From positions 1 to 37,305 of the forward strand of contig CAMZKE010000090.1 of assembly GCA_947311115.1 (NCBI GenBank): DNA of 37,305 nucleotides. Direction: 5' to 3'. A program made the translations under genes and the position numbers. Below, piece after piece: positions 1 to 37,305 of the stretch (positions are counted from its first letter, which is position 1; every line of letters begins with the position of its first letter). This DNA is from an uncultured Bacteroidales bacterium. Lineage in GTDB: Bacteria > Bacteroidota > Bacteroidia > Bacteroidales > JAFGXI01. The notes beneath the pieces were generated by a model that saw only the letters and a list, made by a program, of their open reading frames with translations, was not told the origin of the DNA and did no database searches.

Positions 1-108
1 TTCTTTTCCTTATACTTCGTTGCAAACCATTTGCAGTATTCATATACATCAGCATGGTTCGACGCCTTGTCTAAGAAAAAGAAAAACGTATGAATAATGC
101 GGGTTAAC
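1..108 (+). mobile_element. Left arm of 108-bp terminal inverted repeat, probable IS end
   Basis: Positions 1-108 are the reverse complement of 37195-37302 with a single difference (T at 49 against G in the other arm). A frame open from base 1 reads into the window, ends in a Lys-rich tail (KKKKNV) and stops at TGA 91-93. The stop runs directly into the terminal motif AATAATGCGGGTTAAC, the usual arrangement for the 3' end of a transposase gene next to its IS terminal repeat. The same DNA read outward is also open and protein-like (for example DVYEYCKWFATKYKEK), so the coding direction is not certain. I cannot assign an IS family from about 30 residues. The four bases TTAA at 104-107 could be the target site. 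Both arms are cut off by the window edge, as expected where an assembly stops at a multicopy element. Confidence 0.7.
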
Positions 109-118
109 CTGCATTATT
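93..118. repeat. Palindrome at the left IS boundary (inverted second terminal motif)
   Basis: The 26 bases at 93-118 form a palindrome centred on GTTAAC, with one G-T mismatch pair (101/110). The inner half (104-118 onward) reads TTAACCTGCATTATTTATG. Apart from two substitutions it matches the IS terminal motif TTAACCCGCATTATTCATA in inverted orientation, and then diverges. This is what is expected if the end of one IS abuts the opposite end of a related IS and they share one TTAA. The right boundary of the window lacks this second motif. Confidence 0.6.
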
Positions 119-308
119 TATGTAATTTTCTGAAGTTTCGCACTTATGACTAATGTGCTTTATGTTAGTGATTTAAAATATTATATATGGTATTTAATGC
201 TACAGTAAGTTACTTGTTTACAGTTCGTTAAATCTTTATTGTGGTTTTGTATAAGATTCCAAAATGCCAATAATTTGCATTGTATGTCTTCAAACCATAC
301 AGGCTTTA
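109..308. other. Gene-free stretch between IS end and mltF-like gene
   Basis: There is no open reading frame of useful length on either strand. The first 15 or so bases look like a second IS terminal repeat, so this stretch may be the decayed 5' part of another IS copy. A short hairpin (TGTATG 281-286 with CATACA 296-301) lies just downstream of the minus-strand gene stop and could act in its termination. It is weak and has no clear T run. Confidence 0.4.
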
Positions 309-1748
309 CTATTTACCCTCAATACTATCAACTAAATTTTTATAATGATTAAAGCGAGTGCAAATTTGTGAAACATATTTGTAAGTTTCAGAGCCACGGC
401 AATACCCGTATTTAACCACAGGGTCTAAATAAAATTTAGGCTTTGACTTATTTAGTAAGTAATAATCTACATTATCAGTCCATACATTAGGGTTTTTACC
501 ATTTTTTTCGGCTAACCTTCGAGCATCTAAAACATGCCCCAAGCCTACGTTATATGCAGCTAAAACAAATTTACTTTTCTCAGTGGAATCCTTAATATCA
601 GACAATTGTTTTTCTAACCATTTTATATATCGTACACCTGCCTGAATATTAGCATTAGCTGACGCTAAACTATCAATACCAAATCTATCGGCAGTATTTG
701 GCATTAACTGCATAAGCCCAAAAGCTCCTGCCCACGAACGAGAACTATTATTGAATCGTGATTCTTGGTAAATAAGCGATGCCAATAATCGCCAATCCCA
801 ATTAATTTCCGAACTGTAAACTTTAATTATGTCATCATATTGCGAAATTTCGCCATCAATACCTGCAAAATATCCTTTCATATTTCGGTTGGTACTTCGC
901 TTATTTTTATAATACTTTATATAAAGTGAAGCATATTTTTTTGATTTAGTAAAGTTTTGTAACCATTTATTCACATTGTTAAGTAATGTATCTTCACCTT
1001 TTCGTAGAGCCCAAGCTAAGTTTTGCTCTAAACTTATTTCTGTTGAAATATCTAGATTATCGAAATATGTACTATTTACCATGGCCACATGGTCATCACT
1101 TATAGTATAATCAATCTCCGAATTAGAAACTTTTGCAATTAGTTCTTCAACCGAAAGATAGTCAGGCTCAATAATATTTATAAATCCGCCTATTTCTTCC
1201 GATAAATTTTTTAACCTTGATTTGAACGAACTACCCTTTTCAACATATATTGATTTATTTATTAGCTCAAAAGGCTTCTTAATTAACATAGTATCAAGTT
1301 GCTTTTTTTTCATTTTTTGCCAGCCTTCTGGCTTTCGCTGAACTAAAACTTGTTTTGTTGTTGATATAGGTTGTGTAAAATTAACAGAGTCCTTACGCTC
1401 TTTTGTAGTAGTTAATCCTATGGCAATTATATCATATCGACCATCGTATAGCCCTCTAAAACAATCTTCTAAATTGTTATTTACTTTTATTTCTAAAGCT
1501 AAATTTAATGATGTGGCAAGTTCTTGTAACAGTTCTTTTTGAAACCCCATTGGATTCCCTTTGTATATAAAATAATCTGTTGAATTGTAATTTGTTACAG
1601 CAATTAATTTACCTCGTTTCTCTATGTTTTTATAACTAATTGTGTAGTTTTTTTGCTTTTCAGTATTTGTTTTATCGCCAGTACCATTACAGCTGACAAT
1701 AAAAATAGTAATAAATAAAACCAATATGTTGAAATATTTTATCTGCAT
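309..1748 (-). CDS. mltF: Membrane-bound lytic murein transglycosylase, MltF type
   Basis: This is a 479-aa lipoprotein. The N terminus is hydrophobic and ends in a lipobox with Cys20 (FIVSC). Residues about 40-275 form a periplasmic solute-binding domain (SBP_bac_3), and about 305-425 form a C-terminal SLT lysozyme-like domain. The SLT hallmarks are visible: catalytic Glu329 in YQESRF, GLMQLMP at 344-350 and AAYNVG at 397-402. This is the MltF architecture, and the length matches E. coli MltF (about 518 aa). MltF enzymes cleave glycan strands to 1,6-anhydro-muropeptides. The binding domain probably regulates activity. The gene diverges from mreB with about 160 bp between them, which places a wall hydrolase beside the wall-elongation genes. 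It may work with them, but that is inference from position. Confidence 0.9.
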   Translation of the reverse strand: MQIKYFNILVLFITIFIVSCNGTGDKTNTEKQKNYTISYKNIEKRGKLIAVTNYNSTDYFIYKGNPMGFQKELLQELATSLNLALEIKVNNNLEDCFRGLYDGRYDIIAIGLTTTKERKDSVNFTQPISTTKQVLVQRKPEGWQKMKKKQLDTMLIKKPFELINKSIYVEKGSSFKSRLKNLSEEIGGFINIIEPDYLSVEELIAKVSNSEIDYTISDDHVAMVNSTYFDNLDISTEISLEQNLAWALRKGEDTLLNNVNKWLQNFTKSKKYASLYIKYYKNKRSTNRNMKGYFAGIDGEISQYDDIIKVYSSEINWDWRLLASLIYQESRFNNSSRSWAGAFGLMQLMPNTADRFGIDSLASANANIQAGVRYIKWLEKQLSDIKDSTEKSKFVLAAYNVGLGHVLDARRLAEKNGKNPNVWTDNVDYYLLNKSKPKFYLDPVVKYGYCRGSETYKYVSQICTRFNHYKNLVDSIEGK

Positions 1749-1875
1749 AAAAAAAGGATATGCTGTTATACGTACTTATTGTTAAAATAGTTCATATTTA
1801 TCTTTAATTGTTGATAAATTTAATAATTATATTGTATAAATCCTTATTTTTAGCAGTTTTGTTGATTAAATTTAA

Positions 1876-1883
1876 TATTTTTG
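1876..1883 (+). promoter_or_regulatory. Candidate -7 box for mreB
   Basis: TATTTTTG fits the Bacteroidota -7 consensus TAnnTTTG and lies 26 bp before the mreB ATG. No TTTG is found at the ideal 19-21 bp upstream (the nearest is too close), so the assignment rests on the -7 box alone. Confidence 0.4.
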
Positions 1884-1909
1884 TGAGTTAAATATATTTA
1901 TTGAGAAAA

Positions 1910-2932
1910 ATGGGGCTATTTTCATTCTTAACGCAAGAAATTGCTATTGATTTAGGTACAGCAAATACAATTATTATCCATAATGATAAAATTGTGGTTG
2001 ACGAACCTTCTATTGTTGCTATAGACAGAAAGACAGAAAAACTTATTGCTATAGGAACACAAGCAAAACAAATGCATGGTAAAACGCACGAAAATATTAA
2101 AACAATTCGTCCGTTACGTGATGGTGTAATTGCTGATTTTAACGCGTCGGAGTTAATGATTAGAGGAATGATAAAAATGATAAGCCCAAAAAGCAGATTA
2201 TTTTCGCCTTCGTTAAAAATGGTTGTGTGTATTCCTTCAGGAAGTACTGAGGTAGAGATTCGTGCAGTACGAGATTCATCAGAACATGCCGGAGCAAGAG
2301 AAGTTTACCTTATTTTTGAACCAATGGCTGCTGCAATAGGTATTGGTATTGATGTTGAAGCTCCGGAAGGAAATATGGTTGTTGATATTGGAGGTGGTAC
2401 AACAGAGATTGCTGTAATTGCACTTGGAGGTATTGTTTGTAATAAATCACTACGTATTGCCGGTGATGATTTTACAGATGATATTCAAGAATATATGCGC
2501 CATCAACATAATGTAAAAATTGGAGAACGTACTGCTGAGGAGATTAAAATTCACGTAGGTGCTGCATTGCCAGATATTGAAGATGCTCCTTCTGATTACA
2601 CAGTAAAAGGCCCTCACCAGATGACAGCTTTACCTATTGAAATACCAGTTTCACATCAAGAAATTGCACACTGCTTAGATAAATCGATAACAAAAATTGA
2701 AGCTGCAATATTACAGGTTTTAGAGGAAACTCCTCCTGAATTATATGCAGATATTTACGAAAAAGGTATCTATTTAGCAGGTGGAGGAGCTTTGCTTAGG
2801 GGGTTAGATAAACGATTATCTGATAAACACAACATTCCGGTTCATGTGGCTGAAGACCCTTTACATGCTGTAGCAAGAGGTACAGGTATAGCTCTTAAAA
2901 ATGTAGATAAATTCCAATTTTTAATGAAATAA
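1910..2932 (+). CDS. mreB: Rod shape-determining protein MreB
   Basis: This is the bacterial actin homologue that forms membrane-associated filaments and directs lateral peptidoglycan synthesis. The protein has 340 aa, the normal length. The phosphate-1 motif DLGTANT (14-20), the phosphate-2 motif DIGGGTTE and the adenosine motif LAGGGALLRGL are intact, and the N-terminal MGLFSF segment is typical. I chose ATG 1910 because it gives the family's usual N terminus. An in-frame TTG at 1901 would add only three residues. It is the first gene of mreB-mreC-mreD-mrdA-rodA, but a strong hairpin follows it, so it may be expressed above the rest. Confidence 0.97.
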   Translation: MGLFSFLTQEIAIDLGTANTIIIHNDKIVVDEPSIVAIDRKTEKLIAIGTQAKQMHGKTHENIKTIRPLRDGVIADFNASELMIRGMIKMISPKSRLFSPSLKMVVCIPSGSTEVEIRAVRDSSEHAGAREVYLIFEPMAAAIGIGIDVEAPEGNMVVDIGGGTTEIAVIALGGIVCNKSLRIAGDDFTDDIQEYMRHQHNVKIGERTAEEIKIHVGAALPDIEDAPSDYTVKGPHQMTALPIEIPVSHQEIAHCLDKSITKIEAAILQVLEETPPELYADIYEKGIYLAGGGALLRGLDKRLSDKHNIPVHVAEDPLHAVARGTGIALKNVDKFQFLMK

Positions 2933-2941
2933 AATAATTAT

Positions 2942-2979
2942 TACAAGTTTAAAGTATAGACTTTAAACTTGTATATTTT
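2942..2979 (+). terminator. Strong hairpin with U-tract between mreB and mreC
   Basis: There is a perfect 14-bp stem (2942-2955 with 2960-2973), a 4-nt loop ATAG and a following TATTTT. The geometry is that of an intrinsic terminator, and it ends 16 bp before the mreC start. It would reduce transcription into mreC-rodA relative to mreB, or protect the 3' end of an mreB transcript. Confidence 0.75.
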
Positions 2980-2995
2980 AATTACAACAGACTAA

Positions 2996-3820
2996 ATGTA
3001 TAAATTAATAAGATTAATAATAAAATATCATTTTTTCTTATTATTTGTATTTCTTGAAATTGTTTCAATTCTACTTGCTGTAAACTTTAATAAACACCAT
3101 AATACGGTATATTTAAGTTCTGCTAATAGTGTTGTAGGTACTATTAATTCTAAATTTAACGGAATAAGCACATATTTGCATTTAGAAACTAAAAACAAAG
3201 AGCTGTTGAAACAAAATAGCGACTTATTAAATAAATCTATATCTAATTATCTATCAAATATTAAAGTTTTTGACATAAAACACGACAGTATTTATTCTCA
3301 ACAATATAATTATATACCAGGTAGAATAATTCAGAATTACATATATAACAAACATAACTATTTAACAATAGATAAGGGCATTAAGAATGGTGTAGTGCCG
3401 GAATCAGGAGTGGTTTGCCCAAGAGGAATTGTTGGTATTGTAAGTAAATCATCAGATAATTTTAGTAATGTTATTTCTGTATTAAATATAGATTTAAATA
3501 TAAGTGCTAAAATTAAAAAAAATAACTATTTTGGATCGTTAAATTGGGATGGAGAGAATATCAATTTTGCGAAATTAAAAGAAATTCCTTTTCATGTAGA
3601 TTTAGAAATTGGTGACACTATTATAACAAGTGGATATTCATTAATTTTTCCGGAAAATATTTTAATAGGTACAATAAGTAGTTTTGATAAAGTTAAAGGT
3701 GGCGATTTTTATGACATAACCGTACGTTTATCAACCGACTTTAACAACATAAATAATATATACATAATCAATAACCTCAAAAAAACTGAAATATTAAATT
3801 TAACAACTAATAATGATTAA
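2996..3820 (+). CDS. mreC: Rod shape-determining protein MreC
   Basis: This 274-aa protein has one N-terminal membrane segment (about residues 10-30), a short helical region and a periplasmic beta-rich domain. The segment around VPGRIIQN/IDKGIKNGV/GVVCPRGIVGIV (about 100-150) is the typical MreC core, and the GDTIITSGYSLIFPENILIG stretch is its second half. MreC bridges MreB filaments to PBP2 and stimulates it. The gene overlaps mreD by 8 bp, so the two are probably translationally coupled. Family length is 270-300 aa, so the gene appears complete. Confidence 0.93.
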   Translation: MYKLIRLIIKYHFFLLFVFLEIVSILLAVNFNKHHNTVYLSSANSVVGTINSKFNGISTYLHLETKNKELLKQNSDLLNKSISNYLSNIKVFDIKHDSIYSQQYNYIPGRIIQNYIYNKHNYLTIDKGIKNGVVPESGVVCPRGIVGIVSKSSDNFSNVISVLNIDLNISAKIKKNNYFGSLNWDGENINFAKLKEIPFHVDLEIGDTIITSGYSLIFPENILIGTISSFDKVKGGDFYDITVRLSTDFNNINNIYIINNLKKTEILNLTTNND

Positions 3821-4322
3821 TAAAATTGGTTCAAATACTATTCGTTTTATTTTTCTTGCTATTTTTCAAGTAGCAATATTAAATAACATCGATTTAGGCG
3901 GTTATTTATCACCATTTTTATATATATTATTTATTATTTTATTGCCATTTGAAACACCAAAATGGTTGTTATTGGTATCTGCTTTTTTTATAGGAATTAC
4001 AGTCGATATATTTTCAAATACTATAGGGCTACACGCTTTTTCTTCTGTTTTTATTGCATATGCAAGACCTAGTATTTTACAGTCTTTTGCACCTCACGAA
4101 GGTTATAGCACTGGTTCTACACCACTAACAAACAGTTATGGCTTAAACTGGTTTATAAGATATAGTGCATTAATGACAATTATACACAGCCTAATTTTCT
4201 TTTATATTGAGGCCTTTTCATTCGAGTTTTTCTTTTCAACATTATGGAAAGCAATTCTAAGTTCTGTATTTACACTAATATTAATAATACTTAGCCGTTT
4301 ACTTACTGTTAAAAGACAATAA
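3813..4322 (+). CDS. mreD: Rod shape-determining protein MreD
   Basis: This 169-aa, very hydrophobic protein has five to six predicted membrane segments. Sequence conservation in MreD is low. The call rests on length, hydrophobicity, the FIGITVDIFSNTIGLHAF segment (the small-residue, Asp and Gly pattern of the family) and its place between mreC and mrdA. The start lies inside the last codons of mreC and the stop is 8 bp before mrdA. It is the inner-membrane component of the elongasome. Confidence 0.9.
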   Translation: MINKIGSNTIRFIFLAIFQVAILNNIDLGGYLSPFLYILFIILLPFETPKWLLLVSAFFIGITVDIFSNTIGLHAFSSVFIAYARPSILQSFAPHEGYSTGSTPLTNSYGLNWFIRYSALMTIIHSLIFFYIEAFSFEFFFSTLWKAILSSVFTLILIILSRLLTVKRQ

Positions 4323-4330
4323 ACAATAAA

Positions 4331-6217
4331 GTGGAAAATTTTGAGAATAGAAAATATATAATTGGTGCGGTAATAGTTTTATTATTTTCTATTTATATTA
4401 TTAAACTTTTTTCTATTCAGGTTTTAAGCAGTGAATATAAAAATTCGGCAAATAACAATTCACAACGCCATGTAACAGAATACCCGGCAAGAGGGTTAAT
4501 TTATGATAGAAATGGTAAATTATTAGTTTATAACGAAGCAGCTTATGATTTAATGGTTATTCCTAAGCAGTTAGAAGAGTTTGATACCTTAGAATTAAGC
4601 AAAATACTTGAGCTTGATATTGAGCAAATAAGGAAAAATATATATAAAGCTAAACACTATTCATATTATAAACCATCAACATTAGTTAAACAAATATCGA
4701 ATATTACTTACGCTAAGCTACAAGAAGTATTGTATAAATATTCAGGTTTTTTTGTACAAGCACGTACTATTAGAATGTACCCGGAGGGTACGGCAGCCCA
4801 TGTTTTAGGTTATATTGGCGAAGTAAATGATAGAATAACAAAAAAAGATAAATATTATTCATCTGGCGATTATATTGGTATATCAGGAATAGAAAAATCG
4901 TACGAAAAGGAATTGCGAGGGAAAAAAGGAAAAAAGATTTTTCTTGTTGATGTACATAATAGAATTCAAGGAAGTTTTAAAGATGGAAAGTACGACACAC
5001 TTGCTGTTTCCGGAAATAATTTATATTCTACTATTGACGCTGATATACAAGCCTACGGAGAATTATTGATGAAAAATAAAATTGGAAGTATTGTTGCAAT
5101 AGAGCCAAGTACAGGTGAAATACTTGCTTTTATTTCTAGTCCTACTTATAATCCAAATATGCTTGTAGGACGAAAAAGAGGAAAGAACTACCGTAAACTT
5201 TCAATAGATAGTTTAAATCCACTTTTTAATAGGGCAATTGCAGCTAAATACCCTCCCGGTTCAACATTTAAGCTTGTACAAGCATTAATAGCTCTACAAG
5301 CTGGGCTTATTACTCCTAATACTGGTTTTGTGTGTAACAAAAACTTAGTTGGGTGTCATAATCATCCAAGTGCTAATACAGTACAAGAAGCAGTAAAAAT
5401 GTCGTGTAATCCATATTTTTATCAGGTTTACCGCAAAATTATAGAGCAACATGTTGATAAAAGTATTTATAAAGATGCACGATTTGGGTTAAAATTTTGG
5501 GATAGATATGCCCATAGTTTCGGCTTAGGTGAGCAGTTAAAAATAGATATACCCGGAATAAAATCGGGTAATATACCAGATGTTAATTTTTACGATAAAT
5601 GGTACGGTAAAAATAGATGGGCATTTACTTATATTGCATCAAATAGTATTGGACAAGGCGAAGTTACGGTTGTACCTATGCAAATGGCTAACTTAGCTGC
5701 AACTATTGCAAATAAAGGATATTACTTTACACCTCATGTGATAAAAAAAATAGGTGAATCAGATAAACCACGAGATGAATATACTTTTTTCCATAAAACA
5801 TTGATTGAAAAAAAATGGTTTGATGTAATAATTCCGGGGATGTATGATGTGGTAAACTCGGCTGGAGGAACAGCCCGAAGAGCAAGAGTTGATGGTATAA
5901 ATGTTTGTGGAAAAACAGGAACTGTTCAAAATCCCCATGGTAAAGACCATTCCGGTTTTATTGCTTTTGCACCAATGGAAAATCCAAAAATAGCAATTGC
6001 TGTATATGTTGAGAATTCGGGTTTTGGAGGTACATGGGCAGCACCAATAGCATCGTTAATAATAGAAAAATACTTAACTGATACAATAAAAAACAAATAT
6101 AAAGAACAAAGAATATTAGATGCTGATTTTATTCATAAAAAGAAGAAAATACGTAAAATAACTAAACCTATTGTTGTTAAAACAGATACAATAACAAAAA
6201 AAGATTCATTAAAATAA
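4331..6217 (+). CDS. mrdA: Penicillin-binding protein 2, elongasome transpeptidase
   Basis: This class B penicillin-binding protein of 628 aa cross-links peptidoglycan during cell elongation. It has one membrane anchor (about 10-30), then the dimerization/pedestal region containing the ARGLIYDRNG motif (53-62), then the transpeptidase domain. Catalytic motifs are complete: S311-T-F-K314 in PPGSTFK, S358-C-N360 and K528-T-G530. The start is GTG at 4331, eight bases after the mreD stop; no better ATG lies nearby. The last 35 or so residues form a Lys/Thr-rich tail beyond the catalytic fold. The next gene, rodA, starts one base after the stop, as expected for the obligate PBP2-RodA pair. Confidence 0.96.
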   Translation: MENFENRKYIIGAVIVLLFSIYIIKLFSIQVLSSEYKNSANNNSQRHVTEYPARGLIYDRNGKLLVYNEAAYDLMVIPKQLEEFDTLELSKILELDIEQIRKNIYKAKHYSYYKPSTLVKQISNITYAKLQEVLYKYSGFFVQARTIRMYPEGTAAHVLGYIGEVNDRITKKDKYYSSGDYIGISGIEKSYEKELRGKKGKKIFLVDVHNRIQGSFKDGKYDTLAVSGNNLYSTIDADIQAYGELLMKNKIGSIVAIEPSTGEILAFISSPTYNPNMLVGRKRGKNYRKLSIDSLNPLFNRAIAAKYPPGSTFKLVQALIALQAGLITPNTGFVCNKNLVGCHNHPSANTVQEAVKMSCNPYFYQVYRKIIEQHVDKSIYKDARFGLKFWDRYAHSFGLGEQLKIDIPGIKSGNIPDVNFYDKWYGKNRWAFTYIASNSIGQGEVTVVPMQMANLAATIANKGYYFTPHVIKKIGESDKPRDEYTFFHKTLIEKKWFDVIIPGMYDVVNSAGGTARRARVDGINVCGKTGTVQNPHGKDHSGFIAFAPMENPKIAIAVYVENSGFGGTWAAPIASLIIEKYLTDTIKNKYKEQRILDADFIHKKKKIRKITKPIVVKTDTITKKDSLK

Positions 6218-6218
6218 G

Positions 6219-7643
6219 ATGAGACGAACAACCAAATTAATAAATAATATTGACTATATAACAATTGGTTTATACTTTTTACTGGTTTTTATGGGGTGGT
6301 TAAATATTTATTCGGCTGTTTATAACGATGAACACACAAGTATTTTTGATATTAGCCAACGATATGGAAAACAGTTAATGTGGATAGGTGCATCTATTGT
6401 TTTAATAAGTTTAATTTTATTAATTGATAGTTCGTTTTTTCCTATGTTTTCTTATCCAATTTATATTTTTACAGTGCTGTTACTTATAGCAGTACTATTA
6501 TTTGGAAAGGAAGTTAATGGTGCAAGGTCGTGGTTTCAAGTTGGAGGGTTTAGGCTGCAACCGGCTGAGTTTACTAAGTTTGCTACTAATCTAGCTTTTT
6601 CTCAATTTTTGAGCTCCTACAATTTCAAACTTTTAAAAGTTAAAAACTTAATAATTGTAAGTATTATACTGTTTTTTCCGGCAACATTAATTTTATTACA
6701 AAATGATACAGGCTCAGCTTTAGTATATTTTTCTTTTATATTAGTATTATACAGAGAAGGTTTACCTGGGAGTATTTTACTAATAGGATTGCTTTTAATT
6801 GTTGTTTTTATTGTAACCTTAGTAGCCAATGTTATGGTTGTTAGCGTAATACTAATAAGTGTATCTTTAATAGCATATTTTTTAATACGCAAAAAAATTA
6901 ATGAAGTAATAAAAGCATCTATTCTAATATTTGGTATCGGTACATTGTTTTGGGGTATTGCGTACTTGTTTAAGTTTGAAATAAATCCTCAGTATTATAT
7001 TTTTGCAGGAATTGGTATTTCAACGTTTATATTTTTAAAATTTGCTTTTAAAAATAAACTTAATTACATATTTATTTTATTAGCAATTGTTATTGGCGGA
7101 ATATTGTTTTCTTTTTCCGTTAATTATATATTCGATAATGTGTTAGAATCGCATCAGCGCGATAGAATAAACGATTTGCTAGGTATAGAATTTGATCCTC
7201 TTGGAGCTGGTTATAATGTAAATCAATCAAAAATAGCAATTGGTTCCGGAGGTTTTTCTGGCAAAGGTTTTTTGCAAGGAACACAAACTAAATACGATTT
7301 TGTACCAGAACAAAGTACCGATTTTATATTCTGTACAGTTGGCGAAGAATGGGGCTTTTTAGGAACATCAGCTGTTCTAATAATTTTTGTGTTATTTTTA
7401 ATCAGGTTAATAATTATTGCTGAACGACAACGCTCAGCATTTAGTAGGATTTATGCTTACGGCGTTGTGTCTATTTTCTTTTTTCACATAGCCGTAAACG
7501 TTGGTATGACAATAGGAATAGCCCCTGTTATAGGTATTCCTTTGCCGTTTTTTAGCTATGGGGGTTCGTCTCTTTGGGCTTTTACAATTTTAGTTTTTAT
7601 ACTTCTTAGACTAGATGCTAATAGGATGGAATTATTGAAGTAA
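6219..7643 (+). CDS. rodA: Peptidoglycan glycosyltransferase RodA (SEDS family)
   Basis: This polytopic SEDS glycosyltransferase polymerizes lipid II with PBP2. Its 474 aa exceed the roughly 370 aa of E. coli RodA. The extra length sits at about residues 190-300, which holds additional hydrophobic segments; this is usual in Bacteroidota. Conserved blocks are present: GARSWFQVG and QPAEFTK near 101-120, QNDTGSALV (161-169), D326-PLGAGYNVNQSKIAIGSGG (the conserved extracellular Asp loop), FVPEQSTDFIF, and GIPLPFFSYGGSS near the C terminus. The gene converges on the cyclase gene with only 8 bp between stop codons and no evident terminator. Confidence 0.95.
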   Translation: MRRTTKLINNIDYITIGLYFLLVFMGWLNIYSAVYNDEHTSIFDISQRYGKQLMWIGASIVLISLILLIDSSFFPMFSYPIYIFTVLLLIAVLLFGKEVNGARSWFQVGGFRLQPAEFTKFATNLAFSQFLSSYNFKLLKVKNLIIVSIILFFPATLILLQNDTGSALVYFSFILVLYREGLPGSILLIGLLLIVVFIVTLVANVMVVSVILISVSLIAYFLIRKKINEVIKASILIFGIGTLFWGIAYLFKFEINPQYYIFAGIGISTFIFLKFAFKNKLNYIFILLAIVIGGILFSFSVNYIFDNVLESHQRDRINDLLGIEFDPLGAGYNVNQSKIAIGSGGFSGKGFLQGTQTKYDFVPEQSTDFIFCTVGEEWGFLGTSAVLIIFVLFLIRLIIIAERQRSAFSRIYAYGVVSIFFFHIAVNVGMTIGIAPVIGIPLPFFSYGGSSLWAFTILVFILLRLDANRMELLK

Positions 7644-7651
7644 AACTTTTA

Positions 7652-10600
7652 TTACTCTTCATTTTCTGCCAGCCATTGTTTAATTTTCTCAAGCTGAATA
7701 TTTTTATTAACTTCTCTCATTTTTTGTGCTGTTTTGGTGTAATACTGATGTGTTTCTAAGAATTTAACCTGAAGTTTATTCCAATCTTTAGTTCCTTTAA
7801 TTTGCTTAAATTTAAATAGCTCTTCATATAATTTAATTGAGACAGGTAAAAAATCCGGTCTACCTAAATAATCTAAATCTGCATCGCAAATAATTTCTTC
7901 TAATATATTTTCTGGTTTTGGTGGGAATTTTGTTGCGTAAATAAGTTCAGTTATCGTTTTTATTTGGCTTTCTGTATAACCGTATTTAGGTAATAACTCT
8001 TTAGCTAATTTAACACCGGATTCTTCATGGTCATTATACCCTAAAACAAATCCTAAATCATGCAACAAAGCTGCTGTTTTCAGTACAATCATTTCTTCAG
8101 GTGATATTTGTTCGCCTACTCCAATTATTTCAACCTGATTAACTACATCAACAGTATGTTTTAAATCATGATATTTTATATCTTCATTAAGGGCATTTTC
8201 AAGTTTGTAATATACAACATCTTCAAGTTCTCTAAACCTAATTTGTTGATATCTAAGCATAAACTTTTTGTTTGGGACTTTGCCTTCGCCATTAACCGAA
8301 AATTCTTTTTTAATACCATTAACAAAATACATGTCAATTTCGCCTTTATATTTTACGGGTAATTTACCTCTATGCTCACATTCGAAAAACTCTGATATTG
8401 AACTATATGTAGCTTCTGAAATATTTATTTCGCCGGGAATACCTGATGATTCCATTCTACTTGCAATATTTACTGTATCTCCCCAAATGTCGTATGATAA
8501 TTTTTTATTTCCTATAACTCCTGCAATTACAGGTCCTGTATGAATGCCAATTCGAACCGCCCAGTCATTAAGGGCTTCTTTTTTTAAATCATTCATAAAT
8601 TCTCGCATTTTAATAGCAACCATTACTACATCAATGGCATTTGTTAGATTTTTTCTTGGTATTCCTCCTGCGCACATATACGCATCGCCTATAGTTTTTA
8701 TTTTCTCTACCCTTTGAGTATCAACAAGCTCATCAAACTTTAAAAACAAACGGTCTAATTCTTCCAATAATGTTTCTGATTGCATATGTTCAGCAATTTT
8801 TGTAAACCCTTGTATATCAGAAAATAGAACAGTAACCATTTCGTATTTTTTTCGTTTAGCTCTTCCTGCACTTTGAATTTCCTTAGCTGTATCTTCGGGT
8901 AATAATTTTCTTATTAGCATTTCTGCTTTTTCCTTTTGCCTAACAACCTCCTCTGTTTTTTCAGCTATTTCATGTTCTAACAACTGTTTTTCTTTTTCGT
9001 ATAAATATGAACGATACCTAATTATCATTATAATAAACGATGCAAGGAGTATCAGGTATAATAAATAAGCGTACCAAGTTCTGTAAACAGGAGGTTTTAT
9101 TTTGAATTTATATACTAAGGGTTCGGAAATATTATCTAATATACCTTTAGAAATTATTTTAAAAGTGTAATTCCCCTCTGGTAGATTTGTGTATTCTTTG
9201 TAATTCTCGTTATCCCATTCAGACCAATGCTCATCATAACCTTCAAGTATATATTTATATTCTATTTCTTCATTACTTTTGTAATCAGGTGAAGTAAAAA
9301 CAAATTCTATTGTATTTTGCGAATATTTATATATTGGGAGTATTGTGTTATTATAATTTATTTGTTCAGAGTGAATAAAATTATATACTGTAGAATCGGC
9401 TACTTTAATATTTTTAAAGAAAACTCTTGGTAAATAGTTTTCTTTATTTAATAATTTCATATCAAACCTTATTAAATTATTATTTGTACCAAACCAAACA
9501 ATGGAATCTTTATCTGTAAATATTGACTCAATTGTTATATCTGAAATAATATTAAATGGAGAGCTAATAATATTATAATTATTTTCATTGCTTTTATACA
9601 AAGCTACTCCGGTACTTTTTTTAAAAACTTTATGTTTCCCGGAGCTAAACCATAGATTTCCCATTTTATCCTCTTTTATAGGAAAAACCCATGCATTTGT
9701 ATTTAAACTATCAAAAGCAATTAGTGTATCTTTATAAAATTTATTAAAATTTTTATCAAATCTATAAACTCCTTTAAATGTAGAGTATAACACTCCATTT
9801 CGTGAGTTGTAAACGTCTATCCATTTAAAATCATCAGGAAATCCAAGCCCTTTCGTTATTGATGTTATTTGTGCATACACAGAAATACTATCTTTAAAAA
9901 ATATTCTAAACAAACCATCGTTATCGCTTCCTGCCCAAACTATACCGTCTTTATCTTCTGCTAATGTTCTTATTTTGCTTGAAAAACCTTTAATATAATT
10001 ACCTTTTATTATTGTATTGTTTTTCCATTTTGTTAGAAAAACACCTTTAACGCTACTAATTAAAATTGTATTAGTATCAGAGTTTAGTGTTATTATTTTC
10101 TCAAATTCGCCATCAAATAATTTGTTAGTTGTATTATCTGGTTTTATTTCGAATAAACCTTCTTTTGTAGTTACATATAAATGATTATTTATATTGTATA
10201 AATTGTATGCGTTAACGCTTAAATTTTGAATTAACTCAAATCTAATGTTTGAATAACATTTTTTATTTATATTGAATATTTTCTTATTTAACATTTTAAA
10301 TACACCTTGACTTGTAGAGACATATATAGAGTTGTTAAATCTAATTACACCTCTTATACTGCCTCCTAACCCTGATGATTTCCCGAAAAATGTAAATGCG
10401 TTTGGTATGTCAACTCTACTTATACCATTTTCTGTTGCAAGCCAAACGTGTTTGTTTCTTTTATCAACAAAAATGTTATTTATATTATCATCGAGCAGTC
10501 CTGATTCTTTTTTAATATTGCAGATTAATTTACCTTGTTTGTTTAATATTACAACACCGCATCTTTCGGTTCCGTATATGAAATCATTATTTGTTAATTT

Positions 10601-11350
10601 GCTTGATGTATATATATTAGTATTGGAAAAGAAATAATCTGCATCTGTTTTAAATGGCGAAATATTACCATTGCTAAGTATAAAAAAGCTTTTATTTTTT
10701 ATTTTAATAAGTAATTTATTTTTTGAAAATGGTAATATAGATTCAATTGTATTATTTTTAAATATAGGATTATTGTTAAAAACTTTAATTGAAGAATTGC
10801 TATACGTATATATTCCTGAACCTATTTTGTCAATAAATAAAGTAGTGTCTATTTTAAACAAGTTATATCCTGATTTGTTGTAATCAACTAAAAACAAATC
10901 TTTTCGCCATAAATACAATGTTTTTTTTGTTTGAATAATAATATCTTCGCCAAAAGCTTTTATATTTATAATGTGTTTGATGTTATTAAACTTATCGGGG
11001 AAATCGTCTGATATTGAATGAAAATATATATCGTTATTTTTGTCTTTTTTAATTACTCCAAAATTATTATAAGATGCTGCATAAATATCGCCCGAAGCTG
11101 TTTTTGCTAACGAAGGACCTCCTTGCATATCTATTAAAGTCCAATCGGTACCATCAAAAATTAATATACCGTTTAAGTTACCAAAATACATAAAACCATT
11201 ATCATCAGTCTCTATAGAATAGTTTTGACTCTCGTAGCCATAAATTTTTGGTGGATAATTTGTTATTTTAGGAATACCTATTTCTAATTGTTGTGCAAAA
11301 ACAAACAGGCTACTTAATAATATGTATATTATGCTAATAAAAAACCTCAT
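7652..11350 (-). CDS. Periplasmic-sensor adenylate cyclase fused to an HD phosphohydrolase domain
   Basis: This is a 1232-aa multidomain signalling protein. In order it has: a signal peptide (1-19); a two-propeller sensor with Reg_prop-like repeats (about 40-630, for example VWLATENGISRVD and VWAGSDNDGLFRI); a Y_Y_Y domain (about 685-752); one membrane segment (about 759-779); a coiled coil (783-815); a class III nucleotidyl cyclase (about 835-1013); and an HD domain (about 1055-1180). The cyclase keeps both metal aspartates (D845, D889), the adenine-selecting pair K885 and D954, and N961/R965, so adenylate cyclase activity is predicted. The HD domain keeps H1061, H1065, H1097-D1098, H1108 and D1156/D1158. 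The HD part may hydrolyse a cyclic nucleotide, but its substrate is unknown. No cAMP-binding regulator is visible nearby. Confidence 0.88.
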   Translation of the reverse strand: MRFFISIIYILLSSLFVFAQQLEIGIPKITNYPPKIYGYESQNYSIETDDNGFMYFGNLNGILIFDGTDWTLIDMQGGPSLAKTASGDIYAASYNNFGVIKKDKNNDIYFHSISDDFPDKFNNIKHIINIKAFGEDIIIQTKKTLYLWRKDLFLVDYNKSGYNLFKIDTTLFIDKIGSGIYTYSNSSIKVFNNNPIFKNNTIESILPFSKNKLLIKIKNKSFFILSNGNISPFKTDADYFFSNTNIYTSSKLTNNDFIYGTERCGVVILNKQGKLICNIKKESGLLDDNINNIFVDKRNKHVWLATENGISRVDIPNAFTFFGKSSGLGGSIRGVIRFNNSIYVSTSQGVFKMLNKKIFNINKKCYSNIRFELIQNLSVNAYNLYNINNHLYVTTKEGLFEIKPDNTTNKLFDGEFEKIITLNSDTNTILISSVKGVFLTKWKNNTIIKGNYIKGFSSKIRTLAEDKDGIVWAGSDNDGLFRIFFKDSISVYAQITSITKGLGFPDDFKWIDVYNSRNGVLYSTFKGVYRFDKNFNKFYKDTLIAFDSLNTNAWVFPIKEDKMGNLWFSSGKHKVFKKSTGVALYKSNENNYNIISSPFNIISDITIESIFTDKDSIVWFGTNNNLIRFDMKLLNKENYLPRVFFKNIKVADSTVYNFIHSEQINYNNTILPIYKYSQNTIEFVFTSPDYKSNEEIEYKYILEGYDEHWSEWDNENYKEYTNLPEGNYTFKIISKGILDNISEPLVYKFKIKPPVYRTWYAYLLYLILLASFIIMIIRYRSYLYEKEKQLLEHEIAEKTEEVVRQKEKAEMLIRKLLPEDTAKEIQSAGRAKRKKYEMVTVLFSDIQGFTKIAEHMQSETLLEELDRLFLKFDELVDTQRVEKIKTIGDAYMCAGGIPRKNLTNAIDVVMVAIKMREFMNDLKKEALNDWAVRIGIHTGPVIAGVIGNKKLSYDIWGDTVNIASRMESSGIPGEINISEATYSSISEFFECEHRGKLPVKYKGEIDMYFVNGIKKEFSVNGEGKVPNKKFMLRYQQIRFRELEDVVYYKLENALNEDIKYHDLKHTVDVVNQVEIIGVGEQISPEEMIVLKTAALLHDLGFVLGYNDHEESGVKLAKELLPKYGYTESQIKTITELIYATKFPPKPENILEEIICDADLDYLGRPDFLPVSIKLYEELFKFKQIKGTKDWNKLQVKFLETHQYYTKTAQKMREVNKNIQLEKIKQWLAENEE

Positions 11351-11425
11351 AATTAATTATGCAATTTACATTTTATTAATTAAAAAAAATAAATATTTTG
11401 AATTTAGTTTACTTATAAAAAATTA

Positions 11426-11451
11426 GGCTACTTCAATATATTGAAATAGCC
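11426..11451 (-). terminator. Terminator of the CoA-transferase operon
   Basis: A 13-bp inverted repeat (11426-11438 with 11439-11451) has one wobble pair and no spacer beyond the central TA step. On the minus strand it is followed by TAATTTTTT. It lies 35 bp past the ctfB stop. The plus strand also continues CATTTTTAT, but no plus-strand gene ends here. Confidence 0.7.
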
Positions 11452-11485
11452 CATTTTTATAATTAATTTGTGTTTAACACTGATA

Positions 11486-12142
11486 CTAAACATTCATCTC
11501 AGGTATATCGCCTTCAACAATAAGTTTACCATCTGTTTTTTCAACTATTTCTTCAACGCTTACGCTGGGTGCACGTTCTAAAAGCTTAAATCCATTATCA
11601 GTTACTTCAATAAATGCTAAATCGGTAACAATTTTCTTTACACATTTCACACCGGTAAGAGGTAATGTGCATGATTTTAATAATTTTGAGTTTCCTGCTC
11701 TATCAGTGTGAGTTGTAGCAACAATAATATTTTTTGCCGAGGCTACTAAATCCATAGCACCACCCATACCTTTTACCATTTTCCCCGGAATTTTCCATGA
11801 CGAAATATCACCCGTGTCAGATACTTCAAAAGCACCTAAAACAGTAAGGTCAATATGCCCACCTCTAATCATGGCAAAACTTGTTGCCGAATCGAAAAAC
11901 GCAGCACCTTTAATTGCTGTTATTGTTTGTTTACCGGCATTAATTAAATCAGGATCGGCCTTTCCTTTTTCAGGAAATGGTCCAATACCCAATAATCCGT
12001 TTTCTGATTGTAATATCACTTCAATTCCTTTCGGAATATAATTTGCTACTAATGTTGGTATTCCAATTCCAAGATTTACGTAATATCCATCTTGAAGCTC
12101 TTGTGCAATTCGTTTTGCTATACCATTTTTATCTAATGCCAT
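11486..12142 (-). CDS. 3-oxoacid CoA-transferase, subunit B
   Basis: This is the beta subunit of a family I CoA-transferase (succinyl-CoA:3-ketoacid or acetate/acetoacetate type), 218 aa. The catalytic motif SENGLLG is at 46-52, with E47 expected to form the glutamyl-CoA thioester. GGHIDLTVLGAFEVS and GAMDLV are also typical. It lies 71 bp downstream of subunit A on the same strand, and the two make a heterotetramer. The enzyme moves CoA between short-chain acids, feeding ketone-body or butyrate metabolism. Which acids it prefers cannot be read from sequence. ScoB and AtoA/CtfB are possible names. Confidence 0.9.
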   Translation of the reverse strand: MALDKNGIAKRIAQELQDGYYVNLGIGIPTLVANYIPKGIEVILQSENGLLGIGPFPEKGKADPDLINAGKQTITAIKGAAFFDSATSFAMIRGGHIDLTVLGAFEVSDTGDISSWKIPGKMVKGMGGAMDLVASAKNIIVATTHTDRAGNSKLLKSCTLPLTGVKCVKKIVTDLAFIEVTDNGFKLLERAPSVSVEEIVEKTDGKLIVEGDIPEMNV

Positions 12143-12213
12143 AATATTTTGTTTAAAGATAAATGTTGAAAGTTTATTATAAAGTACTTTAAACCTTCTA
12201 CTTTTAATCGTTA

Positions 12214-12906
12214 TTATTCTTGTTCTGTTACAAATTCAATTCTTTTCTCTAAATTTTCTGCTTTAAATACTCTTTGCACAAAAATGCCGGAAGTATGAAT
12301 TTCGTTAGGATTTAATTCTCCAACAGGAACAATTTCTTCAACTTCTGCAATAGTAATTTTACCGGCAGAAGCCATCATATTATTAAAATTATTAGCAGTA
12401 TCTCTATAAATTAGGTTTCCGTAAGCATCTGCTTTCCATGCTTTTACAATTGCAAAATCGGCAGTTAATCCGGTTTCCATTAAATACTCCTTACCATTAA
12501 ACTCTCGTACTTCTTTACCTTCGGCAACTTCAGTACCAACTCCGGCAGGCACAAAAAATGCAGGAATTCCTGCTCCACCGGCTCTAATTCTTTCTGCAAG
12601 TGTTCCTTGCGGATTAAGCTCTACTTCTAATTCACCAGATAATAATTGGCGTTCAAATTCTTTGTTTTCTCCTACGTAAGAAGAAATCATTTTTTTTATT
12701 TGGTGCTTATGAAGCAACAATCCTAATCCAAAATCATCGACACCTGCATTGTTTGAAATACATGTTAAACCTGTAACATCACTTTTAACAAGTTCGGTAA
12801 TTGAGTTTTCCGGAATACCACATAAGCCAAACCCACCAAGCATGAGAGTCATATTATCCTGTATGCCTTCCACTGCTTCTTTTGCGTTTTTAACAATCTT
12901 ATTCAT
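12214..12906 (-). CDS. 3-oxoacid CoA-transferase, subunit A
   Basis: This is the alpha subunit of the family I CoA-transferase. I chose ATG 12906, giving 230 aa beginning [15 protein letters not shown], because family members are about 230 aa and start this way. The longer open frame to 12993 would add 29 residues with no match to the family. The CoA-binding signature [10 protein letters not shown] lies near residues 24-33, with [11 protein letters not shown], the [22 protein letters not shown] block and the [20 protein letters not shown] segment further on. It precedes subunit B in an operon that ends at the hairpin at 11426-11451. Confidence 0.9.
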
Positions 12907-12944
12907 ATGTATATATGTATTTGTTTTACTTTTTCGTTTCTTCT

Positions 12945-12952
12945 CAAAAGTA
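12945..12952 (-). promoter_or_regulatory. Candidate -7 box for the CoA-transferase operon
   Basis: On the minus strand the sequence reads TACTTTTG, matching TAnnTTTG, 38 bp before ATG 12906. This also supports the internal start, since the box lies inside the longer open frame. No clear -33 element is seen. Confidence 0.4.
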
Positions 12953-12978
12953 ATAAAAAAAAGTGGTTTTATAAATAA

Positions 12979-13012
12979 AAAATCGCTATTCAAATTAATG
13001 AATAGCGATTTT
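12979..13012 (-). terminator. Terminator of the LruC lipoprotein gene
   Basis: A perfect 14-bp stem (12979-12992 with 12999-13012) encloses a 6-nt loop. Read on the minus strand the stem ends in a run of T and continues TTTATTTAT. It is 29 bp past the stop of the gene at 13041-15041. Confidence 0.75.
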
Positions 13013-13040
13013 AATACATAAGTATTGGTTTATACTTAAT

Positions 13041-15041
13041 CTAATTTTGTTTAAGATAATTATAATCTCTATAACCTGATTTTTCTTTATACCAATCGGT
13101 TACGCTAGTTCCTCCGCTTTCTGCCCAAGTTGCAAAAAATGGGTATCCTTTTATTATTTCTTGTTTTTCTTTTGGATATACAAAATCATGAATTATATCT
13201 ATTCCCCACGGCAACCCATTGCTTGTTTTGTAATAAATGCCATTTGAAGTATTTGTATTATCTTCTTCTGAGCCTAATAATGATGTGTTCATTAAATCTG
13301 TTGGAGGTTTATTTGATAAATGAACTTCTCTGCCTCTATCTCCATCAATAAAAATAAATGGATTAAAGTCGCCTAATTGATTTGGTGTAATTGGATTTGT
13401 ATATTTTAATGTTAATTCCATTTCAGAGCCATCAACACCCCATGCATTATCGAAAATAATGATAACAGGATTTGTTTGGTTTTGCTCTAAACCTTTAGAG
13501 TTTAATGATACAATATTCTCTGTTAAGCTATAACCTGTAAACGATTCAATTAATGATTCGTCCATGTTAAGTTCAATACCAAAACCATTTTTATATGAAC
13601 CTCCAATATTTTTTATCACAAAATTTAATTTTGTTTCTACAATATTTCCATCTGCATTAGCAATATTTGTATATCTATAATTTAGAACTAAATCATTAAA
13701 ATCGTAATCTCCTTTATAAGGCCATAAATCTTCAAAAGCATAAGTTCCCCATCCATATATTGAAGGTGTATAAGTTGCCGAAGCCTTTTCCGGGTCGTTA
13801 GGATATTCATCATAAAAATCAATTATTCCATCTCCATCGCTATCGTCAACAGGAACAGAAGCTTCATCGTAAGGTAATAATGCTAAATCATGAATGTAAT
13901 ATGTGTAAGGAGTGTATTTATCTTCCCAACCACCTGTAACTTTATCCATTATAAATACCCTACCTTTGTATGCATCAACAGTCCATGCCACTGTTGCCCA
14001 AAATAATTCGCCATTAGAGTCAAATGTTAATGAGTTTGGATAGTTAGGTAAACTTTCTGAACTAATCCATGTTGTAGTTATTGTATTTCCATCGCCAAAG
14101 GCACATCTATACAAGCCGGTTGTTGTTGATAAATACATTGTCCCATCAGAATCAAATGTTAAATCGCCACCTGATGTTGTTTGTAAACCCTCGATATAAT
14201 AAGTAGAAATTACCGATGCTGTTGAAGGATTTATTGTGTAAACCCTATTATAGCTCGAAAAATAAATTAATCCATCATTCTGATTGTAACCCATTCTAGG
14301 TCCTGTAACACCACTATATCCAACTGTTGTCCATGTTTCTGCATCAATATCCCAGCAATATAAATATGCGTTATGCCCCATTGTGTATAATTTTCTAGAC
14401 ACAGGGTCTATTGCACAAGTATAACTGCCTGTACCATCTGGTAAATCGCTAATTTTTGCCATCTCGCCTGTTTCATGATTAATTGTTAGTAAATCGCCAC
14501 CACCATTTACAGCATATAGTACATCATAAGTTTGGTTTGTAGACTTTGTTACATTACCTGCTCGATTATACAAAGCTTTTGTTCCATTAACGCTAATTAT
14601 AGCCGAACTATACGAACCCATTTCGTTTCTAACAACGTATAACGAATTACAATAAATAGGAACTGTTGCTGTGATATTAAAATTAGCATCACTTGTAATA
14701 ATTGTTTGGATTTTGTTTTTTATCGGGTCAGGTTTTTGAACTGTTACGGTTTGCGTATTACCTTCTTCGTCTAAGTAGGTTACGGTTTCTGTTGTATTAT
14801 CTTCATCATGAATATAAATCTCATATTTAACATCATTTCCTGCTTTGTTTTTAAAATCGTTAATACTAATTGTAACTTTTTTCGATGTCTCAAAATTAAA
14901 ATCTTTTGCAACAATCATGTCTGACATAACATTAACAGAGTGGGTTACAGGTGTTTCTACTGCCGGCTCCTCATCTTTTTTACACTGAGAAAGTACGATA
15001 ACAATAATACTTCCAAATAATAATAAGCTAAATTTTTTCAT
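13041..15041 (-). CDS. LruC-domain lipoprotein with N-terminal propeller
   Basis: This 666-aa predicted surface or periplasmic lipoprotein has a signal sequence ending in lipobox Cys20 (VLSQC), followed by KKDEE. Residues about 170-390 look like a beta-propeller (repeats such as LLTINHETGEMAKISDLPDG, RVYTINPSTASVIS and TMYLSTTTGLYRC). A short Asp-rich calcium-type motif (DDSDGDGIIDFYDEYPNDPE, 399-418) links to a C-terminal LruC/DUF4842 domain, marked by YGWGTYAFEDLWPYKGDYDFNDLV (split 429-452). LruC proteins are common in Bacteroidota and marine bacteria. Their function is poorly defined, so I do not assign one. Single gene, with its own terminator. Confidence 0.85.
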   Translation of the reverse strand: MKKFSLLLFGSIIVIVLSQCKKDEEPAVETPVTHSVNVMSDMIVAKDFNFETSKKVTISINDFKNKAGNDVKYEIYIHDEDNTTETVTYLDEEGNTQTVTVQKPDPIKNKIQTIITSDANFNITATVPIYCNSLYVVRNEMGSYSSAIISVNGTKALYNRAGNVTKSTNQTYDVLYAVNGGGDLLTINHETGEMAKISDLPDGTGSYTCAIDPVSRKLYTMGHNAYLYCWDIDAETWTTVGYSGVTGPRMGYNQNDGLIYFSSYNRVYTINPSTASVISTYYIEGLQTTSGGDLTFDSDGTMYLSTTTGLYRCAFGDGNTITTTWISSESLPNYPNSLTFDSNGELFWATVAWTVDAYKGRVFIMDKVTGGWEDKYTPYTYYIHDLALLPYDEASVPVDDSDGDGIIDFYDEYPNDPEKASATYTPSIYGWGTYAFEDLWPYKGDYDFNDLVLNYRYTNIANADGNIVETKLNFVIKNIGGSYKNGFGIELNMDESLIESFTGYSLTENIVSLNSKGLEQNQTNPVIIIFDNAWGVDGSEMELTLKYTNPITPNQLGDFNPFIFIDGDRGREVHLSNKPPTDLMNTSLLGSEEDNTNTSNGIYYKTSNGLPWGIDIIHDFVYPKEKQEIIKGYPFFATWAESGGTSVTDWYKEKSGYRDYNYLKQN

Positions 15042-15161
15042 TGTTTTTGTTTTTTATTGGTTTAAATAGAGTTTGTGAATACGATGATGAATTTACGTTG
15101 TTGCATTATTTATAAAATTGGGTATATGTACTTATTTATTTCTATTACAAAAAATGAATCT

Positions 15162-15224
15162 CCTCGCCGCAAGCGGACGAGGTATCGTTTTGGAATACTA
15201 TTCTTTTATACGTCCCAAGGGACG
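15162..15224. repeat. REP-like pair of GC-rich hairpins
   Basis: Two compact GC-rich hairpins stand out in very AT-rich intergenic DNA. Hairpin 1 (15162-15182) pairs CCTCG/CGAGG and CCGC/GCGG with one bulged A. Hairpin 2 (15211-15224) pairs CGTCCC/GGGACG. Both have an AA apex and they are 28 bp apart. Paired short palindromes of this kind resemble REP/BIME elements that are mobilised by RAYT transposases. I see no second copy in the window. A role as terminator is unlikely because no T run follows. Confidence 0.55.
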
Positions 15225-15317
15225 GGGAATTAAACCTAAACAGATTAAAAAAATTCTACAAGCTACCGGAACAATTTTTTTTTAATTACTTTTACTCAAA
15301 ATTTAATAATTACCACG

Positions 15318-18300
15318 ATGAAAAATAGATTAGCATTTTTATTAGTAATTTTATTTGCAATAAGCACAAGTTTTGCAAAAAACAAAACTCCAAAAAACGA
15401 TAAAGACACTGTTTTAGCTAAAACTTTTAGTGGTGTAAAATGGCGAAGTATTGGCCCTGCACTTGTTTCAGGACGAATTTCAGATATTGCAGTAGATAAA
15501 GACAATAAAGCTCATTATTATGTAGCAGCGGCAGCAGGTCATGTTTGGGAAACAGCAAATAATGGTGCGTCGTTTAAACCTATTTTTGATAATTACGGAG
15601 TGTATTCTATTGGCTGTATTACTATTGACCCTAATAATAAAAATGTACTATGGGTAGGTACTGGCGAGAATAATCATCAACGTGAAATAGGTTATGGTAA
15701 TGGTGTTTATAAAAGTGTTGATGGTGGCAAATCGTGGAAAAATATGGGCTTAAAAAATTCTCGTCAAATTGGTAATATTTTGATTGACCCACGTAATAGT
15801 AATATAATATATGTGGCAGCCGAAGGTTCTATTTGGAAAGCAAATAAAGAACGTGGAGTGTATAAATCGGAAGATGGTGGAAAAACATGGACAAACATTT
15901 TATTCATAAGCGAAAATACAGGTGTTGCAAATCTTTGTTTCGATACCGAAAATCCTGATATAATATATGTAGGAGCAGAGCAACGCCGAAGAAAACAATA
16001 TACAAAAATTGGTGGAGGACCCGAATCGGCATATTATAAAACTACCGATGCCGGAAAAACTTGGGATAAACTTACAAGTGGTATTCCAAATGTAGATAAA
16101 GGAGGTATGGCAATAGCAGTTTCGCCTGTTAATCCAAACTATGTTTATATAATGTTTCAAGCATCAAACGGAGAAGGTGGCTTTTTTCGTTCAACAAACA
16201 AAGGTGGCTCTTTTACAAAAATGAGTGATTATTGGAGTAGTGCACAATATTTTACAGAGATTTATGCCGACCCACATAATAAAGATAAAGTCGTTTCTGT
16301 AGATACATATAGTCGTTATACTCTTGATGGAGGCAAAACTTGGAAAAATATTAAAACCGATAAACGTCATGTTGACGACCACGCTTATTGGGCTGATAAG
16401 GATAACGAAAATCATTTTATGATTGCAGGTGATGGAGGAGTTTACGAAAGTTGGGATAATGGAGCTACGTTTATTTACAAAAATACATTGCCGGTAACTC
16501 AATTTTATCGTGTTAGTGTTGATAATACAGAGCCTTTTTATTGGATTTATGGCGGAACGCAAGACAATAATAGTATTGGTGGTCCATCACAAAATTTACG
16601 TAAAGGAGGCGTTACAAACAGCGAATGGATTGCAACTCTTGGTGGTGATGGTTTTTATCAAGCATCTGACCCTGAGAATCCTGATATTGTTTACTCTGCA
16701 TATCAGTACGGAAATATTTACCGATACGATAGACTTTCTGGTGAGAAAATTAAAATTAAGCCCGATGTTGAAAAAAATGAGTTAACATTACGTTGGAATT
16801 GGGATGCTCCTTTTATAGTTAGTTCGCATAAAAATACAAGATTATATATTGGTGCAAATAAGCTTTATAAATCTGATGACAGAGGTAATACCTGGCAACG
16901 AATAAGCGATGATTTAACCTATAACGAAGATAGAAATAAGTTTAAAGTTATGGGTAAATACTGGCCTGCCGATGCGGTTGCTAAAGATGTTTCTACATCG
17001 CAATGGGGTACAATAGTTGCCTTATCGGAATCGCCTGTAAAAGAGGGATTGTTGTACGTTGGCACTGATGACGGACTTATTCAAGTAACCGAAGATGACG
17101 GAAAAACTTGGAGAAAAATATCGCAGTTTCCGGGCATTGATAAATATACTTATGTTAGCGATATTTTTGCTTCGCCAACTAACGAAAATCTTGTTTTTGC
17201 AAGTTTTAATAATATAAAAAACGACGATTTTAAATTGTATCTTTTAAAAAGTACAGATAAAGGTAAAACTTGGACATCTATAGCAGAAAATTTACCTGAT
17301 AGCCAAACGGTACATTGCATTGTGCAGGATAAAACAAATGAAAATCTGCTTATTGCAGGAACAGAATTTGGTATTTATTTTTCAATTGATTTAGGCAAAA
17401 ATTGGGCTAAATTAGGTTCTGGTTTGCCCGATGTTGCTGTGCGTGATATTGCTATACAAGAACGTGAACATGCTATAGTTATTGCTACTTTTGGGCGAGG
17501 AATGTATGTTATTGACGATTACTCACCTCTTCAAAATTTTAAGAGAGAAGATTTACAAAAACAAGCAGTTCTTTATCCTGTAAAAGATGCCAAAATGTAC
17601 ATACAAAAAGAAGACCGTTATGGTGTTGGCTCTGCGTATTATCAGGCAAAGAACCCTGCATTTGGTGCAAATTTTACATATTTTTTTAAAGACAGTTTAA
17701 AAACATTAAAACAGCTTCGCTTAGAAAAAGAAAAACAATTGTTTAAAGCAGGTAAACCAATACCGCAACCAACAAAACAAATTTTAGATGCCGAAAAATA
17801 TGAAATTCCTCCTTATTTAAGTTTTGTAGTAAAAAACAATAAAGGTGATATTGTACGTAAAATAAATACAAAAGCACAAGCCGGTATGCATACTGTTAAT
17901 TGGAATTTACGCTATATGGATAACTCTGATGTACATCTATATAAAAATAAATTTAATCCGTTAAAAAACGGAAACGATGGTATGCTTGCAATGCCAGGTG
18001 AATATTCGGTTGAAATGCACTTAATAAAAAACGGAACTGATACAAAATTAACAGAGCCTGTAAAGTTTAATGCAAAATTGTTAGACAATCGGGTTTTACC
18101 TGCAATAGATGAGCTTGCAAGAGATAAGTTTTATGCCGATGTAACAGAGTTACGCAGAGTTATTCAAGCATCTAATCATTATATTGATGAATTAAATAAT
18201 CGTGCTAAAAATGTACAACAAGCTATTCATAACTCAAATAAATCAACAATTGAAATGCAAAACAATATTGCAAAAATAATAATGAATATCGACTCTATTG

Positions 18301-18578
18301 ATTTTGTACTCGATGGCGAACAACCAAAAGCAAGTTGGGAAGAAATACCGCCTACTATTACACCTATAAATGTGCGTTTAAATGAGTTAGCTTGGATAAG
18401 TTGGGAGTCAACATCAGAGGTTACTGCTACTCAAAAAATGGATTATGTAATTTTAAACTCAGAAGTTGATAATATTATAACAACACTTAAAAACTTAGAT
18501 GTAGAACTTAAAAACATAGAAAATAAGCTTGATGAATTAAAAGCAGCTTTTACTCCGGGTAGGTTGCCTAAGAAATAG
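15318..18578 (+). CDS. Secreted BNR/Asp-box repeat protein (VPS10/sortilin-like propeller)
   Basis: This 1086-aa exported protein has a signal peptide (about 1-20). Residues 40-720 hold about ten Asp-box motifs of the form SxDxGxxW: SVDGGKSW, SEDGGKTW, TTDAGKTW, TLDGGKTW, SDDRGNTW, TEDDGKTW, STDKGKTW and SIDLGKNW, plus the variants STNKGGSF and SWDNGATF. The repeats form one or two beta-propellers. The C-terminal part (about 800-1086) has a beta-sandwich-like stretch (GDIVRKINTKAQAGMHTVNW) and a long helical, coiled-coil end. Such proteins are often labelled glycosyl hydrolase or sialidase, but I see no catalytic signature, so the enzymatic label is not supported. It stands alone, with its own terminator. 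Confidence 0.85.
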   Translation: MKNRLAFLLVILFAISTSFAKNKTPKNDKDTVLAKTFSGVKWRSIGPALVSGRISDIAVDKDNKAHYYVAAAAGHVWETANNGASFKPIFDNYGVYSIGCITIDPNNKNVLWVGTGENNHQREIGYGNGVYKSVDGGKSWKNMGLKNSRQIGNILIDPRNSNIIYVAAEGSIWKANKERGVYKSEDGGKTWTNILFISENTGVANLCFDTENPDIIYVGAEQRRRKQYTKIGGGPESAYYKTTDAGKTWDKLTSGIPNVDKGGMAIAVSPVNPNYVYIMFQASNGEGGFFRSTNKGGSFTKMSDYWSSAQYFTEIYADPHNKDKVVSVDTYSRYTLDGGKTWKNIKTDKRHVDDHAYWADKDNENHFMIAGDGGVYESWDNGATFIYKNTLPVTQFYRVSVDNTEPFYWIYGGTQDNNSIGGPSQNLRKGGVTNSEWIATLGGDGFYQASDPENPDIVYSAYQYGNIYRYDRLSGEKIKIKPDVEKNELTLRWNWDAPFIVSSHKNTRLYIGANKLYKSDDRGNTWQRISDDLTYNEDRNKFKVMGKYWPADAVAKDVSTSQWGTIVALSESPVKEGLLYVGTDDGLIQVTEDDGKTWRKISQFPGIDKYTYVSDIFASPTNENLVFASFNNIKNDDFKLYLLKSTDKGKTWTSIAENLPDSQTVHCIVQDKTNENLLIAGTEFGIYFSIDLGKNWAKLGSGLPDVAVRDIAIQEREHAIVIATFGRGMYVIDDYSPLQNFKREDLQKQAVLYPVKDAKMYIQKEDRYGVGSAYYQAKNPAFGANFTYFFKDSLKTLKQLRLEKEKQLFKAGKPIPQPTKQILDAEKYEIPPYLSFVVKNNKGDIVRKINTKAQAGMHTVNWNLRYMDNSDVHLYKNKFNPLKNGNDGMLAMPGEYSVEMHLIKNGTDTKLTEPVKFNAKLLDNRVLPAIDELARDKFYADVTELRRVIQASNHYIDELNNRAKNVQQAIHNSNKSTIEMQNNIAKIIMNIDSIDFVLDGEQPKASWEEIPPTITPINVRLNELAWISWESTSEVTATQKMDYVILNSEVDNIITTLKNLDVELKNIENKLDELKAAFTPGRLPKK

Positions 18579-18590
18579 TTTAGGGGAAAG

Positions 18591-18624
18591 TCTCAGTACG
18601 TTCTCAAGATATGCTGAGATTTTT
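18591..18624 (+). terminator. Terminator of the BNR-repeat gene
   Basis: An 8-bp stem with one G-T pair (TCTCAGTA 18591-18598 with TGCTGAGA 18612-18619) is followed by TTTTT (18620-18624). It lies 13 bp after the gene's stop and just before the convergent ribD stop. Confidence 0.7.
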
Positions 18625-18639
18625 CATTTTGCTAAAAAA

Positions 18640-19683
18640 TTACTCAATGTTTCTTATAATATGCAATTCAGCATTTTCAATATATGTTTTTTGGGAGGTT
18701 GATAAATCTAATTTGGGAGCTTTTACTCCTTCTCTAAATATTTTGTTCCCAATAAAAATACGAGCCTCGTCCCAAAGGTTTTCTGTAATAATTGAGTTTA
18801 AAAGTATTTCGCCACCTTCTACTATTATTGATTGAATTTCGAGTAAATATAAATGCTTAAAAATTTGAGTTAATACATTTTTAGAGAAATTTATTTTAAT
18901 ATATTCAATATTTTTTTTGTTTTTTATAGTTTTTTTAGTGAAAATTATTGTTCTAATACTCCCATCTAAAATATTTAGGTTTTTGCTTAATTTTAGGTCT
19001 TTATCAATACTTACACGAATAGGGTTTTTACCCGTCCAGTTTCTAACGTTTAACGACGGGTTATCTTGCTCTGCAGTAGCAGTACCAACCATAATTGCTT
19101 GTTCTTCGGTACGCCATTTATGAACAAGTGTTCTAGCTAATTCGTTAGTAATCCATTCGGCTTTTTGATGCTTGTTTTGTCTGTTTATATCAATAAAACC
19201 ATCTTTTGTTTGTGCCCATTTTAAAATTATATATGGTCGCTTTTTTTCATGAAATGTAAAAAAACGTTTGTTAAGTTCTCTACACTCGGGTTCTAAAACG
19301 CCAACTTTTACATTAATTCCTGCATTTCTAAGCATTTTTACACCGTTGCCGCTAACTTTTGCGAAACTATCAATAGTACCTACAACAACATTTGGTATTT
19401 TGTGTTTAATTATCATTGTTGAACAAGCCGGTGTTTTACCAACGTGAGAACAAGGCTCAAGACTTACGTAAATAGTGCTTTCCTTTAAAAGCGATTTGTT
19501 TTTTACCGAATTTACAGCATTTACCTCGGCGTGTGCTTCACCACAAACTTGATGATAACCCTCACCAATAATTTTGCCATTATGCACAATTACAGAGCCA
19601 ACCATAGGGTTCGTATATGTGTTGCCTAAAGCTTTTTGTGCAAGCTCAACGCATCGAGCCATATATATTTTGTCGGTATTCAT
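18640..19683 (-). CDS. ribD: Riboflavin biosynthesis deaminase/reductase RibD
   Basis: This bifunctional enzyme deaminates diaminohydroxyphosphoribosylaminopyrimidine and then reduces the ribosyl side chain, steps 2 and 3 of riboflavin synthesis. It has 347 aa from ATG 19683; a TTG three codons upstream is possible but unlikely. The N-terminal deaminase domain has the zinc site H51-A-E53 and C78/C87 (EPCSHVGKTPAC). The C-terminal reductase domain starts near residue 140 (PYIILKWAQTKDGFI) and contains IIVEGGEILLNSI. The gene is single, without other rib genes and without a visible FMN riboswitch. Confidence 0.95.
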   Translation of the reverse strand: MNTDKIYMARCVELAQKALGNTYTNPMVGSVIVHNGKIIGEGYHQVCGEAHAEVNAVNSVKNKSLLKESTIYVSLEPCSHVGKTPACSTMIIKHKIPNVVVGTIDSFAKVSGNGVKMLRNAGINVKVGVLEPECRELNKRFFTFHEKKRPYIILKWAQTKDGFIDINRQNKHQKAEWITNELARTLVHKWRTEEQAIMVGTATAEQDNPSLNVRNWTGKNPIRVSIDKDLKLSKNLNILDGSIRTIIFTKKTIKNKKNIEYIKINFSKNVLTQIFKHLYLLEIQSIIVEGGEILLNSIITENLWDEARIFIGNKIFREGVKAPKLDLSTSQKTYIENAELHIIRNIE

Positions 19684-19689
19684 TATGTG

Positions 19690-19697
19690 CAAATATA
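19690..19697 (-). promoter_or_regulatory. -7 box almost on top of the ribD start
   Basis: The minus strand reads TATATTTG, a perfect TAnnTTTG, ending only 6 bp before ATG 19683. If used, transcription would begin at or very near the start codon, giving a leaderless or near-leaderless mRNA. No -33 match is seen. Confidence 0.35.
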
Positions 19698-19875
19698 GTG
19701 TTTCTATGCCTTCTAATATATGTGAACTTCTAATAATTCATTTGCATTAAAATTTTTAGAATTTTCATAGACGATTTGATTTTTTAGTAGTACTATCGGT
19801 ATAATATAATAGATATTAGTTACATATTATTTATTATATTTTGTTTCTTGATAGAAATTAATTTTTAGAAATCTC

Positions 19876-20970
19876 CTATATATATTCATCACCTTTTAAA
19901 GTTTGCACATCGGTAACAAATTGTTTTATCATTTGCTCATCAGTTTTCTTACAAATCAAAAGTGTTCCGTCATATTCAACTATAATATAATCTTCTAAAC
20001 CTTGAACTACGGCCAATTTATCTTTAGGTAATTCAATAATACAATTACTTGTATTGTAAGTTAGAATATTATCAGAAGATAAAACATTATTATCGTTATT
20101 CTTAACCCTATTTTCATATAATGCACCCCATGTTCCTAAATCAGACCAGCCAAAATCAGCTTTTAACACATAAACATTATCAGCTTTTTCCATTACGCCA
20201 TAATCAATTGATATGTTTTGACATTTAGAATATGTATTTTTTATAAAATCAATTTCACTATCAGTATTATAAGCAGCAACCCCTTCGTTAAATAACAATT
20301 GAACATCATTCAAATGCTTTGAAAAGGCGTTGTTTATAGAGTTAAGTGACCAAATAAAAATACCTGAATTCCAAAAAAACTCGCCACTTTTCATGAAAAA
20401 TTCAGCCATTTCTTTGTTAGGTTTCTCTGTAAAAGTTTTTACTTTCTTCAAATTATTATTTTCGAAATCAACTTCATCTTCGTTGTTAATTTGTATATAA
20501 CCATAACCGGTATCGGGTCTGCTTGGTTTAATCCCTAAAGTTAACAATACATCATTACTTTTAGTAAACTTTAATCCATTATTAATTACTCTATGAAACT
20601 CCTCTTCTTTAATAATAAGATGATCAGCCGGTGCAACAATTATATTTGCATTATTATTTTCAAGCATTATTTTCTGATTTGCATACGCTATACATGGAGC
20701 TGTATTCCTTCTTAATGGCTCAGTTAATATATGTTTGGGATTTATATCAGGAAGCTGTTCTTTAACTATATCATAATATATGTCGTTAGTTACCACAAAA
20801 ATATTTTCGTTAGGACAGATAGGTTTAAATCTATCAAAGGTTTGCTGTATTAAAGTTCGTCCTATTCCTAAAACATCAATAAATTGCTTAGGTTTTTGAG
20901 TTTTGCTCATAGGCCAAAATCTACTACCTACTCCACCCGCCATTATTACACAGTAATTATTTTTATTCAT
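19876..20970 (-). CDS. manC: Mannose-1-phosphate guanylyltransferase
   Basis: This enzyme makes GDP-mannose from mannose-1-phosphate and GTP, for polysaccharide and glycoprotein synthesis. It has 364 aa. The nucleotide-binding signature GGVGSRFWP is at 12-20, with KPKQF at 26-30. APADHLI, FTEKP and the ADFGWSDLGTWGALYE block are also typical. It has only the nucleotidyltransferase and left-handed helix region, and lacks the C-terminal isomerase domain of the bifunctional enzymes (about 480 aa). It diverges from the first barrel gene. Its product could supply mannosyl donors, including those used by the Dpm1-like transferase at 27577, but that link is inference. Confidence 0.92.
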   Translation of the reverse strand: MNKNNYCVIMAGGVGSRFWPMSKTQKPKQFIDVLGIGRTLIQQTFDRFKPICPNENIFVVTNDIYYDIVKEQLPDINPKHILTEPLRRNTAPCIAYANQKIMLENNNANIIVAPADHLIIKEEEFHRVINNGLKFTKSNDVLLTLGIKPSRPDTGYGYIQINNEDEVDFENNNLKKVKTFTEKPNKEMAEFFMKSGEFFWNSGIFIWSLNSINNAFSKHLNDVQLLFNEGVAAYNTDSEIDFIKNTYSKCQNISIDYGVMEKADNVYVLKADFGWSDLGTWGALYENRVKNNDNNVLSSDNILTYNTSNCIIELPKDKLAVVQGLEDYIIVEYDGTLLICKKTDEQMIKQFVTDVQTLKGDEYI

Positions 20971-21007
20971 ATTATATTTTTTTGTTCAGATTTTATTTTT
21001 CAATATA

Positions 21008-21015
21008 CAAATATA
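21008..21015 (-). promoter_or_regulatory. Candidate -7 box for manC
   Basis: The minus strand reads TATATTTG, 37 bp before the manC ATG. It matches TAnnTTTG. A TTG lies upstream but only 12 bp away, too close for the usual -33 spacing. Confidence 0.4.
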
Positions 21016-21107
21016 TTTTTTATTTTTCAATTATTTATAAAAAATAGACATTCGTCATAATTTTCATTATCAATTGAACTAAAATTATTCTTTATTAAAT
21101 TTTTTTA

Positions 21108-21115
21108 TATATTTG
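21108..21115 (+). promoter_or_regulatory. Candidate -7 box for the first barrel gene
   Basis: TATATTTG matches TAnnTTTG and lies 17 bp before ATG 21133. Together with the box at 21008-21015 it gives the divergent intergenic region one plausible promoter in each direction. There is no clear -33. Confidence 0.45.
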
Positions 21116-21132
21116 TAAAATAAAAACAATAA

Positions 21133-22041
21133 ATGCTTAGTAAAAGGTCTTTAATATTCATCATTTTAGTTTTATTTGCTTTCAGTTCTTTTTCTCAAAG
21201 GTCTGCCAGATGGAAAAGAATGCGGTATGAAATATTTTACGGTGTGGGAGCAACTAATTTTTTAGGAGAATTAGGAGGTGCAAATAAAGAAGGTACAAAT
21301 TTCCTTGCTGATTATGAATTTGCTATGACAAGACCTCTTTTAAGCTTGGGCTTTAGATATATGCTTTTAGAAAAAGTATCTGCTAAGGTTATGCTTAGTT
21401 ATGGTTGGTTAAGAGGTGATGACAAGACTACAACTGAAACATATAGAAGTTATAGAAATTTAAGTTTTTATTCACCATTAGTCGAATTTGCAATTCAAGG
21501 AGAGTATCACCTAACAAAAGAGAGAGTTGGTCACCGTTATAACCTTCGTAGAGTTCGAGGTGTTAAAGGAATAAAATTAAATGTATATCTTTTTGCAGGA
21601 GTTGCAGGTTTTTGGTTTAACCCTAAAGGTAAAGACCAAAATGGCAAATGGCAAAGCTTACAGCCTTTAGGTACCGAAGGACAAAACGTTTCACCTGTAA
21701 GAGAAAAATATTCACGTGTTCAAGTTGCAATTCCTTTTGGTTTAGGTCTTAAATATGGATTAAATAGAAAGTGGAGTATCGGTTTAGAGCTTGGTGTAAG
21801 AAAAACTTTTACCGATTATATTGATGATGTAAGTACAACTTACTATGATAACGAAGCAATTAGAGCTGCAAATGGCGATGAAGCTGCGTACCTAGCCGAT
21901 CCTTCTACTGGTGAAAATCCGGGTTGGACAGTAGGTGGACAGCAGAGAGGAGACCCTAATGACAAAGATACTTATATGTTTATGATACTCAACCTAACAT
22001 ACAAATTAAGAGCTGGTAGAGGTGGATTACCTAAATTTTAA
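21133..22041 (+). CDS. Outer-membrane beta-barrel protein, DUF6089-like (paralogue 1)
   Basis: This 302-aa protein has a signal peptide (about 1-21, ending FSSFSQ) and alternating beta-strand patterns typical of a small outer-membrane barrel. It shares with the next two genes an early LGELGG-type segment, a YGWLRGDD turn, and near the C terminus KYGLNRKWSIGLELGVRKTFTDYIDD. It is the longest of the three, with an insertion around residues 160-185 and a long extracellular-type loop before the last strand. The chain ends in GLPKF; a terminal Phe is usual for proteins inserted by BamA. The function is unknown. Position before uppS-bamA suggests an envelope role. Confidence 0.75.
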   Translation: MLSKRSLIFIILVLFAFSSFSQRSARWKRMRYEIFYGVGATNFLGELGGANKEGTNFLADYEFAMTRPLLSLGFRYMLLEKVSAKVMLSYGWLRGDDKTTTETYRSYRNLSFYSPLVEFAIQGEYHLTKERVGHRYNLRRVRGVKGIKLNVYLFAGVAGFWFNPKGKDQNGKWQSLQPLGTEGQNVSPVREKYSRVQVAIPFGLGLKYGLNRKWSIGLELGVRKTFTDYIDDVSTTYYDNEAIRAANGDEAAYLADPSTGENPGWTVGGQQRGDPNDKDTYMFMILNLTYKLRAGRGGLPKF

Positions 22042-22072
22042 TAATTTAAGAAATTATTAACCAGCAAATTAA

Positions 22073-22104
22073 TTTGTATTATTAATCAAGAAACTATAAC
22101 TTTG
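22073..22104 (+). promoter_or_regulatory. Bacteroidota-type promoter before barrel paralogue 2
   Basis: TTTG at 22073-22076, 20 bp of spacer and TAACTTTG at 22097-22104 match the full TTTG-N19-21-TAnnTTTG consensus. This is the best promoter in the window and lies 24 bp before ATG 22129. It would drive paralogues 2 and 3 and possibly uppS-bamA-skp. Confidence 0.7.
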
Positions 22105-22128
22105 CAGATACGCTAAAACAAAATTGAA

Positions 22129-22884
22129 ATGAAAAAAATAATTTTACTGCTAACAATATCATTTATAGTTTTCTCTGAAGCCGATGCTCAAAGATGGAAG
22201 CGTGTAAGATATGAATTAATTTACGGTTTAGGAATTAATATAGCAATGACCGATCTTGGAGGTGGCCCGGGAGAAGGTGGATTTGGCTTCAAAGATATAG
22301 ATATTTCACAAACAAGACCTGGTATATATGGCGGTTTTAGATATAAATTTAAAGAACGTTTAGCAGGCAAATTTTTACTTTCATTCGGATGGCTTGCCGG
22401 TAATGATGCTATGACCCCTGAAGAATCAAGAAATGGTAGGAATATTTCATTCTCAGGCCCATTGTTAGAAACTTCAGTTGTTGGCGAATATTCGTTAATG
22501 AGAGAAAGACTGGGTTCTAGATATACATTTTCAAATATTAGGAGGTTTAAAATGAAATACATAAACACATATGTATTTGCCGGTATCGGTATGATTGCAT
22601 TTTGGCCTAATAATTCTAACCCAACTTATAAAAGCAATTCAGAGAAAGGCAAAACAAAAAGTTTTAGTCATGTAGCTGCAGCATTTCCTATAGGTATTGG
22701 TTTTAAATACGGCATTAACAGAAAATTAGGAGTAAGTCTTGAAATGGGTGGCAGATTTACTACTACCGATTATTTAGATGGTCATAGCGATACATACTCA
22801 ACCTCAAGAGACGGTTATTTAACAGTAATGGTAGGATTAAATTATAAGCTTAAAACTGCTCGAAGTGGATTGCCTCGCTTCTAA
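22129..22884 (+). CDS. Outer-membrane beta-barrel protein, DUF6089-like (paralogue 2)
   Basis: This 251-aa protein has a signal peptide (about 1-20, ending ADAQ). It is clearly related to the upstream gene. Both begin the mature part with RWKR-(M/V)-RYE and both end with a KLK/RAGRGGLP-type tail (here TARSGLPRF). The shared C-terminal block is KYGINRKLGVSLEMGGRFTTTDYLD, split across strands. A Gly-rich loop (GGGPGEGGFG) near residue 45 is specific to this copy. It probably arose by tandem duplication. It has its own promoter. The function is unknown. Confidence 0.75.
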   Translation: MKKIILLLTISFIVFSEADAQRWKRVRYELIYGLGINIAMTDLGGGPGEGGFGFKDIDISQTRPGIYGGFRYKFKERLAGKFLLSFGWLAGNDAMTPEESRNGRNISFSGPLLETSVVGEYSLMRERLGSRYTFSNIRRFKMKYINTYVFAGIGMIAFWPNNSNPTYKSNSEKGKTKSFSHVAAAFPIGIGFKYGINRKLGVSLEMGGRFTTTDYLDGHSDTYSTSRDGYLTVMVGLNYKLKTARSGLPRF

Positions 22885-22940
22885 AACAATATATGAAATA
22901 AAACTACGTTAAAGTTTTTAATAAATTATTAAAGTATTAA

Positions 22941-23630
22941 ATGAAGAAGTTTGTTTTATTTCTATTACTTGTTGTATCCGTAAATTTATTTTCTCAAAAA
23001 TCAAGTAATTTAGGTTTTTTTGCTGGAGGTAGTTATTATCTTGGCGAATTAAATAAAAATAAACAATTCTATAAAATTAAACCAAGCTTAGGCCTTTTTT
23101 ACCGTTATAATTTTAATTCAAGGTGGGCAGCTAGAATAAATTTATATGGTGGCTATTTAGCAGGAGACGATGCTGACTCTAAATATGAATACCAAAAACA
23201 AAGAAATTTTAGTTTCAGTACTGTATTTATTGACTTAGCAGGCCAAATGGAGTTTAATTTCCTACCTTATAGACTTGGCGATGATAAAACGCCTTTTTCG
23301 CCATATTTTGCATTAGGTATTGGCGGAGCTTACTTTACAAACTCTATTCGTCCAATACAAATTACTATTCCTTTTAGTTTTGGCTTTAAATTTAATATTT
23401 CATCAAAAATAGGTTTAGGAATAGCGTGGAGTTTTAGAAAAACATTTACCGATTATATTGACAATCTATCTAACTACAAATCAATAGAAGGAAGAGAAAA
23501 TCCTGATAACAAATACTCTATGAAACAATTAGGGGATTATAGTCATAACGACTTTTATTCAACTGTAGGTGTTTTTGTTAGCTGGAAAGCTTTCGGTGGA
23601 AAAAGTAAATGTAAAGCATATCAATATTAA
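22941..23630 (+). CDS. DUF6089-family outer-membrane barrel protein (paralogue 3)
   Basis: This 229-aa protein has a signal peptide (about 1-18, ending NLFSQ). It is the copy closest to the conserved Bacteroidota gene that precedes uppS, with GFFAGGSYYLGELN, the YGGYLAGDDADS turn, the YFALGIGGAYF strand and FRKTFTDYIDNLSNY. It lacks the N-terminal RWKR-RYE segment of the other two. It ends 3 bp before the uppS start, so it is likely in that operon. The family has no established function. A role in outer-membrane or envelope assembly is inferred from conserved synteny with bamA. Confidence 0.8.
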   Translation: MKKFVLFLLLVVSVNLFSQKSSNLGFFAGGSYYLGELNKNKQFYKIKPSLGLFYRYNFNSRWAARINLYGGYLAGDDADSKYEYQKQRNFSFSTVFIDLAGQMEFNFLPYRLGDDKTPFSPYFALGIGGAYFTNSIRPIQITIPFSFGFKFNISSKIGLGIAWSFRKTFTDYIDNLSNYKSIEGRENPDNKYSMKQLGDYSHNDFYSTVGVFVSWKAFGGKSKCKAYQY

Positions 23631-23633
23631 TAT

Positions 23634-24374
23634 ATGAGTAGTAATAAAGAAATATCTAATATTCCAAAACACGTTGCTATAATAATGGATGGCAATGGAA
23701 GATGGGCTCAAAAACAAGGAAACGAACGTGTGTTTGGGCATAAACATGGAGTTAAATCCGTTAAAAATATAGTAGAAAAGGCTAGTGAGTTAAAAATTGA
23801 ATATTTGACTTTATATGCGTTTTCCACAGAAAATTGGAATAGACCAAAATACGAAGTAGATGCATTAATGGCATTGCTAGTAAGTTCTATCAACTCAGAA
23901 TTAGATTTGCTAAATGATAACAATGTAAGTTTACAAGCTATTGGAGACATACAGAGCTTACCTAAAGATGTTATCGACGAACTGAACAGTGCAATAAAAA
24001 TTACATCTAAGAATACAGGACTTAAACTCATTTTAGCATTAAGTTATAGTGCCAGATGGGAAATATTAGAAGCTGTAAAAAATATTGCATTAAATGTTAA
24101 AAATAGTGAAATAAATATTGATGATATTGACGAGGAACTATTTTCATCATACTTAACAACAAAACAAATTCCCGACCCAGACCTTGTTATACGTACAAGT
24201 GGAGAGCAACGTATAAGTAATTTTTTACTTTGGCAGATATCTTATTCCGAATTATATTTTACCGAAAAGTTATGGCCTGATTTTGGTAAAGATGACTTTT
24301 TAAATGCTATATTTGCATTTCAAAAAAGAAAAAGGCGGTTTGGCAAAACAAACGACCAAATAGAAAATAAATAA
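23634..24374 (+). CDS. uppS: Isoprenyl transferase (undecaprenyl diphosphate synthase)
   Basis: This cis-prenyltransferase builds undecaprenyl diphosphate, the lipid carrier for peptidoglycan and surface glycans. It has 246 aa, the usual length. The catalytic motif HVAIIMDGNGRWA is at 13-25 with D19. YAFSTENWNRP is at 61-71. RTSGEQRISNFLLWQISYSE and ELYFTEKLWPDF follow. It sits between the DUF6089 gene (3-bp gap) and bamA (start codon 7 bp after its stop). Confidence 0.96.
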   Translation: MSSNKEISNIPKHVAIIMDGNGRWAQKQGNERVFGHKHGVKSVKNIVEKASELKIEYLTLYAFSTENWNRPKYEVDALMALLVSSINSELDLLNDNNVSLQAIGDIQSLPKDVIDELNSAIKITSKNTGLKLILALSYSARWEILEAVKNIALNVKNSEINIDDIDEELFSSYLTTKQIPDPDLVIRTSGEQRISNFLLWQISYSELYFTEKLWPDFGKDDFLNAIFAFQKRKRRFGKTNDQIENK

Positions 24375-24381
24375 GTTGTTT

Positions 24382-26904
24382 ATGCTCAGGTATTTAATTA
24401 GTATAATTTTTGCATTTTTTATATATACCAATATTTTTGGTCAAGTTTCATTAAACAGTAATAATTTCGATTATTCGAAGCCAGCGGAATATGAAATAGG
24501 GGGTATCACTGTTTCCGGTATAAAATATTTAGATTCAAGGGCACTTATAAACCTTTCCGGTTTAGCTGTTGGCGATAAAATTCAAATTCCCGGAGAAGAA
24601 ATAACTTCTGCAATAGAAAAATTATGGAAACAAGGATTATTTTCTGATATTCAAATAACAAAAACAAAAATTGTAGATAATACAATCTTTTTAGATATAT
24701 ATTTACAAGAACGACCTAGACTTTCAAAATTTGCACTCTCAGGTATGAAAAAATCCGAGGCTGATGATATACGTGATTTATTAAGTCTCAGAAAAGGAGA
24801 TCAAGTAACGGATAATATACTAAATAACTCAAAAAATAAAATAAGAAACTTCTTTGTTGACAAAGGATATTATAATGTAGAGGTTAATATAAGGCAAGTT
24901 GATGATACAACATTATTAAATAATGTTATACTATTTTTTGATGTTAAAAAGCATGAAAAAGTAAAAATAAAACAAATTACTTTTGAAGGAAATGATGTTT
25001 TAAACGATTCTTCAAAATTTTTATTCTTTAATATTAAGCCAACAACAATGATGCCTGACGCTAAATTAAAGCGTTTTATGAAAGACACAAAAGAGAAGAA
25101 ATTTACACGTTTGTTTAAAACGTCTAAATTTATCAATTCTAATTTCACCGAAGACAAAAAGAAGATTATTGCTAAATATAATAGTAAAGGATACCGTGAC
25201 GCTCAAATTGTTTTTGATACCGTATATAAATATAATGAAAGATTACTATCAATAGATATTAAAATAGCAGAAGGAAAAAAATATTATTTTGGCGATATTA
25301 CTTGGGTCGGTAATTCTAAGTATAAATCTGAAGTATTATCAAAAATATTAAATATTAATAAAGGCGATGTATATGACCAAGAATTACTTGATAATAGACT
25401 TTTTGTTGCAGAAAACAGTGTTAGCTCAATATATTTAGATAATGGTTATTTGTTTTTTTCGTTAACACCGGTAGAAGTGTCGGTTGATAACAATACTATT
25501 GATATTGAGATGCGTATTTATGAAGGAAAACAAGCTAGAGTTAAAAATGTTACTATAATTGGAAACACTAAAACTCATGAACACGTTATCCGTAGAGAAA
25601 TAAGAACAAAACCAGGCGAACTATTTAGCCGAAAAGATATTATTCGTACTCAACGTGAGTTAGCCCAGTTAGGTTACTTTAACCCGGAAAAGTTAAACGT
25701 AAATCCAAAACCGAACCCTGTTGATGGCACTGTAGATTTAGAGTATATTGTTGAAGAAAAACCATCAGACCAAATAGAGTTATCTGGAGGTTGGGGTGCT
25801 CAAATGATTGTAGGAACACTTGGACTTACATTCAACAACTTCTCTTTAAGAAATATATTTAATGGTTCAGCATGGTCTCCTCTACCATCAGGCGATGGAC
25901 AACGACTTAATTTAAGAGCACAAACAAACGGAGTATATTATCAAGCATATAGTATGTCGTTTACTGAACCTTGGCTTGGAGGTAAAAAACCAAACTCTTT
26001 AACCGTATCATTATATCACAATATATACACCAACGGACGTAAAATGTCAGATCCTTCTCGTCAATCTATGAAAATAACAGGAGCGGCCCTTGGACTTGGA
26101 CGTAGATTAAAATGGCCGGATGATTTCTTTACATTATACAATGAGTTAGGTTATCAACTTTACGATTTAAATAAATACGAATATATGTCGTTATTTAAAT
26201 TTACAGATGGTAAGGCTAATAACATAAGTTTTAAAACTGTAATATCTCGTAATTCAGTTGACCAACCAATATATCCCCGTAGAGGTTCATTAGTTTCTGT
26301 ATCATTACAATTTACACCTCCATACTCTCTATTTAACGGTAAAGATTACGGAAAAATGGATTCAAAAGAACGATATGAATTTGTAGAATACCATAAATGG
26401 AAATTTAATGCCACTTGGTATCAAAGAGTTATAGGTAACTTAGTTGTTACAGCTCGTGGTGAAATTGGTATTTTAGGAATGTATAATCACGAGGTAGGGC
26501 CATCACCTTTCGAGGGTTTTAATGTTGGTGGAGACGGACTTATGAGTTATAATATATCCGGTACAGAAACAATAGCATTACGAGGTTACGCAAATGGCTC
26601 GTTAACCCCTGCCGGAGCCGGTATTGCTTACACAAAATATACTTTAGAGATGCGATACCCTCTTTCGTTAGACCCTAACGCAACACTTTATGCATTAGCA
26701 TTTTTAGAAGCAGGTAATGCTTGGTACGATTTAAAAAATGTAAATCCTTTTGATGTTCATAGAGCTGCCGGAGTAGGTGTTCGTATTTTCTTACCAATGT
26801 TTGGTAAATTAGGAGTAGATTGGGGATATGGTTTCGATCCTGTATATGGAAATATTTCTACTGCAGGTAGTCAATTCCACTTTATTATTGGACAAAACTT
26901 TTAA
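24382..26904 (+). CDS. bamA: Outer membrane protein assembly factor BamA
   Basis: This is the Omp85-family insertase at the heart of the BAM complex. It has 840 aa from ATG 24382; an in-frame TTG at 24376 adds two residues. After a signal peptide (about 1-20) come five POTRA repeats (about 30-460), with recurring patterns such as GLFSDIQI, GYYNVEVNI and GNTKTHEHVIRREI. The C-terminal barrel (about 470-840) follows and ends FHFIIGQNF with the terminal Phe. The FNVGGDGL and ALRGYANG segment is the conserved lid-loop region (the RGF/RGY type motif). It is co-transcribed with uppS and probably skp. Confidence 0.95.
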   Translation: MLRYLISIIFAFFIYTNIFGQVSLNSNNFDYSKPAEYEIGGITVSGIKYLDSRALINLSGLAVGDKIQIPGEEITSAIEKLWKQGLFSDIQITKTKIVDNTIFLDIYLQERPRLSKFALSGMKKSEADDIRDLLSLRKGDQVTDNILNNSKNKIRNFFVDKGYYNVEVNIRQVDDTTLLNNVILFFDVKKHEKVKIKQITFEGNDVLNDSSKFLFFNIKPTTMMPDAKLKRFMKDTKEKKFTRLFKTSKFINSNFTEDKKKIIAKYNSKGYRDAQIVFDTVYKYNERLLSIDIKIAEGKKYYFGDITWVGNSKYKSEVLSKILNINKGDVYDQELLDNRLFVAENSVSSIYLDNGYLFFSLTPVEVSVDNNTIDIEMRIYEGKQARVKNVTIIGNTKTHEHVIRREIRTKPGELFSRKDIIRTQRELAQLGYFNPEKLNVNPKPNPVDGTVDLEYIVEEKPSDQIELSGGWGAQMIVGTLGLTFNNFSLRNIFNGSAWSPLPSGDGQRLNLRAQTNGVYYQAYSMSFTEPWLGGKKPNSLTVSLYHNIYTNGRKMSDPSRQSMKITGAALGLGRRLKWPDDFFTLYNELGYQLYDLNKYEYMSLFKFTDGKANNISFKTVISRNSVDQPIYPRRGSLVSVSLQFTPPYSLFNGKDYGKMDSKERYEFVEYHKWKFNATWYQRVIGNLVVTARGEIGILGMYNHEVGPSPFEGFNVGGDGLMSYNISGTETIALRGYANGSLTPAGAGIAYTKYTLEMRYPLSLDPNATLYALAFLEAGNAWYDLKNVNPFDVHRAAGVGVRIFLPMFGKLGVDWGYGFDPVYGNISTAGSQFHFIIGQNF

Positions 26905-26956
26905 CTTTTGCACGAATTTTGCATACTCAAAAACTTAAATATTAAAACATTTAATC

Positions 26957-27469
26957 ATGAAAAAAATATCATTAATAACATTAGCTCTTTTATTTTCGGT
27001 AATGAGTTTTGCTCAACGCTTTGCTTACGTTGATACAGAGTATATTTTAAAAAACATACCTGCATATCAGGCGGCACAAGACCAACTTGATAACCAGTCT
27101 GTAGAATGGCAAAAAGAAATTGAAGAAATTTATGCAAAAATAGATAAAATGTATAAAGATTTTCAAGCAGAAAAAGTACTTTTAACAGAAGAAATGAGAG
27201 TTAAACGAGAAAATTCTATTATTGAAAAAGAAAAAGAAGCAAAAAATATTCAAAAACAATATTTTGGTAAAGATGGAGAATTATACAAAAAACGTCAAGA
27301 ATTAATTAAACCAATTCAAGATGATATTTTTAATGCAGTAAAAGAAGTTGCAGCAGAAGGTAACTTTGCTGTAATTTTTGATTCGGCAGGAGGAATGTCA
27401 ATGTTGTATAACGACCCTAAATACGATAAAAGTGATGATGTTTTAGAAAAACTTGGCTATAAAAAATAA
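26957..27469 (+). CDS. skp: OmpH/Skp-family periplasmic chaperone
   Basis: This 170-aa protein has a signal peptide (1-19, ending SFAQ), then RFAYVDTEYILKNIPAYQAAQDQL, a long charged helical hairpin (about 45-125), and the C-terminal AEGNFAVIFDSAG strand. This is the full Skp/OmpH pattern. Skp holds unfolded outer-membrane proteins on their way to BamA. It lies 52 bp after bamA and is followed by a strong terminator, so it closes the operon. Many Bacteroidota carry two tandem skp copies at this locus; here only one is present. Confidence 0.92.
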   Translation: MKKISLITLALLFSVMSFAQRFAYVDTEYILKNIPAYQAAQDQLDNQSVEWQKEIEEIYAKIDKMYKDFQAEKVLLTEEMRVKRENSIIEKEKEAKNIQKQYFGKDGELYKKRQELIKPIQDDIFNAVKEVAAEGNFAVIFDSAGGMSMLYNDPKYDKSDDVLEKLGYKK

Positions 27470-27472
27470 CTC

Positions 27473-27500
27473 AAAAAAACCGCTCTTATGCGGTTTTTTT
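27473..27500 (+). terminator. Intrinsic terminator after skp
   Basis: An 11-bp perfect stem (27473-27483 with 27490-27500, core CCGC/GCGG flanked by seven A-T pairs) has a 6-nt loop TCTTAT and ends in seven T. It closes the uppS-bamA-skp transcript. Confidence 0.9.
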
Positions 27501-27576
27501 ATTTAAAACTCCTAAATATTATTAAAAATCTAATCCATATTTAATATTATAATTACTTTTACAAAAAAAATACACT

Positions 27577-28308
27577 GTGTCTGATAGTTTAGTAATAATA
27601 CCTACATATAACGAGAAAGAAAATATAGAAAAAATAATTGCAGCTGTTTTTTCTCTTGAAAAAGAATTTGAAATACTAATTGTTGATGATAATTCGCCTG
27701 ATGGAACAGCAAATATTGTTAAAAATATAGAGCAGTTTGGAACTAAACTTCATATTCTTGAACGCAAAGGAAAACAAGGATTAGGTACAGCATATTTAGC
27801 TGGCTTTAAATGGGCTTTAGAAAAAAAATATGAGTATATTTTTGAAATGGATGCCGATTTTTCTCACCCTCCTGCAAGTCTAATTGATTTATACAATGCA
27901 TGTGCTCTTGATGGAGCTGATATGTCAATTGGTTCGCGTTATAAATCAGGAGTAAATGTTGTAAATTGGCCAATGGGACGTGTACTTATGTCATATTATG
28001 CATCAGCCTACGTCCGGTTTATTACAGGTATGGATATTCGTGATACAACCGCCGGATTTAAGTGCTATACCAGAAAAGTATTAGAAACAATAAATCTTGA
28101 TGAAGTAAGGTTGAGAGGATACGCATTTCAAATAGAAATGAAATTTACAGCATACAAATTTGGCTTTAAAATAGAGGAAGTGCCTATTATTTTTACCGAC
28201 CGTAAAGAAGGAAGTTCAAAAATGAGTGGTGGTATTTTTAACGAAGCTGTTTGGGGCGTAATTAAAATGAAAATCCGTAGCTTTTCAAGAAATTATTCAA
28301 GAAAATAA
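27577..28308 (+). CDS. Polyprenol monophosphomannose synthase (Dpm1-like GT2)
   Basis: This 243-aa family 2 glycosyltransferase starts at GTG 27577. IPTYNEKENIE is at 8-18, the nucleotide-binding DDNSPDGT at 37-44 and the DXD-type MDADFSHPP at 91-99. SIGSRYKSGVNVVNWP, the TTAGFKCYTRKVLE block and the EVPIIFTDRKEGSSKM segment match dolichol/polyprenol-phosphate mannose synthases. There is no C-terminal membrane domain, so it is the soluble, membrane-associated type. It probably transfers a hexose from GDP-mannose to a polyprenyl phosphate for extracytoplasmic glycosylation. Confidence 0.88.
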   Translation: MSDSLVIIPTYNEKENIEKIIAAVFSLEKEFEILIVDDNSPDGTANIVKNIEQFGTKLHILERKGKQGLGTAYLAGFKWALEKKYEYIFEMDADFSHPPASLIDLYNACALDGADMSIGSRYKSGVNVVNWPMGRVLMSYYASAYVRFITGMDIRDTTAGFKCYTRKVLETINLDEVRLRGYAFQIEMKFTAYKFGFKIEEVPIIFTDRKEGSSKMSGGIFNEAVWGVIKMKIRSFSRNYSRK

Positions 28309-28314
28309 ATTTTA

Positions 28315-28366
28315 TTATTGCTAAATTGTTTAAATGCTTATCGATAAAATAACAATGTAGCAATAA
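28315..28366 (+). terminator. Long hairpin between the GT2 gene and pyrC
   Basis: TTATTGCTA (28315-28323) pairs with TAGCAATAA (28358-28366). After one mismatch, ATTGTT (28325-28330) pairs with AACAAT (28351-28356), leaving a 20-nt loop that holds the small palindrome TTATCGATAA. GTTTATTTT follows. The stem starts 7 bp after the GT2 stop, which fits a terminator. A leader structure for pyrC, 35 bp further on, is the alternative. Confidence 0.5.
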
Positions 28367-28401
28367 GTTTATTTTAAAACAAACTTAAACTATTTGAGAA
28401 T

Positions 28402-29739
28402 ATGAAAACATTAATCATAAATGTAAAAATAGTAAACGAAGGTAAAGAACGCCCTGCATCAATACTTGTTAACAACGATATAATAGAAGAAATATATTGT
28501 GGCGAAACTCCTCAAATAGAAAATTGTAATATTATTGATGGTGAATATAATTATTTATTACCTGGTATTATTGATGACCAAGTACACTTTCGGGAACCGG
28601 GTTTAACAGCAAAAGGCGACATTTACACAGAAAGTAAAGCTGCTGTAGCAGGAGGAATAACATCGTTTATGGATATGCCAAATGTAAATCCACAAACCAC
28701 AACACAAAAAATTCTTGTAGAAAAATATAAAATTGGAGCAGAAAAATCGCTAGCTAATTATTCATTTTATTTTGGTGCTACAAACGATAATATAGACGAA
28801 GTACTAAAAACTGATCCAAAAACAGTATGCGGAATTAAAGTTTTTATGGGCTCATCAACCGGAAATATGCTTGTTGACAATGAAGAAGTTTTATCAGAAA
28901 TATTCGCAAAATCAAAACTGTTAATTGCAACTCACTGCGAAGACGAAGCAACGATAAAAAAAAATACAGCTATATATAAAAAAAAATATGGCGAAAATTT
29001 ACCAATAAAATACCATGCAGAAATAAGGAATGACGAGGCTTGCTATTTATCTTCGTCGTTTGCAGTTCGATTGGCAAAAAAACACAATACTCGCTTACAT
29101 GTTTTACACTTATCATCGGCAAAAGAGATGGAGCTTTTCGATAATTCTGTAGAAGCAAAAGACAAGCGTATAACTGCCGAAGTTTGTGTTCATCACTTAT
29201 GGTTTAACAGCGATAGTTACGATGAAAAAGGTACGCGTATTAAATGGAATCCTGCGGTTAAACACAAAACCGACCAAGAAGCTCTACTAAAAGCACTTTT
29301 AAGCAACAAAATAGATGTAATTGCTACCGACCATGCCCCTCATACCGATGAAGAAAAAAACAATACATATTTTAAAGCCCCTTCTGGAGGACCAATGGTA
29401 CAGCACTCGCTTGTTACAATGCTTGAAATGCACAAGCAAGGCAAAATAACACTAACTCAAATTGTTGACAAAATGTGTCATAAACCTGCCGAAATTTTTC
29501 AAATTGAAAAGCGTGGTTATATCCGTAAAGGATATAAGGCTGATTTAACGTTAGTTGATTTAAATACCAATTGGGAAGTTAAAAAAGAAAACATATTATA
29601 TAAATGTAAGTGGTCGCCCCTTGAAGGTCAAAAATTTACATCTAAAGTTATAAAAACATTTGTAAACGGTAAGTTGATTTATGATAACGGTAAATTTAAT
29701 GAAAATTTTAGAGGTGAACGTTTAAGCTTTAATAGGTAA
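28402..29739 (+). CDS. pyrC: Dihydroorotase
   Basis: This class I amidohydrolase of 445 aa closes carbamoyl-aspartate to dihydroorotate in pyrimidine synthesis. Family motifs include LPGIIDD (53-59), VHFREPGL (61-68), the candidate carbamylated K146 in CGIKVFMGSS, H178 (ATHCEDE), H236 (LHVLHLSS), D310 in ATDHAPHT, and the C-terminal RGYIRKGYKADLTLVDL. The first His of the usual DxHxH motif is Gln60 here (DDQVH), so one metal ligand is changed. I recall DDQVHFREPG from some Flavobacteriia-type homologues, while other Bacteroidota have DDHVHFR. It is probably still the dihydroorotase. The stop overlaps the next start (TAATG). Confidence 0.9.
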   Translation: MKTLIINVKIVNEGKERPASILVNNDIIEEIYCGETPQIENCNIIDGEYNYLLPGIIDDQVHFREPGLTAKGDIYTESKAAVAGGITSFMDMPNVNPQTTTQKILVEKYKIGAEKSLANYSFYFGATNDNIDEVLKTDPKTVCGIKVFMGSSTGNMLVDNEEVLSEIFAKSKLLIATHCEDEATIKKNTAIYKKKYGENLPIKYHAEIRNDEACYLSSSFAVRLAKKHNTRLHVLHLSSAKEMELFDNSVEAKDKRITAEVCVHHLWFNSDSYDEKGTRIKWNPAVKHKTDQEALLKALLSNKIDVIATDHAPHTDEEKNNTYFKAPSGGPMVQHSLVTMLEMHKQGKITLTQIVDKMCHKPAEIFQIEKRGYIRKGYKADLTLVDLNTNWEVKKENILYKCKWSPLEGQKFTSKVIKTFVNGKLIYDNGKFNENFRGERLSFNR

Positions 29740-30167
29740 TGAAAGAAAAACAACTAATGATACAAAATGTAATTTTAAGAAATACTTACTTGGTTTTTGC
29801 TTCGGTGAATTTATTATTAGTCGTAACAAAAGCTTTTGACTACAAAGATGGTATAAAAGATATAGATTTTGTTAGTATTTCTTTTTACCTTATAATAGTT
29901 TCTATTGCTACATATTTATTTTTTCAACATAAAATAAAATGTATAGTTACTGATAACGAATTACAAATTAAATGGAGTGGCTCTCGTAAATGGTATAAAT
30001 TTCCATTAAATAGTATTTCTAATGTAAAATTTAATTCAAGTAGAATTGAAATTAACTATTCTGATAATAAGAAAACTTTTACATTTGATTTTTCCAATAA
30101 GAAGGAGAAAATTAAAGTAAAACAGTTTCTAATAAAAAATTTAGAATCAAAATACCAATTAGGATAA
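29739..30167 (+). CDS. Small membrane protein with PH-like C-terminal domain
   Basis: This 142-aa protein does not belong to a family I recognise by name. Two hydrophobic helices (about 16-32 and 45-62) form a membrane hairpin. The remainder is a short beta-rich domain (IKCIVTDNELQIKW, YKFPLNSISNVKFN, RIEINYSDNKKTFTFDFS) ending in a helix. This is the pattern of small bacterial PH-like (bPH) membrane proteins. The start codon overlaps the pyrC stop (TAATG) and the stop is one base before the M16 peptidase start, so it is translationally coupled in the operon. The function is unknown. Confidence 0.75.
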   Translation: MKEKQLMIQNVILRNTYLVFASVNLLLVVTKAFDYKDGIKDIDFVSISFYLIIVSIATYLFFQHKIKCIVTDNELQIKWSGSRKWYKFPLNSISNVKFNSSRIEINYSDNKKTFTFDFSNKKEKIKVKQFLIKNLESKYQLG

Positions 30168-30168
30168 A

Positions 30169-31398
30169 ATGCAAAGCGATTTATATCAAGAACACACTTT
30201 AAATAATGGTATTAGATTAATTTTTAGAAAGAATTTATCGAGTGTTGGACATATTGGCTTTTTGGTAAACGCAGGAACAAGAGATGAGACCGAAGAGGAA
30301 TTAGGTTTAGCACATTTTATTGAACATACACTTTTTAAAGGAACAAGTAAACGTAAAGCCTACCAAATAATTAATAGATTAGAAGATGTTGGAGGTGAGT
30401 TAGATGCTTATACAACAAAAGAAGACACATTTATTAGTGCAACATTTTTGAAAAATTACTTTGACAGAGCAATAGAATTAATTAGTGATATTGCTTTTAA
30501 TTCTACTTTTCCTGAAAAAGAAATAGAAAAAGAAAAAGAAGTTGTTATTGATGAGATAAATTCATACAAAGATAATCCAAGCGAATTAATTTTTGACGAA
30601 TTTGAAAATATGCTCTTCAATAATCACCCTCTGGGACACGATATTTTAGGAACAAAAGCATCAGTAAAAAAATTATCTTCAAAAAAGATTACACAATTTA
30701 TTAAAAAAAACTATGGTACTAATGAAATAATTATTTCAGTTGTTGGTAGCATGGAGTTTAAAAATGTAAAAAATAAATTTATAAAGTATTTCGATAATAT
30801 TCCTGCAAATATTATTAATAACGATAGAAATATACCTGTTGTTTTTAAACAACAAGAAGTTATAAAATCTAAAGATACATTTCAGTCACATTGTTTAATG
30901 GGAGGCTTGGCTTATAAAACTTCACATAAAAACCGCATAAACCTAATACTCTTAAATAATCTTATTGGAGGCCCCGGAATGAATTCTTTATTAAACATGT
31001 CGCTTCGAGAAAAACATGGATTAGTATATAATGTAGAATCTAATTATTCGTATTTTAACGATACAGGGTATTGGAGTATATATCTAGGAACAGACAAAGA
31101 TAATCTTAATAAATCAATAGATTTAGCACAGAAAATACTAAAAGAGAAACGTAACAAAATAATTACTTGCTCAAAACTAAACAAGATTAAAAAGCAACTA
31201 TTGGGGCAAATAGCAATAGGAGCAGAAAACTATTCAGATTATGCCTTTACAATGGCAAAAAGCAAATTAATATATGGTAAAATAAATTCATTTGCCGAAA
31301 TTGAAAAATCTATTAATGAAATAACTGCAAGTGATTTGCTAGAAACTGCAAATGAAATATATACATCAAATAATACATCATTATTAATATATAAATAA
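30169..31398 (+). CDS. M16-family zinc metallopeptidase
   Basis: This 409-aa, single-unit peptidase of the pitrilysin/processing-peptidase family is of the short bacterial type. The inverted zinc motif HFIEH is at 49-53, and the third ligand E129 lies exactly 76 residues after H53. GGELDAYTTKEDTFI at 75-89 and the second-half LIGGPGMNSLLNMSLREKHGLVYNV block are typical. It has no signal peptide, so it is cytoplasmic and probably acts on short peptides. It follows the small membrane protein by one base and precedes the methyltransferase by 9 bp. I cannot infer its substrate. Confidence 0.92.
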   Translation: MQSDLYQEHTLNNGIRLIFRKNLSSVGHIGFLVNAGTRDETEEELGLAHFIEHTLFKGTSKRKAYQIINRLEDVGGELDAYTTKEDTFISATFLKNYFDRAIELISDIAFNSTFPEKEIEKEKEVVIDEINSYKDNPSELIFDEFENMLFNNHPLGHDILGTKASVKKLSSKKITQFIKKNYGTNEIIISVVGSMEFKNVKNKFIKYFDNIPANIINNDRNIPVVFKQQEVIKSKDTFQSHCLMGGLAYKTSHKNRINLILLNNLIGGPGMNSLLNMSLREKHGLVYNVESNYSYFNDTGYWSIYLGTDKDNLNKSIDLAQKILKEKRNKIITCSKLNKIKKQLLGQIAIGAENYSDYAFTMAKSKLIYGKINSFAEIEKSINEITASDLLETANEIYTSNNTSLLIYK

Positions 31399-31407
31399 AT
31401 CGATAAT

Positions 31408-32052
31408 ATGGATTTTACAAATGTAGAATTAGAAAAATATATTATAAATAATATTAATGAAGAAGATGAGTTACTTCAAGAAATTACACGCGAAACACAT
31501 ATAAAAACAATGCACCCGCGTATGCTTTCAGGGCATATACAAGGTAAAATTCTAGAAATGATATCGTATATGATATCTCCTAAGAATATTCTTGAAATAG
31601 GTACGTTTACTGGTTATTCTGCAATTTGTTTGGCAAAAGGTTTACCTGAAAAAGGAAAATTAACCACAATTGAAGTTAATGATGAGCTTGAAAAATTTAC
31701 TCGTAATTTCTTCAAAAAATACGAAAACTCAAATAAAATTGATTTTGTTATAGGCGATGCTCTTAAAATTATTCCTAAATTAAATATTGAGTTTGATTTA
31801 GTATTTATTGATGGTGAAAAAAGTAGTTACACTAAATACTACCAAGCATGCCTTCCCAAACTTAAACAAGGTGGCTTTATATTGGCAGACAACACATTGT
31901 GGTCAGGAAAAGTACTTGATAAAAATATAAAGAACAACGATTATTTTACAAAAGGTATAATTGAATTTAATGAGTTCATAAAAACAGATAATAGAGTAGA
32001 TAAAGTTATATTACCTATTAGAGATGGTATAACAATTTTACGTAAATTGTAA
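31408..32052 (+). CDS. SAM-dependent O-methyltransferase (COMT/CCoAOMT-like)
   Basis: This 214-aa protein has a class I Rossmann methyltransferase fold. The SAM-binding motif ILEIGTFTGYSA is at 61-72. The metal-binding residues typical of the caffeoyl-CoA/catechol O-methyltransferase family are D135 (VFIDG) and D161-N162 (LADNTLWSG). The length matches the bacterial members. It probably methylates a catechol-like or other hydroxyl substrate in a divalent-cation-dependent way; the actual substrate is not readable. It is the last gene of the group that starts at pyrC. Confidence 0.9.
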   Translation: MDFTNVELEKYIINNINEEDELLQEITRETHIKTMHPRMLSGHIQGKILEMISYMISPKNILEIGTFTGYSAICLAKGLPEKGKLTTIEVNDELEKFTRNFFKKYENSNKIDFVIGDALKIIPKLNIEFDLVFIDGEKSSYTKYYQACLPKLKQGGFILADNTLWSGKVLDKNIKNNDYFTKGIIEFNEFIKTDNRVDKVILPIRDGITILRKL

Positions 32053-32091
32053 ATTATATTCATTATAAATTAGATATTAAATTACGTATAC

Positions 32092-32123
32092 AACTGATAT
32101 TCTATCGAGTATAAATATCAGTT
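32092..32123 (+). terminator. Hairpin after the O-methyltransferase gene
   Basis: A perfect 10-bp stem (AACTGATATT 32092-32101 with AATATCAGTT 32114-32123) has a 12-nt loop and sits 40 bp past the stop. The T run after it is broken (TTTAATCATTTC), so termination may be weak or factor-assisted. Confidence 0.5.
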
Positions 32124-32175
32124 TAATCATTTCATCAAAACTACATAATAATATGTATTACAAATCGAATAAAAG

Positions 32176-32206
32176 TTTCAAATAATGAAATACTTTTTTA
32201 ATTTTG
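32176..32206 (+). promoter_or_regulatory. Promoter of the MFS transporter gene
   Basis: TTTC at 32176-32179 (one change from TTTG), a 19-bp spacer and TAATTTTG at 32199-32206 (perfect TAnnTTTG) lie 28 bp before ATG 32235. This fits the Bacteroidota housekeeping promoter. Confidence 0.6.
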
Positions 32207-32234
32207 TTTTTTTCGTAAAACATAATATTATATA

Positions 32235-33677
32235 ATGAATAAAATAAAACAAACCCTTAGAGATTCGAAAGCAGCACGATGGGGTGCCTTAGCAATCATC
32301 TCAGTAACAATGTTTGCCGGTTATTTCTTAACCGATGTAATGTCACCTTTAAAACCAATGCTTGAATCAGAATTTGGATGGTCGAGTACAAGCTATGGTA
32401 TCTTTACAAGTGCATATGGTTGGTTAAACGTATTTTTAGTAATGCTTATTTTAGGAGGTGTAATACTTGATAAAATGGGTGTTCGTTTTACAGGTTTAAT
32501 GGCTTCAGGAATTATGGTACTTGGTGCAGCAATTAAATATTGGGCAATATCAAACCCTACATTACCAAATGAAACAATTCTAGGTATTCATTCACAGGTG
32601 TTTTTTGCATCAGTTGGATTTGCTATTTTTGCTGTTGGAGTTGAGGTTGCAGGAATTACAGTTTCTAAAATTATTGTAAAATGGTTTAAAGGAAAAGAAA
32701 TGGCTCTAGCTATGGGTATGCAAATGGCTGTTGCAAGAATGGGAACTCTATTAGCAATGGCAGCTCCGGTACCATTGGCAACATATTTTAGCAGTAAACA
32801 TATGCAACTCGTAAATGGCGAACTTATAGAAAAAATGGGACCAAGTATATCGGCACCAATTGCTTTTGCTCTTGTGTTATTAGTAATTGGGTTTATTTCA
32901 TTTTTTATTTATATGGCAATGGATAAAAAACTTGATGCATCAATTGCTGAATCTGGTGAAATTGATACTGATGAACCATTTAAAGTTAGTGATATTGCTA
33001 AAATTATTGCAAATAAAGGATTTTGGTTAATAGCTGTATTATGTGTTCTGTTTTACTCTGCGGTATTCCCATTTATTAAATACGCAGCTGATATAATGGT
33101 AAACAAGTATGAATTAAGTGCAAGTACAGCTGGTTTAATACCAAGTTTGTTGCCTTTAGGAACCTTATTCCTTACTCCAATATTTGGAAGTATCTACGAT
33201 AAAAAAGGAAAAGGAGCTACAATGATGATAATTGGTGCTGCTTTAATAATATTTGTACATACAGTATTTGCTTTACCAATATTAAACTATTGGTTTGTAG
33301 CAGTATTTTTAACAATGGTTTTAGGTGTTGCTTTATCATTAGTTCCTTCAGCAATGTGGCCATCTGCACCAAAAATTATTCCTGAAAATCAATTAGGTAC
33401 AGCCTTCTCTCTTATTTTCTGGATTCAAAACTGGGGATTAATGGGTGTTCCTGCATTAATAGGTTATGTACTAGATAAGAGTAACCCTGAAGTATTAGCT
33501 GCAAAAGCACAAATTGCACAAGGTGTAGAAGGTATAACAGTACCATTTTACGATTACACAAACCCAATGCTTATTTTTGCAGGATTAGGTGTTTTAGCTA
33601 TTATTGTAGCTTTCTTACTAAAAGCAGAAGATAAGAAAAAAGGTTACGGACTTGAGTTACCTAACATAAAACAATAA
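32235..33677 (+). CDS. MFS transporter
   Basis: This 480-aa major facilitator protein has about 12 membrane segments. The first half contains the loop motif GGVILDKMGVRFTG (74-87), the MFS motif A region, and the second half repeats it as GSIYDKKGKGATMM. A central cytoplasmic stretch around 225-255 is charged (DKKLDASIAESGEIDTDEPFK, split by a short turn). The long periplasmic loop NPEVLAAKAQIAQGVEGITVP precedes the last helix. The overall look is of the anion/organic-acid:cation branch, but the substrate cannot be assigned. It is a single gene with its own promoter and terminator. Confidence 0.88.
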   Translation: MNKIKQTLRDSKAARWGALAIISVTMFAGYFLTDVMSPLKPMLESEFGWSSTSYGIFTSAYGWLNVFLVMLILGGVILDKMGVRFTGLMASGIMVLGAAIKYWAISNPTLPNETILGIHSQVFFASVGFAIFAVGVEVAGITVSKIIVKWFKGKEMALAMGMQMAVARMGTLLAMAAPVPLATYFSSKHMQLVNGELIEKMGPSISAPIAFALVLLVIGFISFFIYMAMDKKLDASIAESGEIDTDEPFKVSDIAKIIANKGFWLIAVLCVLFYSAVFPFIKYAADIMVNKYELSASTAGLIPSLLPLGTLFLTPIFGSIYDKKGKGATMMIIGAALIIFVHTVFALPILNYWFVAVFLTMVLGVALSLVPSAMWPSAPKIIPENQLGTAFSLIFWIQNWGLMGVPALIGYVLDKSNPEVLAAKAQIAQGVEGITVPFYDYTNPMLIFAGLGVLAIIVAFLLKAEDKKKGYGLELPNIKQ

Positions 33678-33699
33678 TATATTTGTTCAAAAAATATTT

Positions 33700-33726
33700 A
33701 AAAGGTCTCATACGAGACCTTTTTTT
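33700..33726 (+). terminator. Intrinsic terminator after the MFS gene
   Basis: A perfect stem of ten pairs (AAAAGGTCTC 33700-33709 with GAGACCTTTT 33714-33723) has a 4-nt loop ATAC and ends in a run of T to 33726. Confidence 0.9.
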
Positions 33727-33774
33727 GTATAATAAATTTTTATACCTTTCGTTTCTTAAATAAAAGCTTTAAAT

Positions 33775-34590
33775 ATGAAAAAAATAAGTGTTTTATTATT
33801 AGTGATTTTCTTTATAAATTCTATTTATTCTCAAAATGTTGGTCAAAAAGCTAATACAAAATTGAATTACACCGATATTAATGGTAAAAAACAAGGGAAA
33901 TGGATGAAGAAATACCCAAATGGAAAAATCGCATACGAAGCCTATTTTATTAATGATAGACCTGTAAAAACCTATAAACGATATTACAAATCAGGGCAAG
34001 TTAAATTAGATGTTTATTACGATAAAAATTCTAACGGTTATGCAAAATTGTTTTGGGATACAAAAAAACTTATGGCTGAAGGGAATTATGTTAATATTAA
34101 TGTGAAAGATTCTATTTGGAATATGTATGGGGTTGATGGTAAATTAATGGTAACTATATCATATAAAAATGGAGTTAAAAATGGTAAAGAAATAAAATAT
34201 TACAGAAATGGGAACAAAGCTGAAATATTAGAGTGGAAAGATGATGTTAGAAATGGCATTTGGAATTGGTATTACGATAATGGTAAACCAAGAATGAAAA
34301 CACATCATGTAAATGGTATAAGGGAAGGTGCTTTTTGGTTTTATCATGAAAATGGAATGCCATATATAACCGGACATTATAAAAATGATTTAAAAGATGG
34401 CGTTTGGAATTTTTATGATAATAAATATAAATTATTTAAAACAATTACATACATTAACGGAAAAGCTACTAATCAAGATGAGTTAGATGAAGAAACTACA
34501 AAGCAAATTGACGAGTGGGAAAAAATGAAGGGTAAAATACCTGAGCCTACTTTAGAAAGTATAATGCCCGGAGGTGGCTATAACCGCTAA
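33775..34590 (+). CDS. Exported MORN-repeat protein (YwqK-like)
   Basis: This 271-aa protein has a signal peptide (about 1-20, ending IYSQ) and then about seven degenerate repeats of roughly 23 residues with the pattern G-x-W-x-x-Y-x-N-G-x-x. Examples are GKWMKKYPNGKIAYE, KTYKRYYKSGQVKLD, GKEIKYYRNGNKAEI, GIWNWYYDNGKPRMK, GAFWFYHENGMPYIT and GVWNFYDNKYKLFK. These are the MORN-2/YwqK-type repeats common in exported Bacteroidota proteins. The YwqK antitoxin label often attached to such proteins is not supported here because no toxin is adjacent. The gene lies 9 bp before the glucosaminidase gene, so the two are probably co-transcribed. Confidence 0.8.
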   Translation: MKKISVLLLVIFFINSIYSQNVGQKANTKLNYTDINGKKQGKWMKKYPNGKIAYEAYFINDRPVKTYKRYYKSGQVKLDVYYDKNSNGYAKLFWDTKKLMAEGNYVNINVKDSIWNMYGVDGKLMVTISYKNGVKNGKEIKYYRNGNKAEILEWKDDVRNGIWNWYYDNGKPRMKTHHVNGIREGAFWFYHENGMPYITGHYKNDLKDGVWNFYDNKYKLFKTITYINGKATNQDELDEETTKQIDEWEKMKGKIPEPTLESIMPGGGYNR

Positions 34591-34599
34591 ATATTTTTT

Positions 34600-35583
34600 A
34601 TGAAAAACATTTTATTATTTCCATTGTTAATACTTACGTTTAATATTTATTCGCAAATTTCTAAACAAGAGTATATAAAAAAGTATTCTCCTTTGGCAAT
34701 ATCAGAAATGAGACGAACAGGAATACCTGCAAGTATTACTCTTGCACAAGGTTTACTTGAATCCGGTAGTGGTAATAGCATGTTGGCTAAGCAGGCAAAC
34801 AACCATTTTGGAATAAAATGCCACAAAAGTTGGAAAGGTCCTAAGATTTATAAAGACGATGATAAAAAGCATGAATGTTTTAGAAAATATGGTAGCGTAA
34901 AAGAATCTTACGACGACCACTCAAATTTTTTAGTAAAATATTCGAGATATGATTTTCTATTTGAACTAAAACCAACAAATTATAAAAAATGGGCAAAAGG
35001 TTTAAAAAAAGCAGGATATGCTACAAATCCTAAATATCCACAACGATTAATAAAACTCATAGAAGACTATAATTTGTATGAATTTGACACGTATTCTGAC
35101 AAAAAACATAAAGAATTATTGGCAGAATATACAGAAATAGAAACAGAATCTGACAAGGAAAAACCTGAAGAAAACAGTACATATATAATAAAAAAACGCC
35201 CTAAACCTGTTGAGGATTATGAATTTCAGATAGGATACGATATTAAATTAAACAATAATGTAAAGTATGTTATTGCCAAAAAAGGTGATACTTTTGATAA
35301 AATTACAAAAAAATTAGAAAAAATGTTTTGGGAATTGCCAAAATATAATGAGTTAGATAAAAATACCAAACTAAAACAAGGACAAATTGTTTATATTCAG
35401 CCAAAAAGGCGAAAAGCAGAAAAGGGTAAAGAATTTCATATAGTAAAAAAAGGAGAAACACTTTATACTGTTTCACAAATATATGCTATAAAAACAAAAC
35501 ACTTACAAAAGTTAAATAATCTAAAACCAAATCAAAAAATACACGCTGGAGATAAAATTTGGTTACGAAAACAAAAAAAATAG
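34600..35583 (+). CDS. Exported glucosaminidase with two LysM domains
   Basis: This 327-aa peptidoglycan hydrolase has a signal peptide (about 1-18, ending IYSQ). A GH73-type glucosaminidase domain spans about 20-160, with the expected catalytic E54 in AQGLLESGSGNS and NNHFGIKC and YATNPKYPQRL further on. Two C-terminal LysM peptidoglycan-binding domains lie at about 222-268 (YVIAKKGDTFDKI) and 279-325 (FHIVKKGETLYTVSQIY). A charged linker (165-205) separates catalysis and binding. It is expected to cleave the GlcNAc-MurNAc bond in the periplasm. It follows the MORN gene closely. Confidence 0.92.
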   Translation: MKNILLFPLLILTFNIYSQISKQEYIKKYSPLAISEMRRTGIPASITLAQGLLESGSGNSMLAKQANNHFGIKCHKSWKGPKIYKDDDKKHECFRKYGSVKESYDDHSNFLVKYSRYDFLFELKPTNYKKWAKGLKKAGYATNPKYPQRLIKLIEDYNLYEFDTYSDKKHKELLAEYTEIETESDKEKPEENSTYIIKKRPKPVEDYEFQIGYDIKLNNNVKYVIAKKGDTFDKITKKLEKMFWELPKYNELDKNTKLKQGQIVYIQPKRRKAEKGKEFHIVKKGETLYTVSQIYAIKTKHLQKLNNLKPNQKIHAGDKIWLRKQKK

Positions 35584-35595
35584 TATTTTAATACC

Positions 35596-35603
35596 TAAAT
35601 TTG
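35596..35603 (+). promoter_or_regulatory. Candidate -7 box for nadA
   Basis: TAAATTTG matches TAnnTTTG and lies 19 bp before the nadA ATG, in a 39-bp gap. No -33 element is found at the right distance. Confidence 0.45.
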
Positions 35604-35622
35604 CACAAACAAAATTTTTACT

Positions 35623-36621
35623 ATGCAAATAGATTTAAACGACCTTAAAACAAAAGGATTTTTAGATATTCCTATTGACAGTAATATTAATATTGTTGAG
35701 GAAATAAAAAGAATGAAAAAAGAAAAAAATGCAGTTATTTTAGCTCATTTTTATCAAACAGGTGACATACAGGATATTGCTGATTTTGTTGGCGATAGTT
35801 TAAAACTTGCGCAAGAAGCTGCCAAAACAAATGCCGATATAATATTATTTGCAGGAGTACATTTTATGGCAGAAACAGCAAAAATTTTATCGCCCGGGAA
35901 AAAAGTTTTATTACCTGATTTAGAAGCCGGTTGCTCTTTAGCCGACTCTGCTCCGGCGGAAGCTTTTGCCGAATTTAAAAAACAGCATCCTAATCATTTA
36001 GTTATTTCGTATGTAAACACTACTGCCGAAATAAAATCGATGACCGATATTATTTGTACATCGAGCAATGCAAAAGAAATAATTGATGATTTACCTAAAG
36101 ACCAAAAAATAATATTTGCACCTGATAAAAACTTAGGAAATTATATTAATGGTGTTACTGGTAGAAGCATGGTGCTTTGGGACGGTGCTTGCCATGTACA
36201 CGAAGAGTTTTCTGTTGAACGGATTCTTGAACTAAAAGAACAAAATCCTGATGCAAAAATACTTGCCCACCCTGAATGTGAAAGGCCTGTATTAATTATT
36301 GCTGACCATATTGGCTCTACATCATCATTACTTAATTACACAAAAAATAGTAAGTTCGATAAATTTATTGTTGCAACCGAAAGTGGAATAATGCATCAAA
36401 TGCGTAAAGCCAACCCACAAAAAACTTTTATTGGCGCTCCTCCTAAAGATAGTACTTGTGCATGCAATGACTGTAATTTCATGAAATTAAACAGTTTACA
36501 AAAATTATATAATGCATTAAAATATGAACTTCCTGAAATTACATTAGAAGAAGAAATAAGAGTAAAAGCCGAGGTTCCTATTAGACGCATGCTTGAAATT
36601 TCAGCTAAATTAGGATTGTAA
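35623..36621 (+). CDS. nadA: Quinolinate synthase NadA
   Basis: This [4Fe-4S] enzyme condenses iminoaspartate with dihydroxyacetone phosphate to give quinolinate, the NAD precursor. It has 332 aa. Typical blocks are [22 protein letters not shown] (split 39-60), [26 protein letters not shown] with C104, the [11 protein letters not shown] segment with C190, [19 protein letters not shown], and a CACNDC cluster whose last Cys (C284) fits the third ligand. The expected cluster ligands are therefore C104, C190 and C284. No nadB or nadC is in the window, which is unusual only in that these genes are often adjacent. Confidence 0.96.
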
Positions 36622-36644
36622 TTAATAACTAAAAAATAAATATT

Positions 36645-37133
36645 ATGATATCAGAAAAACTAGAAAAAATATTTAATGAGCAAATAGACAAAGAATTTTA
36701 CTCATCAAATTTGTATTTATCAATGGCAATTTGGGCAGAAACCAGTGGTTATAACGGTACATCAAAATGGTTTTATGCACAAGCAGACGAAGAACGTATG
36801 CACATGCTTAAATTTATTGAGTATTTAAACGATAGAGGTGGGAAAGCAATTGTTCCGGCAATTAAACAACCTCCTCACGAATTTAAAGATTTAAAAACTG
36901 TTTTTTATCAAGTGTTAGAACACGAGATGTTTATATCTAAATCGATTAACGATATTGTAGCTTTAACAATAGAAGAAAAAGATTTTTCTACACATTCGTG
37001 GATTCAGTTTTTTGTTACCGAACAAATTCAAGAAGAAAAATCCGTTAACGAAATAATTGATAGTTTAAAACTTATTGGCGAACAAAACGTTTATATGTTT
37101 GACCGTGATATTATGAATTTTAGAGACGAGTAA
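36645..37133 (+). CDS. ftnA: Ferritin (FtnA type)
   Basis: This non-haem ferritin stores iron in a 24-subunit shell. It has 162 aa, the normal length. The ferroxidase residues align without gaps to E. coli FtnA numbering: E17, E50, H53 and E94, with Q127 and E130 for the second and third sites. The N-terminal MISEKLEKIFNEQIDKEFYSS and EERMHMLKFIEYLNDRGG segments are characteristic. It lies 23 bp after nadA, so readthrough from nadA is possible; I see no promoter in the short gap. A hairpin follows, then the IS arm. Confidence 0.95.
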   Translation: MISEKLEKIFNEQIDKEFYSSNLYLSMAIWAETSGYNGTSKWFYAQADEERMHMLKFIEYLNDRGGKAIVPAIKQPPHEFKDLKTVFYQVLEHEMFISKSINDIVALTIEEKDFSTHSWIQFFVTEQIQEEKSVNEIIDSLKLIGEQNVYMFDRDIMNFRDE

Positions 37134-37170
37134 CATAATTATATTAGGTTACAATAAATACATTCCTTAC

Positions 37171-37199
37171 TTAACTGTTTAATTTATTTGAACAGTTAA
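37171..37199 (+). terminator. Hairpin after ferritin, abutting the right IS arm
   Basis: A 9-bp stem (TTAACTGTT 37171-37179 with AACAGTTAA 37191-37199) has an 11-nt loop. The 3' side of the stem ends in the same TTAA that borders the IS arm. The T-rich DNA after it (from 37216) belongs to the IS, so the original tail may have been displaced by the insertion. Confidence 0.55.
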
Positions 37200-37305
37200 C
37201 CCGCATTATTCATACGTTTTTCTTTTTCTTAGACAAGGCGTCGAACCATGCTGCTGTATATGAATACTGCAAATGGTTTGCAACGAAGTATAAGGAAAAG
37301 AAAAA
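37195..37305 (-). mobile_element. Right arm of terminal inverted repeat, probable IS end
   Basis: Bases 37195-37302 are the reverse complement of 1-108 with 107 of 108 matching. The minus strand is open from the window edge to TGA at 37212-37210 and encodes the same Lys-rich tail as the left arm. The single difference changes Ser to Ala in that frame. The terminal motif and TTAA lie at 37195-37209. The right arm extends three bases further than the left one (TTT on the minus strand). Orientation is inward, like the left arm, so the two copies are in inverted order on the chromosome. Confidence 0.7.

What the first reader, a model, noticed from the sequence alone, without database searches (positions are those of the whole stretch)
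7652..11350. One chain with periplasmic sensor, adenylate cyclase and HD phosphohydrolase
A Reg_prop/Y_Y_Y sensor normally feeds a histidine kinase or DNA-binding output. Here it is joined across one membrane helix to a class III cyclase with every catalytic and adenine-selecting residue (D845, K885, D889, D954, N961, R965) and then to an HD domain with a full metal-binding set. If the HD domain hydrolyses cAMP, the protein would set both synthesis and removal in response to a periplasmic ligand, probably a glycan or peptide by analogy with hybrid two-component sensors. Cyclic-nucleotide signalling is little explored in Bacteroidota.
Basis: partly seen in the sequence, partly recalled or inferred. 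Interest (0 to 1): 0.75.

Follow-up and report, generated by a model that had tools for sequence, protein, structure and literature searches.

The report
Receptor fused to cyclase and hydrolase
A Bacteroidales bacterium carries one membrane receptor whose inner end has both a cyclic-AMP-making domain and an HD hydrolase resembling the enzymes that destroy cyclic AMP; the pairing is conserved in many relatives, so it is probably a real on/off signalling device, although no activity has been measured.

Summary
It encodes a signal peptide, a Reg_prop/Y_Y_Y sensor, one membrane helix, a class III cyclase with all six key residues, and an intact HD domain. This is a conserved family, not a one-off: the HD domain occurs in 143 of 247 genomes of the order, and 138 of those also carry a class III cyclase. 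Three further lines tie HD to cyclic-mononucleotide turnover. (1) Stand-alone HD genes lie directly downstream of a class III cyclase gene in 18 of 35 loci. (2) A soluble sister clade, including a second copy in this genome, keeps HD intact while often losing cyclase residues; a membrane lineage at the porZ locus keeps the cyclase and loses HD; one receptor (L065) lost the cyclase but kept HD. (3) Distant HD relatives are fused to the Pycsar effector domain PycTM. The predicted HD fold matches eukaryotic cyclic-nucleotide phosphodiesterases and small bacterial HD hydrolases equally well, so it does not settle the substrate. Best reading: a periplasmic signal sets the balance of cAMP synthesis and hydrolysis in one chain, with plant CAPE as nearest precedent. 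Ligand, substrate and receptor remain unproven.

The parts
7652..11350 (-). Receptor-cyclase-HD gene, 1232 aa, ATG at 11350, stop at 7652
11294..11350 (-). Signal peptide, residues 1-19
   Evidence: hydropathy; sequence ends FVFA|Q
9287..11293 (-). Periplasmic beta-propeller (Reg_prop) sensor, residues 20-688
   Evidence: Pfam PF07494 E 6e-14; homologous to PDB 4a2l and 3v9f
9080..9286 (-). Y_Y_Y domain and juxtamembrane part, residues 689-757
   Evidence: Pfam PF07495 689-734
9017..9079 (-). Single membrane helix, residues about 758-778
   Evidence: hydropathy maximum 2.33 at 759-777
8855..9016 (-). Helical signalling linker, residues 779-832
   Evidence: predicted long helix H2-27 and H30-38 of the model
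8315..8854 (-). Class III nucleotidyl cyclase domain, residues 833-1012; metal D845, D889; adenine-type K885, D954; N961, R965
   Evidence: structural match to class III cyclases, Z up to 26
7655..8314 (-). HD phosphohydrolase domain with extension, residues 1013-1232; H1061, H1065, H1097, D1098, H1108, D1158
   Evidence: model pLDDT 89, pTM 0.87

Best explanation
It is a one-chain cyclic-AMP receptor-effector. The periplasmic propeller binds an unknown ligand; the signal passes through one helix and a helical linker to a homodimeric class III adenylate cyclase; the C-terminal HD domain hydrolyses the cyclase's own product (most likely 3',5'-cAMP to AMP). Ligand state would set the balance, as in SpoT-type or GGDEF-EAL enzymes. 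In this genome a soluble paralogue with a decayed cyclase and an intact HD (contig C21, L077:7476-8822) would act as the dedicated hydrolase or regulator. SHOWN: architecture, catalytic residues, conservation, domain swaps and losses, co-occurrence. INFERRED: ATP as substrate, cAMP hydrolysis by HD, reciprocal control. UNKNOWN: ligand and cAMP receptor.
For: Six of six cyclase residues, adenine type, conserved in 34 of 35 propeller relatives. HD motif YHN.KHT.DV / AALFHD.G / DHE / CDADLDYLGR conserved. Co-occurrence of this HD family with class III cyclases in the order: 138 both, 5 HD only, 10 cyclase only, 94 neither; among genomes with only stand-alone HD, 33 of 34 have a cyclase. Stand-alone HD directly downstream of a cyclase gene on the same strand in 18 of 35. 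Split version: L063 propeller-cyclase gene (1089 aa) followed by an HD gene (196 aa) about 12 bp later. Opposite losses: the soluble clade keeps HD in 84 of 84 but all six cyclase residues in only about half; the porZ-locus membrane lineage keeps the cyclase and loses HD; L065 keeps sensor and HD without cyclase. Distant HD fused to PycTM. HD model aligns to PDE10A with Z 15.1, rmsd 3.9, 197 residues; 12 of 24 members hit PDEase_I weakly; PDE9A E 0.002.
Against: No activity data. PDEase_I never exceeds its curated cut-off. Structural matches to YpgQ and 2pq7, small bacterial HD hydrolases, score the same (Z 15.2-15.6). The distant HD branch (mostly HD-PycTM length) occurs in 36 genomes without a detectable class III cyclase. 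No CRP-like protein here has the canonical cAMP motif. Co-occurrence counts are not corrected for phylogeny.
Confidence: 0.62

Rival explanations
1. Receptor-adenylate cyclase in which HD only binds cAMP (or another nucleotide) as an allosteric feedback domain and does not hydrolyse it.
For: HD sits on the chain like a regulatory domain; in one lineage it decays while the cyclase stays intact, so the cyclase does not need its chemistry.
Against: The metal-binding histidines and aspartates and the neighbouring YH are invariant in 44 aligned HD domains; stand-alone HD genes and a receptor with HD but no cyclase exist, so HD acts without a cyclase in cis.
Confidence: 0.15
2. HD hydrolyses a different nucleotide (an NTP or dNTP, (p)ppGpp or a cyclic dinucleotide) and is only co-regulated with the cyclase.
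For: The fold matches YpgQ (solved with ADP) as well as it matches PDEs; distant HD occurs without class III cyclases.
Against: Near-perfect co-occurrence of the close branch with class III cyclases (138 of 143 genomes in the order; 23 of 23 close matches in the phylum) and repeated fusion or adjacency to cyclases.
Confidence: 0.17
3. The cyclase makes a non-cAMP product (cGMP or a pyrimidine cNMP, Pycsar-like anti-phage signalling) and HD removes it.
For: PADLOC PycC models hit the cyclase (E 2e-17); distant HD is fused to PycTM.
Against: PycC hits probably reflect general class III homology; K885 and D954 are the adenine-selecting pair; this genome has no PycTM and the gene stands beside housekeeping genes.
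Confidence: 0.06

Closest known systems
CAPE (COMBINED AC with PDE) of Marchantia and other streptophytes (PMC5159850, PMC8115329)
   Same: One chain with a class III adenylyl cyclase and a cyclic-nucleotide-hydrolysing PDE domain; for CAPE both activities were measured.
   Different: Eukaryotic; PDE at the N-terminus and AC at the C-terminus; a true class I PDE by sequence. Here the order is reversed, there is a periplasmic propeller sensor, and HD is below the PDEase_I cut-off.
Hybrid two-component sensors (PDB 4a2l, 3v9f)
   Same: Reg_prop propellers + Y_Y_Y + one membrane helix; sequence homology E 1e-16.
   Different: Output is cyclase-HD, not histidine kinase plus DNA-binding domain.
RelA/SpoT and GGDEF-EAL enzymes (general knowledge)
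   Same: Synthesis and hydrolysis of one messenger in one chain; paralogues lose one or the other activity.
   Different: Different messengers and unrelated synthetase domains; a mechanistic analogy only.
Pycsar (PycC cyclase, PycTM effector)
   Same: Class III-type cyclase; distant members of the same HD family are fused to PycTM.
   Different: No PycTM in this genome; adenine-type residues; no defence context seen.

Membership tests
Class III nucleotidyl cyclase | Guanylate_cyc domain above cut-off | tested here: met
   198.9 bits against cut-off 21.9
Class III nucleotidyl cyclase | Two metal Asp, adenine Lys/Asp, transition-state Asn/Arg | tested here: met
   D845, D889, K885, D954, N961, R965
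Class III nucleotidyl cyclase | Forms the nucleotide cyclic monophosphate | not testable with these tools
   needs assay
HD superfamily phosphohydrolase | H...HD...D metal set and HD fold | tested here: met
   H1065, H1097, D1098, D1158; PF01966 29.5 against 22 bits; HD-fold matches Z 15
Class I cyclic-nucleotide phosphodiesterase (PF00233) | Match above Pfam's curated cut-off | tested here: not met
   12 of 24 members match weakly, best E 2e-4; no genome of 296 in the phylum sample over the cut-off
Class I cyclic-nucleotide phosphodiesterase (PF00233) | PDE catalytic fold | tested here: inconclusive
   PDE10A Z 15.1, tied with YpgQ and 2pq7
Hybrid two-component sensor | Reg_prop + Y_Y_Y periplasmic sensor | tested here: met
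Hybrid two-component sensor | Histidine kinase and response-regulator output | tested here: not met
   Pfam shows cyclase and HD only
Pycsar defence system | PycTM effector with the cyclase | tested here: not met
   No PF18967 match in the genome
CAPE | AC and PDE activity in one chain | not testable with these tools
   domains present, order reversed; activity needs assay

The most novel reading that the evidence does not exclude
A Bacteroidota-wide cAMP module not found described in the papers searched: a membrane receptor that both makes and destroys cAMP, a soluble pseudo-cyclase-HD phosphodiesterase, and a tandem universal stress protein that binds or buffers the nucleotide, with the locus often next to the type IX secretion gene porZ. 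Cyclase and hydrolase functions have been split between the two proteins in some lineages.
Probability: 0.3. Interest if true: 0.8.

Novelty: new variant of a known kind. Interest (0 to 1): 0.6.

Why it matters
If HD hydrolyses cAMP, this would be a bacterial receptor that sets both synthesis and removal of cAMP in one chain (known in plants as CAPE), and a PDE-like HD family tied to cAMP in Bacteroidota, where cAMP signalling and its receptors are little charted. Natural single-activity variants (dead HD, dead cyclase, split genes, HD-only receptor) give ready-made controls, so the question can be tested directly. The recurring Usp neighbour in relatives offers a concrete candidate for the missing nucleotide-binding partner.

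Tried and rejected
Paper searches for this architecture in Bacteroidota and for HD-type cAMP phosphodiesterases fused to cyclases found no description; only open-licence papers were searched. A search for PorZ with adenylate cyclase gave no relevant paper by title or abstract. CRP-like receptors: four, none with the canonical cAMP motif. Pycsar membership: rejected, no PycTM. Full-length cyclase-HD fold search: filled by cyclases, uninformative for HD, so HD was folded alone. A comparison with bacterial class I PDEs was planned but none exist over the cut-off in the phylum sample. Plasmid search: no record covers 80% of the protein in one place.

Full report
What is there. The gene runs on the minus strand from 11350 to 7652 and encodes 1232 residues. 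It has a signal peptide, Reg_prop repeats, a Y_Y_Y domain, one membrane helix at about 758-778, a helical linker, a class III cyclase (833-1012) and an HD domain (Pfam core 1064-1158). The sensor is homologous to the hybrid two-component sensors 4a2l and 3v9f. The gene stops 8 bp from the convergent rodA; upstream on its own strand lie two CoA-transferase subunit genes.

It is a conserved family. The host is a Bacteroidales-type genome of 3.53 Mb (99% complete; a same-family genome, G053, is held under the title Acetofilamentum sp.). The same-genus genome G161 has a colinear orthologue; the cyclase and HD parts evolve under equally strong constraint (dN/dS about 0.08 each) while the sensor drifts faster (0.18). 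The HD domain was found in 143 of 247 genomes of the order, in three forms: about 1200 aa with propeller and cyclase, about 470-640 aa with cyclase, and about 200 aa alone. Class III cyclases occur in 148 of the same genomes; 138 have both, 5 only HD, 10 only cyclase, 94 neither. These counts are not corrected for relatedness and the fusions make part of them trivial, but 33 of 34 genomes with only stand-alone HD also have a cyclase. In the phylum sample all 23 genomes with a close HD have a cyclase; the distant branch does not follow this rule (36 genomes without).

What HD does: context. Of 35 stand-alone HD genes with both neighbours visible, 18 lie directly downstream of a class III cyclase gene on the same strand, with several different cyclase architectures. 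In L063 the usual fusion is split into a 1089-aa propeller-cyclase gene and a 196-aa HD gene about 12 bp further on. In Flavobacteriia and others an HD about 30% identical is fused to PycTM, the Pycsar effector domain. All three link the HD family to cyclic mononucleotides.

What HD does: complementary decay. In a residue census of 153 distinct cyclase-HD proteins, the propeller class keeps all six cyclase residues in 34 of 35 and the HD core in 34 of 35. The soluble class keeps HD in 84 of 86; the two exceptions (L112, L114) group in the tree with the dead-HD membrane lineage, so the remaining soluble proteins are 84 of 84. Only 46 of 86 keep all six cyclase residues; metal Asp845 is replaced by Asn, Glu, Ser or Tyr in scattered positions of the tree, and Trp956 (YDIWG) is Lys in 72 of 86. 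Conversely a lineage of Y_Y_Y-cyclase proteins of about 600 aa keeps the cyclase and has lost the HD metal ligands, and L066 shows the same in a propeller protein. Most of these dead-HD proteins lie about 3 kb from a soluble HD-intact protein, with porZ and a Ham1-type gene in between. L065 is a propeller-Y_Y_Y-HD receptor without a cyclase. Each activity can therefore be kept without the other, and losses of one are often found where a paralogue keeps it. This is what one expects of two opposed enzymes acting on one messenger, though it is indirect evidence.

What HD does: fold. HD folded alone has pLDDT 89 and pTM 0.87. VIA-align gives the bacterial HD hydrolases 2pq7 (Z 15.6) and YpgQ (15.2), tied with human PDE10A (15.1, 197 residues, rmsd 3.9), PDE7A, PDE9A and the choanoflagellate RhoPDE. 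By sequence the HD profile hits 2pq7 (E 2e-6), PDE9A (0.002) and PDEB1 (0.007) over the H and HD motifs, and 12 of 24 members hit PDEase_I weakly. None passes the PDEase_I cut-off. So HD is PDE-like but is not a member of PF00233, and the fold alone does not fix the substrate.

This genome. There are three class III cyclases: this receptor; a receiver-cyclase (contig C123); and the soluble cyclase-HD of contig C21 (L077:7476-8822), whose cyclase has lost metal Asp845 (Glu), D954 (Thr) and N961 (Asp) but whose HD is intact. There are four CRP/FNR-like proteins, none with the canonical cAMP phosphate-binding motif, and no PycTM. The cAMP receptor is therefore unknown.

A candidate partner. A tandem universal stress protein flanks the propeller-cyclase-HD gene in 30 of 37 loci (a few are the same contig in two collections) and the stand-alone HD in 22 of 35. 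An orthologue 51% identical exists here on contig C126 but away from the receptor. [quoted passage not shown] other Usps bind ATP. So this is a lead, not a finding.

Judgement. The closest precedent is the plant protein CAPE, with both activities measured (PMC5159850). No paper found in the open library describes the bacterial arrangement; this does not prove that none exists. The domain architecture is probably visible in public domain databases (own knowledge), so the novelty lies in the system-level pattern rather than in the existence of the fusion.

Noticed in passing
L077:7476-8822 (contig C21 of the window's genome): Second cyclase-HD protein, soluble, with a decayed cyclase (VLIVEFFGF, YTLKG, N to D) and intact HD; probable pseudo-cyclase.
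   Followed up: yes
L107:5245-11694 and about 20 similar loci: Conserved order recO - soluble cyclase-HD - porZ - Ham1/rdgB - Y_Y_Y-cyclase with dead HD: a link between cyclic-nucleotide genes and the type IX secretion gene porZ.
   Followed up: partly
L040, L178-L211, L256:5309-6136: Tandem universal stress protein gene recurrently beside cyclase-HD genes or beside stand-alone HD genes.
   Followed up: partly
L218:1865-3043, L222:2986-4227, L224:1772-3076, L226:1802-3100: HD of the same family fused to PycTM, also in genomes without a detectable class III cyclase.
   Followed up: partly
L236:2989-5631, L237:1943-4522: HD at the C-terminus of TPR proteins whose N-terminus looks TIR-like; in L236 a class III cyclase gene lies next door.
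   Followed up: no
L065:4950-7955: Propeller-Y_Y_Y-membrane helix-HD receptor with no cyclase.
   Followed up: yes
G000 contig C123 (L002:1033-2052): Response-regulator receiver fused to an apparently intact class III cyclase.
   Followed up: no
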